A DNA stretch of 64,000 nucleotides, taken from Nostoc sp. CENA543. Lineage in GTDB: Bacteria > Cyanobacteriota > Cyanobacteriia > Cyanobacteriales > Nostocaceae. The stretch spans positions 1,798,001 to 1,862,000 of the forward strand of contig NZ_CP023278.1 of the NCBI RefSeq assembly GCF_002896875.1, in the 5' to 3' direction. Positions within the stretch are counted from its first letter, which is position 1, and each line of letters begins with the position of its first letter. This document shows positions 1 to 64,000 of the stretch, in pieces. Both the position numbers and the translations under genes were made by a program. The notes beneath the pieces are model-generated. The model did not search any database. It worked only from the letters and a program-made list of their open reading frames with translations, and had not been told where the DNA came from.

Positions 1-108
1 CAAATTCAATATAGACTTATAACCATCAGCAATAAGTTGGGGAAATTGCTCTAGAGTAATTTGCCCTGCGATGGATAATTCATGGTTAATTTTTCTGATA
101 ATATCCAT
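1..108 (-). CDS. DUF442/protein-tyrosine-phosphatase-like protein (N-terminus only)
   Basis: The first 36 codons of a minus-strand gene that leaves the window at position 1. The ATG is at 108-106. The visible peptide begins MDIIRKINHELSIAGQIT and continues into LIADGYKSILNL. This is the opening of the DUF442 (beta-lactamase-hydrolase-like, dual-specificity phosphatase fold) family, in which the pattern of 'AGQ' followed by 'GYKSVLNLR' is conserved. The catalytic loop would lie outside the window, so activity cannot be judged. No strong ribosome binding site is visible upstream. Confidence 0.6.
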   Translation of the reverse strand, partial: MDIIRKINHELSIAGQITLEQFPQLIADGYKSILNL

Positions 109-244
109 ATCACAGCTTTGCCATAAAGGTTAGTAGTAAGGTGTTTAGCCTTACTACGCCGATTAAAACTATTTAAACTTGCAAGCATTTTAATTGAATT
201 TTTCTGCTTCAATCCAATTTAAAATATGGCTTGTAATTTGGAGT

Positions 245-412
245 TTAGAAATCTTGTTTTTTGGGAATGTCACCATTAAACGGTTGTACACCTGTTGCTG
301 GATAATTATCATCTCTGACGCTGAATATTCTAGAAACTGCACCAGAAAGGTAGTTAATTAATTGTTGACCTAAGTTTTTAATATTTTGTAATAAGCTCTT
401 AACAGGAAACAT
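245..412 (-). CDS. small conserved-looking hypothetical protein, 55 aa
   Basis: A 55-codon frame with ATG at 412-410 and TAA at 247-245. An AAGGAGAAAA ribosome binding site ends about five bases before the ATG, the best in this part of the window. The protein has an amphipathic N-terminal half (residues 5-30, leucine, isoleucine and asparagine rich) and a polar tail with a DNYPATGVQPFNGD stretch. I do not know a function. It lies 24 bp downstream of the 86-residue frame on the same strand, so the two may be co-transcribed. Confidence 0.55.
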   Translation of the reverse strand: MFPVKSLLQNIKNLGQQLINYLSGAVSRIFSVRDDNYPATGVQPFNGDIPKKQDF

Positions 413-436
413 AAATTTTCTCCTTGTATGTGGTAG

Positions 437-697
437 TTAAATGCCGATGGAATGGGAATCATTTTTGGTACTATATTTATCAGATAACTCTGTTGCATTA
501 ATTTGCCAGCATCTTTCAAAAAATTGAATTAGATCATAATTCCAACAATTCTCTAATATCTGGCGATTGCGATAAGCGTACCAAAAAATTATGGGGTTAA
601 AAATTGTATCTTCATGGATAATTGGTTGATTCAAAAAGATGCCAATTGCTTTGATAAAACTTTCGAAATATTTTTGCTTGAACATTGAAAATAGCAA
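437..697 (-). CDS. hypothetical protein, up to 86 aa
   Basis: An open frame of 86 codons, rich in aromatic residues and isoleucine (FFERCW, IIFWYAYRN), ending DSHSIGI. The composition looks like a folded small protein rather than a random frame. The start is uncertain because there is no clear ribosome binding site in front of either ATG (Met1 at 697 or Met5 at 685). It precedes the 55-residue gene by 24 bp on the same strand. No family was recognised. Confidence 0.4.
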   Translation of the reverse strand: MLFSMFKQKYFESFIKAIGIFLNQPIIHEDTIFNPIIFWYAYRNRQILENCWNYDLIQFFERCWQINATELSDKYSTKNDSHSIGI

Positions 698-1310
698 CTT
701 AAGATGTCAATTTACTAAATTTTTAATGAGAAATAGTAGATAAATAAAGCCAGCATCGCTTTTCGATGAACCCAATAGCGAAGTTGGATACTCATAGCTA
801 ATTCCTCTCGTTGATGACAACAATGACTTCTGAATCAACTACCTAAATAGATGACTGTAGAAGTGATAGTTGTAACCAGTATGTTTGGGAAACAAGCTAT
901 TGAGGCTGTCCAATTACTGCTGGCGGTTTCTACATTTTTAATTTATGGCAACAATTTGAGGAACTTGTGAGGAAATCACTCACAGGGAAATTTTTTTCTA
1001 GTTCCAGGTTAAATCTCCTAGAAGTTAGTATTTTTACTTACTGTATTGTTAATTTCGTTAATTAATTCATCAGAGAAAAATTACCCAATCACGCTGTAAA
1101 AGCTGGCTCAACTGGCAAACGGAAAACTCTACAGCTATTTTCTAGTGATTGGGGGATTCTCCTCACAAGTTCCTCAAACTTTCATTTTAGTTTGAAAAGG
1201 GAATCTTCCCTAGACTGCTATTTGTACAGAAAAGACTAGTCAAGTCTATACACCAGAAATTACACATCTAAACAGTAAAAATTATTGTCCCCTATTTTTG
1301 AGACATAATT
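698..1310. other. intergenic leader region upstream of nifJ
   Basis: This 613 bp gap holds no convincing gene. It contains the inverted repeat described separately and a possible but poor promoter in front of nifJ: TTGTAC at 1222-1227 and TATACA at 1247-1252, with a spacing of 19 bp that is longer than ideal. A 39-codon hydrophobic frame at 851-970 has no ribosome binding site. Confidence 0.4.
955..1178. repeat. 19 bp perfect inverted repeat enclosing 186 bp
   Basis: The left arm is at 955-973 and reads TTTGAGGAACTTGTGAGGA. The right arm at 1160-1178 is its exact reverse complement. Inside lies a second, shorter inverted pair, CCCAATCAC at 1084-1092 and GTGATTGGG at 1145-1153. The architecture resembles a small non-autonomous mobile element or a long structured leader. 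It ends about 130 bp before the nifJ start codon. Confidence 0.6.
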
Positions 1311-4300
1311 ATGAACAAAAAAAATGTTGCAACTATAGATGGTAATGAGGCTGTGGCTCAAGTTGTCTATCGACTCAATGAAGTCATAGCTATTTATCCT
1401 ATCACCCCTTCTTCACCGATGGCCGAATGGGCAGATGCTTGGGCTAGCGAAAATAAACCGAATATTTGGGGTACTGTACCGGCCGTAGTGCAGATGCAAA
1501 GTGAAGGCGGAGTTGCAGGTGCGGTACATGGGGCTTTACAAACGGGGTCACTAACGACTACATTCACTGCATCCCAGGGATTATTGCTGATGATCCCGAA
1601 TATGTATAAGATTGCCGGAGAACTAACACCTACAGTATTTCATATTGCGGCGCGATCGCTAGCAGCCCAAGGCCTATCAATTTTTGGCGACCACAGCGAT
1701 GTCATGGCTTGTCGGGGTACGGGTTTTGCCATGTTGTGTGCTGCGTCTGTCCAAGAAGCCCTAGATTTTGCTTTAATTTCCACAAAAGCCACCCTAGCAT
1801 CACGCATCCCTTTCTTACATTTTTTTGACGGCTTCCGCACTTCCCATGAAGTCAATAAAGTTGAACTATTAACAGATGCAGATTTACAAGCACTCATCCC
1901 CAATGAATTAATTCTGGCTCATCGTTCACGGTCTTTAACACCAGATAAACCCGTGTTACGTGGTACAGCCCAAAATCCCGATGTCTATTTCCAAGCCAGA
2001 GAAACCGTTAACCCCTATTATCTAAGCTGTCCTGACATCACCCAAAAAGTCATGGACGAATTCGCCCAACAAACTGGGAGACAATATCAACTATTTGAAT
2101 ATCACGGCGACCCCTCAGCCGAACGCATCATTATTATTATGGGTTCTGGTTGTGAGACAGTACATGAGACTGTAGATTATCTCAACACCCAAGGCGAAAA
2201 AGTTGGTGTGATGAAAGTGCGCCTATATCGCCCCTTTGATAACCAAAGATTTCTCGCCGCTTTACCCCCCACCACCCAAAGCATCGCCGTTTTAGACCGT
2301 ACCAAAGAACCAGGAAGCATAGGCGAACCTTTATATCAAGATGTAGTCACAGCACTTAATGAAGCAAATCCAAAATCCCAAATCCAAAATCTAAAATTGG
2401 TCGTTGGTGGTCGCTACGGTTTATCATCCAAAGAATTTACACCCGCAATGGTGAAGGGGATTTTTGATAACTTAGCCCAACCTACACCAAAAAATCACTT
2501 TACTATCGGCATTAACGATGATGTGACCCACACCAGCTTAGACTATGACCCCAACTTCAACATTGAACCAGACAATATAGTTAGAGCTATCTTTTACGGT
2601 TTGGGTGCAGATGGGACAGTAGGCGCAAATAAAAACTCCATTAAAATTATTGGGGAAGAAACCGATAATTACGCTCAAGGCTACTTCGTTTACGACTCCA
2701 AAAAATCCGGTTCTGTCACCGTTTCACATCTGCGTTTTGGTTCGCAACCCATCCGTTCTACTTACTTAATTACCAAAGCCAACTTTGTCGCTTGTCATCA
2801 GTGGGAATTTTTAGAAAAGTTTCCCATCCTCCAAGATATTATACCAGGCGGCACTTTCTTAATAAACGCTCCTTTCGACAAAGAAGAAATTGGGCAACAA
2901 CTCCCAGAGACTATCAAAGCCCAAATTCAAGAGAAACAACTGAAAGTTTATGCCATCAACGCCTACAAAGTAGCCCGTGAAGCAGGAATGGCTGGCAGAA
3001 TTAACACCGTGATGCAAGTCTGTTTCTTTGCATTATCTGGAGTATTGCCCAGAGAAGAAGCCATTGCAGAAATTAAAAAATCGATTCGCAAAACCTACGG
3101 TAAAAAAGGCGAACAAATCGTCCAAATGAATATTCAAGCCGTAGATACTACCTTAGATAATTTATATGAATTGGGGACTGGAGACTGGGGACTGGGGACT
3201 AGGAAAGAATTCTTGCCCAATGCCCAATGCCCCATGACCAATGCCCCAGCATTTGTCCGCGATGTCTTAGGTAAAATTATTGCCCGTGCGGGGGATGATT
3301 TACCTGTAAGTGCTTTGCCTGTCGATGGGACATATCCCACGGGAACAGCGAAATGGGAAAAACGCAATATTGCCCAAGAAATCCCGGTTTGGGACACTAA
3401 TGTCTGCATTCAATGTGGAAAATGTGTGATGGTGTGTCCCCACAGTGTCATTCGCAGTAAGGTGTATGAAGAACAAGAATTAGAGAATGCGCCACCTACT
3501 TTTAAGAGTGCTAACGCTAAAGATCATGATTGGCATGGGTTAAAATTTACTATCCAAGTAGCAGCAGAAGATTGTACTGGTTGCGGTATCTGCGTTGATG
3601 TGTGTCCGGCTAAGAATAAAGCTGAACCACGCAAAAAAGCAATTAATATGCAGCCACAATTACCCCTACGAGAAGCGGAAAGGGAAAATTGGGATTTCTT
3701 CTTGAGTTTACCTAACCCCGATAGACGCAACTTAAAGCTGACTCATATTAATCAGCAACAGATGCAAGAACCATTATTTGAATTTTCTGGGGCTTGTGCA
3801 GGTTGTGGTGAGACACCCTATATTAAGTTAGCCACACAATTGTTTGGCGATCGCATGATTGTTGCTAACGCCACAGGTTGTTCTTCTATTTACGGCGGTA
3901 ATTTACCCACTACCCCTTGGACATATAACGCTGAAGGACGGGGGCCTGCTTGGTCAAATAGTTTATTTGAAGATAACGCCGAATTTGGCTTGGGTTTCCG
4001 TATTTCTATTGATAAGCAAACAGAATTTGCTATTGAATTATTACAGCGACTAGCAAATGAAGTAGGTACAGAATTAGTAAATGACCTGCTAAATAATCAG
4101 CAAAAAGATGAGGCAGATATTTGGGAACAACGCGATCGCGTTAAAATTCTCAAGCAACGACTCACAGAAATAGCCAACCCCCAAGCACAACAACTCCTAA
4201 GTCTGGCTGATTACCTAGTAAAAAAGAGCGTTTGGATGATAGGGGGCGATGGTTGGGCTTATGATATCGGCTACGGCGGCTTAGATCACGTCATCGCTAG

Positions 4301-4940
4301 CGGGCGCAACGTGAATATTCTCGTTCTCGATACAGAGGTATATTCCAACACAGGCGGACAAATGTCTAAAGCTACACCGAAAGGGGCTGTAGCTAAATTT
4401 GCGGCTGGTGGTAAACCTGCGGCGAAAAAAGACTTGGGTTTAATTGCTATGACCTACGGTAATGTTTACGTAGCGAGTGTGGCAATGGGCGCAAGAGATG
4501 AGCATACCCTCAAAGCTTTTTTAGAAGCCGAAGCCTATAACGGCCCTTCACTAATTATTGCTTATAGCCATTGCATTGCCCACGGCATCAACTTAAGTAC
4601 AGCAATGCAGAATCAAAAAGCCGTAGTTGATTCTGGTAGATGGTTGCTATATCGTTATCATCCCGACTTAACTAAACAAGGTAAGAATCCTCTACAACTT
4701 GACTCACGCGCACCGAAGTTATCAGTAGAAGATTCAATGTATTTAGAAAATCGCTTCAAGATGTTAACAAAAATTAACCCTACATCTGCTAAACAATTGC
4801 TGCAAGAAGCGCAAAATGATGTGAATACAAGATGGCAAATGTATCAATACTTAGCAGCTAGACAAGTCGTTAATGCTGCTAAAAATCTATCAAAACTTAA
4901 TGATAAAAACGGCTCAAATTCTGAAGGGGTAGGAGTTTAG
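1311..4940 (+). CDS. nifJ: pyruvate:ferredoxin/flavodoxin oxidoreductase
   Basis: This 1209-residue enzyme is close to the usual length for single-chain PFOR. It oxidatively decarboxylates pyruvate to acetyl-CoA and passes electrons to ferredoxin or flavodoxin. In cyanobacteria it serves fermentation and, in some strains, nitrogenase electron supply. The N-terminal TPP-binding part starts with IDGNEAVAQVVYRLNEV. The two ferredoxin-type clusters are CIQCGKCVMVCP (Cys 699, 702, 705, 709) and CTGCGICVDVCP (Cys 755, 758, 761, 765). CAGCGE (Cys 829, 832) and the later TGCSSIYGG region belong to the proximal cluster and TPP site. All expected cysteines are present. The linker at residues about 621-645 is encoded by intergenic-type tandem repeats (see findings). 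The next gene follows 94 bp later on the same strand. Confidence 0.97.
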   Translation: MNKKNVATIDGNEAVAQVVYRLNEVIAIYPITPSSPMAEWADAWASENKPNIWGTVPAVVQMQSEGGVAGAVHGALQTGSLTTTFTASQGLLLMIPNMYKIAGELTPTVFHIAARSLAAQGLSIFGDHSDVMACRGTGFAMLCAASVQEALDFALISTKATLASRIPFLHFFDGFRTSHEVNKVELLTDADLQALIPNELILAHRSRSLTPDKPVLRGTAQNPDVYFQARETVNPYYLSCPDITQKVMDEFAQQTGRQYQLFEYHGDPSAERIIIIMGSGCETVHETVDYLNTQGEKVGVMKVRLYRPFDNQRFLAALPPTTQSIAVLDRTKEPGSIGEPLYQDVVTALNEANPKSQIQNLKLVVGGRYGLSSKEFTPAMVKGIFDNLAQPTPKNHFTIGINDDVTHTSLDYDPNFNIEPDNIVRAIFYGLGADGTVGANKNSIKIIGEETDNYAQGYFVYDSKKSGSVTVSHLRFGSQPIRSTYLITKANFVACHQWEFLEKFPILQDIIPGGTFLINAPFDKEEIGQQLPETIKAQIQEKQLKVYAINAYKVAREAGMAGRINTVMQVCFFALSGVLPREEAIAEIKKSIRKTYGKKGEQIVQMNIQAVDTTLDNLYELGTGDWGLGTRKEFLPNAQCPMTNAPAFVRDVLGKIIARAGDDLPVSALPVDGTYPTGTAKWEKRNIAQEIPVWDTNVCIQCGKCVMVCPHSVIRSKVYEEQELENAPPTFKSANAKDHDWHGLKFTIQVAAEDCTGCGICVDVCPAKNKAEPRKKAINMQPQLPLREAERENWDFFLSLPNPDRRNLKLTHINQQQMQEPLFEFSGACAGCGETPYIKLATQLFGDRMIVANATGCSSIYGGNLPTTPWTYNAEGRGPAWSNSLFEDNAEFGLGFRISIDKQTEFAIELLQRLANEVGTELVNDLLNNQQKDEADIWEQRDRVKILKQRLTEIANPQAQQLLSLADYLVKKSVWMIGGDGWAYDIGYGGLDHVIASGRNVNILVLDTEVYSNTGGQMSKATPKGAVAKFAAGGKPAAKKDLGLIAMTYGNVYVASVAMGARDEHTLKAFLEAEAYNGPSLIIAYSHCIAHGINLSTAMQNQKAVVDSGRWLLYRYHPDLTKQGKNPLQLDSRAPKLSVEDSMYLENRFKMLTKINPTSAKQLLQEAQNDVNTRWQMYQYLAARQVVNAAKNLSKLNDKNGSNSEGVGV
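3171..3250 (+). repeat. in-frame STRR-type repeat inside nifJ
   Basis: Inside the nifJ frame, ggggact/ggagact units (about 3172-3211) are followed by cccaatg-type units (about 3215-3250). The same two repeat families fill many intergenic gaps in this window, for example 6067-6207 and 22925-23005. Here they encode about 25 residues, LGTGDWGLGTRKEF then LPNAQCPMTNAP, in the linker between the catalytic domains and the ferredoxin domain, without breaking the frame. Confidence 0.8.
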
Positions 4941-5034
4941 GTACTGATTGGTGCAGGTCAAGAAAACCTGCACCATAGATTTATACAACTTTCCAAAATG
5001 TCAATTTAAATTAAATAAGCAGGAAAATATCAAC

Positions 5035-6066
5035 ATGGATTTAACAACAGATTACATGGGAATGAAGTTGCGATCGCCACTTGTGCCTTCAGCTTCTCCC
5101 TTAACAGGAGATATTGATAACATTGTGTGGATGGAAGATGCAGGCGCAGCCGCCGTTGTCCTTCCATCACTGTTTGAAGAACAGTTAAGCATGGAAAGTT
5201 ACGAACTGCATCATCATCTCACCTACGGCACAGAAAGTTTTCCTGAATCTTTGACTTATTTTCCCGAACCAGAAAATTTCCGTCTAGGCCCAGACGAATA
5301 TTTAGAGTTAATTTACAAAGCCAAACAAAAAGTAAAAATTCCCTTAATTGCCAGTCTTAACGGTTCTTCCTTAGATGGTTGGACAGATTACGCCAGAATG
5401 CTTGAGCAAGCAGGTGCAGCCGCCTTAGAATTAAACATTTACTCTGTCCAGACTGATCCAGACAAAACCAGCGACCAGATAGAACAAAGTTATATCAATA
5501 TGTTCCAGGTCGTCAAAGCCGCCGTTGCCATTCCTGTCTCAGTAAAACTTAGTGCCTATTTTACCAACATGGCGAACATCGCCAAACGTTTTGATCAAGC
5601 CGGAGTTGACGCTTTAGTATTATTTAACCGCTTTTACCAACCAGACATTAATCTAGAAACCCTAGAAGTACAACCCCACGTACTATTAAGCACACCCCAA
5701 GCTATGCGTTTACCTCTGCGTTGGATTGCCATTCTGTACCATCGCATCCATGCCGACTTAGCCGCCACCAGTGGAATTCACACTGCACATGATGTCTTAA
5801 AAATGCTCATGGCTGGGGCAAACATTACAATGCTGTGCGCTGTTTTATTACGACATGGCATTAACCATTTACGGTGTATAGAACAAGAAATGCGCGAATG
5901 GATGGAAAAGCACGAATATGAATCCGTCAAACAGCTGCAAGGCAGCATGAGCCAGAAAAACTGCCCCAACCCCAGTGCCTTTGAACGCGCCCAATATATG
6001 CGCGCCTTGCAGACATATAAACCAGAATGGGGCAGAATTTACGAACCTTCTTATTATCACGGTTAA
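5035..6066 (+). CDS. dihydroorotate dehydrogenase-like FMN TIM-barrel protein
   Basis: This is a 343-residue protein starting MDLTTDYMGMKLRSPLVPSA. I chose ATG 5035 because it follows AGGAAAA and fits the family start; the frame is open 29 codons further up, to a GTG at 4948. The sequence fits the PyrD/PreA-like flavin barrel: the N-terminal 'L..PLV.SASPL', a central 'LIASLNG', then 'SVKLS' and 'GVDALVLFNR'. The class-1 catalytic motif normally read as NxSCPN appears here as ELNIYSVQTD, so the Cys/Ser base and the proline-asparagine pair are missing. The true substrate is therefore probably not dihydroorotate. Its position right after nifJ suggests a redox role, but this is inference. Confidence 0.8.
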   Translation: MDLTTDYMGMKLRSPLVPSASPLTGDIDNIVWMEDAGAAAVVLPSLFEEQLSMESYELHHHLTYGTESFPESLTYFPEPENFRLGPDEYLELIYKAKQKVKIPLIASLNGSSLDGWTDYARMLEQAGAAALELNIYSVQTDPDKTSDQIEQSYINMFQVVKAAVAIPVSVKLSAYFTNMANIAKRFDQAGVDALVLFNRFYQPDINLETLEVQPHVLLSTPQAMRLPLRWIAILYHRIHADLAATSGIHTAHDVLKMLMAGANITMLCAVLLRHGINHLRCIEQEMREWMEKHEYESVKQLQGSMSQKNCPNPSAFERAQYMRALQTYKPEWGRIYEPSYYHG

Positions 6067-6207
6067 TTTTGGGCATGGGGCATAGGGCATAGGGCATTGA
6101 CTATTAAAATACAATTCTCTCCTTGTTCCCCTTGTCTCCTTGATTTCCCCATTCCCGATTCCCAATTCCCCATGCCCAATTCCCCATGCCCAATTCCCTA
6201 AATTAAT
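6067..6207. repeat. STRR-rich spacer (gggcat and ccccaat-type units)
   Basis: Directly repeated gggcata units at 6070-6100 are followed by multiple cccaattcc/ccccatg units at 6147-6199. The two blocks are partly complementary, so the transcript between the DHOD-like gene and pfkA could fold. No terminator with a T-run is seen. Confidence 0.6.
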
Positions 6208-7287
6208 ATGCGAAAAAGAATAGGTATTCTCACCAGTGGTGGTGATTGTCCAGGTTTGAATTGTGTAATTCGTGCAGTTGTCAGCCATGCCACACTAACT
6301 TATGATTGGGAAGTTTTAGGTATTCCCTATGCCACTCAGGGGTTATTAGAACGGCAAGCGATCGCTCTCAATCTCCACGGTTGGGATTTGCGCGGAATCG
6401 ACCCCTTACTGAATATGGGCGGTACAATTTTAGGCACAATTAATAAGGGTGACACCCTAACTCATGTAGATGATATCCTTGCCAGTTATAAAGCATTGGC
6501 TTTAGATGCCTTAATTGCTATTGGTGGTGATGGTAGTTTGGGAATTATTAATCAACTGGCAAACCAAGGTAATTGGAATTTAGTAGCTATTCCTAAAACC
6601 ATAGATAATGATGTCGCCATGACAGAACGCGCCATTGGCTTTGATACCGCAGTCAATACCATTGTGGATGCTTTAAATCGTCTCACCTTTACCGCCGCTA
6701 GTCACGATCGCGTCATGATTGTTGAAGTTATGGGACGCACAGCCGGACATTTAGCCCTACACGCTGGTATTGCTGGGGGTGCAGATGTAATTTTAATCCC
6801 CGAAGTCGATTACACAATTAAGGGCTTATGTCAACATATAGCCGAATTGCGCGATCGCTGGAAACGAAAATTTGCGATCGTTGTAGTAGCTGAAGGTGCA
6901 AAGTTGTGCATGGAAGATATGTGTAACACCACAGACACTACATCCCCAATTCCTACTTCCTCCCCCAAATGCGGTATAGGACAATATGTTGCAGAGCGAA
7001 TTGCCCTATTGAGTGGCGATATAATTGATACTAGGGTTTCTGTCTTAGGGCATATTCAACGAGGTGGTATTCCCTCAGCACTAGACCGCTTAACAGCAAC
7101 GGTTTTCGGCAAAGCAGCCGTAGATTTAGTAGCTCAAGGTCAGTTCGGTAAAATGTTAGCATGGCAATATGGGGAAGTAGTCCCCGTTCCCATCTCCGAA
7201 GCCGTAGCCCAAAGTCCCCTACACGTTGATCCTCAAGGTTACTTAATCCAAAGTGCGCGTTCTCTAGGAATTTATGTTGGCGAGTAG
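6208..7287 (+). CDS. pfkA: 6-phosphofructokinase
   Basis: This 359-residue PfkA-family enzyme phosphorylates fructose 6-phosphate to fructose 1,6-bisphosphate in glycolysis. The nucleotide loop TSGGDCPGLN is at residues 9-18. GGDGS is at 106-110 and PKTIDND at 129-135. A Gly in GGDG points to ATP rather than pyrophosphate, while the Lys in PKTIDND is the residue found in the mixed group-III enzymes, so the cofactor is best called probably ATP. A short variable loop rich in Thr, Ser and Pro (about residues 236-251) sits before the GIGQYVAERI helix. It lies 141 bp after the DHOD-like gene on the same strand. Confidence 0.93.
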   Translation: MRKRIGILTSGGDCPGLNCVIRAVVSHATLTYDWEVLGIPYATQGLLERQAIALNLHGWDLRGIDPLLNMGGTILGTINKGDTLTHVDDILASYKALALDALIAIGGDGSLGIINQLANQGNWNLVAIPKTIDNDVAMTERAIGFDTAVNTIVDALNRLTFTAASHDRVMIVEVMGRTAGHLALHAGIAGGADVILIPEVDYTIKGLCQHIAELRDRWKRKFAIVVVAEGAKLCMEDMCNTTDTTSPIPTSSPKCGIGQYVAERIALLSGDIIDTRVSVLGHIQRGGIPSALDRLTATVFGKAAVDLVAQGQFGKMLAWQYGEVVPVPISEAVAQSPLHVDPQGYLIQSARSLGIYVGE

Positions 7288-7553
7288 AGAAAGGCAAAAG
7301 GAAAAAGGCAAAAAATTTAAATTGGAAGACTAAATGTTTGAACCTAAAGACTAAATGCTTGAACTTAAAGCCTTAATATTCAAGCTAATCAGCACTTAAC
7401 CTTGTTTTCTTTGTACCTTTGCGTCTTTGCGCCTACCGCAAGCGAAACGCCTGGCGGCGAATGCGTAATAAAAACTCCCCATCCCAATCAACAAAGCCAA
7501 AAAATAACTAAAAATCACCTAAAACAGTAATTTACAACTCGGAGCAAAGCAAA

Positions 7554-8552
7554 GTGACTGCGAATAAAAATCACAAAAAAGGTAAATCTTTACCTCCTAA
7601 ACTAATTATCGGGATGGGGAAGTTTGTCTGGACAACCCTGTGGCAGATCATGATGTCAAAAATTGCTCCCCGAAATCAATCAGGTGAATATATTCGTCCC
7701 AATAGCGAATTGAGAAATTGGGTTAAATCTGAAGAAAATAGTCCCTATCCACCGGCAAGCGGACGTTATACCCTATATGTGGGGATGGGTTGTCCGTGGG
7801 CGCATCGTACCTTAGTAGTGCGCGCATTAAAAGGATTAGAATCAGTCATAGATGTATCCGTCGTTTCCCCTTCGGCTGAGTCTGGGGGTTGGGTGTTCGA
7901 CTCACCAGAATTAGGTTGTTCTACACTGGCTGAATTATACGCCCTTGCTCAACCTGGATACAATGGACGCTCCACAGTGCCGGTGTTGTGGGATAAACAA
8001 ACCAAAACTATTGTAAATAATGAGAGTGCAGAGATTATTGTGATGCTCAACTCTGAATTTAACGAGTTTGCAGCTAATCCTACACTCAATCTTTACCCAC
8101 AGGAACTAAAAGAACAGATTGATCAGTGGAATGAAAAAATATACACATACGTCAATAATGGTGTATACCGTTGTGGTTTTGCTCAAACGCAAACTGCTTA
8201 CAACCAAGCTTGTGAACAACTATTTACAACTTTAGATGAGATTGAGGCGGCTTTAGCTAACAGTCAATATCTCTGCGGAAATCAGGTGACATTAGCCGAT
8301 GTGCGTTTGTTTACAACGCTGTTTCGGTTCGATATTGTCTATTACGGTTTATTTAAATGTAATCTGCGCCGCATCCAAGACTATCCGCATTTAAGCATTT
8401 ACTTACGCAATTTATATCAGTTACCAGGCGTTGCAGATACTTGTGATTTAGAGAGTGTGAAACGTGATTACTATGGTAATCTTTTCCCTTTGAACCCTGG
8501 AGGAATTATTCCTCTCGGCCCTGATATATCATATTTACAAGTTAAGAATTAA
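7554..8552 (+). CDS. glutathione S-transferase, glutathionyl-hydroquinone reductase type
   Basis: A 332-residue protein of the ECM4/YqjG (GST omega/xi-like) family. The signature GCPWAHR has its catalytic Cys at residue 80. Members reduce S-glutathionyl-hydroquinones with glutathione. The thioredoxin-fold half is followed by a helical half containing YLCGNQVTLADVRLF, the usual GST C-terminal hallmark, and DIVYYGLFKCN. The start is a GTG at 7554 after CGGAGCAAAG. An internal ATG at Met21 would lose part of the N-terminus but not the catalytic Cys. Nothing nearby defines its pathway. Confidence 0.9.
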   Translation: MTANKNHKKGKSLPPKLIIGMGKFVWTTLWQIMMSKIAPRNQSGEYIRPNSELRNWVKSEENSPYPPASGRYTLYVGMGCPWAHRTLVVRALKGLESVIDVSVVSPSAESGGWVFDSPELGCSTLAELYALAQPGYNGRSTVPVLWDKQTKTIVNNESAEIIVMLNSEFNEFAANPTLNLYPQELKEQIDQWNEKIYTYVNNGVYRCGFAQTQTAYNQACEQLFTTLDEIEAALANSQYLCGNQVTLADVRLFTTLFRFDIVYYGLFKCNLRRIQDYPHLSIYLRNLYQLPGVADTCDLESVKRDYYGNLFPLNPGGIIPLGPDISYLQVKN

Positions 8553-8654
8553 TACTAAATTGGGATAATCAGTATTATATTGACCCTCTGGAATAAGTTA
8601 TGAATCTAGAGTATCAATCTAAAATCCAAAATCCAAAATCCAAAATTGTTATAA

Positions 8655-8695
8655 GGATGGGATTGCCAATCCATAAGTTAAGACTAATCCCATCC
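8655..8695. repeat. 10 bp inverted repeat, possible hairpin
   Basis: GGATGGGATT at 8655-8664 pairs with AATCCCATCC at 8686-8695 across a 21-base loop. It lies in the gap between the convergent GST and LuxR-type genes, where a terminator would be expected. There is no T-run on either side, so the terminator role is only possible. Three copies of a tccaaaa-type repeat precede it. Confidence 0.4.
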
Positions 8696-8778
8696 ATAGA
8701 GAATTACCACTGCATTGCGATCGCCAACGCCCTCTTTTGTTGAAGTTTCTCAAATTACTGGCTCTTTGTCTGAGCAAA

Positions 8779-9210
8779 TTACCCTTGTAGTAAATTTTCC
8801 TTCAAAAGTTGGGCAATCATAGCTGTTCTGGATGTGACACCAAGCTTGACAAATATACGGCGGATGTGTGTAGCCACAGTCCAAGGGCTAATGTGAAGGC
8901 GAATCCCAATTAATTTATTAGGAAGACCTTGTGCAACTAATTGAGCGATCGCCTGTTCGCGAGGACTCAGACTAAACTTTTCTTGAGATTTAGGAATAGA
9001 GCGTACTAGATAATAACGTACTCCATCTACATCAGATTCAAAAATTACTTCATTGAGCATCTGTTCTTGTTCTGTGAGTTTAAGTAGCTTGCAAGGTGTA
9101 GAATCAGAAATTTGTGTCACTAAATCCTTCAGCAAGGATTGTTTCTCAAATGCCAATTTAGTTTCATTATTGGATACATTAATCAGCCTTTTTCTATTTG
9201 AGGGTTTCAT
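8779..9210 (-). CDS. LuxR-type helix-turn-helix transcriptional regulator
   Basis: A 143-residue DNA-binding protein. The C-terminal part carries a LuxR/FixJ HTH: LSPREQAIAQLVAQGLPNK at residues 81-99, recognition region ISPWTVATHIRRIFVKLGV at 107-125. The N-terminal 75 residues form a short region with no receiver aspartate pattern, so this is not a standard response regulator. It is divergent from the E-F-E cluster, with 489 bp between the two start codons, which makes it a reasonable candidate regulator of that cluster. That link is inference from position. Confidence 0.85.
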   Translation of the reverse strand: MKPSNRKRLINVSNNETKLAFEKQSLLKDLVTQISDSTPCKLLKLTEQEQMLNEVIFESDVDGVRYYLVRSIPKSQEKFSLSPREQAIAQLVAQGLPNKLIGIRLHISPWTVATHIRRIFVKLGVTSRTAMIAQLLKENLLQG

Positions 9211-9699
9211 TTCTTATATTCATCCTTCAGCTTTTAATTAAGAATTTATTCAGAATGTGAAGCAAAAATTACGCAACTCGTACACAAAAATTTTGAATTG
9301 CCTAAGTCATTAAACTTATCTCAAACGATGAATGCAATTACTTTAGAGATTACTATTTAGGTTGTCCATCAAGACATTTTCATTTAAGTTTTTTAATTTT
9401 TTATACAACACATAGCAATATTTTTTGTCCAGAATATTTAGTAAAAAAAACTACAATAAATTGCTTTATTATGCTTATACTTGCTTGATATCAGCAGAAG
9501 ACAGAGAAATATTCCCAAGACAATATGTATCAAATACTACTATTTATTGGTATAATGTAACTCATATGAGTCACACTTAAATAAGCTAACAGCAATATGC
9601 TTCCCCAGAATGTGTCTCATGGGAAAAAGTGACTGGTGCTAACCTTCGCATCAAAGATATATCTAGATGCTGTAAGCATTCTCATCCAAGGAGGCACAT
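9211..9699. other. divergent intergenic region before the E-F-E cluster
   Basis: This 489 bp AT-rich gap contains no gene that I can support. It holds the extended -10 promoter and palindrome annotated at 9548-9571 and the strong AAGGAGG ribosome binding site just before 9700. Transcription toward the LuxR-type gene on the other strand must also start here, but I see no clear promoter for it. Confidence 0.5.
9548..9571 (+). promoter_or_regulatory. extended -10 promoter overlapping a 12 bp palindrome
   Basis: TGGTATAAT at 9548-9556 is a perfect extended -10 box. Four bases further on lies the perfect palindrome ACTCATATGAGT (9560-9571), placed exactly where transcription would begin. This would give a leader of about 135 nt before the first E-F-E gene. 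No good -35 is seen, which an extended -10 can tolerate. A repressor or activator dimer could bind the palindrome. Confidence 0.45.
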
Positions 9700-10566
9700 A
9701 TGCTGGACGGAGAAACTTTGCAGCATGAGTTCGAGAGTGAATTTGAAAGTGAATTTGAAGGCGAATTTGAAAACGAGTATGAAGGTGAGTACGAAGGCGA
9801 GGAGTTTTTAGGTGGTCTGCTCCGAGGTGTTGGCAGTGCCTTGGGTCTGGGCGAAGGCGAGTACGAATACGAATACGAGTATGAAAATGAATATGAAAGC
9901 GAAGCTTTCTTTGGGAGATTACGCGGAATTGCCAGAAAATTAGCTCCCGTACTCAAAAAAGTTGCCCCAATAGCTGCACGCGCTGTAGGAACAGCTATTG
10001 GTGGGCCAGCAGTTGGTGGTGCATTAGGCACAATTGCGGGTCAACTAGCCCGTGAAGGAGAATTTGAGTACGAATTTGAAAGTGAATTAGAGGGCGAATT
10101 TGAAAGCGAGTACGAATACGAAGCTTTACCACAACCAGAAGCTTTAGCCGAAGTCCTAGCAGCGATGGCCAGCCGGGCGCAAAGTGAGGCGGAAGCCGAA
10201 GCTTATACAGGTGCTTTCACTGCCAGAATTATTCCCATCAAAAATCATGCCATGCGGCAAGTTTCACCCAAATTAATTAAAGGTGCAGCCACATTAACAC
10301 GCACACTGCGTAAATCTCCCTCAACCCGTCCCTTGGTGAAAGCAGTACCGACTATTGTTGCTAGAGCCAGTAACACCCTAGCACGGCAGGCAGCACAAGG
10401 AAAACCCATCTCCAGTCAAACAGCTGCTCGTGTCATGGCGAATGAAACCCAAAAAGTTTTAGCTAATCCGATGACCTGTGCCAAAACTTTAGTACGTTCT
10501 ACCCAAGCAGCGCAAAAGGTTACTAAACCCGCACCCCGGCGTAGAAGAGAGCCAGTTTACGAATAA
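9700..10566 (+). CDS. E-F-E/E-Y-E repeat protein with glycine-zipper-like segment (paralog 1)
   Basis: A 288-residue protein of unrecognised family with an excellent AAGGAGG site. Three acidic/aromatic blocks, in which Glu alternates with Phe or Tyr, lie at residues 9-35, 51-69 and 119-141, with an SEAEAEA tract at 162-168. Between blocks two and three, residues 84-116 are uncharged and Gly/Ala/Ile rich (AVGTAIGGPAVGGALG), resembling a glycine zipper or membrane-active helix. Residues 185-275 form a basic, helical C-terminal domain with SPSTRPLVKAVPTIVARA and QGKPISSQTAARVMA, ending RRRREPVYE. The overall charge is split: acidic front, basic back. Alternating Glu/Phe favours amphipathic beta-strands that can self-assemble. 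No signal peptide is evident. First gene of a six-gene same-strand cluster. Confidence 0.8.
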   Translation: MLDGETLQHEFESEFESEFEGEFENEYEGEYEGEEFLGGLLRGVGSALGLGEGEYEYEYEYENEYESEAFFGRLRGIARKLAPVLKKVAPIAARAVGTAIGGPAVGGALGTIAGQLAREGEFEYEFESELEGEFESEYEYEALPQPEALAEVLAAMASRAQSEAEAEAYTGAFTARIIPIKNHAMRQVSPKLIKGAATLTRTLRKSPSTRPLVKAVPTIVARASNTLARQAAQGKPISSQTAARVMANETQKVLANPMTCAKTLVRSTQAAQKVTKPAPRRRREPVYE

Positions 10567-10634
10567 TAGCGGTTTGGGTTGCGCTCGTACACTACTCAAA
10601 CTAAGGCGTAGCCCATTGCAAATTATGTGAACTA

Positions 10635-10737
10635 ATACCAATTCACAAAAAATTTGATACAGATGCAAACGCTAAAAGTTTTGCTGAGTCTCACTTTCTT
10701 AATTTTGAATTTTGAATTTTGAATTTTGAATTGGTAT
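10635..10737. mobile_element. MITE-like element, about 103 bp, copy 1
   Basis: The element is bounded by the inverted repeat ATACCAATTC (10635-10644) and GAATTGGTAT (10728-10737). Its right part contains four or five gaattttgaat-type repeats. Reading from the left arm, TACCAATTCA is followed by a TTGATACAGA core, which recurs in reverse orientation in the element at 16280-16373. It separates the two E-F-E paralogs. Confidence 0.6.
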
Positions 10738-10819
10738 AAGCCAGAGAGAACATACTGGCGAATTGGCATCAGCGAAAACGTTGACGAGAATCACAAAAAA
10801 TCAACGGGAGGCAAAACAA

Positions 10820-11581
10820 ATGTTTGAATACGAACTAGAGACAGGATTTGATAGAGAATCTGAGTGTGAATTTGCCAATGAATACGAAAGTGAACAATTC
10901 TTCCCACTTTTAGCCCCTTTACTAGCTAAAGCCGCACCAATGGCAATTCAAGCCATTGGCGGCTTGATTGGGCGTGCTTCTAGAAGACGACAACGAGAAT
11001 TTGAATTTGAGTATGAAGGCGAGGAAGAATATGAGGGAGATCCTTTTATCAACAACCTACTAAAAAGTTCTAACAATGGACTAGGTGAGGGTGAAGGTGA
11101 ATATGAATATGAGTATGAGTTTGAGTTAGCAACTAGCTCCATGAGCGAGTATGAAATGGTGATGGAAAATCTCGCATACAGAGCAGCTCACAGCGAGAGT
11201 GAAGCAGAAGCGGAAGCTTTCTTGGGAGCATTAATTCCATTAGCCACGCGATTAATCCCACAAGCAGCGCAAGTATTGACTACTGTAGCTCCATCCTTGA
11301 TTCAAGGTGTCTCTAGAATGGGTCAAACCTGGTATAGAAGTCCCAGAACTCGCCCATTATTGCAAACTGTGCCGCAGATTGTTAAAAGAACTGTCACCAC
11401 AATAGCGAATCAAGCACAGCAAGGTAAACCTGTGTCGCCTAAAACCGCCGTCAGGACATTAGCAGGGAATACAGCTAGAGTTTTGAACAATCCCAAAAAT
11501 GTTGCCCTGGTGATGAAAAATTCCCATAAAGCGCAGCATAGAGTCGCAAAGACGAATGGAAATGGTAAGCGTCGCCCTTAG
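10820..11581 (+). CDS. E-F-E/E-Y-E repeat protein with glycine-zipper-like segment (paralog 2)
   Basis: A 253-residue paralog of the preceding E-F-E protein. I start it at ATG 10820 because GGGAGG lies ten bases upstream; the frame is open to a TTG at 10763. Acidic/aromatic blocks occur at residues 2-25, 60-73 and 90-102, with SESEAEAEAF at 125-134. Residues 30-53 (LLAPLLAKAAPMAIQAIGGLIG) are hydrophobic and Gly/Ala rich. The C-terminal domain, residues 155-240, aligns throughout with paralog 1: SPRTRPLLQTVPQIVKRT matches SPSTRPLVKAVPTIVARA, and QGKPVSPKTAVRTLA matches QGKPISSQTAARVMA. The function is unknown. The repeats are shorter than in paralog 1, as expected for a slippage-prone tract. 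Confidence 0.8.
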   Translation: MFEYELETGFDRESECEFANEYESEQFFPLLAPLLAKAAPMAIQAIGGLIGRASRRRQREFEFEYEGEEEYEGDPFINNLLKSSNNGLGEGEGEYEYEYEFELATSSMSEYEMVMENLAYRAAHSESEAEAEAFLGALIPLATRLIPQAAQVLTTVAPSLIQGVSRMGQTWYRSPRTRPLLQTVPQIVKRTVTTIANQAQQGKPVSPKTAVRTLAGNTARVLNNPKNVALVMKNSHKAQHRVAKTNGNGKRRP

Positions 11582-11627
11582 AGGTGTTCATTGGTCAATC
11601 TAGCTGTTGCAAGGATGATAAAGAATT

Positions 11628-13001
11628 ATGAACGGACTATTAGAAACACTGACATCTCTGGGCGCAGAGAATGATTTTGGCAACCGCAATTCCAGTGCGC
11701 TGGAGAGTTGGGAATTAGGAAGTAATGGCAATGCTAGCCAAAGAAAACTGCCTAGTTTTAAACCTTGGCTCAGGGTGCAAGCGTTAAATGTTGTCAGACA
11801 CGCAGCTGCTTTGCGTCCCTTTCGTCATGATGAATTTGGCACAGATGCTGCTAGTCCTTCAGATGCCCACATTGATGCAGTGAATGAGCTAATTAGTTCG
11901 CTCAGAGTCCAGCTATTGGATATGTCGAAGCGTGTGGGCAGAACTGCGGAAACTGCAATGAACAAGCCGGATACTAGTCATTTGCAACAGCTAATGAAGG
12001 AAAAAGACCAAGCACACGATTGGGTGAGAACCATTGAACAGATTTGGGATTTTTACTTTGAGTTGTTTGGACAAAGACAAACTCAATTTGGTAACTGGTT
12101 GTTAGGTTGCGATCGCATTGCCCTGGATTGCTATCAAGATATTTACATGGGTTTGGGAATGGCTAAATCAATTCCCGCACCTGCGCCGTTTTCGTACATG
12201 AGAACAGGCTTTTCCCCAGCCACCTTTCGCCGTGGTATTCCCTTAACTAAACTAGGGAAGCAAATAAATCCTTTTCCGTTGATTCAGTTACCTTATCACC
12301 GCTTGGTGAATCCTTGGACATTAGGGGCAATTTTGCATGAGGTTTCCCATAACTTACAAACTGATTTAAATCTCCGCCAAGCTGTTCCCCGTGCGATCGC
12401 CCAACGGTTATTAAAAGCGGGAATGAGCCGCAATGTCGCGACAATTTGGACTAATTGGCACAGCGAAACCTTTGCTGATTTATCTGGTTTGTTGCTTGGT
12501 GGCCCGGCAATTGTGGCCTCTTTAATGGATATTGCTGCGCGATCGCCAGAATCTACCCAATATTTTCATCCTGGTGCGCCTCACCCAATCCCCTATTTGC
12601 GCGTCTTCATTAGTGTCGAATTATTACGCCGCATGGGATTTCCCCAAGCTGCCGAGAGATATCGTCAAATGTGGATGCGTATTTATCCTGATACTCGTGC
12701 CGGTAATATTCCATCTGAAGTTCTGGAAACTTTCGATAAAGCAAATAAGCTGGTTGTAGATACTATTTGCTACACTCCTTATCAAGAACTAGGAAACAAG
12801 ACCCTAGCGGAAGTAACGGGATTTAAACCCCAGCACCAACGCATGATTGAGGAAGCTGGCGAACGTTTGGCAGCTGGCAACGATCCAGGGATTATTCCTG
12901 AACGCTTTTTAATTCCAGCGTCGCGTTTGGCACTTGATAGACGGTTAGCAGAACCCAAAATAATTACCAAGAACTTTTACAGTGCTTTAGCAAGGAGATA
13001 A
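11628..13001 (+). CDS. HExxH zincin-like protein of the E-F-E cluster
   Basis: A 457-residue protein with a metallopeptidase-type HEVSH at residues 237-241 (ILHEVSHNLQ) and SETFADLSG at 279-287. In gluzincins the third zinc ligand is a Glu in a downstream E-x-F-A-D-like helix, so H237, E238, H241 and E280 form a plausible active site. A helical N-terminal half (residues 45-180) and a C-terminal region with EVTGFKPQHQRMIEEAGERLA flank the core. No signal peptide is seen, which suggests cytoplasmic action. It begins 46 bp after the second E-F-E gene and ends three bases before the next gene, so translation of the two is probably coupled. Processing of the E-F-E proteins is an attractive role but is inference. 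Confidence 0.75.
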   Translation: MNGLLETLTSLGAENDFGNRNSSALESWELGSNGNASQRKLPSFKPWLRVQALNVVRHAAALRPFRHDEFGTDAASPSDAHIDAVNELISSLRVQLLDMSKRVGRTAETAMNKPDTSHLQQLMKEKDQAHDWVRTIEQIWDFYFELFGQRQTQFGNWLLGCDRIALDCYQDIYMGLGMAKSIPAPAPFSYMRTGFSPATFRRGIPLTKLGKQINPFPLIQLPYHRLVNPWTLGAILHEVSHNLQTDLNLRQAVPRAIAQRLLKAGMSRNVATIWTNWHSETFADLSGLLLGGPAIVASLMDIAARSPESTQYFHPGAPHPIPYLRVFISVELLRRMGFPQAAERYRQMWMRIYPDTRAGNIPSEVLETFDKANKLVVDTICYTPYQELGNKTLAEVTGFKPQHQRMIEEAGERLAAGNDPGIIPERFLIPASRLALDRRLAEPKIITKNFYSALARR

Positions 13002-13004
13002 GCC

Positions 13005-14240
13005 ATGATCATAAGCGACGAAGGTAATGGCAATAGAAAAGTCACTATAGATGTTTTACCAACAGCAAAACAAGTTTCCGATGTTAGTGTGCGTCAAGGT
13101 GCAAATTCCATAGAACCTCAAAATGGAACACTACAAGAAATTGTCAATAGTGCGATCGGTGAAGTCTTAGGCAGAAATATCAATGCCAACGATCCGAAAA
13201 CAGTCTTGACTTCCTTGAAGCAATCTTTTGCTCCTCAAGACAGTAATGGGCGCACCACTTATGTTTGGAATCCTTACACCTATGCCGTACAAACAGAAAG
13301 AGGAGGTGCGCTAACAGGAGCGCAAGCCAGTCTCTACCATCGAGCAAAAGCGGCATTGGAGAGTATCTTACCTCTACTCAACGGTTTAATGCCCCTAAAT
13401 CCAGCCGCAGATATCCAAAATATGGAGGCTGTGCGGTCAATTGTTCGCACCGAAATCAGCGAATTAGTCAATGAAATTCGTCTTGAAGGAGGGCCTCGCA
13501 TCTTAAAAGTTGACAATTTATTTGCCTTACTTTTAGGGGCAGATTTGTCTGGTGCAGAGGTTGGTCAACTGAAAAATATGGCCAACATATTTGGATTTGA
13601 ACGTAATTTCATTAACACCGTTGCAGAAGAGCAGAACTATACCAACTACCTTACTATTTTGGATTATGTAATTTCTTTAAATCAAAGTTGGGCGCGCTAT
13701 AAGCAAGAAACTAGAGACGAAAAATATTTAGGTACACAACTAGTCAAGTTGTCTCGCGCTTTATGTGTTGTAGCAGAATCTGTCAATGAAGTTTACAGAA
13801 TCATGGATTCTGTTTTTTTAGGTTTTGCCGAACGCCAAACGGTGATTATTAAATTTAGGAAAAGGAACTCGTCCACCACAGAAGGATATTTCTCCGACAA
13901 TCAGGACATGGAGTTGTCTTTAGAAGAATTACTTTCTTGGGTTAAAGAGTTTGCCACTTTTGAAGGTCAAGCACTGGCTAAAGGCGGAGGAAAATTAGCG
14001 ATCGCCGAGGTTGTGAAAGAAACTGCCAAACAATTAGCAGATTTAGTCACGGCAACTTCTGATGCACCAATTAGTCACTCTGCATTTAAACGAGCAGGCG
14101 TTATCGACTCCCTCAAAGATTTAGCCGATCAACTGCGTGAAGTCAGCACTTTAGCAGGGCAAGTCAAGCGCGAGCAAAATATCAATGTACCCAGCCCTGC
14201 AATCCTAAATCCCCCTTCTCAACAATTTCCTCCCCAATAA
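13005..14240 (+). CDS. hypothetical helical protein, 411 aa (E-F-E cluster)
   Basis: I do not recognise a family. The protein has no membrane segment or signal peptide. Residues 125-165 and 225-285 look alpha-helical with regular hydrophobic spacing (AALESILPLLNGLMPL, LVKLSRALCVVAESVNEVYRIMDSVFLGF). The end is a short proline/glutamine tail (PPSQQFPPQ). An AAGGAGATAAGCC site overlaps the stop codon of the zincin-like gene, with only three bases between the frames. That tight coupling argues that the two products are needed together. Confidence 0.7.
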   Translation: MIISDEGNGNRKVTIDVLPTAKQVSDVSVRQGANSIEPQNGTLQEIVNSAIGEVLGRNINANDPKTVLTSLKQSFAPQDSNGRTTYVWNPYTYAVQTERGGALTGAQASLYHRAKAALESILPLLNGLMPLNPAADIQNMEAVRSIVRTEISELVNEIRLEGGPRILKVDNLFALLLGADLSGAEVGQLKNMANIFGFERNFINTVAEEQNYTNYLTILDYVISLNQSWARYKQETRDEKYLGTQLVKLSRALCVVAESVNEVYRIMDSVFLGFAERQTVIIKFRKRNSSTTEGYFSDNQDMELSLEELLSWVKEFATFEGQALAKGGGKLAIAEVVKETAKQLADLVTATSDAPISHSAFKRAGVIDSLKDLADQLREVSTLAGQVKREQNINVPSPAILNPPSQQFPPQ

Positions 14241-14319
14241 GATTAGCTAAATCAACAGCTAATCATTGACTCTATTTCACAGCAGTGTCACCTGACCAAT
14301 TCAATTAGGAGACCAAATT

Positions 14320-15471
14320 ATGGCAACGGCAGGAGAAAATCAAAGTTTATACGATCGCATTGCAGCACTGCGAGAAACTCTCACCGATAAACTCGCACCG
14401 CAACTGATTCAAAATCCCCAATTGGCTGATGCTTTAACTCAGCAAATTGAAAGCATGGTATCTCAGCTGGTAGCAGCCCAAACCCAAACCCCAGCACCGC
14501 CCGATGGTGGCTTGGCTGAGTTAATTGGTCTTGGTAACGAAGCTGCGGCTAACATCAGTGCCACCCGCTTACCTGAAGGTGTTCAAGATTACGACGAGCA
14601 AGTTTCCTCGGAACGAATTCTGGCAGTAGCTGACCTTTATTACCTCTATCAGCATGAGAAGTTAGGCGTGTTTCGCGCCGTCAAAAAACTGCAAGAACTA
14701 TTCAATGCTGGGGCGGTGAGATTATCCACTGGTGATGGTGCTTACGGTTTGTATCGTTTTGATCGTCGTAGCCTGTTGCGCTACACCGAAAAAGACCGAA
14801 TGCAGGCTTACCGCAGGGTATTAGGTTACACCACAATTAAACCAGCACCTAGTGCCAAACCTAATACACAATTTCACACTTTGTTCACTCATTTTATTAA
14901 TAATGTCGCTGATTTCTGGCGCGATAAACGCATTTCTGATGTGATTCGTGAAAGAGCTTTTGACCCTAGTTTTGGTAGTATTGCCACCATCAGACGTTCT
15001 GGTTTGGATCTGCGTAATAACTTGAAATGGGCTTCTTACGGTCATGTCAATGTTTTACGGATTGAAGTATTACAGCTATTGGAAGAAGCTTTTAAAATTC
15101 TCGGTGCAGATGATATACGCAAACTTTTTGGAGCTGATAACGCTTGGGACGTAGTTGAAGAAGTAATGTTACGCTACTTCAATGAAAATGTTGATGCTTC
15201 CCAGCGTCACCGCATGGCAGTTGCGGGTAGGAGTACCATCCGTTGGTTAGCGCAAAAATATCTCCTGAATACTTCTCGTGCTGAGTTTGAAGCATTACTG
15301 CGAGAAATTGCGGATGTGGCAGAAGAATGGCTTACCAGTGCTGAAACTTTGGGTATTGCTTATCGCGGTCATACACAAAAAGTTGTGACGCTTGATCCTC
15401 GTCAGAATGGACACAATGGATACAACGGACACCAGAGAAGCAGAAAACTCAGAGGTGTAGAACAAATCTAA
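14320..15471 (+). CDS. hypothetical helical protein, 383 aa (E-F-E cluster)
   Basis: Unrecognised protein with a good TAGGAGACC site. The N-terminal 60 residues are helical and glutamine rich (DKLAPQLIQNPQLADALTQQ). The middle has YLYQHEKLGVFRAVKKLQELF and FWRDKRISDVIRERAFD. The C-terminus ends in a short NGHNGYNGH tract and basic residues. No transmembrane segment is seen. It lies 79 bp after the preceding cluster gene on the same strand. Possible structural or adaptor protein, but nothing in the sequence proves it. Confidence 0.7.
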   Translation: MATAGENQSLYDRIAALRETLTDKLAPQLIQNPQLADALTQQIESMVSQLVAAQTQTPAPPDGGLAELIGLGNEAAANISATRLPEGVQDYDEQVSSERILAVADLYYLYQHEKLGVFRAVKKLQELFNAGAVRLSTGDGAYGLYRFDRRSLLRYTEKDRMQAYRRVLGYTTIKPAPSAKPNTQFHTLFTHFINNVADFWRDKRISDVIRERAFDPSFGSIATIRRSGLDLRNNLKWASYGHVNVLRIEVLQLLEEAFKILGADDIRKLFGADNAWDVVEEVMLRYFNENVDASQRHRMAVAGRSTIRWLAQKYLLNTSRAEFEALLREIADVAEEWLTSAETLGIAYRGHTQKVVTLDPRQNGHNGYNGHQRSRKLRGVEQI

Positions 15472-15573
15472 AGCAAGAGTTCAAATTACACCCAGAAAAA
15501 TACCTATCCCAATTGAGTACCATACATATCTTTGGGATTTTGACTCAATCAAAATTGCAGAGGAAAAATCATC

Positions 15574-16239
15574 ATGTCTATTTTCGTATGGAAAGGTTCC
15601 ACACCAGATGGATACACTTTGTTATTATCTCGTGATGGACTAGTGAAAATCACCGCTAACTTAAAACAAACAGGGTTAGAAAGTTTAGTTAAAAGCAATA
15701 TGAACGGCACTCTTGAAGGTAGTGTTACTCGCTCCATTGCGCTAATTGTTAATAATGCCAAACGTTCAGGCACTTTATCTAGTCCTAAATTTGGTAACAA
15801 TCTCAGAGTTTTTGCTGCTGTTGGTAAAACTGGTAACTATCAGATTTTAACGGAACCCATTGATGAGAAAACAAGTTTAATTATTTTTGTCAAACGACAA
15901 CCAAAATTAGTTAACAGAGAATTTGAGATGGAATTAGAAACTAATTTAGAAAGCGATTATGAATACATAAATGAGGGAGAGTTGGAAGAAGTTTGGCGAG
16001 AAATCGAGTACATGAGCCAAGGCAAAGGAGGTAAGAATAAAAATCAGAGTCCATCAAACCAAGGAGTCAAGGGAGGCCACAATACAAGCAAGAGTCCATC
16101 AAAAAGACAAAAGCATCAAATAGGAGAAGCGCGCAGACACAAGGATCAGAATGTCAACCCTGGATGGCGTGAATATAAGAAGCGTGGGGGTAAGTTAGGC
16201 CCAGATGCTTGGGTTAAGGCAGGAAAACCGAGAAGATAG
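15574..16239 (+). CDS. small protein joining an E-F-E block to a basic C-terminal tail
   Basis: A 221-residue protein with no recognised family. Residues 1-110 form a compact beta-rich domain (MSIFVWKGSTPDGYTLLLSR, then SLIIFVKRQPKL). Residues 116-147 repeat the acidic/aromatic style of the two E-F-E paralogs (REFEMELETNLESDYEY). From residue 150 the chain becomes strongly basic, Gly/Lys/Ser rich, and ends GWREYKKRGGKLGPDAWVKAGKPRR after an HQIGEARRHK motif. The tail could bind nucleic acid or act as a toxin-like domain, but I cannot assign it. The shared E-F-E block ties it to the upstream genes. It is the last gene of the cluster. Confidence 0.7.
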   Translation: MSIFVWKGSTPDGYTLLLSRDGLVKITANLKQTGLESLVKSNMNGTLEGSVTRSIALIVNNAKRSGTLSSPKFGNNLRVFAAVGKTGNYQILTEPIDEKTSLIIFVKRQPKLVNREFEMELETNLESDYEYINEGELEEVWREIEYMSQGKGGKNKNQSPSNQGVKGGHNTSKSPSKRQKHQIGEARRHKDQNVNPGWREYKKRGGKLGPDAWVKAGKPRR

Positions 16240-16279
16240 GTAAAAAGCAATTTATCTTATCGGGTTGGATGGATGGTTA

Positions 16280-16373
16280 TACCAATTCGCAATTCGCAAT
16301 TCGCAATTGATAAATCCTGATTTGGCAAGGGTTTCTGAGTTTGGCTCTGTATCAGAATTTTAGTGAATTGGTA
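16280..16373. mobile_element. MITE-like element, about 94 bp, copy 2 (inverted)
   Basis: The ends are TACCAATTC (16280-16288) and GAATTGGTA (16365-16373). The reverse complement starts TACCAATTCA and continues into CTGATACAGA, matching the core of the element at 10635-10737, and carries gcgaatt repeats at its other end. It follows the last E-F-E cluster gene by 40 bp. Its palindromic ends could also form a transcript hairpin. Confidence 0.6.
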
Positions 16374-16523
16374 TTAGGGGGTTTAATTTCTAACTCTTGT
16401 GCCTGAGAACTTCCTCATTTATATGCTTACTTTCTCCTATGGCATTTTCGATAAAACCCCTACTTCCAGCACAAAATTATACTAATTTTAATAACATTAT
16501 TGATATTTTTACTTGGCAGAAAG

Positions 16524-17270
16524 TTAGCCTAAATAAGCTTTTTTCACTCTTTCATCATTAATTAAATCTGAAGCCGCACCTGTTAAAGTGATAGTACCAG
16601 CTTCTAAAACATAGCCTCTATCGGCAATTTGTAGGGCTAGATTCGCATTTTGTTCTACTAGTAAAATTGTGACTCCTGTAGCACGTAAATTTTCAATAAT
16701 AGTAAATATTTCTCTGACAATTGCTGGTGCTAAACCTAAACTTGGCTCATCTAATAATAATAGTTGTGGTCTACTCATTAAAGCACGGGCGATCGCTAAC
16801 ATTTGTTGTTCTCCGCCACTGAGAGTTCCTGCTAGTTGATTGCGTCGCTGTGCTAATCGGGGAAATAATTCAAATTGCTTTTGAATATCAGCTTTAATTT
16901 CGGCTTGATTTGACCGAATATAAGCACCTAAAAGTAAATTATCTAACACTGTTTGTTTAGCTAAAACTCGCCTCCCTTCTGGACAATGGGCAATTCCTAG
17001 TTTGACGACTTCATGGGGTTGGCGGCGAGTAATATTCCGTCCACTATAAATAATTTGCCCGTTGTAAGGATTTACTATTTTAGATATGGCGCGTAATGTT
17101 GTAGTTTTACCTGCACCATTGGCACCAATTAAAGTAACTACTTCACCTTTTTTAATGTTTAAATTAATTTTTTTAAGGGCTTGAATACCGCCATAATTAA
17201 CATCAAGGTCTTGCACCTCTAAAATGACAAAATCTTCAATATTTTCAGTTTGGTGTTCATCAGTATTCAT
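16524..17270 (-). CDS. livF: branched-chain/neutral amino-acid ABC transporter ATPase, LivF type
   Basis: A 248-residue ABC ATPase. Walker A GANGAGKTT is at about residues 44-52, the signature LSGGEQQ near 150, and Walker B LLLLDEP directly after. The end RGYVLEAGTITLTG is characteristic of LivF/UrtE-like subunits. It energises uptake together with the LivG, LivM, LivH and binding-protein genes further up the minus strand. It is separated from livG by about 800 bp that contain an oppositely oriented Uma2 gene, so it probably has its own promoter. Confidence 0.9.
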   Translation of the reverse strand: MNTDEHQTENIEDFVILEVQDLDVNYGGIQALKKINLNIKKGEVVTLIGANGAGKTTTLRAISKIVNPYNGQIIYSGRNITRRQPHEVVKLGIAHCPEGRRVLAKQTVLDNLLLGAYIRSNQAEIKADIQKQFELFPRLAQRRNQLAGTLSGGEQQMLAIARALMSRPQLLLLDEPSLGLAPAIVREIFTIIENLRATGVTILLVEQNANLALQIADRGYVLEAGTITLTGAASDLINDERVKKAYLG

Positions 17271-17386
17271 TGGCGGTTTCAGAAAAATCGATTAATCAGA
17301 CAAACCTTACATAATATCAATATAAGGTTTTTGCAGTGCGTTTAAAATAGGAAAATATCAAGAGTCTTGGGGAGGAATCAAGCATC

Positions 17387-17938
17387 ATGACTATGATTAC
17401 CGCTAAGTGGTCAATTGAAGAATATCATCGCATGATTGAGGCGGGAATTTTAAGCGATCGCAAAGTTGAACTACTCCAAGGAGAAATCATCGAAATGTCC
17501 CCAGAAGGCGAACCCCATGCTTATTGTAGCCATGAAGCTGCAAACTATCTCATAAAGTTGTTAGGTGACTTAGCTACGATACGCCAAGCCAAGCCTATCA
17601 CCTTACCTAACGAATCTGAGCCTGAGCCTGATATTGCTATCGTCCAAAATTTAGGACGAGAGTATTTACTGCATCATCCCTACCCAGAGAACATTTTCTG
17701 GGTGATTGAGTATGCTAACTCTAGTTTAGAGAAAGATTTAGAAACAAAAAGTAAAATTTATGCCCAAGCCGGAATTTTAGAATATTGGGTTGTGAATTTG
17801 CGGAAATTCAACTTAGTTGTATTTCGAGATATCCTAGATGGAGAGTATGCAACTAAACAAACATTCACAACAGGAATAATTCAGCCAGTTGCATTTCCAG
17901 ATATTGCGGTCGAAGTAGAAAAAATTATTAATAAGTAA
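17387..17938 (+). CDS. Uma2 family (DUF820) restriction-endonuclease-fold protein
   Basis: A 183-residue Uma2 protein. The PD-(D/E)xK-type core is visible as EPEPDIAIV, then FWVIEYANSSLEKDLETKSKIYAQAGILEYWVVN. These genes are present in many copies in filamentous cyanobacteria and their role is not established. It has GAGGAATCAAGC before the ATG and points against the surrounding transporter genes, so it interrupts the operon. Confidence 0.85.
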   Translation: MTMITAKWSIEEYHRMIEAGILSDRKVELLQGEIIEMSPEGEPHAYCSHEAANYLIKLLGDLATIRQAKPITLPNESEPEPDIAIVQNLGREYLLHHPYPENIFWVIEYANSSLEKDLETKSKIYAQAGILEYWVVNLRKFNLVVFRDILDGEYATKQTFTTGIIQPVAFPDIAVEVEKIINK

Positions 17939-18023
17939 ATAATCATCATATTCCCGATTGTTTGCAGCAGTCGGGGGTATATTTAACAAAAGTTAGGGGG
18001 TTTAAATCCCCGTTACAACACGT

Positions 18024-18070
18024 AATTGCGAATTGCGAATTGCGAATTGCGAATTGCGAATTGCGAATTG
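18024..18070. repeat. heptanucleotide tandem repeat (aattgcg)
   Basis: About 6.7 perfect copies of aattgcg lie seven bases downstream of the livG stop codon. The same unit occurs in shorter form at 16283-16309. Such short tandemly repeated repetitive sequences are typical of Nostoc and Anabaena. Confidence 0.9.
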
Positions 18071-18076
18071 GTTTAA

Positions 18077-18853
18077 TCATTCATTACCCAAATAAGCTTC
18101 AATTACAGCCGGATCATTTCTAATTACTGATGGTTCACCCAAGGCGATTAATTGACCAAAATCTAACACAGCGATGCGATCACATAATCCCATTACTAAG
18201 GGGACATGATGCTCAATAATAATGATAGTTAAATTGAAGCGATCGCGGATATCCCGAATAAAATCACTAAGTTGCGCCTTTTCGCTAGGATTCATCCCCG
18301 CAGCAGGTTCATCTAGGAGTAATATTTGCGGTTCTAAAGCTAACGCGCGCGCAATTTCTAAGCGACGCTGATCACCATAGGCAAAATTTCGGGATTTTTC
18401 CTCAGCGCGATCGCTCAATCCCACCATCTCTAATAATTCTAAAGCCTTCTGTCTACTTTTATTTTCCTCTTGAGGTGCTGGTGGTAAACCTAAAACCCCT
18501 GTAATTAAACTACTATTAGTATGTAGATGTCGAGCAATAATCACATTTTCTAAAGCCGATAATTCCCCAAACAAGCGAATATTTTGAAAAGTTCTAGCAA
18601 CTCCTAAATGAGCAATTTGATGAGAACGCATTTGTGAAATTGCTTGATTTTTATAAGTTAACTCACCACTAGAAAGAGGAATCAAACCTGTAATTAAATT
18701 AAATAAAGTGGTTTTACCTGCGCCATTGGGGCCAATTAGCCCAAAAATTTCATATTGATTAACACTAAAAGAAACATTATTTACCGCCACCAACCCACCA
18801 AAACGGCGAGTAAGTGAATTAGCAGCTAAAATGGGTTGCTTGTTCTCTGTCAT
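18077..18853 (-). CDS. livG: branched-chain/neutral amino-acid ABC transporter ATPase, LivG type
   Basis: A 258-residue ABC ATPase starting [20 protein letters not shown]. Walker [10 protein letters not shown] is at about residues 41-49. The LivG-specific signature region is [15 protein letters not shown] instead of LSGGQ, followed by Walker [14 protein letters not shown] and the H-loop IIIIEHHV. It couples to LivM, whose gene lies 33 bp upstream on the same strand. Confidence 0.92.
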
Positions 18854-18886
18854 TTTGACTATTGACTCTTTACTAATGACTGATGA

Positions 18887-19816
18887 CTATTGACTATTCC
18901 CTCGTTTACCCCTTTTAAAACTATCAGGAGTAATCAAACCTTGAGGAAAGAAAATTGTACCTATAACTATCAATAAACCAAAAATAATTAACCTACCATC
19001 TCGAAGAAATTGAGCTAACCACACAGGAAAACCACCTGTATCAGCTAGACTGCGTAAAACCTCTGGTAAAGCTGTAAATACCATACCACCTACAACTGAA
19101 CCTAAGAAACTTCTTGAACCACCAATTAAAACAAAAGTTAAATAAATAATACTCGCGTCAAATGTGCCTTGTCGTGCGTTCCAAGTGTTAAGGAAATGCG
19201 CGCTAATTGCACCAACTATACCCGCTAAAATAGCTCCTAAAGTAAAGGCTAAAACTTTATAATAAGTGGGATTAATTCCCATTGCGCCGGCGGCTAATTC
19301 ATCCTCTCTGATTGCAGTGAATGCTCTACCAACTCGCACCCTTTCTAAGCGGTAAAATAGCACCATACTAATTAATAGTAATGGTAAGGCAATCCATAAG
19401 TATTCTATTTGAGTTTGGAATGGTTGAGGGATAGCAAAAATCCCCACAGCACCACCTGTAATTTCTAAATTCAGGGAAAAAACGCGTAAAACTTCTACAA
19501 ATGCAATAGTGGCGATCGCTAAATAAATTCCTCGCAATCTTAAAGCCGGAATGCCTATAACTATACCCAATACACCAGAAACTAACCCAGCAATTACCAT
19601 CTCCAATAACAACAAGTGTATGGGGAATAAATTACTATTAGATGTAAAAACTTTAGTCGATAAAATTGCTGCTATATAACCACCTAAAGCATAAAATCCT
19701 GGACTAGCTAAAGATAATTGTCCAGCCATCAATGGTAAATAAAGTGAGAGTCCGAGTAACGCCCCTAATACCATTGAAACAATGAGTGAGCCATAAGTCG
19801 AGAAAAAATCAGCCAT
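18887..19816 (-). CDS. livM: branched-chain/neutral amino-acid ABC permease, LivM type
   Basis: A 309-residue inner-membrane permease with about eight or nine hydrophobic segments. The family motif RLRGIYLAIATIAFVEVLR is present, as is the cytoplasmic coupling loop RAFTAIREDELAAGAMGIN. It forms the membrane channel with LivH. A Uma2 gene (19840-20457) is inserted between it and livH, with the same orientation and small gaps. Confidence 0.92.
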   Translation of the reverse strand: MADFFSTYGSLIVSMVLGALLGLSLYLPLMAGQLSLASPGFYALGGYIAAILSTKVFTSNSNLFPIHLLLLEMVIAGLVSGVLGIVIGIPALRLRGIYLAIATIAFVEVLRVFSLNLEITGGAVGIFAIPQPFQTQIEYLWIALPLLLISMVLFYRLERVRVGRAFTAIREDELAAGAMGINPTYYKVLAFTLGAILAGIVGAISAHFLNTWNARQGTFDASIIYLTFVLIGGSRSFLGSVVGGMVFTALPEVLRSLADTGGFPVWLAQFLRDGRLIIFGLLIVIGTIFFPQGLITPDSFKRGKRGNSQ

Positions 19817-19839
19817 TGCTTAAATTGCTTAATAAAATT

Positions 19840-20457
19840 CTAAGCCGTCAAGATTTGTGATGCTGTCAGATTCAATTCTGGAAAAGTTCTGGAGACTATT
19901 AAATCAGCACCTTTAAAAGATGTACGTTCATATTCACCATCAGCATTTAGTAAAAAAACAAACACTGTCGGTTCTTTGGGTTGTCCCAAGTATTTTCTAT
20001 CACCAATTGCCAAATAATCCACAATCCAATATTCAGGAATACCTAATCTTTGATATTCATCCAATTTATCAATATAGTCATCTTCCCAATTAGTTGATGT
20101 TACTTCTACAGCCAACTGAATTGGTTGATTCAGTGCAGCATAAGCCGAACGATCTGCACGCCATAAGTCTCTATCTATGACGCTAACATCAGGCTTACGT
20201 CCTTGTTCTATACCATTAGCAGTTACAGTTCTAAAAACTGCTGTGTTATTTACTACAAAATTTAAATTTAACCGCCTAATTTCATCATAGAAGCCAAACA
20301 GAATAAAATTAGCGACATCATCATGATTTCTAGTTGAACGCACTTCTACTATTTCCCCATTAACAAGTTCATAAAAACCTTCCTCTGGAGATTGATCAAG
20401 AAACTGTTCAAAGGTTAATTTCGGTTTTGTAAATGTTGTCATAGTTTTGTAACTCAA
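19840..20457 (-). CDS. Uma2 family (DUF820) restriction-endonuclease-fold protein
   Basis: A 205-residue Uma2 protein: KLTFEQFLD at the start, RKPDVSVIDRDLW, then AVEVTSTNWEDDYIDKLDEYQRLGIPEYWIVDY, which holds the PD-(D/E)xK-type residues. It lies in the same direction as livH and livM, six bases after livH and 23 before livM, so it is likely co-transcribed with them. It is only distantly similar to the Uma2 protein at 17387-17938. Confidence 0.85.
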   Translation of the reverse strand: MSYKTMTTFTKPKLTFEQFLDQSPEEGFYELVNGEIVEVRSTRNHDDVANFILFGFYDEIRRLNLNFVVNNTAVFRTVTANGIEQGRKPDVSVIDRDLWRADRSAYAALNQPIQLAVEVTSTNWEDDYIDKLDEYQRLGIPEYWIVDYLAIGDRKYLGQPKEPTVFVFLLNADGEYERTSFKGADLIVSRTFPELNLTASQILTA

Positions 20458-20463
20458 CTATCC

Positions 20464-21414
20464 TTACACTTTCTGGATGAACCGACGACCTAACAAACCT
20501 TGGGGTCTAACTAATAGCATGACAAATAAAATGCCAAAAGCTACAGCATCTTTATAGCCAGAAAATTCCGCCGGGACGAGTGCTTCCACTACACCGATGA
20601 GTAAACCCCCCAAAACCGCACCAGGAATACTTCCTAAACCACCCAAAACAATTACCGCCAAACCCCGTAACCCAAAGGCGATACCAAAATAAGGGCCTGC
20701 TATACTGACGCTAGAGGCTACCAAAGTCCCAGCTAACCCTGCTAGAAAACTGCTGAGGAAAAATGTCAAGATGATAAAGCGATCGCTATCAATTCCTAAT
20801 AAACTAGAAGTAACTGGATCTTCTGCGATCGCCTGCATAGCTTTACCGTATTTAGTACGATTAATAAAATAGGTGAGGATAGCTACAATTACCATCGACA
20901 CCCCAAAAATAATCACCTGTACACTCCGAATCGGAATTGGTTTTTCTGCACTCCCAAAATTAATGGCGGCTGGTAAATTACCAAAAGTATTAGCAGGAAA
21001 TGTATAACTTTCTGCACCTACTAAATACTGAATTAAATTTACAATTACTACTGCTACACCTAAGCTAGAAACTACTGTTAGTAAAGGGTCAGAACCTTTA
21101 TTTCGCAAAGGTTTGAACGCAATGCGTTCCATTCCAATACCCACCAATCCAGCCAAACCACTGCCTATAATTAAAGCCATAGCAAATGGTAATTGTACTG
21201 GTAGCGTTAAATTAGCAAATAAGCCATTGAATCCAAAACTACCACCCATGAGTGCATAAGTAAAATATGCGCCTAGAGTAAAAATTGCCCCATGCGCTAA
21301 GTTAATAATCCCTAAAATGGAATAAACCAATGTATAACCCAAAGCAAAAATCGCATAGACACTACCAATAGATAGGCCATTTAACAATTGTTGAATAAAT
21401 AAACTAATGTCCAT
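20464..21414 (-). CDS. livH: branched-chain/neutral amino-acid ABC permease, LivH type
   Basis: A 316-residue permease with about eight membrane segments. It starts MDISLFIQQLLNGLSIGSVYAIFALGYTLVYSILGIINLAHG, the standard LivH opening. The coupling loop is KYGKAMQAIAEDPVTSSLLGI and the end is VRPQGLLGRRF. It lies 114 bp after the binding-protein gene on the same strand. Confidence 0.93.
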   Translation of the reverse strand: MDISLFIQQLLNGLSIGSVYAIFALGYTLVYSILGIINLAHGAIFTLGAYFTYALMGGSFGFNGLFANLTLPVQLPFAMALIIGSGLAGLVGIGMERIAFKPLRNKGSDPLLTVVSSLGVAVVIVNLIQYLVGAESYTFPANTFGNLPAAINFGSAEKPIPIRSVQVIIFGVSMVIVAILTYFINRTKYGKAMQAIAEDPVTSSLLGIDSDRFIILTFFLSSFLAGLAGTLVASSVSIAGPYFGIAFGLRGLAVIVLGGLGSIPGAVLGGLLIGVVEALVPAEFSGYKDAVAFGILFVMLLVRPQGLLGRRFIQKV

Positions 21415-21528
21415 AGTAATTTATAAGGGATGGGGGACTGGGGACTGGGGACTTGAGTTCGTAGTAAGGACTTTAGTCCTTTTAGAGAACTAAAGTTCGC
21501 ACTACAAACTATTCCCCAATCCCAATCT

Positions 21529-22746
21529 CTATTTCAAGAATGCAAACTTACCCTGACTACCATCTTTTTCCATTTTAATTTGGGCGACATAAAAATCTTT
21601 CTGTACAACTTCGCCTACAGGAGTAAAACTAATTTCTCCTAAAATGGTATTGTACTTACCTGCCAAGATTTGTTTATTTAATTCTGTTCTTAACTGTGGT
21701 AGTTGTAACTGAGAAATTTTGCTTTTATTATCTAACTCTTTGAGCGCATCGACATATACTTGCACTGCGGTAAAAGCTTGCGCGCTAAATTGAGGCGGTT
21801 CTTTCTTAAATTGCTCGACGTAAGCTTTACGAAAAGCCGCGTTAATCTCTCCAGGATGTTCTGGACTGTAAGCTTGAGCTATCAACACACCATCGCACAA
21901 AGCTTTACAAACTGGAAAAATATTTGATGTATTTAACCCATTTCCACCGATAATTAAGCCTTTATAACCTAGTTCTCTCAATTGTCTAACTAAGTTACCA
22001 CCATCAGCCGCTAATCCAGAAATAATTACTAAATCTGGTTTTAAATTAATGGCGTTGGTAGCTTGGCTTTGAAAGTCAGTATCAGTAGTTTGAAACTTTT
22101 GGACTGTGACTAATTCTAAACCTTGGTCTTTAACAGTCTTTTGAAAAATTTCTGTTTCTGACTTGCTAAAAGCATCATTTTGAGCAAAGAAAACCGCAAC
22201 CTTTTTAATATTAGGATTTTGTTTAAGAGCCGCCTTAACAGCATTAGGCGCAACTACAGAAACCGGAACAGAAACACGGGCGACATAATCACCAATTTCT
22301 GGTACACCTTTAGCTGTATTTGATGGGCCTATGACTGGTACTTTAGCCCGTTCAGCTACAGGGTCAGCACTAAAGGCTTGCTGCGATAAAGTAGGTCCGA
22401 CAATCCCAACTACTTTATCTCTATTAATTAAAGTTTGAAAAGCATTAATCGCGCCCGCTTCATCTCCAGCCGTGTCTTGCAATACTAACTTAATAGGTGT
22501 ACCGTTAATACCACCTTTGTCATTAAAATATTTTTCGGCAATTTTAACTCCAGCTACTTGTTCTTGACCTAGCAAAGCGACATTACTAGTTTGAGCGATC
22601 GCAATACCAATAGGAATTGTTGTAGATTGATTTGAGCTACTGGGTGTCTCACTTGTAGAATTATTTGCGGTATTGCTTCCACAAGCTGTTATGAGTAGCA
22701 CACAGGCAGATGTTAATATACTTTGTCGAGATAATATTTTTTTCAT
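21529..22746 (-). CDS. amino-acid ABC transporter substrate-binding lipoprotein
   Basis: A 405-residue periplasmic binding protein of the LivJ/LivK (peripla_BP_6) type. The lipobox is LITAC with the lipid-attachment Cys at residue 22, followed by a Ser/Thr/Asn linker. The mature domain begins IPIGIAIAQTSNVALLGQEQVAGVKIAEKYFND and includes GIVGPTLSQQAFSADPVAE and PVIGPSNTAKG. The substrate could be branched-chain or other neutral amino acids; sequence alone does not decide. It is the first gene of the transporter block. Confidence 0.9.
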   Translation of the reverse strand: MKKILSRQSILTSACVLLITACGSNTANNSTSETPSSSNQSTTIPIGIAIAQTSNVALLGQEQVAGVKIAEKYFNDKGGINGTPIKLVLQDTAGDEAGAINAFQTLINRDKVVGIVGPTLSQQAFSADPVAERAKVPVIGPSNTAKGVPEIGDYVARVSVPVSVVAPNAVKAALKQNPNIKKVAVFFAQNDAFSKSETEIFQKTVKDQGLELVTVQKFQTTDTDFQSQATNAINLKPDLVIISGLAADGGNLVRQLRELGYKGLIIGGNGLNTSNIFPVCKALCDGVLIAQAYSPEHPGEINAAFRKAYVEQFKKEPPQFSAQAFTAVQVYVDALKELDNKSKISQLQLPQLRTELNKQILAGKYNTILGEISFTPVGEVVQKDFYVAQIKMEKDGSQGKFAFLK

Positions 22747-22811
22747 TGGTAAATAGTTATTTAGTTATTAAAAAAGTTGTAAAACGCAACACTTTATGCC
22801 TACACAAGAAA

Positions 22812-22825
22812 ATGTAGACGTACAT
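22812..22825. promoter_or_regulatory. possible operator palindrome upstream of the amino-acid binding protein
   Basis: ATGTA-GACG-TACAT is a perfect 5-4-5 palindrome about 65 bp upstream of the binding-protein start. The spacing does not fit the NtcA consensus GTA-N8-TAC, so NtcA is not supported. The regulator is unknown. Confidence 0.25.
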
Positions 22826-22869
22826 TTACAAGAATTTTATTAAATCATTTTTCCTGACTAAAAAACAGT

Positions 22870-23005
22870 CAAGTATTAGTCAATAGTCATTAGTCATTAG
22901 TCATTAGTTATTAATACTTCTTCTCCCTTGTCTCCCTTGTCTCCTAATCCCCAATACCCAATACCCAGTCCCCAATCCCCAGTCCCCAGTCCCCAATCCC
23001 AAAAA
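22870..23005. repeat. STRR block (gtcatta, then ccccaat/ccccagt units)
   Basis: gtcatta repeats at about 22878-22912 are followed by ccttgtct and then many ccccaata/ccccagt units up to the end of the Crp-type gene. No gene is present. Confidence 0.8.
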
Positions 23006-23596
23006 CTAAATCTCGTAATACCAAATCTCTTCTTCTCGCAGAATAATTCTATTGAGCGATCGCCTGTCAATCAATCCCTCCTGCTCAAATTGTCCTAAGA
23101 TGCGAGTTACTGTCACCCTTGTCGAACCAATCATATCAGCTAAGTCTTCGTGAGTCAGACGCATATCTATCAAGCGTCCTTTCTCTACTTCTGAACCAAA
23201 CCTGTGAGATAACCACGCCAACAACTTCAGCAGCATAGTCTCTACTTTCTTGTAGCTGCGAATCACGGCTAACTCTTCAGCTTGTTGGATGTGCGCCAAT
23301 AAAGTTTCTGTCGGATAAGACCATTCATCTAAGGGTAAAATTCTCGCCTCCACCTTAGTCAAACACTCCATTTGGTAAGGTTCTAATTTCGACAGAGCCT
23401 TACCAATAACATCTCCAGCACCCCATAACCCCAAGGCTACAGTTGTACCATTTTCCAGATATGTAAAGGTTCTAACAAAACCCGTGTCAATCTGCCAGAG
23501 GCTATTTTGATACTCCGGTAAAAATGACCGTCGTGTAAACAACAGCTTAGTATTGTGACTAGCTGAGTTAAGAAAGCTTGATTTTAGTGACACCAC
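23006..23596 (-). CDS. Crp/Fnr family transcriptional regulator
   Basis: A 196-residue regulator. Residues 35-100 form the double-stranded beta-helix sensor (IDTGFVRTFTYLENGTTVALGLWGAGDVIG) and the HTH is RLTHEDLADMIGSTRVTVTRILGQFEQEG at 146-174. The HTH core resembles NtcA, but the rest does not; the N-terminal part is short and lacks the usual cAMP pocket Arg/Ser pattern. The start is GTG at 23596. It sits directly downstream of cysE on the same strand, so a sulfur or redox role is possible but unproven. Confidence 0.85.
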   Translation of the reverse strand: MVSLKSSFLNSASHNTKLLFTRRSFLPEYQNSLWQIDTGFVRTFTYLENGTTVALGLWGAGDVIGKALSKLEPYQMECLTKVEARILPLDEWSYPTETLLAHIQQAEELAVIRSYKKVETMLLKLLAWLSHRFGSEVEKGRLIDMRLTHEDLADMIGSTRVTVTRILGQFEQEGLIDRRSLNRIILREEEIWYYEI

Positions 23597-23699
23597 TGGA
23601 TATTACACTTAACCGATTCATTAACCGTAGTATAGCTATAGTAGGCGTTCTGATACAAGGGGGGATTGGGGATTGGGAACTGATTAGGAGACAAGGTAG

Positions 23700-23765
23700 A
23701 CAAGTATCTCAATGACTAATAACTAATGACTAATGACTAATGACTAATGACTACTGACCATTGAC
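23700..23765. repeat. STRR block (taatgac units)
   Basis: Six or more copies of taatgac/ctaatga lie between cysE and the Crp-type gene. They are the complement of the gtcatta units seen at 22878-22912, 45692-45724 and 46710-46745. Confidence 0.8.
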
Positions 23766-23770
23766 CAAAA

Positions 23771-24499
23771 TCAAATTCCCGCACCATCTAAAAATTCTTC
23801 AATCATGGAATCAGACTCAGTTTGGTGAGAGTTGTAAAGTTGCTCTAGCGTTATGTAAGTGGGGACTGGGGTTGATTTAGTTTCTAGCTGTTCTATTTGT
23901 TTTTCTAAATTTTTGACTCTCTCAAATAACGCTCGAATCACTTCTGCTTCTACGTCGCGCAGCTTTCCATGCGCCAAAAAATCTGTATTGGAGTTATTTT
24001 CACGGGTTACACGCCCTGGAATTCCCACCACTGTAGTGTTGCTGGGAACATCTCTTAACACAACTGAGCCTGCGCCAACACGGACGCGATCGCCGATGGT
24101 AATATTACCCAATACCTTCGCACCCGCGCCTACAACCACATGACTACCTATCGTCGGGTGACGTTTACCTGTTTCCTTCCCCGTACCCCCCAAGGTAACA
24201 CCTTGATAAATTAAAGCATAATCACCAATAATGGCTGTTTCACCAATAACTACACCCATACCGTGATCAATAAATACGCCCTTGCCAATAACTGCCCCTG
24301 GGTGAATCTCAATCCCAGTTAGGAACCGACTAATATGAGAAAGAAACCGTGGTATAAACGGCACATTCAGTTTATACAGCCAGTGTGACAAGCGGTGAAA
24401 CAATAACGCTTGCAACCCAGGATAACAAAACAACACTTCCAGCCAATTCCGGGCTGCTGGGTCACGCTCATATATGGTTCGTAAATCAGTTAGTAGCAT
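23771..24499 (-). CDS. cysE: serine O-acetyltransferase
   Basis: A 242-residue CysE that makes O-acetylserine from serine and acetyl-CoA, the first step of cysteine synthesis. The N-terminal helical part has [29 protein letters not shown]. The left-handed beta-helix shows hexapeptide repeats with [35 protein letters not shown] and [16 protein letters not shown]. The C-terminus extends beyond the typical short form with about 55 residues containing [19 protein letters not shown], a likely coiled coil. The Rrf2 regulator gene lies upstream on the other strand. Confidence 0.95.
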
Positions 24500-24904
24500 G
24501 ATCTTCCTGAGTAAATGGATGGATTTAGGGTTATAGGAGTATGAAGATATGAGGTTTAGGGCTATAAGGAGTCAACCAATTTCAGATTTTGGATTTTGGA
24601 TTTTAGATTTTAGATTTATTCCGCCCACTGTCTGGCGCGGTATGAACCTAAAAACCTCAATCCAAAATCCAAAATTTAAAATCTAAAATTCAGCACTCCC
24701 TTACACCCCCACACCCTTACACCCCTTGTTGTTGTGTCCTCACCAAGAACAGTTGAAGCAATCGGGTAAAATTGTGTAAGATAATCTACGGTAAGTCGAT
24801 AGATTTATGTCTTTACTTTATAAGTCGGATGTTATCACATCTAAGACTGAGAAAAAATTAAATTCGCATAAATTGCGTTAAATCAATCAACTAACCGTAT
24901 TATC
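24500..24904. other. divergent intergenic region between cysE and the Rrf2 regulator
   Basis: This 405 bp gap contains two blocks of complementary repeats: ggattttggattttaga units at about 24590-24617 and tccaaaatccaaaattt units at about 24660-24690. They can form an extended hairpin. Promoters for cysE and the regulator must lie here, but no box stands out. Confidence 0.5.
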
Positions 24905-25369
24905 TTGAGTACACACTTGAATAGCCAAAACTACGCTCTTTTAGATTTATCTGCCAAAGTTGAATACGCGCTACTGGCACTATTAGAATTGGCAACTCAC
25001 CACGGACAGAAAGTTCTGACTGTGGGTGAAATTACTGCCAAACAACCCATACCTGAGCGATATCTAGAACAAATTTTGACCACCTTGCGGCGTGCTGGTG
25101 TGGTACAAAGTCAACGTGGTGCCAAAGGAGGTTTCGTTTTAGTGCGTGAACCTTGGCAGATTACCTTATTAGAAATCATCACTTTGGTAGAAGGTGAGCG
25201 CAAAGACAAAGATATTTCCGAATCTCCATCTTTAGAGAAAACTTTAGTTCATGAAATTTGGGATCAAGCTAATGCAGCCTCGACGGAGGTTTTGAATCGC
25301 TATACACTCCAAGATTTGTGTCAAGAAAGAGAGGCACGTACTCAGCAGAGTCCCATGTATTACATTTAG
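24905..25369 (+). CDS. Rrf2 family transcriptional regulator
   Basis: A 154-residue Rrf2 protein, with winged-helix region LSAKVEYALLALLELATHHG, then ERYLEQILTTLRRAGVVQSQRGAKGGFVL. The only available start is the TTG at 24905; no in-frame ATG precedes the conserved core. It lacks the three-cysteine cluster used by IscR and NsrR to hold iron-sulfur (only one Cys, near the C-terminus), so it is more like the CymR branch, which senses cysteine status. Its divergence from cysE fits control of cysteine synthesis; that is inference. Confidence 0.88.
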   Translation: MSTHLNSQNYALLDLSAKVEYALLALLELATHHGQKVLTVGEITAKQPIPERYLEQILTTLRRAGVVQSQRGAKGGFVLVREPWQITLLEIITLVEGERKDKDISESPSLEKTLVHEIWDQANAASTEVLNRYTLQDLCQEREARTQQSPMYYI

Positions 25370-25662
25370 GAGATATTAGATAATTAAATCTGATAGTCAA
25401 CAACACATTTATAACCATCCTAAATCATTTCTGATGATTTGGGCTAGGAGTCTGGATAGGGGATTTCCAGAAAATAAATTATTTTTTTAGCTGGCAGTCA
25501 CTAGTGTAGAGGTGTAGCTTTTCTCGCTATCACTTTCCTTTCTGCCTGCTGCTAAAAGCTTTCCTAGTTTGCTGTGTCAGTTTTGGATGGGCAAGTTAAG
25601 TTAATAGGTGATATGTTGCCAAAATATTGGCACTTGGTATAAAGCTCACTTGCACACAACTT

Positions 25663-26499
25663 ATGAAAGATTTAGAACAAAGAAAAAGTTGGTATAGCCA
25701 AGTAGCAAATATCTACACTTCGCAACAGAGAAAAAACTGGTATAGCGAAGTAGCTGATGCCTATAACAAAACTAGACCACGCTATCCTCAGCAATTAATT
25801 CACCGTGCTGTAGAGTTAGCTGAACTTCCACAAGACGCAGTTATTTTAGAAATCGGCTGTGGCCCTGGAAATGCTACAGTTGCCTTTGCTCAGTTAGGTT
25901 TCACAATGGTCTGTCTAGAGCCAAGCCAGAAACTTTGTAAAATAGTAGAGCAAAATTGTATACAATATCCTTCTGTAGAAATAACGAATACATCCTTTGA
26001 AGAGTGGCCGCTAGAGCCTGAAAAATATCATGCTGTTTTAGCGGCGACATCTTTTCATTGGGTTTCACCAGAAATTGGCTATGCAAAAGCAGCCGATGCT
26101 TTAAAAGCCGATGGTCATTTGATTTTGCTGTGGAATATGACACCCCAACCCCAGTATGAAGTTTACGCAGCTTTCGAGGAGGTTTATCAGCATCAAGCCC
26201 CAGCTTTAGGAAGATACGAAGAACGAGAAACACAGCACAAGCAAATACTCAGATTCGGACAGGGTGTGATTGATTCTGGTCTGTTTAAGTGTTTTGTCTC
26301 GGAAGAATTCCCTTGTGAGTTCACTTATAGTATTGATGATTATTTAACGCTTTTAAGTACCCTGTCGCCATACATAGCTTTAGAGCCTCAACAAAGAAAT
26401 GCTTTATTTGCTGGCTTAAAGACTGTGTTAGAAAAAAACTCCATTACTAATATTTCTGTATCGTTTCTATCAGCCCTGCAAATAGCCCAAAAGATGTAG
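25663..26499 (+). CDS. class I SAM-dependent methyltransferase
   Basis: A 278-residue methyltransferase. I start it at ATG 25663, since the longer frame uses a TTG at 25627. Motif I is ILEIGCGPGNATVAF (about 61-75), the acidic end of strand beta-2 is CLEPSQ, and YHAVLAATSFHWV is the post-I loop usual in the methyltransferase type 11 family. The substrate is unknown. Residues 6-19 and 22-35 are a near-identical tandem copy (QRKSWYSQVANIYT and QRKNWYSEVADAYN), so the N-terminal helix that normally precedes the core is doubled. Confidence 0.85.
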   Translation: MKDLEQRKSWYSQVANIYTSQQRKNWYSEVADAYNKTRPRYPQQLIHRAVELAELPQDAVILEIGCGPGNATVAFAQLGFTMVCLEPSQKLCKIVEQNCIQYPSVEITNTSFEEWPLEPEKYHAVLAATSFHWVSPEIGYAKAADALKADGHLILLWNMTPQPQYEVYAAFEEVYQHQAPALGRYEERETQHKQILRFGQGVIDSGLFKCFVSEEFPCEFTYSIDDYLTLLSTLSPYIALEPQQRNALFAGLKTVLEKNSITNISVSFLSALQIAQKM

Positions 26500-26592
26500 T
26501 GGGGGCAGGGGGCAGGGAGCAGGGGGGAAGAATCCAATGATCATATTTTGGTCTGCAATGCCCAATCCCCAATCCCCAATCCCCAATCCCCA
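26500..26592. repeat. STRR spacer (gggggca and ccccaat units)
   Basis: Gggggcag units and then four tandem ccccaat units fill the gap between the convergent methyltransferase and aroA genes. The two halves are partly complementary. Confidence 0.75.
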
Positions 26593-27945
26593 TTACCCCA
26601 AAATCTGTTTCAGTGTGTTAGTGAAATTAGGATAAGAAATAGCGGCGGCTTCAGCGCGGTGAATTGTGGTTACGCCACTGGCGTTTAAAGCGGCGATCGC
26701 TAAACTCATGGCGATGCGATGATCGGTATGGCTATCAACGTCTGTTCCTCTTAAGGGAGTCCCGCCTGTAATTTCCATTCCGTCTGTTAATTCCGTCACT
26801 TGCGCGCCGAGTTTATTGAGTTGTTGCGCCATTACAGTAATGCGATCGCTTTCTTTGACTCTCAACTCTTCTGCATCCCGAATCACGGTAGTACCTTCAG
26901 CAAACACCGCCGCCACAGCCAAAATCGGGATTTCATCAATCATGCGCGGTACGATATCCCCAGCAATCGTGCAACTGCGTAAACGACTGTAACGCACTCG
27001 CACATCCGCCACAGGTTCCCCGGCGACTTCACGCTGATTTTCCAATTGGATATCCGCCCCCATCATTTCCAAGGCTTCTAAAATCCCTGTGCGGGTGGGA
27101 TTCACACCGACATTTTCCACCACCAATTCTGAACCAGGAACTATCGCCCCAGCCACTAACCAAAAGGCCGCCGAACTAATATCCCCTGGGACAATGACTT
27201 TTTGGCCGTACAATTGCGCCTGACCTGTAACCGTCACGCTTTTGGTTTCTGGGTCAACACTGACATCTGCACCAAACGCCCGTAGCATCCGTTCGCTGTG
27301 GTCACGGGATAGGGCTGGTTCTGTCACCGTAGTTTTACCCTCAGTGAATAAAGCCGCCAGCATAATACAGGATTTTACCTGGGCAGAGGCGATGGGTGAA
27401 TGATAGTGAATGGGTTTGAGGATTTGTCCTTGTACCGCCAAAGGGGCTAAAGAATTATCCTTACGTCCCCAGATTTGCGCCCCCATTTGTTGCAGGGGTT
27501 TGACAACACGAGACATGGGACGCGATCGCAAAGAACTATCACCCGTGACTGTAAAAAAGCGTCCTGGATGAGATGCTAAAAGTCCCAACATCAGGCGCAG
27601 TGTTGTCCCAGAGTTACCTGCATTCAACACATCTACAGGTTCTTGTAAATTACCTAAACCAATACCTTTCACCCGCACCAATTCAGTATTCAACGGTGAA
27701 ATTTCTGCACCCATTGCTTGAAAACAGCTAGCAGTGCTACGGGGGTCTTCACCCAAAAGTAACCCTTGGATTTCCGTTTCACCTTGGGCGATCGCACCCA
27801 ACATCAAAGCCCGATGGGAAATTGATTTATCCCCTGGTATCTGGATACGACCCTGTAAGGATACCCCAGTAGTAGGTGTTTGAATAATTAACTTGTGGGA
27901 AAGGTCTTCTTGAGATTCTAATGTTATGGCAGCAGCTAACATCAC
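26593..27945 (-). CDS. aroA: 3-phosphoshikimate 1-carboxyvinyltransferase (EPSP synthase)
   Basis: A 450-residue EPSP synthase that joins shikimate 3-phosphate and PEP in aromatic amino-acid synthesis. Family motifs seen are [19 protein letters not shown] at residues about 38-56, [17 protein letters not shown], the substrate region [12 protein letters not shown], and [15 protein letters not shown]. The C-terminal [17 protein letters not shown] is also present. The N-terminal 20 or so residues before LIIQTPT are poorly conserved, so a slightly later start cannot be excluded. The gene is monocistronic here. Confidence 0.96.
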
Positions 27946-28795
27946 AATATACTTTCTGAAAATTAGAGATTGGGGACTGGGAATTTGAGATTTTGCGAAA
28001 AGTTCTACAGCCGGGTTTCCCGCATACAGAACTTTTCAAGACGGATTTTAGATGAAACTCTCTTCAAAATAGTTAATCCAAAACCCAAACTTGAACAATT
28101 AGGAACAGGGAAACAGCAGAAGCATTGTAAGCAGGTGGAGAAAAATACAACCCCCATGCTCTATGCCCTATACCCTATGCCCATATTGATAGAGACTGCC
28201 TAGTATAGTATCGCTTTTTGCTCTCTCAAAATTGCTAATCAGCTAAGTTGGGTTGAATTTCGATGGAATTTTGAGAAAACTGAGTATAGCTGAAACAAGC
28301 TGCTTTTCATTGCGCTTAATTATCTATTCCCTATCTTGCTAACTATAGGACTCGTATTTGATTTTTGCGAAGCTAGGTACACTTTTATTTCTTCTTCCCT
28401 GTTCCCTGTTCCCTACCTACGCAAACAATTTCACCGAATCAAAGCGGATTCATATAGCAACTTGGGTTAGTATAGATTTATTTTTTAGTTATTGCTACTT
28501 CACTCTTATGTGGGATACTCAGTAAGTGTTCTGATGGTAGCTCTTAGTTGTCTTTTTTCACAAAAGTATAACTTTTCACAGAGTTTACTTAATAAATTTC
28601 ATTATTCTTACATGAACTTTTGAGATTCATATTCAACTTATTTTGATGTTTGTTTATATAGCTTACTAAAAAAGCATCTTCAGTTAATATTAAGCAAGTT
28701 TTACTATGTTTTATTCTTTAGTTGCTTACCCAATCAACTGAAGTATCTGGTATTAATTTCATCTTGTTCAATAGCTTTTAGCCTTCAACGCTCCC
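27946..28795. other. 850 bp intergenic region without a supported gene
   Basis: The stretch contains the hairpin at 27997-28037 and AT-rich sequence with a few repeat fragments (ttccctgttccctg at about 28395-28415). Short open frames such as 27970-28203 have no ribosome binding site and run through repeats. I see no RNA gene here. Confidence 0.5.
27997..28037. repeat. nested hairpin upstream of aroA
   Basis: GAAAAGTTCT (27997-28006) pairs perfectly with AGAACTTTTC (28028-28037). The loop itself contains CGGG-TTT-CCCG. It lies about 50 bp upstream of the aroA start, on the transcribed side. It could be a dispersed palindromic repeat or a structure in the aroA leader. Confidence 0.45.
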
Positions 28796-29308
28796 ATGCT
28801 CACTCATCACCGCAAGCCCGTGTGCTTATCACATATTTCCACAGACCTGCCATTCTGGTCAGTGGTAGAAACTGCTGGCACGCTGTATCAGAAAGACACT
28901 GATAGATTCCACCTACTATTAACTGCACCACCGCTAATCACCTGTGAAGTTGCATTTCCCAGCGAAATAGAAGATACAGCGACACCACACAAAACTAAAG
29001 CTTATACTCCCACTAGCCCTAGAGTGCTGTGGTTGGAAATTTCTCCTTATCGGATCATTATGACCATGCAAGGTAACGAACAGGTGAGTTACCGTCACTT
29101 TTGGGAACAAGGTGTTTATGGGGTGAGCCGATATTGGCTACCTACAGAATCAATACAACCCAATGATCCCATCCGCTTACGCAACTTTACCAAAAATCTC
29201 ACCCTCAGTGGCAATCCCCTGCCAGAGCATCTACGTATAGAGTACGAACTTTGGGCAGAAAATGTCCAATTAGGACACTATATTCTCAATTTGGAAATTC
29301 AACATTAA
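28796..29308 (+). CDS. conserved-looking hypothetical protein, 170 aa
   Basis: No family recognised. The protein is soluble, about 170 residues, with a beta-rich look (LLTAPPLITCEVAFPS, RVLWLEISPYRIIMTMQG, LRIEYELWAENVQLGHYILNLEIQH). There is no signal peptide. The composition and unbroken frame support a real gene. It stands alone after a long gap and ends about 110 bp before a convergent gene. Confidence 0.65.
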   Translation: MLTHHRKPVCLSHISTDLPFWSVVETAGTLYQKDTDRFHLLLTAPPLITCEVAFPSEIEDTATPHKTKAYTPTSPRVLWLEISPYRIIMTMQGNEQVSYRHFWEQGVYGVSRYWLPTESIQPNDPIRLRNFTKNLTLSGNPLPEHLRIEYELWAENVQLGHYILNLEIQH

Positions 29309-29419
29309 TTGGGAATTGGGAATGGGGCATAGGGCATAGGGCATAGGATTCAAATCTACCTTGTCCCCAGTCCCCTGCCCCCTGCCCCCTGCCCCCTGCC
29401 TCTTCCCAATCCCCAATCC

Positions 29420-30001
29420 CTACCCAAAATAACTGGGTTCATTCCCCGCTTTCCATTTAATATTGCAACCAATGCTAGGCTTTTGTTCAATAGTCACAGG
29501 TTGACCAACTAAAGCGGCATCAATAGCAGCACGTAAATCTGCGCCTGTGACTGGTTTACCGTTACTGGGACGACTATCATCTAACTGTCCGCGATACACA
29601 AGTTTGCGTTCTGCATCAAACACGAAAAAGTCAGGCGTACAAGCTGCTGTATAAGCTTTGGCTATGGCCTGGGTTTCGTCGTAGCATAGCGGAAATTGCC
29701 ATCCCTTTTCTATGGCTAATGCTTTGAGCGAATCAGGTGCGTCATCTGGATATTTTTCGGCATCGTTAGAGCTAATAGCTGCGATCGCTAAGTCACTCGT
29801 GCGATAATCTTCACTTAGCCTGGTAATTTCGTCTTGAATATGCTTCACAAATGGACAATGCCGGCAAATAAACATCACTAGCAACACTTTTTTATCAGCA
29901 AAACTAGCTAGAGAAATTGTTTTGCCAGATACTACTTCAGGTAGATGAAAATCTGGTGCTTGTGTGCCTAATGGCAACATGGTAGAAGCAGTTAAAACCA
30001 T
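29420..30001 (-). CDS. thioredoxin-like/peroxiredoxin-fold protein
   Basis: A 193-residue AhpC/TSA-Redoxin family protein beginning MVLTASTMLPLGTQAPDFHLP. The redox motif FICRHCPFVKHIQDE has a C-x-x-C at about residues 46-49, preceded by KKVLLVMF. The later segment DFFVFDAERKLVYRGQLDDSRP matches redoxins of the 'thioredoxin family protein' group common in cyanobacteria. It probably handles disulfides or peroxides in the cytoplasm. No signal peptide is seen. Confidence 0.88.
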   Translation of the reverse strand: MVLTASTMLPLGTQAPDFHLPEVVSGKTISLASFADKKVLLVMFICRHCPFVKHIQDEITRLSEDYRTSDLAIAAISSNDAEKYPDDAPDSLKALAIEKGWQFPLCYDETQAIAKAYTAACTPDFFVFDAERKLVYRGQLDDSRPSNGKPVTGADLRAAIDAALVGQPVTIEQKPSIGCNIKWKAGNEPSYFG

Positions 30002-30185
30002 AGTTTGTGAAAGGTGACAGATTATAGGTTACAGGAACGAAATGATATCAATTGGCAATTCAGACAGATGAAGTTGAAAAGAGTCTCTCCAACAAGAATC
30101 TATAGGAAAATTTTAGAGAATTGGTTTAGTCTGTTTCTTCTGCCCTTGGTCACTGTCAAAATATCACAAAAGTCTCAATACATTA

Positions 30186-30209
30186 AGAGACAGGAAATTT
30201 CCTGTCTCT
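30186..30209. terminator. perfect 24 bp palindrome after the hli gene, possible terminator
   Basis: A 12 bp stem with no spacer (AGAGACAGGAAA and its exact complement) ends at 30209. It is followed on the plus strand by GATTTTGTTAATTT. It lies 47 bp past the stop codon of the minus-strand hli gene. The T-rich side faces the plus strand, so the fit as an hli terminator is imperfect. Confidence 0.4.
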
Positions 30210-30256
30210 GATTTTGTTAATTTACTATTTTTACAAAACTTAAGATTTTATTATTT

Positions 30257-30472
30257 TTATAGATTTGAGAAGAAACCAAAAATACCATGTCCTGTAAACA
30301 CTTCTAAAGCAATCAGAGAAATAAACCCAATCATGGCTAAACGACCATTGAGTAATTCTGCGTAGGGAGTGAAACCGGTGCGATCGCCCTGCTCATCTAC
30401 ATACACCTTTGGCTCAATCGCAAAGTTGTTCATCAAACCTTGATCATCAACGATGGCATTGTTTGTACGCAT
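30257..30472 (-). CDS. high-light-inducible (Hli/CAB-like) protein
   Basis: A 71-residue protein with one membrane helix. The chlorophyll-binding signature is ELLNGRLAMIGFISLIALEVFTG at about residues 41-63, with the ExxxGR-type Glu/Arg pair. Hli proteins bind chlorophyll and carotenoid and protect photosystems and new chlorophyll under strong light. The N-terminal 38 residues are soluble. Its promoter region carries an HLR1-like RpaB site. Confidence 0.93.
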   Translation of the reverse strand: MRTNNAIVDDQGLMNNFAIEPKVYVDEQGDRTGFTPYAELLNGRLAMIGFISLIALEVFTGHGIFGFFSNL

Positions 30473-30494
30473 TTTGTTTTTCTCAGTTATTTAT

Positions 30495-30512
30495 GATGTA
30501 ACAAACTGTAAC
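30495..30512 (-). promoter_or_regulatory. HLR1-like RpaB site upstream of hli
   Basis: On the minus strand the sequence reads GTTACAGTTTGTTACATC. That is two direct (G/T)TTACA half-sites spaced as in the HLR1 consensus, with one mismatch after each. A further TTTACA half-site is at about 30527-30533. HLR1 is known to be bound by the response regulator RpaB in high-light genes. The site starts 23 bp before the ATG. Confidence 0.6.
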
Positions 30513-30622
30513 AAATATATAAATTTTTGTAAAGCATCTTAATCTGTCCAAAGAGATATGATTGTGAGTCGGGTTGAAAACCACCCTCTCAGAACAAGTA
30601 CAAATCAACCGTTCAAAAGCCA

Positions 30623-31345
30623 ATGGATCGATTCCGAGTAGAAGTTATAGCTAAAACACCAAACCCCCAGCAGGTGATTTATGCAGCCATGCACCAAGAC
30701 TATACAGATGGGTTCGTGTTTGACGAACGTGACTCTTGGCCTTCGGAGTCAGAATGCGGCGAAATTATTGTTAAACGACTATTAGCAGGCGAAAGAGGAC
30801 ATTACGGGCCACTAGAACATCCTCAAATTGTCTTCAACTGCGGTTATTTTCCTCATAGTGTCATGCAACAAGCACGTACTCATAGGGTAGCAGTATCCTT
30901 TGATGTGCAATCTTTTAGGTATACGGGTGAACAGTTTATTGATGTAGTCGAGGGTAGAAAAGACATTGAAGACGTTTTTTATCTACGTCCAGTTGGTTAC
31001 TATACAGATAGACAGAGTAAAAAATATTACTATTCCCCTGAACAGCGATCTGCTGATTTAGAGTGGTGTTTGGAAGCAGCTAAACGATATAAGGCTGATT
31101 TTGAAGGGGGAATGTCAGAAGAACACGCCAGAGGTAAAGTTCCCTTTGATTATCGTCAACATTTTGTAGTCAGCTTTAATTTGCGTTCATTTTTGCATTT
31201 TTGCGATTTGAGAAATAAGAAAGATGCTCAACTGGAAATTCAGAAATTGTGTGAACTAATGTGGCCACATTTTGAACAATGGACACCCGCGATCGCTCAG
31301 TGGTATGAAAAAACTCGTTTAGGCAAGGGAAGATTAGCACCTTAG
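30623..31345 (+). CDS. thyX: FAD-dependent thymidylate synthase
   Basis: A 240-residue ThyX that makes dTMP from dUMP using methylene-tetrahydrofolate and FADH2. The signature region is THRVAVSFDVQSFRYTGEQF (residues 86-105), a variant of the RHRxxSxNxxSxR motif. FNLRSFLHFCDLRNKKDAQLEIQ near the C-terminus is the second conserved block. Its place about 400 bp before a run of dUTPase and dCTP deaminase genes on the same strand fits a shared role in dUMP/dTMP supply. Confidence 0.95.
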   Translation: MDRFRVEVIAKTPNPQQVIYAAMHQDYTDGFVFDERDSWPSESECGEIIVKRLLAGERGHYGPLEHPQIVFNCGYFPHSVMQQARTHRVAVSFDVQSFRYTGEQFIDVVEGRKDIEDVFYLRPVGYYTDRQSKKYYYSPEQRSADLEWCLEAAKRYKADFEGGMSEEHARGKVPFDYRQHFVVSFNLRSFLHFCDLRNKKDAQLEIQKLCELMWPHFEQWTPAIAQWYEKTRLGKGRLAP

Positions 31346-31391
31346 AGCTAGATTAAAATCTAGATGATGTCTAAATCCCAGCTGCAAGACG

Positions 31392-31619
31392 ATGGATATT
31401 CAAAAAGTGCTGTGCGATCGTCAAATTATCGAATCTAATCCAGAGATTATGAGTGGAACTCTTGTATTTGTAGGCACAAGAGTTCCATTGCAGACTTTTT
31501 TCGATTATCTAGAAGGCGAAGCAGGTCTAACCGAATTTTTAGAAGATTTTCCACATTTGCAAACTCAAGTTTTACAAGTTTTAGAGGTAACGGTAAAAGC
31601 AATGCTAAATCAAATATAA
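31392..31619 (+). CDS. DUF433 family protein (putative antitoxin), orphan
   Basis: A 75-residue DUF433 protein. The typical core GTLVFVGTRVPLQTFFDYLEG and EFLEDFPHL is present. DUF433 proteins are often paired with a PIN-like DUF5615 toxin, but no such gene follows; the next gene is the dCTP-deaminase-like one. A perfect 12 bp inverted repeat lies inside the coding sequence at 31454-31487. Confidence 0.82.
   Translation: MDIQKVLCDRQIIESNPEIMSGTLVFVGTRVPLQTFFDYLEGEAGLTEFLEDFPHLQTQVLQVLEVTVKAMLNQI
31454..31487 (+). repeat. 12 bp inverted repeat within the DUF433 gene
   Basis: TGGAACTCTTGT (31454-31465) and ACAAGAGTTCCA (31476-31487) are exact complements with a ten-base loop. The pair encodes the conserved core of the DUF433 protein. 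It would make a strong mRNA hairpin about 60 bases after the start codon. Confidence 0.65.
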
Positions 31620-31757
31620 AGTTTTTAAATTCATAAAAATTTAAATTTTCGTAAAAATCGTAAAAAATTAAATACATGAGGAATTCACGGTTATTATCAC
31701 AAAAATAGCTAATATAATTAGCTCTCATTACAGATATATAGAATATAAATAAAGTGT

Positions 31758-32567
31758 ATGAGTATATTAAGCGACCGAGATATTCAGCGAGAACTAGGCA
31801 AAAACATTTTAATATACCCTTTTAATGAAGATAACCTGAAAGGGGCAAGCTATAACCTAACAGTGAGCAAGCTTGCATGGAAAGTTCGAGATGGGGAAAG
31901 TGCTTATGATAGTTCAATCAACAGAATTGTTATTCCTGAAAACTCTACAGTTATAATTCAAACGAATGAAGCTATCTGGGTTTCAAAAAAAATTGCTGGA
32001 ACATATCATTCTAAAGTTGCCTTAGTTTCTCAAGGAATCGGACATATTGGTACAACCCTAGATCCTAATTATCAAGGAGTTTCATTAATCGCGGTTCATA
32101 ACCATAGTAATCAATCTATAGAACTTGAACCAGAGAAGGATACTTTTGTATCCCTTATGTTTTATTATGTCAAAACCAAATCTTCTATTCCACATACTAA
32201 TGATCCCGGTAGACCAGAAATACTAAAACTTCTCAAGCAAGTTCAGGTTACTCCGGAAGAAAGTCGTTGGTTAGAAGAGCCTTTTAGAAAGGATACAGAA
32301 CGTTTAAGAAAGAAACTCAAAGAATCTGATAATTTTAAAAATTTTAAGAAGGATTTATTAGGTAATTTATTCTATTTCCTACCATATATAATTTTGATAG
32401 CACTGACTATTTTAAGTTTATGTATCTATCTTTACTTAGACAGCAATCGTACAATTTTTTCAGAAAACAGTTGGTACAATACAGTTATTTCAATTTTTGA
32501 CAAAACAACTTTTTTAGCATTTGGTGCGTTAATTGTACAATTTACAAATGATGTGCGTAGGGGCTAG
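31758..32567 (+). CDS. membrane-anchored dCTP-deaminase-like protein, catalytic Glu lost
   Basis: This is a 269-residue fusion. Residues 1-140 follow the dCTP deaminase/dUTPase fold: MSILSDRDIQRELGKNILIYPF, then HSKVALVSQGIGHIGTTLDPNYQGVSLIAVHNHS. Aligned to the two dcd products in this window, the catalytic Glu (their E148 in LTLEFSN) is Ala112 here, and the STYARCG substrate segment is SKVALVSQG. Residues 204-227 form a clear membrane helix and 249-263 a second hydrophobic stretch, with a charged helical linker between domain and membrane. It is probably a nucleotide-binding sensor rather than an enzyme. It starts 34 bp before dut ends the gap, on the same strand. Confidence 0.8.
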   Translation: MSILSDRDIQRELGKNILIYPFNEDNLKGASYNLTVSKLAWKVRDGESAYDSSINRIVIPENSTVIIQTNEAIWVSKKIAGTYHSKVALVSQGIGHIGTTLDPNYQGVSLIAVHNHSNQSIELEPEKDTFVSLMFYYVKTKSSIPHTNDPGRPEILKLLKQVQVTPEESRWLEEPFRKDTERLRKKLKESDNFKNFKKDLLGNLFYFLPYIILIALTILSLCIYLYLDSNRTIFSENSWYNTVISIFDKTTFLAFGALIVQFTNDVRRG

Positions 32568-32601
32568 AATATACATGAAAATAACATTATAAGCTCATCA
32601 A

Positions 32602-33042
32602 ATGAAGCTAAAAATACAAAAATTAACTGAATTAGCTATAACGCCTAGATACGAACATTATAATGATTCTGGACTAGATTTATTTTCTATAGAAGAGTTA
32701 GAAATCCCATCTAAAGAAAGCCGAATAATTCATACTGGTATTGCAATAGAGCTACCTCAAGGTACTGAAGCACAAATTCGTCCCAGAAGTGGTTTAGCAC
32801 TGAATCATCAAATAACAGTTTTAAATACTCCTGGTACAGTAGATGAAGGCTATCGAGGAGAAATAGGCGTAATTTTAATCAATCATGGTAAAAAACCTTT
32901 TCATGTGACCAGAGGGATGAAAATAGCTCAAATGGTAATTACACCAGTGATTCGTGTAGAAGTTGAACAGGTTGATGGACTCAGTAATACATCTAGAGGA
33001 ACAGGCGGTTTCGGTTCAACAGGAATCACGGCAAATGTATAA
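32602..33042 (+). CDS. dut: dUTP diphosphatase
   Basis: A 146-residue trimeric-type dUTPase that hydrolyses dUTP to dUMP. All five motifs are visible: DSGLDLF (22-28), PRSGLA (61-66), [12 protein letters not shown] (78-89) with the catalytic Asp81, GMKIAQMV (105-112) and [10 protein letters not shown] (132-141). The gene starts 34 bp after the membrane-anchored paralog and is likely co-transcribed with it. It is convergent with the dcd pair. Confidence 0.95.
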
Positions 33043-33060
33043 ATTTGACTATTATTCGGG

Positions 33061-33660
33061 CTATACACGAGCCAAAGTAACAATTTCTAATTGATCCTGG
33101 TACTTACCCTGACGAGCTTCATAGCTGATCGCGCAAGGTTCACCTTCCAAAAATAGTAATTGCACTACACCTTCGTTGGCGTAGATACGGCAGTCTGCGC
33201 TAGAAGAATTAGAAAACTCTAGAGTTAAATGGCCACGCCATGCAGCTTCAGCAGGAGTTAAGTTCGCTATTATGCCACATCGCGCATAAGTTGATTTTCC
33301 GATGCAAATTACAGTGATATTGTTGGGAACTTCTAGTTTTTCTAGTGCCACTCCTAAACCATAGGAATGTGCAGGCAAGATAAAGTAACTTCCATTGCTA
33401 TCTGTATGTAATAGTGTAGGCTCTAGGTTCTGAGGGTTAAAGTTTTTGGGATCAACTACAGTTCCAGGAATGTGTCGAAAAATTCGGAATTCAGAAGGAG
33501 AAAGGCGAATATCGTACCCATAGGAAGAAAGACCATAGCTAATAACAGGTTGAATTCCCGAATCAGAGACTCTTTGCACTTTTCTGATTAAGGATGACTC
33601 AAAGGGAAAAATCATACCCTTTTGAGCCATTTCAGTAATCCAGATATCGTTCTTAATCAC
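33061..33660 (-). CDS. dcd: dCTP deaminase (tandem copy 1)
   Basis: A 199-residue dCTP deaminase that converts dCTP to dUTP. The conserved blocks are SSYGYDIRL (45-53), ICIGKSTYARCGII (118-131) and WRGHLTLEFSNSS (141-153) with the catalytic Glu148. The end GKYQDQLEIVTLARV matches the family tail. It lies 28 bp after the nearly identical second copy on the same strand. Confidence 0.93.
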   Translation of the reverse strand: MIKNDIWITEMAQKGMIFPFESSLIRKVQRVSDSGIQPVISYGLSSYGYDIRLSPSEFRIFRHIPGTVVDPKNFNPQNLEPTLLHTDSNGSYFILPAHSYGLGVALEKLEVPNNITVICIGKSTYARCGIIANLTPAEAAWRGHLTLEFSNSSSADCRIYANEGVVQLLFLEGEPCAISYEARQGKYQDQLEIVTLARV

Positions 33661-33688
33661 AATGTCACAAGTAAATCAAACCGACTTA

Positions 33689-34291
33689 CTAGCATACCTT
33701 AGCTAGTGTCACGATTTCACTTTGATCCTGATATTTACCATGATGATTTTGATAACTAACTGAGCAGAGTTCACCTTCAAAAAATAGCAGTTTAACTACA
33801 CCTTCGTTAGCATAGATACGACAGTCTGCACTAGAAGAATTAGAAAATTCTAGAGTTAAATGACCTCGCCATGCAGCTTCAGCAGGGGTAATGTTGGCTA
33901 TTATGCCGCATCGTGCATAAGTTGATTTTCCGATGCAAATTACAGTGATATTGTCGGGAATCTCTAATTTCTCTAAAGCAACCCCCAGACTGTAACTATG
34001 AGCAGGCAAAATAAAGTACCTTCCATTGTTATCTGTATGCAGCTGTGTAGATTCCAAATGCTGAGGATTAAAGTTTTTGGGATCAACTACAGTTCCGGGA
34101 ATGTGGCGAAAGATGCGGAACTCAACAGGAGAAAGGCGAATATCATACCCATAGGAAGACACACCATAGCTAATTGCAGGTTGACAACCTATAGATAGGT
34201 CTTTCTGTACTTTTCTGATTAAGCTTGGCTCAAAAGGTGAAATCATTCCTTTTTGAGCCATTTCAGTAATCCAGATGTCGTTCTTAATCAC
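33689..34291 (-). CDS. dcd: dCTP deaminase (tandem copy 2)
   Basis: A 200-residue paralog of the neighbouring dcd gene. Both proteins begin MIKNDIWITEMAQKGMI and agree over most of their length; the clearest differences are near residues 31-43 and 155-185. The active-site segments GKSTYARCG and LTLEFSN are intact in this copy too, so both may be active. The DNA is also alike, so the pair is a fairly recent tandem duplication. Confidence 0.93.
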   Translation of the reverse strand: MIKNDIWITEMAQKGMISPFEPSLIRKVQKDLSIGCQPAISYGVSSYGYDIRLSPVEFRIFRHIPGTVVDPKNFNPQHLESTQLHTDNNGRYFILPAHSYSLGVALEKLEIPDNITVICIGKSTYARCGIIANITPAEAAWRGHLTLEFSNSSSADCRIYANEGVVKLLFFEGELCSVSYQNHHGKYQDQSEIVTLAKVC

Positions 34292-34348
34292 AAGTTCACA
34301 GGTAATTCAAATCGGATTAATTAGGATATCGTGAACTGTGGATTTTGT

Positions 34349-34885
34349 TTAGGGTCTATGACTACGGCGAATCTCTGTAATTTGATCAGCTACATCGAGA
34401 ATAGATGACAGCATTTCTGTACCAGTAAGAATAATATCTACATGAGAAGGGCGTTGCGAGAGAAAAGCCAAAACCTCTGATTCTGAAATCAAACCAAAGT
34501 GAATCGCCAAACTTAACTCATCTAGAACAACCAGAGAATATTTGCCCTCGTTTACTACCTGCTGTGTGTGTTGCCATAATTTTTGTAAAGCTTGGTGTTC
34601 AGATTCATCTAGGTGTGGTGTATCAATGCAACGGGGTAAGTCACAGCGTAACCAATCTAAATTTTGTCCTAACTGAATCGGGCGATCGTGTCCTTGTTTA
34701 ATGCCACCTTTGAGAAACTGTACTATCAAAACTGGTGTACCTTGTCCAGCAATTCTGAGTGCTTGTCCCATAACGCTGGTGAAAAAATTGCGGTGAGTGC
34801 TGGTGAAGACTTGCACCAGACCTTCAATTGGATGCAGTAGGCTAGGAGTCGAATTCGCACTGGGAGTTTCTAACTGGGCAACCAT
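34349..34885 (-). CDS. CobO/BtuR-family P-loop-fold protein without a P-loop
   Basis: A 178-residue protein resembling cob(I)alamin adenosyltransferases of the CobO/CobA type: GLVQVF, VLIVQFLKGG, WLRCDL, YSLVVLDELSLAIHFGLI and RPSHVDIILTG are all family features. The Walker A loop, normally GxGKGKT, reads TSTHRNFFT here, so the ATP-binding Lys is missing. The Walker B VVLDE is retained. The protein is unlikely to be an ordinary adenosyltransferase and may be a regulatory or binding variant. Confidence 0.75.
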   Translation of the reverse strand: MVAQLETPSANSTPSLLHPIEGLVQVFTSTHRNFFTSVMGQALRIAGQGTPVLIVQFLKGGIKQGHDRPIQLGQNLDWLRCDLPRCIDTPHLDESEHQALQKLWQHTQQVVNEGKYSLVVLDELSLAIHFGLISESEVLAFLSQRPSHVDIILTGTEMLSSILDVADQITEIRRSHRP

Positions 34886-35231
34886 AGGATAAATATCAAA
34901 AAATCACAATAAATTCACCAGATTTAGCAGAGATTCCTTTGAGAAAATCACCTGTATAATCAATTTGTTTTTGCTCAGTTTGATCAACCTGGCAATCTGC
35001 TCTATAAGTCAAACACTAGGTTGTGCTGAAGTCAAGAGTCGAATTAGGCACTAGGGACTAGGGACTGGGTATTGGGAATTGCTTGGTGTTTTCCTACTCC
35101 CCCTATCTGCCGCTTCTTTGAACCAGAAATTAAAACAGTATGACTCTTGGGGTAAATGTTAGATTTTCTACACGGTTGGGCAAAACAAATCTATTATGTG
35201 GTAAATGTGACGGGTTGAGGAGTGAATAGTT
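34886..35231. other. divergent spacer, nothing supported
   Basis: This 346 bp gap between two divergent genes contains one short actaggg/ctgggga repeat run at about 35045-35080. I see no gene, RNA or clear promoter box. Confidence 0.4.
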
Positions 35232-35816
35232 GTGAGACTAGTGATTCTGGGAGGCTCAGGAGCAGGGAAGAGTACACAAGCGCAAAGATTGGCAAGATAT
35301 TTTGAAGTACCAGAAATTTCTACAGGTGAGATTTTACGGGAAGCAATATCTGGCGGTAAGACCTGGGAAAGTGTCTATGCTAATCTGGGTGAAATTGGCC
35401 GCTATGCACAACCCTATGTGTCTAAAGGGGAACTAGTACCGGATGAAATGATTATTGAATTAATTCGGTTGCGACTGAAAAAACCTGATGTTGGTGGTGG
35501 TTGGATTTTGGAAGGTTATCCCCGAACTGCGTTTCAGGCGGAAGAATTAGATTTTTTGTTGGATGAATTGGGACAAAAGTTAGATTGGGCAATTTACTTA
35601 CAAGTCCCAGAAGCAGTGATGGTGAGTCGCTCTTTGGGTCGCTCTCTACCAGATGACCAACCAGAGATTGTACAGCGTCGCGTAGAAATTTTTTATGACC
35701 GTACTGTGCCTATTTTAGAGTATTATGACCGCCGCCGCCGTTTGTTAACGATTAATGGTGATCAATTACCAGAGCTAGTTTTACAAAATATTTTAACGTT
35801 GTTGGAAGCCTCTTAA
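35232..35816 (+). CDS. adenylate-kinase-family nucleoside monophosphate kinase
   Basis: A 194-residue kinase with the P-loop GGSGAGKST at residues 7-15. Other features are EISTGEILR (AMP-binding), GWILEGYPRTAFQAEELDF (the GFPR-type motif here as GYPR) and RRVEIFYDRTVPILEYYDRR. The mobile LID is the short form without zinc cysteines. The start is GTG at 35232. The GYPR variant suggests a second adenylate-kinase-like enzyme rather than the main one. The gene is alone between two gaps of more than 300 bp. Confidence 0.85.
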   Translation: MRLVILGGSGAGKSTQAQRLARYFEVPEISTGEILREAISGGKTWESVYANLGEIGRYAQPYVSKGELVPDEMIIELIRLRLKKPDVGGGWILEGYPRTAFQAEELDFLLDELGQKLDWAIYLQVPEAVMVSRSLGRSLPDDQPEIVQRRVEIFYDRTVPILEYYDRRRRLLTINGDQLPELVLQNILTLLEAS

Positions 35817-36127
35817 ATCAGTCTTTAGTTATCCTAAAATTTTTCGGGATTAGTGATTGTTTATTACACAATAAAACTTACACTTTAATTTCAATCTTAT
35901 GACTTTGTCTTCAGCTAGAGATGCTGACCTTAAGATACAGACTAGGTATGAGTGGCGATACTAAAGTTAGCTTTAACAGTGAACTGTGAACTGTGTTGGG
36001 TAAAATCACAGATGCGAAACACCACACCAATTTGTGAAAAGCATTGGTGTCCTTTATAACCCTCCACCGTATACCTGATAGCTGTTCTAAAGTACAGTTT
36101 TACAAACAAGATATAGAGGCATCTCTA
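35817..36127. other. spacer between the adenylate kinase-like gene and rph
   Basis: AT-rich 311 bp gap without a supported gene. A short imperfect gtgaactgtgaactgtg run lies at about 35982-35997. No terminator with a T-run is seen after the kinase gene. Confidence 0.4.
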
Positions 36128-36862
36128 ATGGCTTGGCAGCGTCCCGACGGTCGAAAACCTTATGAACTCCGTCCTGTATCCTTTGAATCTGAATTTACTC
36201 GCTTTGCACCTGGTTCTGTGTTGACAGTATGTGGTGACACTAAAGTATTGTGTACTGTTAGCGTTGCTGAAGGTGTTCCCAGGTTTTTGTCAGGAACAGG
36301 TCAAGGGTGGTTAACTGCTGAGTACCGGATGTTACCTTCAGCGACACAGCAACGTCAGGAAAGAGAATTATTGAAGTTGTCTGGTAGAACACAAGAAATT
36401 CAAAGATTGATTGGACGTAGTTTGAGGGCGGCGATAGATTTTGAGGTTTTGGGAGAGAGGACTTTAACGGTAGATGCGGATGTGCTGCAAGCTGATGCAG
36501 GTACAAGAACAGCAGCAATTACGGGGGGATTTGTGGCGTTAGCTCATGCTATTTCCCAATTATTGCAGCGAGGAGTGTTAGAGCGATCGCCCCTGTGTGG
36601 ACAGGTAGCAGCTGTTTCCGTCGGCTTATTAGAACAAGAGGCGTTTTTAGACTTGAACTATATAGAAGATGTCGCCGCTACAGTAGACTTTAACGTAGTC
36701 ATGAATCAAAATTTAGGTTTCATCGAGACTCAAGGTACAGCCGAAAAAGACAGTTTTACCCGCACTCAATTAAACCAGCTACTAGATTACGCTGAAAAAG
36801 GTATCCAACAATTATTAATTGCCCAAAGAGACGCAATCTCAAATTGGGAAAATTTATTTTAA
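36128..36862 (+). CDS. rph: ribonuclease PH
   Basis: A 244-residue RNase PH, the phosphorolytic 3'-5' exonuclease that trims tRNA precursors. I start it at ATG 36128 because the protein then begins [17 protein letters not shown] as in the family; the open frame reaches back to a GTG at 36044. Visible features are [18 protein letters not shown], the basic [41 protein letters not shown], and [15 protein letters not shown]. It is separated from glmS by a minisatellite-rich gap. Confidence 0.95.
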
Positions 36863-37281
36863 TGACCAAATTAGCGTAGCGGGACGTACCTGGAGGAGAA
36901 GCAAGCTACACGTTAGCGTCTCAAAAAAAGTCTAGGTACGGAAATTGCTCCCCCTGCACTGAGTGAACGAAATTTTTTGTGGGATTTCTAGCTACGTATC
37001 CAAAAAATTCCCCTCCACACTCTCCACACTCCCACACTCCCACACCTCCCACACCTCCCACACCTCCCACACCTCCCACACCTCCCACACCTCCCACACC
37101 TCCCACACCTCCCACACCTCCCACACCTTTTTTCGCTCACCCCCTTCACCCTTTTCCCCTAATCATTAATCTTTCTGCCTTCCACGCCCCTAAATTCCTA
37201 CCTTCTACCTTTGAGAAGAACCGACTTTTGTGCTAACAACTATACTGGATTTAGTTATCCGAGCAAAAGGTGGTGTGAGTA
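36863..37281. repeat. repeat-rich spacer between rph and glmS
   Basis: The gap holds a dispersed palindrome fragment (gtagcgggacgtacc at about 36877-36891 and ctaggtacgg at 36932-36941) and the 9 bp minisatellite annotated separately. Open frames of 67-85 codons across it simply translate the repeat and are not genes. Confidence 0.6.
37041..37128. repeat. 9 bp minisatellite (cacacctcc), about 9.8 copies
   Basis: Perfect tandem copies of the 9 bp unit cacacctcc run for 88 bp, preceded by degenerate cacactcc units at 37015-37040. Because nine is a multiple of three, it reads as open frames in several phases on both strands. It is likely to vary in copy number between isolates. Confidence 0.95.
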
Positions 37282-39156
37282 ATGTGCGGCATAGTAGGGT
37301 ATATTGGCACTCAGGCGGCGACAGAAATTTTATTGTCTGGGCTAGAAAAACTGGAATATCGGGGGTATGATTCCGCCGGAGTTGCCACTGTTTGGGAAGG
37401 AGAGGTAAATTGTGTTAGAGCTAAAGGTAAACTTCATAACCTGCGTTCTAAACTAGAACAGTTAGCAACTCCAGCCCAAATAGGTATCGGTCATACACGC
37501 TGGGCAACACACGGCAAACCAGAAGAATATAATGCCCATCCCCACATGGATACAGCCATGCGAATTGCTGTAGTCCAAAATGGGATTATTGAAAATTACC
37601 GTGAGTTACGTGAAGAACTCAAAAGTAAAGGTCATCAATTTCGTTCTGAGACGGATACAGAAGTAATTCCCCATCTGATTGCCGAATATTTAAAAAATCT
37701 CCCATCACCGACTGTTCCCCTTTCTCCTTCCCTGTTTTTAGAAGCAGTGCGTCAAGCAGCTAATCATTTAGAAGGGGCATTTGCGATCGCAGTTATTTCG
37801 GCTGATTATCCCGACGAGTTAATTGTAGTGCGTCAACAAGCACCATTAGTCATAGGATTTGGCCAGGGTGAATTTTTCTGCGCTTCCGATACTCCGGCGA
37901 TCGTTGCTTACACCCGTGCTGTATTACCCTTAGAAAATGGTGAAATTGCTCGTCTGACACCATTAGGCGTAGAAATTTATAACTTTGCTGGCGATAGGCT
38001 GAAAAAACAGCCCCGAATGCTGAACTTGAGTCCCACAATGGTAGAGAAGCAGGGATTCAAACACTTCATGCTCAAGGAAATTTACGAACAGCCTGGAGTA
38101 GTGAGAGCAAGTTTAGAGGCATACTTTGATCATGAGCGTGTAAATTTGGGTTTACCAGAGGAATTTTATGCAGATTTAGCCCAAATTCATATTGTCGCCT
38201 GTGGTACAAGTTGGCACGCTGCCTTAGTCGGTAAATACTTACTCGAACAATTAGCCGGAATTCCTGCTCAGGTGCATTATGCTTCTGAGTATCGCTATGC
38301 ACCATCACCTTTAACACCCAATACCCTGATTATTGGTGTTACCCAATCTGGGGAAACCGCCGATACCTTAGCGGCTTTAGCAATGGAAAAAGAACGCCGC
38401 CAAGGACTAACGCCTGAATATAAAGCTAGACTCTTAGGCATTACCAACCGCCCAGAAAGTAGCCTTGGTTTGATGGTGTCTAATATCATCAACACCCTAG
38501 CAGGGATTGAAATTGGTGTAGCGGCTACTAAAACCTTTACCGCCCAACTGATGGCATTTTACGCCCTAGCTTTGGATTTAGGCGATCGCCGCCAGACATT
38601 ACCACCAGAAAAACTTGCAGAGATTATCCAAGGTTTGCGCCAAATTCCCCAAGCCATCGAAGACACATTAGAAAGTCAAGAACAATTAATCGAACATCTA
38701 GCCCATGACTTTGCAGATACCAAAGATTTCATCTTTTTGGGTAGAGGGATTAACTTCCCCATTGCTTTAGAGGGGGCTTTGAAATTGAAAGAAATTAGCT
38801 ACATTCACGCTGAAGGCTATCCGGCTGGGGAAATGAAACATGGCCCCATTGCTTTATTAGATGCGAAAGTTCCGGTAGTGGCGATCGCAGTTCCTGGTAA
38901 TGTGTATGAAAAGGTAATTTCTAACGCCCAAGAAGCCAAAGCCAGAGATTCTCGCTTAATTGGTGTAACACCTGTAAAAGATGGTGAAGCCGCAGAAATC
39001 TTTAACGATTTACTCCCCGTTTCATCAGTCGATGAATTACTATCGCCAATACTTACAGTAGTCCCTTTGCAACTATTGGCTTATCACATCGCCGCCCGTC
39101 GCGGTTTGGATGTCGATCAGCCTCGTAACTTAGCAAAATCAGTAACAGTAGAATAA
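37282..39156 (+). CDS. glmS: glutamine--fructose-6-phosphate aminotransferase
   Basis: A 624-residue GlmS that makes glucosamine 6-phosphate for peptidoglycan and other amino sugars. The N-terminal nucleophile Cys2 follows in MCGIVGYIGTQAATEILLSG, with GHTRWATHGKPEEYNAHPH and the QNGIIENY loop of the glutaminase domain. Two SIS sugar-isomerase domains follow (VACGTSWHAALVGKYLLEQ, then FLGRGINFPIALEGALKLKEI) and the end is DQPRNLAKSVTVE. Length is normal. A strong terminator lies about 45 bp after the stop. Confidence 0.97.
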   Translation: MCGIVGYIGTQAATEILLSGLEKLEYRGYDSAGVATVWEGEVNCVRAKGKLHNLRSKLEQLATPAQIGIGHTRWATHGKPEEYNAHPHMDTAMRIAVVQNGIIENYRELREELKSKGHQFRSETDTEVIPHLIAEYLKNLPSPTVPLSPSLFLEAVRQAANHLEGAFAIAVISADYPDELIVVRQQAPLVIGFGQGEFFCASDTPAIVAYTRAVLPLENGEIARLTPLGVEIYNFAGDRLKKQPRMLNLSPTMVEKQGFKHFMLKEIYEQPGVVRASLEAYFDHERVNLGLPEEFYADLAQIHIVACGTSWHAALVGKYLLEQLAGIPAQVHYASEYRYAPSPLTPNTLIIGVTQSGETADTLAALAMEKERRQGLTPEYKARLLGITNRPESSLGLMVSNIINTLAGIEIGVAATKTFTAQLMAFYALALDLGDRRQTLPPEKLAEIIQGLRQIPQAIEDTLESQEQLIEHLAHDFADTKDFIFLGRGINFPIALEGALKLKEISYIHAEGYPAGEMKHGPIALLDAKVPVVAIAVPGNVYEKVISNAQEAKARDSRLIGVTPVKDGEAAEIFNDLLPVSSVDELLSPILTVVPLQLLAYHIAARRGLDVDQPRNLAKSVTVE

Positions 39157-39201
39157 ATAAATACGAATATTTAAATAAATATTTGTAGAGTATATAAGAT
39201 A

Positions 39202-39244
39202 ATTTCTAGATGTGGCTATTATATCACATCTAGAAATGTTTTTG
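39202..39244 (+). terminator. rho-independent terminator of glmS
   Basis: A perfect 13 bp stem (ATTTCTAGATGTG at 39202-39214 with CACATCTAGAAAT at 39225-39237) has a ten-base loop and is followed by GTTTTTG. It lies 46 bp after the glmS stop codon. Confidence 0.8.
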
Positions 39245-39315
39245 TGGGCATTGTCTACAGTAATGCTGTGTCTATCTTGCCAGAACTGATTTGTTAGATG
39301 CTAATGTCAGCTTGT

Positions 39316-42300
39316 CTAGCCACATACCAAGTCCCATAACAAATCTATCCCATCTCCAATATATCCAGAATCATGGTTTTCATTAATCCATTGAGAAAGA
39401 TGAATGACTACACTATGAGTTTTTTCGTCGATTTTCTTCAGTGCATCTGCGGCACTCAAACGCATAATAGATGTTGAGTCTTTTAGAAGTTCTACCAAGT
39501 CAGGAATTGCTACTTCTCCACCTATTTGACCAAATGCAACTGCGGCACTCAAACGCATAATAGATGTTGAGTCTTTGAAGAGAAGTAGTAAGTCAGGAAT
39601 TACTACTTCTCCACCTATTTGACCTAACGCAACTGCGGCACTAAAACGCACAATAGATATTGAGTCCTTTAGAAGTTCTAGTAAGTCAGGAATTACTACT
39701 TCTCCACCTATTTGACCTAACGCATCTGCGGCACTAGAACGCACATCAGATTCTGAGTCTTTGAGGAGTTCTAGTAAGTTAGGAATTGCTACTTCTCCAC
39801 CTATTTTACCTAACGCAACTGCGGCACTAGAACGCACATCAGATTCTGAGTCTTTGAGGAGTTTTAGTAAGTTAGGAATTGCTACTTCTCCGCCTATTTT
39901 ACCTAACGCAACTGCGGCACTAGAACGCACATCAGATTCTGAGTCTTTGAGGAGTTCTAGTAAGTTAGGAATTGCTACTTCTCCACCTATTTGACCTAAG
40001 ACAAGTGCAGCACTAGAACGCACATGAGATTCTGAGTCTTTGAGAAGTTCTAGTAAGCTGTAAATTGCTGATTCTCCGCCTATTTTACCTAACGCAACTG
40101 CGGCACTAGAACGCACAATAGATATTGAGTCTTTTAGAAGTTCTAGTAAGTCAGGAATTGCTACTTCTTCACCTATTTGACCTAACGCATCTGCGGCACT
40201 AGAACGCACATGAGATTCTGAGTCTTTGAGGAGTTCTAGTAAGTTAGGAATTGCCACTTCTCTCCCTATTTTACCTAACACCAGTACAGCACTATAACGC
40301 ACATTAGATATTGAGTCTTTGAGGAGTTCTAGTAAGTTAGGAATTGCTACTTCTCCGCCTATTTTACCTAATGCAAATGCGGCACTAGAACGCACATGAG
40401 ATTCTGAGTCCTTGAGTAATTCTAATAATCTGTCAACTGCCGCATCTTTCTCTCCTAATGCAGCACAATATTCTTGAAATCGTACTTGATTTATTTGTTG
40501 CTCTTTTTCTTTTAACAATTGCAAAGCTTGAGTTTGAAAGGCTGTTTCATTCAGGCTACATAAGATTTGAAATACTTGTGATTTAATTTGAGAACTAACT
40601 TGTAACGAATCGCTGACTACAAGATTTACTAAATCTTGCAAAATTTCTATAGCTGGAGAACCTTTTGCTGTTTTTAAATTTTTGATATCTTCAGCAAGGC
40701 AATTTCCCGCAAATAATAAGTCACGATGTAACCATTGTTCATATTCGCTATTCCTGCTGAGAACTCTTCTAATAGCTGTAGCTGCTTTGTTTGGTGCTTG
40801 CTGAGTAATCAATAACAGTAAGACCTCTCGCCAATGAGGGTCGTGGAGATACTGGTCAATATACTGTAAAACAATATCAAAATCGTCTTGATCATCTGCT
40901 TGATAATTAATTTCTCTAGCACACAGATATTCTTGAAAGGTTTTATGTACGAAAGCATAGCAATCTTGACCTTGTTCATTCAGCAGTCCAGTACGCTCCT
41001 GAATCAAACTTAAAAACCGTTTCGCTTTTTCCTCTGCTTTATAAAGCTCAATGCCTTTCAGAGATTTGATTTCTTTTTTCAATTGGTCAAGCAAATCTTC
41101 ACGAGCAATTAGTGTTCCTCCTTCTTTATCTGCTGTACTACCCTGACAATGAATCCAAAAAGCTAATTTTTGCATTAAAAATAGCAAGTCTTCAATATCA
41201 ATATCTTGCAAGAAATGGTTAACGCTAATTTCCTTATTAGCATCCCAAGAAGTTAAGAGAGTTTCTACAGCTTTCTCATAAAGTTTGTGGCGACCTTTAG
41301 GTAAAACTGCTTGATAGCGATGAATCAGAGCAATAATAGTCAACAGCAAAGGGTTACGCGCTAGCAATTTGAGACGCTCATTTTCATTTATTGCTTCCCG
41401 TAAAGTTATTTTACGTCGCTCCGCCTCTGACTTATCCTGAATACGACTGTCATACCAACAGTTAATAAACTTTTCTATTTTCTCATCATCAAAAGCTAAA
41501 AGTTCGTAATGGGCAAACTCTTGAGTATTGAAAAAATCACGTTTATAGCCAGCAGGACGAGAAGTAATAACTGCACAATTTTTCGGAAACTGTCCCAAAA
41601 AATTCTCGATTTTACGTACTACATCATATCGTTTACTTTCTTGAGCAATTTCATCCAACCCATCAAAAAATATAAAAGTGTGTCCATCTTCTAACCAATA
41701 TTCAAAAAAACCTACAGGCAAAGTTTTAACAGATAGATTTTTTTCAACAAATTGCTTAACATATTCAAGAATGCTAGTATTTTCTTGTCTAGCAAAATCT
41801 CGTATGGGAATTATAATAGGTAAATAGTCTGCTTCTGCTTTTATATTCAATTGCTCAATCCGCTTCTGAGCTATCATCACCACAAAATAACTCAGTAAAG
41901 TCGTTTTTCCAGAGCCAGGCGCACCTAAAAGCACAAACTTTTGGCAGTTCGTTTGATTTAAAATTTGGGAAGCTAACAATTTTCTCCCAGAAGAGTTGCG
42001 TAAAGCACGCTGTCTCTGTTCCCAAAGTAATTGTTGCTGACTTTGACTCAAATTAGATGAAAAAAACTCTGTTTCAATGCTGGAGTTTAGAGCATTTAAA
42101 TTATTTTGGTTATCCTCCTGCACTTCTGGTAACACAAAAATATTGACTAGTTTCTCCGATTTGTCTACTTCTTGTCCTGGTACAGCAATGCCAACAAACT
42201 TCACATCATCAAACCAATTGACTAATTGCTGACAATAGTTCTCTTTGGCAAACTGAAACCTGATACAATTCTCTGTATTTTCAAAATAATTTTTAACAAA

Positions 42301-42651
42301 AACCTCCATCCATGAACGAACATAATTAGTTTGAATTCCCTTCATTTTTGAGTCAGCTTTAGCTGATTTTTGGAAAATAACAGCCAAATAATCTACATCA
42401 GGCTTTCCCTCATTTTTTAGAGGCTTCTGTAGCTCCGACAATCCTTTTTCTTTAAAAAAATTACATAAAAATTTTGGTATAAAGTCTGGTGGACAAGAAT
42501 AAAATAATTGGGGTTCTTGCTTACAAGCTTCTATAGTTGCAGTTTTAATCGCCTTATCCAAATCACTAGGGTTAAGTTTCTTTGTAACACCATTCAGTAA
42601 AGCTTTAGAAACTTCTACTGTGACTAATTCTCCTACCCATGCACCAATCAT
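39316..42651 (-). CDS. NACHT-family STAND ATPase with eleven HEAT repeats
   Basis: A 1111-residue protein. Residues 1-200 are an unassigned effector or sensor domain. The NACHT ATPase core has Walker A GAPGSGKT at 243-250, Walker B with FIFFDGLDEI at 326-335 and the sensor-like TSRPAGY at 363-369. A helical region follows to about residue 735. Residues 736-1076 are eleven 31-residue HEAT repeats of the PBS-lyase type (EVAIPNLLELLKDSESDVRSSAA and variants), many nearly identical. Bacterial NACHT proteins include known anti-phage proteins; a defence role here is inference. No partner gene is apparent in the flanks. Confidence 0.85.
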   Translation of the reverse strand: MIGAWVGELVTVEVSKALLNGVTKKLNPSDLDKAIKTATIEACKQEPQLFYSCPPDFIPKFLCNFFKEKGLSELQKPLKNEGKPDVDYLAVIFQKSAKADSKMKGIQTNYVRSWMEVFVKNYFENTENCIRFQFAKENYCQQLVNWFDDVKFVGIAVPGQEVDKSEKLVNIFVLPEVQEDNQNNLNALNSSIETEFFSSNLSQSQQQLLWEQRQRALRNSSGRKLLASQILNQTNCQKFVLLGAPGSGKTTLLSYFVVMIAQKRIEQLNIKAEADYLPIIIPIRDFARQENTSILEYVKQFVEKNLSVKTLPVGFFEYWLEDGHTFIFFDGLDEIAQESKRYDVVRKIENFLGQFPKNCAVITSRPAGYKRDFFNTQEFAHYELLAFDDEKIEKFINCWYDSRIQDKSEAERRKITLREAINENERLKLLARNPLLLTIIALIHRYQAVLPKGRHKLYEKAVETLLTSWDANKEISVNHFLQDIDIEDLLFLMQKLAFWIHCQGSTADKEGGTLIAREDLLDQLKKEIKSLKGIELYKAEEKAKRFLSLIQERTGLLNEQGQDCYAFVHKTFQEYLCAREINYQADDQDDFDIVLQYIDQYLHDPHWREVLLLLITQQAPNKAATAIRRVLSRNSEYEQWLHRDLLFAGNCLAEDIKNLKTAKGSPAIEILQDLVNLVVSDSLQVSSQIKSQVFQILCSLNETAFQTQALQLLKEKEQQINQVRFQEYCAALGEKDAAVDRLLELLKDSESHVRSSAAFALGKIGGEVAIPNLLELLKDSISNVRYSAVLVLGKIGREVAIPNLLELLKDSESHVRSSAADALGQIGEEVAIPDLLELLKDSISIVRSSAAVALGKIGGESAIYSLLELLKDSESHVRSSAALVLGQIGGEVAIPNLLELLKDSESDVRSSAAVALGKIGGEVAIPNLLKLLKDSESDVRSSAAVALGKIGGEVAIPNLLELLKDSESDVRSSAADALGQIGGEVVIPDLLELLKDSISIVRFSAAVALGQIGGEVVIPDLLLLFKDSTSIMRLSAAVAFGQIGGEVAIPDLVELLKDSTSIMRLSAADALKKIDEKTHSVVIHLSQWINENHDSGYIGDGIDLLWDLVCG
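39424..40446 (-). repeat. eleven 93 bp tandem repeats (HEAT array) in the NACHT gene
   Basis: The DNA coding for residues 736-1076 is a direct array of 93 bp units. The middle units, about 39700-40100, differ by only a few bases each. Arrays this uniform gain and lose units by recombination. Confidence 0.85.
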
Positions 42652-43133
42652 TGATTATGGTCTCCAGATAATTGATTTAAATGAATAAGTATAGATTATA
42701 AGTCGATACTAATGATATCAGTATATTTACTATATTAGTTAAACTTACGTAAATTTTTGCTGATTTTTGGCTGTTTTAAGTCTTTTATCGTCTAATTTTA
42801 GACAGCGATCGCGCTGACAATCAAAAGCCCAGCCTATATGATTGAGCCTTTTCTTATTGCCAAATTTGCAAAATCTATTAGCTTTTAAGTCAGTGCAAAA
42901 TCAACCCAGTCTACTACCACCTATTCCAGAAATTTTTGTAATTATTTTTTTCCACTGCTCAATCTGGTGCTGTAGTTGTAATTGGCGATCGCTCAAATCT
43001 TGACTATCATCAAAAGACATATAATGATCACCCAACTGCTTGTGCTAAAGAGCAATCAATTCGGTTAGAGATAGGTTAACTAGTTTCTTCACCTCATCAT
43101 ACAGTTCTAATATGTCTTTTTAAACTGAAATCC
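42652..43133. other. intergenic region with a possible 39-codon frame
   Basis: This 482 bp gap contains a minus-strand frame at 42901-43020 (MSFDDSQDLSDRQLQLQHQ, then IEQWKKIITKISGIGG), 39 codons. It looks like a short helical peptide or the remnant of a larger gene, but has no ribosome binding site. Nothing else is supported. Confidence 0.35.
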
Positions 43134-43847
43134 TTAACTTACGCCATAGCGAACAGTTCTAAATTCTACGTGATTATTTGTGGGAGTATAGAGAGTGTAT
43201 TTTGCTTCCCCTGGTGTTCTTCCCACATTTCCCACGCCGATGACTTGGTGTGGTGATATGTTTACAGTTTGGGGAGATAGTTGTCTATCAAGAGTAGTCA
43301 CAGATGTAGTAACTGCGCCAGTTTCTAGCTGATATTGAAAGGCTAAACCAGAACGCCCACAAAATAGAGTATTTGCTTGCATTCTTGATAGGCGGTCAAG
43401 TATTGTAATTGGTGCAGTATTGGGTGTTAATTCTTCATCTATAGATAGAGTTGTACCGTGGATTAGTAAACAATCTAGTTCAAAAAAACCCAAATCTAAA
43501 TTTCTTAGCCATTGTACTGTCTGACGAGAAACAGAATCCCAAAGTAATTTTACTGTTTCGCCGCCATATTTTGCTATTAAATCATCTGTTTCTCCAGTAG
43601 AATCCAAACCATGCAAAATTAAACACTTTTCTTCCCACCAACCTTTACAAACAAGGGGTTCTAATTCACCAAGGCTTGGGTTCAGCACTCTTTCTACTAA
43701 TTTTTCTACTTCTGGACTTGGCCCTATTAAATCACCCAAAATATATACAGCTTCAATTTGATTAATTTGGCGTTTAATATCTGCCATAACAGCTTCATAA
43801 GCTAATAAATTACCTTCGATTCCGCTTAAAATAGCCCACTTATTCAT
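43134..43847 (-). CDS. metallophosphatase-fold protein with degraded metal site
   Basis: A 237-residue relative of calcineurin-like phosphoesterases. The usual SDIHGN start is SGIEGN here (residues 8-13), so both the Asp and the His ligand are lost. GDLIG (38-42) is kept. The NHD motif is replaced by CKGWWEE, and the C-terminal GHTH by CGRSG. With most metal ligands gone it is probably not an active phosphatase. It lies 193 bp downstream of the better-preserved paralog on the same strand. Confidence 0.75.
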   Translation of the reverse strand: MNKWAILSGIEGNLLAYEAVMADIKRQINQIEAVYILGDLIGPSPEVEKLVERVLNPSLGELEPLVCKGWWEEKCLILHGLDSTGETDDLIAKYGGETVKLLWDSVSRQTVQWLRNLDLGFFELDCLLIHGTTLSIDEELTPNTAPITILDRLSRMQANTLFCGRSGLAFQYQLETGAVTTSVTTLDRQLSPQTVNISPHQVIGVGNVGRTPGEAKYTLYTPTNNHVEFRTVRYGVS

Positions 43848-43929
43848 TTAAACTTTTACTCTTAGAGATTATTAGTAAACTCAATATCAGTAAAAAGTAA
43901 AATAGTACAAATCGAAAATATTTATACTT

Positions 43930-44040
43930 TTACCCTTCGGGTGACGCTCCTGCGTCGCTAACGCTGCGCTAACGTCAGTCGCTCATGGGGGAAACCCCCA
44001 AGACCGCGCTGACTCACCTTTTGCCTTTTGCCTTTTTACT
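43930..44040. repeat. dispersed palindromic repeat between the metallophosphatase genes
   Basis: GC-rich palindromic sequence includes gggggaaaccccc at about 43987-43999 and ctaacgctgcgctaacg at 43959-43975, set in an otherwise AT-rich gap. Similar pieces are common dispersed repeats in Nostoc genomes. Confidence 0.5.
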
Positions 44041-44853
44041 TTACCTAGTACAAACGTGAGTTGGATCATCAGCCCTTTCTGCATATTCCAAACCTTGGGC
44101 TAAACGCCAAGCGAAAATTGCAGGTAAACCTTTTTCGATGATGGCTGCACAGGTTTTTTGATAGTTATAAGGTACTTCTCTTAAAATTGCTTCTTGAGTG
44201 TCTGTGTCATAAATTACATAAGTGGCGTTGGGTCGTCCATGTCGGGGTTCACCAACCGAACCAACATTAATAATTCGCTTTAAAGGTGCAGAAAATTTTA
44301 TTTCTTCGCTTTCTATTCCTACACCTTCTACCCGTACTTGTAGGCTACCAGCTTCTAAATTACGGATATAAGGTACATGAGTGTGACCACAAAATAATAC
44401 ATCTGCATCCGCAGAAATAACTCGTTCTAAAGCAGCAAACGCATCTAGTTCTGGTAATAAATATTCGTGGTTACTTTGGGGGCTACCATGAAAGAAAACT
44501 AGGTTATCTAAATTTAAGCCGTGGGGTAATTGAGCTAGAAAATCACGATTTTCTGGATGGAGTTCTTGATGTGTCCATTCATGGGCGATTTTACCGCGTT
44601 TTTCGGCTAATAGGGAAGGATAACTACACTCACAAGAGTTTAATCCTTCAACAATATCCTCATCCCAACAACCAGCACAGGTAGGAATATCAAGAGAACG
44701 AATTTGTGTAACGACTGCATTTGGATATGGGCCATATCCTACTAAATCGCCTAAACAAAAAATTTTTTCGGCTTTTTGTTGGTCAATATCTAGCAAAACT
44801 GCATCTAATGCTTCATAGTTACCATGAATGCAGGACATGACTGCTATTTTCAC
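44041..44853 (-). CDS. metallophosphoesterase family protein with altered ligands
   Basis: A 270-residue calcineurin-like phosphoesterase. SCIHGN (residues 7-12) has Cys where the first metal-binding Asp normally is, GDLVGYGPYP (35-44) is intact, the NHD motif is CAGCWDED (59-66), and FCGHTHVPY is intact. The pattern mixes Cys, His and Asp ligands, which would suit zinc. The ATG overlaps the stop of the upstream P-loop gene by four bases (ATGA), so the two are translationally coupled. Confidence 0.8.
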   Translation of the reverse strand: MKIAVMSCIHGNYEALDAVLLDIDQQKAEKIFCLGDLVGYGPYPNAVVTQIRSLDIPTCAGCWDEDIVEGLNSCECSYPSLLAEKRGKIAHEWTHQELHPENRDFLAQLPHGLNLDNLVFFHGSPQSNHEYLLPELDAFAALERVISADADVLFCGHTHVPYIRNLEAGSLQVRVEGVGIESEEIKFSAPLKRIINVGSVGEPRHGRPNATYVIYDTDTQEAILREVPYNYQKTCAAIIEKGLPAIFAWRLAQGLEYAERADDPTHVCTR

Positions 44854-45626
44854 TCGATTTTCTCCTCTAATAAAATTTGTTTAACTTGCTGTTGGTATTG
44901 CGTAATTGCAACTTCTGATAAATAGCAATCTTCTAAAGTTCGCTTCATTGCAGACTCATCTAAATTATTGCCCAATACCTCTAAACCACTAAATCTTTCT
45001 GGTCTTCCCTCTAAATGGCGTGGTAAGTCTAACTCTAAAAACTCGGTCGTCGGTACACCAGCCACAAAATCTGCGTAGAGTGACCTACCATCAGCCACAT
45101 CAAAAATTCCCTTGGCGCGGCTCACTTGACCGTAAGCACCATGAGTAATTTCATACCAAAATTCTTGTAAACTGTCTTCATCAATGACTTGTCCATTGCT
45201 GGGAACTCGCCACAGTTGATTAGAGATGATATTAGTATCGATGTCTGCACCTGGAATTATCTTATCTGCCCAAGCATGATACTCTGACTGTTGCAGCTTT
45301 GGTGGCAGAATAGCCAAAGATTGATAAGATAAACCATCTAAGATTGTTTCTACGCTGGTGAGTTCTAAATAAAAGCCTAATTCTATATAAGCAGCCTCAA
45401 ATTTTGCTAATTGTTGCAAAAACTCTGTTTCTTGTCCATCGTGAAAAACCTTAATATTAGGAAAATCCGCCGCCAGGTGTGTCTGGTCAATGGGGACTTT
45501 TCCCGTACCAGGACTAAAGTAAATTACGTTTACACTAGCGGATAGATTTTGTATTTGTTGGCAAATCCAAGTGGTTTTGCCACAGCCAGCCGGGCCAGCC
45601 ACAACAGTTATATTTGGTACACTCAT
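44850..45626 (-). CDS. CobW-like (COG0523) P-loop protein, probable zinc metallochaperone relative
   Basis: A 258-residue protein. I start it at ATG 45626 (MSVPNITVVAGPAGCGKTTW); the open frame continues upstream into gtcatta repeats. The P-loop GPAGCGKT is at residues 11-18. The C-terminal part carries a CobW_C-like pattern, GQVSRAKGIFDVADG, RPERFSGLEVLGNNLDESAMKRTLEDCYL. The CxCC metal motif of COG0523 GTPases is absent. The Zur/Fur-type box eight bases before the ATG supports a role in zinc deprivation. It overlaps the following metallophosphatase gene by four bases. Confidence 0.7.
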   Translation of the reverse strand: MSVPNITVVAGPAGCGKTTWICQQIQNLSASVNVIYFSPGTGKVPIDQTHLAADFPNIKVFHDGQETEFLQQLAKFEAAYIELGFYLELTSVETILDGLSYQSLAILPPKLQQSEYHAWADKIIPGADIDTNIISNQLWRVPSNGQVIDEDSLQEFWYEITHGAYGQVSRAKGIFDVADGRSLYADFVAGVPTTEFLELDLPRHLEGRPERFSGLEVLGNNLDESAMKRTLEDCYLSEVAITQYQQQVKQILLEEKIE

Positions 45627-45633
45627 GTTTAAA

Positions 45634-45648
45634 TGATAATCATTTTCA
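45634..45648 (-). promoter_or_regulatory. Zur/Fur-type box upstream of the CobW-like gene
   Basis: TGATAATCATTTTCA at 45634-45648 on the plus strand (TGAAAATGATTATCA on the coding strand) is a 7-1-7 inverted repeat with one mismatch to TGATAATNATTATCA. Zur boxes of Anabaena have this form, and the Fur box shares the core. A CobW-like neighbour favours Zur. The box lies between eight and 22 bases upstream of the start codon. Confidence 0.65.
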
Positions 45649-45659
45649 TTGATTTTGAA

Positions 45660-45724
45660 AAGGCATTGGTCAATAGTCAACAGTCAACAGTCAACAGTCA
45701 TTAGTCATTAGTCATTAGTCATTA
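45660..45724. repeat. gtcatta/gtcaaca heptanucleotide repeats
   Basis: About eight copies of gtcaaca and gtcatta in tandem lie upstream of the CobW-like gene on its promoter side. They belong to the same STRR family as 22878-22912 and 46710-46745. Confidence 0.9.
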
Positions 45725-45859
45725 GGCAAAACACTCTACCTTGTCTCCCCATTTCCCATTCCCCATTCCCCATTCCCCAATTTGACAAAAAACTAGCAAC
45801 GGACACACTAAAGTCTCTACAATAATTCCCTGTTGATTAAAATAACTATAGTTGTAATT

Positions 45860-46696
45860 ATGACGAATCAAGCTCCTATTCCAGTAATTGTCAATGGTGC
45901 GGCTGGTAAAATGGGTCGTGAGGTGGTGAAGGCAGTAGCACAAGCACCTGATTTAAATCTAATGGGTGCAATTGATCGCAGTGCAGAACATCAGGGTAAA
46001 GATGCGGGAGAATTAGCGGGTTTAGCAGAACCTTTGGAAGTACCTATCACTGACCAGTTAGAACCGATGTTGGGGTATGTGGCTGGAGAAAGACAGGGGC
46101 CGCCTGGGGTGATTGTAGATTTTACTCATCCTGATTCAGTTTACGATAATGTGCGGAGTGCGATCGCCTATGGAATTCGTCCTGTCGTTGGGACAACGGG
46201 GTTGAGTCCAGAACAACTGCAAGATTTGGCAGATTTTGCGGAAAAGGCTAGTACAGGTTGTTTAGTAATTCCTAACTTTTCCATTGGGATGGTTCTGCTA
46301 CAACAAGCTGCAATTACCGCTTCGCAGTATTTTGACCATGTGGAAATTATCGAATTGCATCACAATCAAAAAGCCGACGCACCTAGCGGAACAGCGATTC
46401 AAACTGCTCAATTACTAGCTCAAATGGGTAAAACATTTAACCCAGCAATTGTGGAAGAAACGGAGAAAATTCCAGGTGCTAGAGGTAGTTTAGCCGAGGA
46501 AGGTATTAGAATACATAGTGTGCGCCTACCTGGACTGATAGCCCATCAGGAAGTGATTTTTGGCGCAGCCGGACAAATTTATACTCTACGCCATGATACC
46601 AGCGATCGCGCCTGCTATATGCCAGGAGTCTTACTAGCGATTCGCAAAGTTTTACAGTTAAAGTCATTAGTGTATGGCTTAGAAAAAATTCTGTAA
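45860..46696 (+). CDS. dapB: 4-hydroxy-tetrahydrodipicolinate reductase
   Basis: A 278-residue DapB of the lysine/diaminopimelate pathway, using NAD(P)H. I start it at ATG 45860 ([19 protein letters not shown]); the frame opens at a TTG at 45833. The nucleotide loop [11 protein letters not shown] is followed by [12 protein letters not shown], the signature [26 protein letters not shown] and the end [17 protein letters not shown]. It diverges from the CobW-like gene with repeats between them. Confidence 0.96.
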
Positions 46697-46890
46697 AACA
46701 GTCAATGGTCATTAGTCATTAGTCATTAGTCATTAGTCATTAGTCAACAGTCACAACTCATTACTCATTACTCACTACTCATTACTCAACAGTCACAACT
46801 CATTACTCAGCACCGGCTAAACGCCGCGCTTCCGCTAACAGCACTCAGCACTCACCACTCATTACTCATTACTCATTACTCAGCACTATT
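46697..46890. repeat. STRR spacer (gtcatta and actcatt units)
   Basis: Gtcatta units at 46705-46745 are followed by tcattactcac/actcattact units up to 46887, with a short GC-rich piece at 46811-46840. No gene is present. Confidence 0.8.
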
Positions 46891-47583
46891 ATGCTTGTCC
46901 CACTGACTCGCCAGAAATTTGAACAACTCATTCCTTTGATTGCGACTGGCCCACAGTACAAGTATTACTGGGGGAAGTTTGCTAATTTTTTGCAGCGTCT
47001 GTTGATTTCTGTAGTGGTTGTAGCTGTAATTCTGTTGGTAAAGGTGTTGTTTCGGCTGGTCACTAGCCCCATATTATTTTTTGTAGGAGTGGTTGCTGCG
47101 CTGTTTTGGCTATGGTATCCGATATTTCAAGCTAGTATCCGCAATATCAAATGTCGTCGTTACAAATATAGTGGGTTTTTTCGGGGTCGAATTCTTGATT
47201 GGTGGATTACAGAAAAGTTAATCGGCAAACAAGAAACCGTCAACAGTAAAGGCGAATTGGTGATTGTGGAAAATCGAGAAAAACGCATTAATATCGAGGT
47301 CGGTGATGATACAGGATTTAGTGTTGAGTTAGAAGCACCACTACGTCCCTTTCACAAAGAAATTGTCCGTGGACAAATAGCCGAAATGGTTGTGATGTCA
47401 AATAGTCCAGATTTGAGTAGCATTGAAGACTTTAGTGATGTGTATATTCCCAGTCGTAACCTCTGGGTTAGCGATTATCCTTACATCAGAAGAGATTTCT
47501 TTGACGGAGTCAGCAGTCGCTTACGAGAAAACCGACAACCAAGAAGACAAAACTCCCGTCGTCCTCGTCGGAATAGGGAATGA
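46891..47583 (+). CDS. cyanobacterial membrane protein of unknown function, 230 aa
   Basis: Two adjacent membrane helices lie at about residues 36-58 and 61-80 (RLLISVVVVAVILLVKVLF and SPILFFVGVVAALFWLWYP). The next part is soluble and beta-rich (GELVIVENREKRINIEVGDDTGFSVELEAP), and the C-terminus is a highly basic Arg/Asn tail (RENRQPRRQNSRRPRRNRE). I know no function. The basic tail may contact membrane lipids or nucleic acid. Confidence 0.7.
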   Translation: MLVPLTRQKFEQLIPLIATGPQYKYYWGKFANFLQRLLISVVVVAVILLVKVLFRLVTSPILFFVGVVAALFWLWYPIFQASIRNIKCRRYKYSGFFRGRILDWWITEKLIGKQETVNSKGELVIVENREKRINIEVGDDTGFSVELEAPLRPFHKEIVRGQIAEMVVMSNSPDLSSIEDFSDVYIPSRNLWVSDYPYIRRDFFDGVSSRLRENRQPRRQNSRRPRRNRE

Positions 47584-47676
47584 GGACAAGGGGCAGGGTG
47601 TAGAGGGCAGGGGGAAAAGCGCATCTCAAAATAATCTATCTCCCTTGCTCCCTGCTCCTTGTCTCCCTGCCTCTTC

Positions 47677-48399
47677 TTACCTATCGTAATAGACTCTGGC
47701 GTTACCGAAGCCGCGATCGCGAACAATATTATTCCAACTTTCGGCTTCGGTGCGCTGTCTAAAAGGCCCTATGGCTACGTGTGGGCCTAGCGGTTGTCTT
47801 TTTTCTGCGACTAAACCGTATAATCCTGTAACCTGTCTGACTTGATTGGCAACTATTGATAAATCTTGTGGTTTCGTGGGAATAGTTACGTAATACCTGG
47901 ATTTACTACCGACGTTACCAGTATTGCCATTTCCAGGATTCGAGGGGATTTGTTGTCCATCACTGACAATTCTTGCACCATAAACTCCAATAGCATTGAG
48001 TTGTCTAACTCGTTGTTGTGCATTGCCTTGTTCATTAAATACCCCAGATTGAATCACAGAACGACCATTTAATTGGCGAAAATATGCGCTGGGTTCAACA
48101 TTTTGGCGGATTTGTTGCAAAGTCCATTCACTGTTGCTTTCAACGTAAACTGAGTAGCGTTGAAAACTTTGGTTGTAAGGATACTGTTCTTGTTGGTATT
48201 GATTAAAAAATTCTACGGGCTGATTTTGTGCGTAGTCTGGTGGGGGTGGTAAATTTTCTAAGACAGTCTGAGACAGCAGTATTTTATTACTTTTGCTGAT
48301 TTGTCCCTGGGCGGGATGAGTCAGCAATAATAGACAACTACCTAAGAAGACAGACATGATAGGTAATTTCATGTATGTGCTTGTTATCTGGTTAGACAT
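47677..48399 (-). CDS. secreted SPOR-like domain protein
   Basis: A 240-residue protein with a signal peptide, MKLPIMSVFLGSCLLLLTHPAQGQ, which begins at Met10 of the longer frame; the start could be either Met. Mature sequence has YSVYVESNSEWTLQQIRQ, SVIQSGVFNEQGNAQQRVRQLNAIGVYGARIVS and VAIGPFRQRTEAESWNNIVR, which fit two SPOR-type (peptidoglycan-binding) repeats. Probably exported to the periplasm. It is convergent with the membrane-protein gene. Confidence 0.75.
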   Translation of the reverse strand: MSNQITSTYMKLPIMSVFLGSCLLLLTHPAQGQISKSNKILLSQTVLENLPPPPDYAQNQPVEFFNQYQQEQYPYNQSFQRYSVYVESNSEWTLQQIRQNVEPSAYFRQLNGRSVIQSGVFNEQGNAQQRVRQLNAIGVYGARIVSDGQQIPSNPGNGNTGNVGSKSRYYVTIPTKPQDLSIVANQVRQVTGLYGLVAEKRQPLGPHVAIGPFRQRTEAESWNNIVRDRGFGNARVYYDR

Positions 48400-48644
48400 A
48401 GTAAGTAATGCAACTTATGATCTATAAATTTTGTGCAAATTTCCCTAATTGCTAGCTTAAATTGTGTAAGTCGATGTGGCAATGAACACCTGAAGAAAAA
48501 TGAGAATGAAGTCCTGTTTTACTGGGGGTTTGAAGCGGATATGTTAGAATTGAGCAGTTAAAAATCTTGAGTATTGTAGTTGGCGATCGCAAGGTAAATT
48601 TTTACATACAGCGCAGCGATCACGCCCGGCTTAACTGAAAAGAT

Positions 48645-49700
48645 ATGAAAAAAGTCGTCGTTGGTCTTTCTGGTGGCGTTGACAGTTCTACCGCCGCCGC
48701 TATTCTCCACCATCAGGGCTATGAAGTGATTGGTTTGACCCTTTGGCTAATGAAAGGCAAAGGGCAATGTTGCTCTGAAGGGATGATCGACGCGGCTTCT
48801 ATTTGTGAACAATTGGGCATTCCCCATCAAGTAGTTGATATGCGGGATGTCTTTCAAAACCAGATTGTTGATTATCTGGTGAGTGGTTACAGTGTGGGAA
48901 TTACACCCTTACCTTGTTCCCAGTGCAATAAAACGGTGAAGTTCGGCCCAATGGTACAGTATGCCCGTGAACAGTTGGGATGTGATCGCATTGCCACCGG
49001 TCACTATGCCCGGATAAACTACGATGAAACCACAGGACGTTACCAACTATTAAGGGCTGTTGACCGCAATAAAGACCAATCTTACTTTCTGTATGATTTG
49101 TCTCAAGATTTACTTGCCGCATCGTTATTTCCTCTAGGGGAAATGCAAAAAGCCGACACTCGCAGGATAGCTACAGAACACGGCTTAAAGACTGCTGACA
49201 AACCAGAAAGTCAAGACTTGTGCTTAGTAGAAAGCAATGGCTCAATGCGGGCATTTTTAGATAAATATCTTGCGCCCAAAACAGGTGATATCGTCGATAC
49301 CACAGGCAAAGTTTTGGGACAACATGATGGTGTCCATCATTACACCATTGGTCAGCGCAAAGGTTTAGGAATTGCGGCGGCTGAACCGTTGTATGTAATT
49401 GAATTAGACGCGGTAAATAATAGAGTAGTAGTAGGCGATCGCACTAAAGCTACCCAACCAGAATGTACAGTGAGCCGAGTTAATTGGGTATCCATTGCTG
49501 AACCCACTTCCCCCATTCGTGCGGAAGTGCAGATTCGCTATCGTTCTACACCTGAACCTGTGACGGTGATCCCCTTAGAAAATTCCCGTGTGCGCGTGGT
49601 GTTTGACGAACCCCAATTCAGCATCACTCCTGGACAAGCTGCTGTTTGGTACGACGGTGAAAAAGTTCTCGGTGGGGGAATTATCGAACAGAGTGCTTAG
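48645..49700 (+). CDS. mnmA: tRNA 2-thiouridylase
   Basis: A 351-residue MnmA that thiolates U34 of tRNA-Lys, Glu and Gln. The PP-loop is GLSGGVDSS at residues 8-16. The catalytic Cys pair is Cys94 (PCSQCNK) and Cys193 (SQDLCLV). The tRNA-binding and beta-barrel parts ([19 protein letters not shown] and [19 protein letters not shown]) are intact. ATG 48645 is the only sensible start. Confidence 0.97.
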
Positions 49701-49707
49701 AATGTAG

Positions 49708-49735
49708 GTTGGGTTGAGCGATAGCGAAACCCAAC
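49708..49735 (+). terminator. hairpin after mnmA, possible terminator
   Basis: GTTGGGTT (49708-49715) pairs with AACCCAAC (49728-49735). It lies eight bases after the mnmA stop codon, but no T-run follows. The ggttgggtt-type palindrome is a common dispersed repeat in cyanobacteria, so termination is only possible. Confidence 0.4.
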
Positions 49736-49857
49736 ATAACACGATGTGCGACTTATATATTCTGTAGCAAATTCTTCAAACTGAAGAGGGTGATAATTGT
49801 CGCGATTAACCCCATTTTATTTCGGGCAGAGCATAAATCATAAAGAATGCTTCCGTT

Positions 49858-50175
49858 TTAATAAAGCACACTGTTTAACCCACGATTCTTTACCAAGTGT
49901 AGTAGTTTAAGAGACGCTCCACTAGGCCGCTTTTGTCCTATTTCCCATTTTTGAACGGTTGAAGGACTTATATTCAAAATACGCGCAAAAACTGCTTGGC
50001 TTACTTGAGATGATTCCCGTATTTCTTTAATTTGATTAGGTTCTAGAGGCTCAATAGGAGGTAGACATAGGTGTTCAAATTCGCGCAATGTAGTTTGACT
50101 CATTAGCCCAGCTTTGTTTAAGTCTTTTACTGTTTCATGAACCGCTTCCAGAATTGCTGACTTTTTCTTCCGCAT
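49858..50175 (-). CDS. XRE-family helix-turn-helix protein, orphan antitoxin-like
   Basis: A 105-residue HTH protein. The HTH is in EIRESSQVSQAVFARILNISPSTVQKWEIGQKRPSG (residues about 49-84). The N-terminal part KSAILEAVHETVKDLNKAGLMSQTTLREFEHLCL and the fold match antitoxins partnered with RelE-type toxins (HigA-like). No intact toxin gene is present immediately upstream, where a toxin normally lies. Confidence 0.8.
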   Translation of the reverse strand: MRKKKSAILEAVHETVKDLNKAGLMSQTTLREFEHLCLPPIEPLEPNQIKEIRESSQVSQAVFARILNISPSTVQKWEIGQKRPSGASLKLLHLVKNRGLNSVLY

Positions 50176-50264
50176 TACAAATCACCTCTATTAACGCATT
50201 ACTATTTTTTGCCTGTTCAAGCTCATCATGTGTATAACTTTCTTCCTAAAAGATATTCAAACAA

Positions 50265-50395
50265 GTAATACCAAGTTGAAACATGATTGCGACAAATGGA
50301 TTGCCCAAAAGCTTACCAGTAAAGCATTCCACAATCCAAAATCTAAAATATAAAATCCAAAATGGTATAAGGTGCGTCAGCGCATAAGAACCTTG
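50265..50395. mobile_element. MITE-like element related to 10635-10737
   Basis: It is bounded by an ATACCA end at about 50267 and a matching TGGTAT end at about 50369, with aatccaaaatctaaaat repeats near the right end. The general layout is that of the other two elements, but the inner sequence is different, so it is only a possible member. Confidence 0.35.
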
Positions 50396-50453
50396 CTTAT
50401 ACCAAGAGATTCTTTACACTGACGCACCCTACCAAATACTATTGACTATTTGA

Positions 50454-51056
50454 CTAACTCGCCACTTCCGCTACTTCAATAACCCGCCCTTCGTAATCTT
50501 TAACCAAAAAATTGAGGGGCTTTTGGGAGCGAATCTTAAATTTTAAACCGCGTGTTTCTACCCGCAATAAAATCATTTCTAAGCAGTCACGGTCAAAACA
50601 AACGTGACGTTGCTGATTTTTCATTCCCAAACTCGCGCCGGTAATAACGTGCAGTTGGGTGTTTTTCTTTAGCTGATACCAGAGTCCATCATTACCGTTG
50701 CTGGTTGTCTTCCCTGACCAACTGGGACTGGTGGACATATATAGCGGGTCGATACCTGTCGCGCCTATGGTTTGTTCGTAGTTGTAGTAGTAGTGCAGTG
50801 GTACTTCTGCGGCGGGTAAATCTAATAGACCTTCATATAATTGTCTAGCAATCTCTAAATCAGACACCATCACAGTATGCACTTTGGGCGCGCTGGTGAG
50901 GAATAGCCACATAGCACCCGCATAGGCTGCTAGGAGCATTACCATAATGCCTTGAGTGGAAAATAGGCTATCTAGGGGAAGGGAGGGTAAAAAAGAGCCT
51001 AAAGTCAAAGGCGTGAGCAGAAACGATATCACACTAGCTGCTATAACCATGAACAA
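50454..51056 (-). CDS. membrane-anchored glyoxalase-like (VOC) protein
   Basis: A 200-residue protein with two N-terminal hydrophobic segments (MFMVIAASVISFLLTPLTL and IMVMLLAAYAGAMWLFL). The rest resembles a glyoxalase/bleomycin-resistance domain: KVHTVMVSDLEIARQLYEGLLDLPAAEVPLHYYYN and HVCFDRDCLEMILLRVETRGLKFKIRSQKPLNFLVKDYEGRVIEV. The metal ligands of glyoxalase I cannot be traced with confidence. Function unknown; no neighbours help. Confidence 0.65.
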   Translation of the reverse strand: MFMVIAASVISFLLTPLTLGSFLPSLPLDSLFSTQGIMVMLLAAYAGAMWLFLTSAPKVHTVMVSDLEIARQLYEGLLDLPAAEVPLHYYYNYEQTIGATGIDPLYMSTSPSWSGKTTSNGNDGLWYQLKKNTQLHVITGASLGMKNQQRHVCFDRDCLEMILLRVETRGLKFKIRSQKPLNFLVKDYEGRVIEVAEVAS

Positions 51057-51247
51057 ATTAGAAATTATATAAGATATCCGCTTTTATTATTGTCGATCAG
51101 GACTTAAAAGGGGTGTTTATTTTAGTGTACCAAGACTAAACTTGTCTGAGCCTCCACCCCAAAGACAGCAACATCAAGATATTATACTGCTGACTCTCAA
51201 ACTTTATATTGCTAATACTATCTTAATCACTATCCATCGGCAGACTC

Positions 51248-51877
51248 ATGCAAATTCCTCAATTTCCTGAAACCAACCACCCTTTAGTTAAGTCACTGTT
51301 TCATCATAGTGACCAAGAATTACTGGATTTGTTTCAACATCATCCTGATGATGGCAAATACTTTACAGTGATTTTTTGCCGTTATAGTCCGATAGTTTAC
51401 ACTTTGATTCAACATTCGGCGCGATCGCCTGTGCAAGCTGAGTATTTATTTGCTCTGACTTGGCGACATATCTATTATGAACTCGGTGGACTGGATTTAA
51501 ACAACCCCCTTCCAGGTCAAGAAGGTATGACTTTGCAAAATTGGCTGATTAATATTACAGCCGTTTGCATTAACGAAATTCAGCTACCACCTACAGAAGC
51601 CATACATTATTCCCTACAAGCTACTTCGCCGCCGTTTTGGTGCTATGTAGAACAGGCTTTAGACCAATTGCCCCCCATTTTAAGATTAATCGTCTTAATG
51701 GCGCAGACTTTTCACTGGAGCGAAACGCGGATTGCGGCTTACCTACAAGCGGAAGGGGAAAAGATTACACCGACTGAAGTAGCCAATTTTCTCCAGGAAG
51801 GCTATCGTATGTTAGAGGACAAATTACCCGCAGATATCCGCGCTATCTACTTAGGAGAGGATTTGGTCAAGTCGTAA
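51248..51877 (+). CDS. sigma-70-like (ECF-type) regulatory protein
   Basis: A 209-residue protein with a region-2-like start (ELLDLFQHHPDDGKYFTVIFCRYSPIVYTLIQHSARSPVQAEYLFALTWRHIYYEL) and a region-4-like end (LDQLPPILRLIVLMAQTFHWSETRIAAYLQ). The region 4 HTH is extended. The match to standard ECF factors is loose, so it could be a divergent sigma factor or an anti-sigma-related protein. It precedes the TPR gene by 70 bp on the same strand, suggesting an operon. Confidence 0.7.
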   Translation: MQIPQFPETNHPLVKSLFHHSDQELLDLFQHHPDDGKYFTVIFCRYSPIVYTLIQHSARSPVQAEYLFALTWRHIYYELGGLDLNNPLPGQEGMTLQNWLINITAVCINEIQLPPTEAIHYSLQATSPPFWCYVEQALDQLPPILRLIVLMAQTFHWSETRIAAYLQAEGEKITPTEVANFLQEGYRMLEDKLPADIRAIYLGEDLVKS

Positions 51878-51947
51878 CCTTAAGTATATATCCGTAAGCA
51901 GGTAGTCTTAATATTACCATTTAGCCCAAATTCCAGGGGTAAGTTTT

Positions 51948-53045
51948 ATGAGACAAAAGCCTACAACGTTAAATTTCCCCTCCCTTAGAACTCCAAGCTA
52001 TTGGTTGGTGAATAAATATAAGTTTTTTAGTTATTCTTTCGTACTGTTGGCTGTAGTGCTGACTCCTGTGATGGCGAATGCAGTTGATATCACGGAACAA
52101 TTGCACAGACCCTCAAATAATTCCTTTGGTAGACAATCAAGAGATGATGCAGATGCTCTCTTGCGTGTTGGTCAAAAACACTATGATGCTGGCTATCCTG
52201 AAAAGGCTATTGATGCAGGGTTACAAGCACTGAAGATTTATCATGCTATCGGTGACTTCCGTGCTAAGGGATTGACTTACGATTTATTAGCAAAAGCTTA
52301 TATTCAACTAGGACGCTACAAAGAAGGTGAAGACGCGCTCAGGCGACAGTTAGGAATCGCACGGGATACCCAAGATTTTCAATCGCAGATTTTCGTCTTA
52401 AATAATATCGGGACTTTATTTTTACAATCTGGTCAACCTGCTCCCGCCGATAAAATGCTGGAAGAAGCCTTAAAAATTGCTCAAAATGTCAAAAATATTG
52501 AGGGACAAGGCTTATCTTTAAGTAATTTAGGCTTGGTGTATGCTAGGCAGGGTGATTACAACAAAGCCATTAAACTATACGAAACAGCCTTAATTTACCG
52601 TCGCCGCAGTGGTGATTTGCGGGGTGAATTAAATACATTAAATAACTTAGGTGATGCTTATTTAGAGGCTGGTAATTATCAAGACACTATAGCTACTTTT
52701 GGCGCAGCAATGGGAATGGCCAGAATAAATCGCGATCGCGCCAATCAAATTCGCGCCATTGACGGCTTAGTTACCGCACACACTGCGGCGGGACGCTACG
52801 AACGCGCCTTTGAATTACTCCAACAGCGTTTAATTCTCGCCCAGGAACTACAAAATCTCCCAGAACAATTAAGGTCTTTTGAATCCTACGCCCAACTATA
52901 CGAGCTGTTAGGTAACTATCCCACTGCCCAAAATTTCTATGAAAGAGCTATCATACTCTCACAAAACCTCAAAGACAGTAGAAAAGAAGTAGTATTACGC
53001 GATCGCCTCACCCAAATGTTAAAGCGGCGTGTAAAGAGTAGTTAA
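51948..53045 (+). CDS. exported tetratricopeptide-repeat protein
   Basis: A 365-residue protein with a signal peptide or N-terminal anchor (FFSYSFVLLAVVLTPVMANA). From residue about 60 to 345 there are at least seven TPR units, such as ALLRVGQKHYDAGYPEKAIDAGLQALKIY and LSNLGLVYARQGDYNKAIKLYETAL. TPR arrays mediate protein-protein contacts, here probably at the cell surface or periplasm. It follows the sigma-like gene closely. Confidence 0.85.
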   Translation: MRQKPTTLNFPSLRTPSYWLVNKYKFFSYSFVLLAVVLTPVMANAVDITEQLHRPSNNSFGRQSRDDADALLRVGQKHYDAGYPEKAIDAGLQALKIYHAIGDFRAKGLTYDLLAKAYIQLGRYKEGEDALRRQLGIARDTQDFQSQIFVLNNIGTLFLQSGQPAPADKMLEEALKIAQNVKNIEGQGLSLSNLGLVYARQGDYNKAIKLYETALIYRRRSGDLRGELNTLNNLGDAYLEAGNYQDTIATFGAAMGMARINRDRANQIRAIDGLVTAHTAAGRYERAFELLQQRLILAQELQNLPEQLRSFESYAQLYELLGNYPTAQNFYERAIILSQNLKDSRKEVVLRDRLTQMLKRRVKSS

Positions 53046-53617
53046 TTCAATGTATTTTAGCGATTTTCAGCCAAAAATATTCTAATTCTCTTCTAGGGTA
53101 GATCATACAGCCTACCCTCAAATGTCTAATGGTACTTGTACTCCCCAATGCCAGAAAAAGTAAAAAGCCAAAAGAATCTTTTCCTTTCTTTTTACTTTTG
53201 CCTTTTACCTTTATCCCCAACTTTCCTGAGAGAATATTCTTGACACTCCTCAGCTATTATGATGAGGATTCTTGCTTCATCCGTCCTCCCTAGAAACCTG
53301 AATATAGAATATTCAAATCTCCCTGTTTGGATACGTCCACAAGCGCACACGGACTGCCCGACCGCATTTGAAACGATTTCTTCAATTTTTGCTCTACTCC
53401 CAAATTTGTACAAGATTTAGGATTTTTACTACCAGGGTTCCGGATCAGGAGTCGTCCGCTTGACCTACTTCGTTTTTTATGTATGCGCTTTACCGCTAAC
53501 AAAATCATATCACGAAAGCCTTCCCAGAAGGACGGGGCTTTAAACCCAAATTTTCGGTAAATAGAACTGTACTGGTTGTAGTAATTTATAAAAACCATCA
53601 CCATACCCTTCAGAGCC
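53046..53617. other. gap with a degenerate IS200/IS605-type end
   Basis: On the minus strand, ATGAAGCAAGAATCC at about 53266-53280, followed by a CCTCA-TGAGG hairpin and AGTGTCAAG at about 53237-53245, matches the 3' end of the tnpB element (MKESPSL stop, hairpin, AGTGTCAAC). The rest of the region is not alignable by eye, but carries a 6 bp-arm hairpin (AAAGCC at 53514-53519 and GGCTTT at 53537-53542). Frames of 60-127 codons here overlap each other and are not convincing. Confidence 0.4.
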
Positions 53618-55309
53618 ATGCAGGTATATTGCAGTAAAAAACACGCAAACAGTAGCAGTAATCGTTTTTGCATTCATTGCGGCGAACCGTTGGCTCTTGC
53701 TGCTGGACAAATTGTAGACAATCGTTATCGTGTGATTCGTCAATTGGGACAGGGTGGTTTTGGACGAACTTATTTGGCTGAGGATACAAAGAAATCAAAT
53801 CAAACCTGTGTACTGAAAGAGTTTGCACCCCAAGTCACAGAGAAACAGGATTTACAAAAAGCTAGGGAGTTGTTTGAAAGAGAGGCGAATGTCCTCAAAA
53901 AACTCAATCATCCGCAAATTCCCATGTTTCATAATTCATTTCAAGTAACTCTTGGGAGTAAGGAGTTTTTCTTTTTAGTCCAAGATTATATAGATGGTGA
54001 TAATTTTGACAAGCTCTTAGAAGAGCGTCAGAGTCAAGGGAAAAGTTTCACTGAAGCCGAAATTATTAATTTTTTAGAAAAAATCTTACCAGTTTTATCT
54101 TATATACATTCCCAAGATGTAGTCCACCGCGACATTTCACCAGATAATTTGATTTGGCGACGTTCTGATAATTTACCTGTACTGATTGATTTTGGGGGAG
54201 TGAAACAATTACCAGCTTCCCAAGGTTTTTGGTTTACTCAGTTGGCTGGTAACTACACACTTTTAGGAAAAAAAGGTTACGCACCAGAAGAACAGTTACG
54301 CCAAGGAAAAGTCTATAAAAACAGTGATTTATATTCTTTAGCGGTGACAGTTTTAGTTTTACTCACAGGGAAAGAACCGCAAAAATTATATGACAGTTAT
54401 CAAGGGATTTGGCGTTGGGGTAGGGAAATCAATGTCAGCTTTAAGCTAGAGGCTGTGTTGAAAAAAATGCTCGCTTATAAACCAAGCGATCGCTATCAAA
54501 ATGCTGATCAAATCCTCAAAGATTTACCATCACCAGACGTAACAAAAGCACCCGTGACCCATCTTACCAAGATTAAAACCATGATTGTTGCCCCAGGACG
54601 CAAAGCTGGGGCGATTGTCAGTAAGCTGCATAACAAAACTCAAGTAGCATCGCAAAAATTACCTTTACCTGCTTGGTTGCGTCCGTTTGCAGTGAGTTTT
54701 GGCGGGACAGCTATAGTGATTTTGACAGGCGCAGGAACTTGGGCTGTAGTTAATTCCATCATTAAAGGTGTGTCATCTATTCAACCACCGCAAATTTCTT
54801 TACCCCAACTGCCATCTTTACCTAATCCTATTGCTCAACCAGTAAGTGGTAAAGATAAGGTGAGCCTCAGTCAAGTTTTAAGCCGTCGTCAACAGTTAGA
54901 AGTTCCCGACAGCTTTTTTATTCAGACAGTCGATGAATTATTTTATGCCCAAAAACCAGAATTGAAAGGACGCAGCCTCAGCTCTAAGCCAGAAGATGCA
55001 GCCTTGCGCGATGAATGGGCTAATGTCGGCGCAGGTTTGTTAAATAAAATAGAACAGGCTAACCTCAGTACAGCCGCACGTCGTCAACTAGGAAGCTATA
55101 CAGAAAGAAATTATGACACTTGGAGGAGACAAGCCCGTTCAGGACAACTAGGAAGCTATACAGTCAATGATCTCAACCGAGACACCAATCAGAAATTCGA
55201 TAAGTTGTTTCCGGGTCAAGACCGTGGGAAACTAAACCCAAACACCTTAAGACAAGTTTGGTATGCGATCGCATCTGATCAAGTCAGTCAAGCCAGACAA
55301 AGTAGATAA
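53618..55309 (+). CDS. membrane-anchored Ser/Thr protein kinase with zinc-ribbon N-terminus (tandem copy 1)
   Basis: A 563-residue kinase. The N-terminal zinc-ribbon-like part has Cys5, His9, Cys18 and Cys21 (FCIHCGEPL). The kinase domain has GQGGFGRTY (44-52), the ATP-binding Lys67, the catalytic loop HRDISPDN (170-177) and DFGG (191-194). A membrane helix lies around residues 357-377 (FAVSFGGTAIVILTGAGTWAVV), then a proline-rich linker and an extracellular/periplasmic domain with RRQQLEVPDSFFIQTVDELFYAQKPELKG. That domain is shared with the next gene. It starts 572 bp after the TPR gene. Confidence 0.92.
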   Translation: MQVYCSKKHANSSSNRFCIHCGEPLALAAGQIVDNRYRVIRQLGQGGFGRTYLAEDTKKSNQTCVLKEFAPQVTEKQDLQKARELFEREANVLKKLNHPQIPMFHNSFQVTLGSKEFFFLVQDYIDGDNFDKLLEERQSQGKSFTEAEIINFLEKILPVLSYIHSQDVVHRDISPDNLIWRRSDNLPVLIDFGGVKQLPASQGFWFTQLAGNYTLLGKKGYAPEEQLRQGKVYKNSDLYSLAVTVLVLLTGKEPQKLYDSYQGIWRWGREINVSFKLEAVLKKMLAYKPSDRYQNADQILKDLPSPDVTKAPVTHLTKIKTMIVAPGRKAGAIVSKLHNKTQVASQKLPLPAWLRPFAVSFGGTAIVILTGAGTWAVVNSIIKGVSSIQPPQISLPQLPSLPNPIAQPVSGKDKVSLSQVLSRRQQLEVPDSFFIQTVDELFYAQKPELKGRSLSSKPEDAALRDEWANVGAGLLNKIEQANLSTAARRQLGSYTERNYDTWRRQARSGQLGSYTVNDLNRDTNQKFDKLFPGQDRGKLNPNTLRQVWYAIASDQVSQARQSR

Positions 55310-55340
55310 CTAATGACTAATAACTAATGACTAATGACTA

Positions 55341-57350
55341 ATGACTAACATTCAACCAGGGCTAACTTTAGGCGATCGCTATGTGATTATACGTCAACTC
55401 GGTCAGGGGGGTTTTGGACGTACTTATTTAGCTGAAGATATTAACCGTTTTCGAGAACTTTGTGTTTTAAAGGAGTTTTCCCCCCAAGTCCAAAGCGAGT
55501 ATGTTGTCAAAAAGGCGCAAGAATTATTTCAGCGAGAAGCTAGCGTTTTATACAAACTGCAACATCCCCAAATTCCCCGCTTTCGGGAACAGTTTCATAT
55601 TAAATTAGCCGGACAAGAATATTTATTTTTAGTTCAAGATTACGTCGAAGGACAAACTTATAGCGCGTTATTAAATGCCCGAAAACAACAGGGTTTAAGA
55701 TTTACAGAATTAGAAATTAGACAACTTTTACAGCAAATTTTACCAGTATTAAGTTACATCCATTCTTTGGGTGTAATTCATCGTGATATTTCACCAGATA
55801 ATTTAATTCTTCGTGCTGTTGACCAATTACCGATATTAATTGATTTCGGTGGCGTGAAGCAAGTAGTAGCCGCCGTTGCTTCCCAATATTATCAACCAGG
55901 AGTAGGCGCACCACCTCCAGCCGCTACTTTGCTAGGTAAGGTAGGATTTGCACCACCAGAACAAATGCAAACAGGTGCAGTGTCTCCCCACAGTGATTTA
56001 TATGCTTTGGCGGTGACAGCTATCGTTTTATTGACAACGAAACAACCCCAAGAACTAGTAGATAATTACAATGTGTCTTGGCAATGGAGAAGGGAAATAA
56101 CTCTGAGTCCAGTGTTAGGGCAAGTCTTAGATCAAATGTTAGCTCCTCGCCCTGGCGATCGCTATCAGTCAGCCCAACAAGTTCTAGACGCACTCAACCC
56201 CGCACCAGTATATTATCCCCCCACTCAAGCCCCCAATCCCACCGCCGCGCCTACCTCCGCAGACACCCTCGCTGCTTCCCCAACTCCCCCAATTTCCCCC
56301 ACTCCCCCAGCCGCAATTCCCCCCACACCCCAAAATCAATGGACACCTACTAAAACTTTTTTGGCTGTATTGGCGTTAGTGGTAACTGGGGGCTTGATTT
56401 GGTGGGGAGTGAGTGGAAAAAAAGATGATCCCATCATCGTTGATTCCACACCCACACCCACACCAACAATTACCCAACCAACCAACCCTCTAGATAAATA
56501 TTCCCCAGCCGAAAGACAACGCAAGCAAACATTAAACACCCGCCGTCAACAATTGGGTGTAGATTTTAATTTCTATGTGAACTTAGTTAATCAAGTGTTT
56601 TGGGAACAAAATCCTAGTTTACGGGGAAAAACCCTCAGCGATGAACCAAAAGACGAAAATTTACGCGCCCAATGGGATCAAATTGCGGGTAATTTACTAG
56701 AAAAACTTGACCCTTTGAGTACCAGAGCTAGAAGACAATTAGGTACTTATACTGATGCTGACCTCAATCGCTGGAAAGTAGATGTCAATCAAGTCAATGT
56801 CAGCAGCAGGGCTTTGTATGATTTAGGTGATGCAGCTTTCTTTAATGTCTTTCCAGAACGGAAAGGTAAAAATTTTATCAGCCAACCCATCGGACAAGTT
56901 TGGCACGCCTTTGTTAGTGATAAAGTGAATGCGATCGTTAGCGGGAGTGCTTTAGAAAAAATTGTCTTTGATCCTGGTGCTATTAGTAAAACGCTTGAAG
57001 GTAGTCTCAAACCCGGCGAGGGTAAAGTTTTTATTGCTGATTTAGCCCAAAATCAAACTTTAGATTTTGAGGTAGAAGCCAATTCCCAAGTTTTGTTATC
57101 GATTTATTCTCCTTCTGGAAAAGTAACGTTTTTAGAAGATTCCTCCCAACGGACTTTAGCTACAGAATTACCAGAATCAGGGTTTTACGAATTTGTTTTG
57201 GTGTCCACTGCTTCCACATCACAAAATTATCAACTCGTCCTAACAGTGGAAAATCCCAACCCTCCAGAACCAACACCAACACCCACGGAAACCACCACAC
57301 CAACACCCACACCCAGCGACACCCCGACAGAAACACCTACACCCCATTAG
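55341..57350 (+). CDS. membrane-anchored Ser/Thr protein kinase with PPC-like domain (tandem copy 2)
   Basis: A 669-residue paralog of the preceding kinase. GQGGFGRTY (21-29), Lys44, HRDISPDN (147-154) and DFGG (168-171) are intact. There is no zinc ribbon. A proline/threonine/alanine linker (about 288-335) precedes a membrane helix (TFLAVLALVVTGGLIWWGV), then the shared RRQQLGVDFNFYVNLVNQVFW domain, and finally a PPC-like beta domain (SLKPGEGKVFIADLAQNQTLDFEVEAN). The end is a Pro/Thr/Glu tail of PTPTETTT type. It lies 31 bp after copy 1, with taatgac repeats between them, and is probably co-transcribed. Confidence 0.92.
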   Translation: MTNIQPGLTLGDRYVIIRQLGQGGFGRTYLAEDINRFRELCVLKEFSPQVQSEYVVKKAQELFQREASVLYKLQHPQIPRFREQFHIKLAGQEYLFLVQDYVEGQTYSALLNARKQQGLRFTELEIRQLLQQILPVLSYIHSLGVIHRDISPDNLILRAVDQLPILIDFGGVKQVVAAVASQYYQPGVGAPPPAATLLGKVGFAPPEQMQTGAVSPHSDLYALAVTAIVLLTTKQPQELVDNYNVSWQWRREITLSPVLGQVLDQMLAPRPGDRYQSAQQVLDALNPAPVYYPPTQAPNPTAAPTSADTLAASPTPPISPTPPAAIPPTPQNQWTPTKTFLAVLALVVTGGLIWWGVSGKKDDPIIVDSTPTPTPTITQPTNPLDKYSPAERQRKQTLNTRRQQLGVDFNFYVNLVNQVFWEQNPSLRGKTLSDEPKDENLRAQWDQIAGNLLEKLDPLSTRARRQLGTYTDADLNRWKVDVNQVNVSSRALYDLGDAAFFNVFPERKGKNFISQPIGQVWHAFVSDKVNAIVSGSALEKIVFDPGAISKTLEGSLKPGEGKVFIADLAQNQTLDFEVEANSQVLLSIYSPSGKVTFLEDSSQRTLATELPESGFYEFVLVSTASTSQNYQLVLTVENPNPPEPTPTPTETTTPTPTPSDTPTETPTPH

Positions 57351-57488
57351 GGTTTGCTGAACAGGTAAGTAGCTAGACGTAAATAAATGTAATATATTCC
57401 GTTAAGTGGGGGATATAAGCGAATGACCCTTTGGGTTCGGCAGTTGCTTTCCGACGCAAGGCGACAGGAACGCACTGCCTCACCGAAT

Positions 57489-57926
57489 TTATTCGGTCGT
57501 GGCGTGTGGGAGGACGGTAGAAATAGCATTAATAGCCAATTCCCGATTCTTTTTTCTGTTTAAGTATTCTGCTGCTAAGGTTTCCCCCATATACTTTTTA
57601 ATAACTTCATAGGGATACATAGCAGAGTAGTACAGGATAACCAATCCTTCGCAGACACTTTGTTCAGACCTGTAAACCTCCCACCCTTCAAGAACAAACA
57701 TATCTTCCTCTGCTTTGGAAGATTTTAAGGGATAGGTAAAATACTTTCCTTTCTCTTTTAAATAATCATCCTCAAGTGATTTGATAAAATCATCAAGCGA
57801 AAGACTGGAACATCCATCACCCAGCAGTCTAATGTGTGGAGTCCCTGGCATTGGTTCAACTCTGTATTCCGTTCTGGGTGGGTTTCCTTCCCAAGCAGCC
57901 AAAAGCTTTTCTCTGAAATTGCTCAT
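57489..57926 (-). CDS. hypothetical protein, 145 aa
   Basis: Starts at ATG 57926 (MSNFREKLLAAWEGNPPRTEYR), one base downstream of the stop codon of the 74-residue gene; an upstream open frame to a GTG lies in that gene. The chain has mixed alpha/beta look with DFIKSLEDDYLKEKGKYFTYPL and EGLVILYYSAMYPYEVIKKYMGETLAAEYLNRKK. No family was recognised. The overlap with its neighbour suggests translational coupling. Confidence 0.6.
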   Translation of the reverse strand: MSNFREKLLAAWEGNPPRTEYRVEPMPGTPHIRLLGDGCSSLSLDDFIKSLEDDYLKEKGKYFTYPLKSSKAEEDMFVLEGWEVYRSEQSVCEGLVILYYSAMYPYEVIKKYMGETLAAEYLNRKKNRELAINAISTVLPHATTE

Positions 57927-57927
57927 A

Positions 57928-58152
57928 CTAACCCCAGAACTTGAAATTGCACATCCATCCACCGTCGTTTTCCGCAGGTTCTACGCTGGATTCTACTGCG
58001 CCGTATTCTGCTGCAATCTCGTCACATTTCTCTTTCGCCTCTGGCTTGCTACTTGCTTCTAGATACTCGCTACCTTCTTGGAGTATGGATTCCCCTTCTG
58101 GTAGATATTCACCTAATTCGTTATCACTAGGCTTGCTAAAAAACCAACCCAT
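57928..58152 (-). CDS. small acidic hypothetical protein, 74 aa
   Basis: A 74-residue acidic protein, MGWFFSKPSDNELGEYLPEGESIL, then SEYLEASSKPEAKEKCDEIAAEYG and VESSVEPAENDGGWMCNFKFWG. Charge and composition differ from its partner. No family was recognised. Its stop is at 57928 and the partner's ATG at 57926, so the two form a pair. The pair lies next to the left end of the TnpB element and may be passenger or resident genes. Confidence 0.55.
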   Translation of the reverse strand: MGWFFSKPSDNELGEYLPEGESILQEGSEYLEASSKPEAKEKCDEIAAEYGAVESSVEPAENDGGWMCNFKFWG

Positions 58153-58164
58153 ATTTAATTCTCC

Positions 58165-58190
58165 AAACTTGTCTTTAACGAGCGCATATC
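58165..58190. repeat. possible left-end hairpin of the TnpB element
   Basis: AACGA-GCGCATA-TCGTT at about 58175-58191 forms a small hairpin about 45 bp upstream of the tnpB start. IS200/IS605 elements carry such a hairpin at the left end. The exact target-site boundary is not decided. Confidence 0.4.
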
Positions 58191-58232
58191 GTTCATTAAA
58201 GATATTGTATAATGTATCTAGGAGGTAAGCAA

Positions 58233-59447
58233 GTGTTCAATCTAACGTATGAATTCAAGCTAAAACCAACACAGGCGCAGGTCACTGTATTTGAGCAGTG
58301 GCTTGAGCAGTGTCGGCGTGTTTGGAATTATGCGTTATCAGAAAGGAAAGACTGGTATAAATCTCGGTCATGTCCTGTTAACGCTTGCTCAATCCGGTCT
58401 GAATACATCATGCCAGCCGACGCACCACGCCCAACAATCGCTAGTCAATGCAAATCATTGACCAAGGCAAGAAACGAGATACCAGCACTAGGAGAAGTTC
58501 AATCTCAAGTATTGCAACAGGTATTAAGGGCGGTAGAAGGTGCGTTTGTCTCTATGTGGGAACGCAACCACGGGTTTCCTAGATTCAAGAAACCAGGACG
58601 GATGCGCTCATTTGTGTTTCCACAGTTGGGAGTAAATCCAGTACAAGGAAATCGGGTAAAACTTCCTAAGATTGGTTGGGTTAAATTCCGCCAATCTCGT
58701 CCCATCCCTGAAGGTTGCACCATCAAACAAGCTCGTGTAGTCAAGCGGGTTTCTGGTTGGTATGTAATGCTAACCTTGCAGTGGGATGTATCTGTACCTC
58801 AAATACTCCCGCATGGTGACATGATTGGAGTTGATGTTGGGTTAACAAATTTTGTAGCTACTTCTAACGGGTTAACCGTCAAACGCCCTAAGTTCTTCGT
58901 GGATGCCGAACGCAAGCTGAAATTGCTGCAACAGCGTGTTTCACGAAAGAAATTAGGGTCTAATAATTGGCGCAAAGCTCAAAGGAAGGTGGCTAAACTG
59001 CATGAATACATCGCCAACCGTCGTAAAGACTGGCATTGGAAATTAGCTCATCAACTCTGTGATGGAGTTGGTGCGGTGTTTGTAGAGGATTTGAATTTAA
59101 CGGGTTTAGCTAGAGCGATGTTAGGTAAACATTGCCTTGATGCTAGTTGGGGTCAATTCTTCAACATTTCGGAGCAATGCTGCTTTAAACGTGGTGTATT
59201 CTTCATGAAAGTGGATAGCCGCAAGACAAGTCAAATCTGCCCTAACTGTGGGCATGAAACAGGCAAGAAAGACTTGTCAGAACGGACTCACCACTGTAGT
59301 AATTGCGGCTACGTAACTGATAGGGATGTTGCAGCCGCGCAAGTCGTTCTCTCTAGAGGATGTGCAGCCGTAGGGCATACGGTCAAGATGCTTTCTGAGG
59401 GTAAAGTCGTTGGACTCCCTTTGATGAAAGAATCCCCGTCACTTTAG
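58233..59447 (+). CDS. tnpB: RNA-guided endonuclease TnpB (IS200/IS605 family)
   Basis: A 404-residue TnpB starting at GTG 58233 after TAGGAGGTAAGCAA; the longer open frame uses an ATG at 58212. The N-terminal RuvC-precursor part begins FNLTYEFKLKPTQAQVTVFEQWLEQCRRVWNYAL. The RuvC triad is intact: Asp201 (IGVDVGLTNF), Glu285 (VFVEDLNLTGL) and Asp365 (DRDVAAAQ). The zinc finger has Cys336, Cys339, Cys355 and Cys358. No tnpA transposase gene is present, so it is a TnpB-only element, dependent on TnpA elsewhere for movement. Its 3' end should also encode the guide RNA scaffold. Confidence 0.93.
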   Translation: MFNLTYEFKLKPTQAQVTVFEQWLEQCRRVWNYALSERKDWYKSRSCPVNACSIRSEYIMPADAPRPTIASQCKSLTKARNEIPALGEVQSQVLQQVLRAVEGAFVSMWERNHGFPRFKKPGRMRSFVFPQLGVNPVQGNRVKLPKIGWVKFRQSRPIPEGCTIKQARVVKRVSGWYVMLTLQWDVSVPQILPHGDMIGVDVGLTNFVATSNGLTVKRPKFFVDAERKLKLLQQRVSRKKLGSNNWRKAQRKVAKLHEYIANRRKDWHWKLAHQLCDGVGAVFVEDLNLTGLARAMLGKHCLDASWGQFFNISEQCCFKRGVFFMKVDSRKTSQICPNCGHETGKKDLSERTHHCSNCGYVTDRDVAAAQVVLSRGCAAVGHTVKMLSEGKVVGLPLMKESPSL

Positions 59448-59462
59448 TGCGGGGAGTGTCAA
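59434..59462 (+). mobile_element. right-end hairpin of the TnpB element
   Basis: CCCCG (59434-59438) and CGGGG (59450-59454), plus an inner CAC/GTG, form a stem-loop that overlaps the tnpB stop codon. AGTGTCAAC (59455-59463) follows and is a typical IS605-family right-end sequence. The guide segment of the omega RNA would be the 16-20 bases after this end, beginning ATCGGTAACT. Confidence 0.7.
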
Positions 59463-59693
59463 CATCGGTAACTAAGGGAAGAAGGCGAAAAAATCGTCGC
59501 CTGGACAGATTAGTTTACCTTGGGATAGGCAGAGGGTGATGGAAAGTACGGAAGTACAGGAGGTAGCAAAGAAGTTTGTTGATGCTAATTGCTATCAGCC
59601 TGGAGTGCCAGGTATCGGATTCATGAAATGCTGATTACTTCGTGGAAAAGAGGGGTGTTATAAATGTTTACAAATTTCTGAAAGCTTTAAATG

Positions 59694-62606
59694 TTACACT
59701 TTACAAGTCGCAGCGCGAGAGAAGAAATTCCTCCACTCCTCTAATCTCCTCCTTAAATTAAAGTATTTTGCTCCCCAAGGTAAGCTCCCCTCTATAGAGT
59801 TTTCTTTTATACGGCCTAGTAGTTCCTCGTACCTCACCCAGTTACCTCTTGAGCCGCTTGTTTCATTTTCTTGTTTGTAATTATACCATCCAACCGCCTC
59901 GGCAAACCGAAGATAATTTTCATAATCTTTACTTGTCCAATCTCCTAGTTTTAAACCCAGCCTGTTTCCTGTGCGTTCAAACATTTTCTTCTGCACACTA
60001 AAGCCAAAACGTTTGTTTGAATTATTGAGCCAAATCTGATCTATTTTTCGCAGTTCGTCACAAGAGAAATTCTTAATGCTGTCTTCATCTAAATATTGTT
60101 CTTTTTCTCTTTTAGCGATATTAAGCATGAGTCTATAGGTTTGTAAATCAGCAGCTTCCCAATTTTTATCTTGCCAATTGTCAGGCTTTAAGAAATATTC
60201 AAGTTGAGCATATAAGTGTTGAGTAAGATATCCTTCAACTTCTTTTTTCAATTTTTCTTCTGTGTTTGTCTGAGAGATTATCTCAATTAACCCTCGATGA
60301 ACTGATTCAATATCTTCGGCTGTGATTAACTGATTATCTTTTGTAAAATCAGTTTCAGTTGGATAATTCTTTAAAATATTAAATGCTTCTTTATAAGAGT
60401 TTAAAGCCTTTTGAATGTCCTTTGTCTGAGCTTTTAAAGCACCTTGATTTTTATGGAATAATACTTGAATTTGCAACCCTTGACTAGAAGCTAATTTACT
60501 CTTATCTGCTTTAGATAAATATTGATTGCTTTTTTCAATTTCTGGATTTGCTAACTCATTCTTATCTTTAAACTGTTGATAAGCTTGTGACTTAGCCGCA
60601 AATAATAATGCTTGCTTCAATTGATGATTGTCAATGTTAAATGATAGCGCGGCTAGCCTTAAAGCTTCATTTGAAGCAGATTCATTTCCTTGTCGTAATT
60701 CTCCAGCCAGTGCCACGAGTTGCTGAACATTTGTCACTTCTTTTTGCGCTTCCTGACTTTTTTCATTAGTTTTTTGAAGTTCAGATTCTATCTTTTGAAG
60801 TCTTGCTGTAAATTCTTTATCTTTTCTTTGAGCTTCTAAAAGCTGTTTTTTAGTAGATACTAGTTTATTATTATTTCTGTTTAATTCACTCTGTGCCGTA
60901 TTTAAATATTGTATTGCTTTTTTGGCATCCTGCTGAAATTTTGATGCTCTGTTTTGCTCATCTTTCGCTTCTCGCTGTGCTTTTTTAGCCTTTTCATCCG
61001 CGTCTATTACTTTTTCTAGTGCTAATCTTTCACCTTTTTCTGCTTGCTGTTTTCTCGTATCAGCTTGTGCAGCATTCTCTGTGGCTTTTCGTTCTAGTTG
61101 TTTGGCTTTATCAACTTTAGAATTAGCTTTATTTACCTGATAATTTGCTGTTTTAACTTGATTAATAGAAAATATTCCTACAGTTGTTGCTCCCAAAACT
61201 GCTAGAACTAAAACAACAAATCCAACACTAATTGTTCTTTGAGCTTTCTGATTCGCTTGACTCAGTAATTGAGTTCTTGCTTCCGCCGCTTCCCTATCTT
61301 TCTTTTCCCTTTCTAAAGCAGCTTCTTGTTCTTGAGCAACAATCTCTTCCTGAATCTCCTTCTCTTTACTAGCAGCTAAAAACTGTCTATCCTGATAACT
61401 TAAATTCCTATTTATTGCCCACTCTTCCGCCTCTTGTAACGCCTTTCCTCTCAGCAGTCGTGAGTCATCATTACATCCAGAAGCTACCCAAAAACGAAAG
61501 CTCTCAGAATATGGTCTGAGATTTTTTAAGTGATTATCTATCCAATTTTGGTCAAATACTTCCCGATAAATTTGATTATAAATTCTCAGCTTACCTTGCT
61601 GTCTGACAATTAATCCTGAAAGCTGTAACTCACTTTGCTCTAAAGTGTCATCGGCTGTCACCTCAAATTGTTCTTCACTGAGGCGAATGTGTTGATACAG
61701 TTCTAATAAATATCCGGCTCGTTGTTCGTTTTTCAGAATTCTAGATTGAATCGTTCTTAAATGCTCTGGTTCATCTTGTGATGTCCAATTTTCAATCATC
61801 TGGGTTCTGACAACTTCTGCAACAGAACGAGGATTATCTCGTGCTGATTCTTCTATCATTAACTGACACAATTTTTGCGTCAAAAATGGCTGTCCCCCCG
61901 TCCATTGCAAAATCTCCTGTATTATTGCTTGGGGGTTGCTAAATTTACCATGCAAACCCTGTTCTAAAGGTGCAACTTCATGCAATTGAAACCCCTTGAG
62001 GGAAATAGCATTACCAATATTAAATGGAGTACGTTGCTTATCTGCGATTAAATTACTCGGTGATGCGACTCCCAGCAAACAGAAAGTCAAGCGATTATAT
62101 TCAGGATTATCTACACGCTTATTATAACAAGCCCGAATCAGAGCAAAAAAGTCATCTGTAGGAAAATTTAAACTGAGTACACTATCAATTTCATCAATAA
62201 AAATCACAATATTTTCTGGCACTTTCACAAGTAAAACTTCTTCAATAAACTTGCGAAATCTTGTTACTAAAGTATTTAACTGATTCGCCTCCCACCAATC
62301 ACCAAAATCTAAATCTATATCAAAAGTATCAATCAGGGTATCAATTAAATCTGCATACCATTCTTCCGGCGGGACATTCTGAATACCACCTGATGAAAGG
62401 TCTATTGCAGCACATTTTACGCCATAATTTCTCAGTCTTTGCATGGTTCGCACCCGCAAACTAGATTTACCACTCTGGCGCGAATTCAACACATAACAAA
62501 ACCTTCCTGCTTTCAACCCTTCATATAATTCTGCGTCAGCTTCTCTGGTGACGTAGGTACTAGCATTTTCAGGCAGACTTCCAGAAAATATATATTGGTC
62601 AACCAT
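59694..62606 (-). CDS. AAA-like (AAA_35) ATPase with membrane helix and coiled coil
   Basis: A 970-residue protein. The P-loop NSRQSGKSSL is at residues 41-50, with the Walker B region IVIFIDEIDSVL at about 133-144 and GQPFLTQKLCQLMIEES typical of AAA-like domain proteins of cyanobacteria. A membrane helix follows near 461-483 (VGFVVLVLAVLGATTVGIF). Residues about 484-640 form a long coiled coil of Lys/Glu/Gln-rich heptads. The C-terminal 300 residues are helical and contain no WD40 repeats, unlike many relatives. Function unknown; such proteins are often placed with STAND-type signalling ATPases. The gene ends about 230 bp after the TnpB element. Confidence 0.8.
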   Translation of the reverse strand: MVDQYIFSGSLPENASTYVTREADAELYEGLKAGRFCYVLNSRQSGKSSLRVRTMQRLRNYGVKCAAIDLSSGGIQNVPPEEWYADLIDTLIDTFDIDLDFGDWWEANQLNTLVTRFRKFIEEVLLVKVPENIVIFIDEIDSVLSLNFPTDDFFALIRACYNKRVDNPEYNRLTFCLLGVASPSNLIADKQRTPFNIGNAISLKGFQLHEVAPLEQGLHGKFSNPQAIIQEILQWTGGQPFLTQKLCQLMIEESARDNPRSVAEVVRTQMIENWTSQDEPEHLRTIQSRILKNEQRAGYLLELYQHIRLSEEQFEVTADDTLEQSELQLSGLIVRQQGKLRIYNQIYREVFDQNWIDNHLKNLRPYSESFRFWVASGCNDDSRLLRGKALQEAEEWAINRNLSYQDRQFLAASKEKEIQEEIVAQEQEAALEREKKDREAAEARTQLLSQANQKAQRTISVGFVVLVLAVLGATTVGIFSINQVKTANYQVNKANSKVDKAKQLERKATENAAQADTRKQQAEKGERLALEKVIDADEKAKKAQREAKDEQNRASKFQQDAKKAIQYLNTAQSELNRNNNKLVSTKKQLLEAQRKDKEFTARLQKIESELQKTNEKSQEAQKEVTNVQQLVALAGELRQGNESASNEALRLAALSFNIDNHQLKQALLFAAKSQAYQQFKDKNELANPEIEKSNQYLSKADKSKLASSQGLQIQVLFHKNQGALKAQTKDIQKALNSYKEAFNILKNYPTETDFTKDNQLITAEDIESVHRGLIEIISQTNTEEKLKKEVEGYLTQHLYAQLEYFLKPDNWQDKNWEAADLQTYRLMLNIAKREKEQYLDEDSIKNFSCDELRKIDQIWLNNSNKRFGFSVQKKMFERTGNRLGLKLGDWTSKDYENYLRFAEAVGWYNYKQENETSGSRGNWVRYEELLGRIKENSIEGSLPWGAKYFNLRRRLEEWRNFFSRAATCKV

Positions 62607-63016
62607 GATTTTAATAGAAGAGCGTAAATAAAAGTTTCGTAGTAAGGACTAAAGTCATTAAAAGTATTGTTGTTGGTAAATAAACTTTTTAGATCCCCCT
62701 AAATCCCCCTTAAAAAGGGGGACTTTGATTCTAGTTCCCCCCTTTTTTAAGGGGGGTTAGGGGGGATCAATAAATGCTTAATATCATAGCCAATCACTTT
62801 TAAAACAACCCATAAACTTTTTAGATCCCCCTAAATCCCCCTTAAAAAGGGGGACTTTGATTCTAGTTCCCCCCTTTTTTAAGGGGGGTTAGGGGGGATC
62901 AATAAATGCTTAATATCATAGCTAATCACTTTTAAAACAACCTCTTACTACGATCTAGATTGAAACACCTTTACATTAGTGAACATAATTTAATGTATTT
63001 CCACGTACTTACTTAA
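62607..63016. repeat. spacer between AAA-like genes, mostly a 132 bp tandem duplication
   Basis: The gap contains the two 132 bp direct copies annotated below. Each copy carries a large GC-rich inverted repeat. No gene is present. Confidence 0.8.
62680..62942. repeat. two tandem 132 bp repeats with long internal palindromes
   Basis: Copy one (62680-62811) and copy two (62812-62942) differ by a single visible base (catagcc against catagct). Each holds gatccccctaaatccccctt facing aaggggggttaggggggatc, able to form a long hairpin. The palindrome is a dispersed element common in Nostoc, and this is a fresh tandem duplication of it. Confidence 0.92.
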
Positions 63017-64000
63017 CTACCCCAAACGATTTGAGAAATACTGACGATATAAATCACAACTAGGCACGCAATCATTACTCACAAGTTTGACTAACCCTAA
63101 ACTATGCAATTTGAATGTAACTTCAGTATCTAGCATGACAGGGGTATTTGTCATGACTACTTTTTTATACCCTAACTCCAGTTGGGGATTACGTTGTAAA
63201 TGCTGAAATTGTTGTCGCAAATGATCCCTAAAAATTCCCTGTTCTGTGGGTGCTAGTCTCAAAAGTTCCTCTGGGGTGACTTGCTGATTTTTTAGATGAT
63301 TGATTGCTTGTTGCATTAAATAAGGATGTCCGCCAATTAATCCCATGAATGCACTCAAGTCTTGTTCTCTCTGCTTTCCTAAATTATTTTGATTGGCAAG
63401 TTCTATAACTTGTTGCAGATTAAATTCTAGTAACTCAATTGTTGATCCCACATTAAAAGGAGAATGATTAATGTCTAATGAGGGATAAGATTCTGTGGAA
63501 TGAACAATGACTAAGCGTAGTTTCTTCCAAATATTACCAATATGATCACTTGATTTAGCTGCTTCATACCATCCACGCAATAATAAACAGAATTGAGGAA
63601 AAATCTCTGGATAATTAAATAATCTCTCAAAATTATCAATTGCTAGAACTAGGGGTTTATCACTACTAGACAATAAATATTTTTGAAAATAGCGCGTACA
63701 ATTTTTGTTCACTCCAAAGACTTCTTGCCAGTGTTTCGCCAATTGAGGTTCTAGTTCTAAACTATCAGCAACATCAACACAAATCCATTGCAAAAAAGTT
63801 TTTAAATCCTTTAGAATCTCAACTTCAGCTAATTTTAAATCTAATTTCGCTGTTCGATAACCTTGTTGTCTGGCATAGTTTAGTATTTTCTCCAGCAGGA
63901 GAGTTTTCCCCATTTTCTGAGGGGCTTTAATGCGAATCAATGCCCCTGGTTGAGTAATAGCCTGATAGCATTTATCTTCATGGGGTGGTCTAGTAACATA
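63017..64000 (-). CDS. AAA-like (AAA_35) ATPase, 5' part outside the window
   Basis: At least 328 residues, open to the window edge; the first visible residues are YVTRPPHEDKCYQAITQPGA, then LIRIKAPQKMGKTLLLEKIL. The P-loop is APQKMGKT, a variant without the usual second Gly. VLAIDNFERLF is the Walker B-like strand and GGHPYLMQQAINHLKNQQ matches the same position as GQPFLTQKLCQL in the preceding ATPase. It is a shorter relative of that gene, on the same strand, with no membrane segment in the visible part. It ends CVPSCDLYRQYFSNRLG. Confidence 0.8.
   Translation of the reverse strand, partial: YVTRPPHEDKCYQAITQPGALIRIKAPQKMGKTLLLEKILNYARQQGYRTAKLDLKLAEVEILKDLKTFLQWICVDVADSLELEPQLAKHWQEVFGVNKNCTRYFQKYLLSSSDKPLVLAIDNFERLFNYPEIFPQFCLLLRGWYEAAKSSDHIGNIWKKLRLVIVHSTESYPSLDINHSPFNVGSTIELLEFNLQQVIELANQNNLGKQREQDLSAFMGLIGGHPYLMQQAINHLKNQQVTPEELLRLAPTEQGIFRDHLRQQFQHLQRNPQLELGYKKVVMTNTPVMLDTEVTFKLHSLGLVKLVSNDCVPSCDLYRQYFSNRLG

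What the first reader, a model, noticed from the sequence alone, without database searches (positions are those of the whole stretch)
9700..16239. Six-gene cluster built around E-F-E/E-Y-E repeat proteins and a zincin-like protein: candidate undescribed system
Seen: six consecutive same-strand genes with mostly short gaps and good ribosome binding sites. Three of the six products share the same unusual acidic/aromatic blocks; two of these are full-length paralogs with a glycine-zipper-like hydrophobic segment and a basic helical C-terminal domain. A fourth product has an HExxH plus SETFAD zincin pattern. Known: peptides that alternate Glu with Phe or Tyr form amphipathic beta-strands that self-assemble, and glycine zippers are used by membrane-active peptides. 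Inferred: the cluster makes self-assembling or membrane-active precursors that the zincin processes, or the E-F-E block is a shared targeting or docking tag for cargo such as the basic-tailed 221-residue protein. I know no system with this make-up, but I cannot search databases.
Basis: partly seen in the sequence, partly recalled or inferred. Interest (0 to 1): 0.85.

Follow-up and report, generated by a model that had tools for sequence, protein, structure and literature searches.

The report
Widespread tag-sharing bacterial effector operon
A set of neighbouring genes of unknown type, found in the same order in very different bacteria, makes proteins that share a short address tag with nearby wall-cutting and DNA-cutting enzymes, and so looks like a new way of gathering or exporting such enzymes.

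Summary
It is an undescribed operon, LuxR – E – E – zincin – (small protein) – p4 – p5 – variable cargo. Among 62 relatives with at least 7 kb upstream of p5, E, zincin and p4 all occur in 57, in that order in 57 of 57. Hosts include Cyanobacteria, Acidobacteria, Actinobacteria, Chloroflexi and a few records of other phyla. None of the six products has a credible match in Pfam, NCBIfam, PADLOC or PHROGs. The AlphaFold models of p5 and E have no PDB match at E<=0.001. The zincin site is intact in 45 of 45 aligned rows.

The strongest new result is tag sharing. Genes after p5 include wall hydrolases, proteases and nucleases without leaders. Many begin with the motif of their own locus's E proteins: LFExP tags mark 14 cargos in 11 groups unrelated by BLAST. 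Over three lineages 21 of 38 cargo ORFs are tagged, against 7 of 262 others. The window's sixth gene is polymorphic-toxin-like. I read this as a tag-directed effector sorting or delivery system; export, processing and assembly are inferred, not shown.

The parts
8779..9210 (-). R: LuxR/GerE-type regulator, 143 aa, divergent from the operon
   Evidence: PF00196 GerE 60.5 bits; four orthologs aligned; LuxR-type hits in 57 of 62 loci with >=7 kb upstream (the profile may also catch unrelated LuxR regulators)
9700..10566 (+). E1: acidic-aromatic protein, 288 aa
   Evidence: ORF; E-family hits in 75 of 86 loci; AlphaFold model of residues 27-288
9724..9804 (+). E1 N-terminal E-F-E / E-Y-E block (putative address tag)
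   Evidence: 17 E-[FYW]-E in the whole of E1 against shuffled mean 0.53
9898..10056 (+). E1 glycine-zipper helical hairpin (residues 67-119)
   Evidence: block pLDDT 82-91 for most of it; net charge +6
10132..10527 (+). E1 C-terminal helical domain (six helices) with the conserved SEAEAEA motif
   Evidence: block pLDDT 91-97 for most of it; nearly invariant columns; no PDB match at E<=0.001
10820..11581 (+). E2: paralog of E1 (253 aa from the likely ATG; the ORF opens at 10763)
   Evidence: paralogy 35-38%; 11 E-[FYW]-E
11628..13001 (+). Z: zincin-like protein, 457 aa
   Evidence: relatives in 61 of 62 loci; invariant HExxH, E280, D284, H319
12336..12350 (+). HEVSH zinc-binding motif of Z
   Evidence: invariant H237, E238, H241 in 45 of 45 rows
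13005..14240 (+). p4: 411 aa; several relatives are longer at the N-terminus
   Evidence: 61 of 62 loci; weak transthyretin-like TTR-52 hit in the one longer relative scanned, L010, 22.9 bits against cut-off 24.9
14320..15471 (+). p5: best conserved of the aligned members, all-helical, 383 aa
   Evidence: alignments; model pLDDT 77; no PDB fold at E<=0.001
15574..16239 (+). p6: cargo, 221 aa, polymorphic-toxin-like
   Evidence: constant N-terminus shared with L017 and L022, different C-termini; L017 relative has Endonuclea_NS_2
15919..16008 (+). acidic block of p6
   Evidence: sequence; one strict E-[FYW]-E
16021..16236 (+). variable basic C-terminal region of p6 (candidate toxin domain, no family match)

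Best explanation
A mobile, LuxR-controlled operon for sorting and delivering effectors. Effector enzymes without leaders (cargo) and two membrane-associated E proteins carry a shared short acidic-aromatic or LFExP address tag, usually near the N-terminus. The core proteins p4 and p5 (and a small protein where present) recognise the tag and gather E and cargo. E, through its glycine-zipper hairpin and basic helical domain, brings the assembly to or through a membrane, and the zincin trims or releases the clients. Shown: conserved operon and order, correlated divergence of p5, Z and p4, intact zincin residues, tag sharing between E and unrelated cargo, no obvious leaders, and wall-, protein- and nucleic-acid-cutting domains in cargo. 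Inferred: tag recognition by p4/p5, membrane action of E, cleavage by Z, LuxR control, mobility, export and target.
For: Order E<Z<p4<p5 in 57 of 57 loci holding all four; E 59, Z 61, p4 61, LuxR-type hit 57 of 62 loci with >=7 kb upstream (loci were chosen by p5, and some are near copies). p5, Z and p4 distances correlate (Mantel r 0.84-0.88, 0 of 500 permutations, 72 loci, one of them in twice as L010 and L023). Tags: 21 of 38 ORFs after p5 against 7 of 262 other non-core ORFs of the same loci, in 44 of the 86 loci. LFExP in E and in cargo, 33 loci under 64% GC: 8 both, 24 neither, 1 cargo only on a short contig without E. 14 LFExP cargos fall into 11 groups with no BLAST match at E<=1e-3 once the tag is removed; in 13 of 14 the tag starts within 30 residues. 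30 cargo candidates picked by eye (27 of the 118 ORFs, two E-like ORFs after p5, one from L013): 17 of 30 pass a Pfam cut-off, 12 with wall-binding, wall-cutting or OmpA-type domains, 4 proteases, 1 GIY-YIG. 0 of 30 have a leader-like hydrophobic N-terminus by a crude test without a control. p6 family: constant N-terminus, three different C-termini, one a nuclease.
Against: No ATPase, channel or membrane protein was recognised among the operon products. E hairpins are below usual transmembrane hydrophobicity. No ORF of 60 aa or more lies between p6 and the next gene to serve as immunity gene. 17 of 38 cargo ORFs have no tag by the rule used, among them the window's p6; 0 of 18 cargo ORFs of loci above 64% GC are tagged, where mechanical ORF calling is unreliable. 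Tag agreement follows clades, so loci are not independent. 13 of 30 scanned cargos have no domain over cut-off. No binding, secretion or cleavage was tested.
Confidence: 0.55

Rival explanations
1. Intracellular assembly or self-lysis module. The tags are self-assembly motifs (as in bacterial amyloid signalling) that gather E and hydrolases so that the cell or a sister cell is lysed on a LuxR signal.
For: A shared short motif in adjacent genes and a helical, membrane-type partner parallel the BASS/BELL systems described in PMC7889193 (passages seen); many hosts are filamentous (recalled). No export gene recognised in the operon; no leader-like N-terminus in 30 of 30 cargos (crude test).
Against: No NLR was noticed beside the operon (by eye, no dedicated search). 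The tags are highly acidic and were not compared with BASS motifs. A zincin and large helical proteins are not mentioned as part of BASS in the passages seen.
Confidence: 0.2
2. Peptide or two-protein bacteriocin operon. E1 and E2 are acid-shielded precursors of membrane-active helices, activated by the zincin; cargo enzymes are accessory.
For: Two E genes in 46 of 62 loci; glycine-zipper hairpin and basic C-terminus with acidic blocks; Cdz precedent of a paired glycine-zipper bacteriocin (PMC5380434, passages seen).
Against: The window's E proteins are 253 and 288 aa with a confidently modelled C-terminal domain, not small peptides. No type I exporter recognised in the operon and no immunity gene evident. 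Does not explain tags on unrelated enzymes.
Confidence: 0.13
3. Cargo-loading accessory of an extracellular contractile injection system encoded elsewhere in the genome.
For: The window's genome has 4 eCIS_core (PF13699) and 2 sheath-family (PF04984) matches. Z has HExxHxxQ, part of the signature reported for the PVC metallopeptidase (PMC3482391, passages seen).
Against: Sheath-family matches in 5 of 7 operon-bearing and 10 of 13 operon-free genomes, so no association; G066 and G161 have the operon and no sheath match. Profile comparison of Z with 23 HExxHxxQ segments from eCIS_core loci aligns only 8 columns, probability 0.4%. The genome's sheath matches lie over 600 kb from the operon.
Confidence: 0.06
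4. Ordinary cell-wall or surface remodelling operon of the host, with tags as anchors.
For: Many wall-binding or wall-cutting cargo domains; weak transthyretin-like match in a p4 relative.
Against: Very patchy: p5 in 6 of 386 genomes of the window's phylum, own genome included. Cargo also includes nuclease and protease domains and variable C-termini.
Confidence: 0.06

Closest known systems
Polymorphic toxin systems, including PVC/eCIS-delivered toxins with the PVC metallopeptidase
   Same: Constant N-terminus with variable C-terminal enzyme domains (p6 family); HExxH peptidase beside the toxins; broad phyletic spread
   Different: Z is a separate protein with no profile similarity to eCIS_core segments beyond 8 columns; no known delivery component was recognised among the proteins scanned; the tag is a short linear motif
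Cdz contact-dependent glycine-zipper bacteriocin of Caulobacter
   Same: Pair of glycine-zipper proteins, patchy distribution
   Different: CdzC/D are 84-86 aa, use a type I exporter and have an immunity protein; none of these was recognised here
Bacterial amyloid signalling motifs (BASS/BELL)
   Same: Short matching motif shared by proteins of neighbouring genes; helical membrane-type partner; filamentous hosts
   Different: Acidic-aromatic or LFExP tags, no NLR noticed, many enzymatic cargos, own peptidase
Sorting-tag systems with a dedicated peptidase (PEP-CTERM/exosortase, T9SS C-terminal domain; recalled, no call)
   Same: Unrelated cargo united by one short sorting tag and, here inferred, a dedicated peptidase
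   Different: Those tags are C-terminal and the cargo has Sec leaders (recalled); here the tag is mostly N-terminal, leaders were not seen and the peptidase is a zincin

Membership tests
Zincin metallopeptidase (gluzincin-like) | HExxH with a downstream glutamate ligand | tested here: met
   H237, E238, H241, E280, D284, H319 invariant in 45 of 45 rows; that E280 is the ligand is inferred
Zincin metallopeptidase (gluzincin-like) | match to a known peptidase family or zincin fold | tested here: inconclusive
   no Pfam match and no NCBIfam match for Z at E<=1; PDB sequence search gave no peptidase, best hit ribosomal eL39 at E 0.0071; Z was not folded
PVC metallopeptidase / eCIS_core | profile similarity to PF13699 | tested here: not met
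   no Pfam hit; hhalign 0.4% over 8 columns
Polymorphic toxin (p6) | constant N-terminus with non-homologous C-terminal toxin domains | tested here: met
   3 members, three C-termini, one Endonuclea_NS_2 at 27.6 bits against cut-off 27; the other two C-termini have no family
Polymorphic toxin (p6) | adjacent immunity gene | tested here: inconclusive
   no ORF of 60 aa or more between p6 and the next gene in the window; a 110-aa ORF follows in L022; not tested further
Cdz-type bacteriocin | small glycine-zipper proteins with type I exporter | tested here: not met
   window E proteins are 253 and 288 aa; no exporter recognised among the six products
BASS amyloid signalling | amyloid motif shared by an NLR and a BELL protein | tested here: inconclusive
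   motif sharing seen; no NLR noticed by eye, no dedicated search; amyloid state not testable here
Type VI / contractile injection system | sheath gene with the cluster | tested here: not met
   sheath-family matches in 5 of 7 genomes with and 10 of 13 without the operon; those of the window's genome lie over 600 kb away
Prophage or phage-borne module | relatives in phage genomes | tested here: not met
   p5: no match in 50,697 phage records; Z: none of 61 candidate stretches in viral contigs confirmed

The most novel reading that the evidence does not exclude
A new class of bacterial protein delivery system, unrelated to the numbered secretion systems and to injection systems, in which a short, mostly N-terminal tag common to unrelated effectors without leaders and to membrane-inserting E proteins directs them into one assembly built by p4 and p5 and matured by a dedicated zincin.
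Probability: 0.35. Interest if true: 0.95.

Novelty: categorically new. Interest (0 to 1): 0.82.

Why it matters
A multi-gene system conserved in order across several bacterial phyla, with no credible match in four family libraries for any of its six window products, is rare. The tag gives an immediately testable rule: it predicts clients, including orphan ones, from their first dozens of residues. If export is confirmed it would add a delivery route for wall-cutting and nucleic-acid-cutting enzymes in cyanobacteria, actinomycetes and acidobacteria. If not, it would be a new way for bacteria to gather lytic enzymes inside the cell.

Tried and rejected
Family searches of the six products gave only sub-threshold hits, best E 0.02. 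Profile searches of PDB sequences gave one hit for p5 (type III antifreeze protein, E 0.0094 over 42 positions), 15 for Z (best ribosomal eL39, E 0.0071) and 2 for p4 (E 0.34 and 0.44), which I set aside as chance. Foldseek of the p5 and E models gave no hit at E<=0.001. The HExxHxxQ likeness of Z to the PVC metallopeptidase was tested and not supported. A link to contractile systems was tested and not supported. Phage origin was tested and not supported. A text search for 'EFEFE' with cyanobacteria gave one irrelevant paper, 'LFEAP' nine unrelated ones. Searches with polymorphic-toxin, secretion-motif, glycine-zipper and LuxR/zincin terms (one search listed 20 of 168) showed no paper that I recognised, from titles and abstract starts, as describing this cluster. 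'Undescribed' therefore rests on these seven searches of one open-access library and the family libraries only. The TTG at 10763 was rejected as start of gene 2 in favour of the ATG at 10820.

The idea that all cargos are tagged was rejected: 17 of 38 are not by that rule, and 0 of 18 high-GC ones are.
Full report
What is in the window. The six ORFs at 9700-16239 are present as described, with Shine-Dalgarno-like sequence before the likely starts (by eye). Gene 2 more likely begins at the ATG at 10820. The E-[FYW]-E blocks are far beyond chance in genes 1 and 2 (17 and 11 against shuffled means of 0.53 and 0.27) and weak in gene 6 (1 against 0.10). No product gives a credible match in Pfam, NCBIfam, PADLOC or PHROGs.

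It is a conserved operon. A zincin search of 59 genomes, the window's own included, found 5 with a match. Three of the other four loci and a Paraburkholderia plasmid showed the same gene order; the fourth, L013, has a 24% identical zincin and no recognised E, p4 or p5. A scan of the genome collection with a p5 profile confirmed 95 relatives and returned the best 80. With mechanically called ORFs, in 86 loci (the 80, the window and five others; L010 and L023 are the same locus) E hits occur in 75, Z in 77, p4 in 81, p5 in 83 and LuxR-type hits in 69. Counting only the 62 of 80 loci with a p5 ORF and at least 7 kb upstream, E is in 59, Z in 61, p4 in 61, all three in 57 and a LuxR-type hit in 57. 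The order E, Z, p4, p5 holds in 57 of 57, and there are two E genes in 46 of 62 (15 loci were dropped for short upstream sequence and 3 for no p5 ORF; the five exceptions lack E in three, Z in one and p4 in one). Since p5 chose the loci, its own presence there is no evidence, and some loci are near copies. Distances of p5, Z and p4 correlate at 0.84-0.88 over 72 loci. Record titles name Cyanobacteria (one Vampirovibrio among them), Acidobacteria, Actinobacteria, Chloroflexi, three Proteobacteria and one each of Verrucomicrobia, Armatimonadetes and Phycisphaera. The p5 tree of 79 rows is clustered by phylum, with two separate, supported cyanobacterial groups; the Paraburkholderia plasmid copy groups with the acidobacterial ones (quick method). 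p5 is in only 6 of 386 genomes sampled from the window's phylum, so the operon is patchy; itself warns that such patterns are no proof of transfer.

The proteins. Z keeps H237, E238, H241, E280, D284 and H319 in all 45 rows aligned (45 of the relatives, picked for difference), including a 23% identical one; this is the gluzincin pattern, recalled from thermolysin. Z was not folded. p5 folds as an all-helical protein (mean pLDDT 77) with no PDB match at E<=0.001. E1, modelled from residue 27, has low-confidence acidic blocks, a helical hairpin over the glycine zipper (block pLDDT 82-91 for most of it) and a six-helix C-terminal domain (91-97 for most of it), again with no PDB match at E<=0.001. 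In E1 the first 60 residues carry net charge -20, the hairpin +6 and the last 143 residues +16. In 27 of 74 relatives listed, a 150-250 aa ORF lies between Z and p4; their mutual homology was shown for four only. An M20 peptidase (42 ORFs in 40 of 86 loci; one assigned by Pfam) and an amidohydrolase (28 of 86; one assigned) are frequent companions.

Cargo. Downstream of p5 lie variable genes. I scanned 30 candidates picked by eye: 17 pass a Pfam cut-off. They include peptidoglycan-binding, OmpA, M15-type, amidase, DUF2272, DUF4056 and extensin-like domains (12; that OmpA, DUF2272 and extensin-like domains act on the wall is recalled), M35 and trypsin proteases (4) and a GIY-YIG nuclease (1); the other 13 have no hit over cut-off, and a looser look at ten proteins (four of the 30 again, six others) added one above cut-off, the L017 nuclease. 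None of the 30 has a leader-like hydrophobic N-terminus by a crude test without a control; 1 of 30 has a transmembrane-like stretch elsewhere. The window's p6 has two relatives sharing its first ~105 residues but ending differently; one ends in a DNA/RNA non-specific endonuclease domain (27.6 bits against a cut-off of 27).

The tag. In one cyanobacterial clade E proteins begin with variants of ...ALFEAP and cargo with variants of ...QWLFEAP. In 33 loci below 64% GC, LFExP is in both E and cargo in 8, in neither in 24 and in cargo only in 1, a short contig without E. The 24 include one contig without E (L088), one locus twice (L010, L023) and L080, where both E and cargo have the motif beyond the 100-residue limit used. 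The 14 LFExP cargos form 11 groups without a BLAST match at E<=1e-3 once the tag is cut off. With a wider tag rule over 44 of the 86 loci in three lineage groups, 21 of 38 ORFs following p5 are tagged against 7 of 262 others; six of those seven look like system proteins by eye. By group the counts are 5 of 13, 12 of 15 and 4 of 10. No tag was seen in 18 high-GC cargo ORFs, where ORF calls are poor. The loci are related, so Fisher values overstate independence; the lack of similarity among tagged cargos is the stronger argument.

Mechanism. The simplest reading is that E and cargo are clients of one machine that reads a short tag: recognition by p4 and/or p5, membrane action by E, trimming by Z, control by LuxR. 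Only the tag sharing, conservation and cargo domains are shown. Rivals are a self-assembling lysis module (parallel to BASS motifs), a paired glycine-zipper bacteriocin (Cdz), an eCIS loading accessory (disfavoured) and ordinary wall remodelling.

Distant kin. Divergent p5 relatives sit with S8 peptidases in a Tolypothrix plasmid, Burkholderia pyrrocinia and genome G225, and in one or other of them with an alpha/beta hydrolase, a peptidoglycan-binding protein, an amidase and a patatin. Divergent zincins sit with CHAT, patatin, PLD or C25 peptidase genes in rhizobial plasmids. This suggests a larger superfamily of similar cassettes; I did not resolve it.

Papers. For PMC5380434, PMC7889193 and PMC3482391 I saw passages; all others only as search listings.

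Noticed in passing
L012:19039-19473: An orphan 144-aa protein with the QWLFETP tag and a weak GIY-YIG match (16.6 bits, below cut-off), about 2.8 kb past the operon's last cargo, with Uma2-like genes (by eye) between; it suggests tagged cargo away from the operon.
   Followed up: partly
L028, ORFs starting at 13134, 14036 and 14721: Three further tagged ORFs (N-termini of the ELELEAELEELM type) downstream of p5 in an acidobacterial locus, outside the cargo rule.
   Followed up: partly
L013:6776-9277: An 833-aa protein beside a divergent zincin has a long, strongly basic stretch resembling cationic membrane-active peptides (by eye), and SPF motifs shared with a nearby 865-aa protein that has a trypsin-like domain.
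   Followed up: no
L107:9492-20710 and L108:2692-23939: Divergent p5-like genes in plasmids of Tolypothrix and Burkholderia pyrrocinia, with subtilase, hydrolase, peptidoglycan-binding, amidase and patatin genes and several unassigned proteins.
   Followed up: partly
L137 (G000:C1:15000-33000): The window's genome has a separate region with two of its four eCIS_core (PF13699) matches and an ORF that looks AAA-like by eye.
   Followed up: partly
L010:5300-6220: A degraded p6 relative with an in-frame stop lies after p5 in the Scytonema relative, so the cargo slot can decay while the core stays intact.
   Followed up: partly
L034: A contig titled Nevskia soli (Gammaproteobacteria) groups with acidobacterial p5; it may be a mis-binned contig rather than transfer.
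   Followed up: no
window 10640-10745: Short AATTTTGAATTTTGAATT repeats between E1 and E2, and similar short repeats after gene 6, of the kind common in filamentous cyanobacteria (recalled).
   Followed up: no
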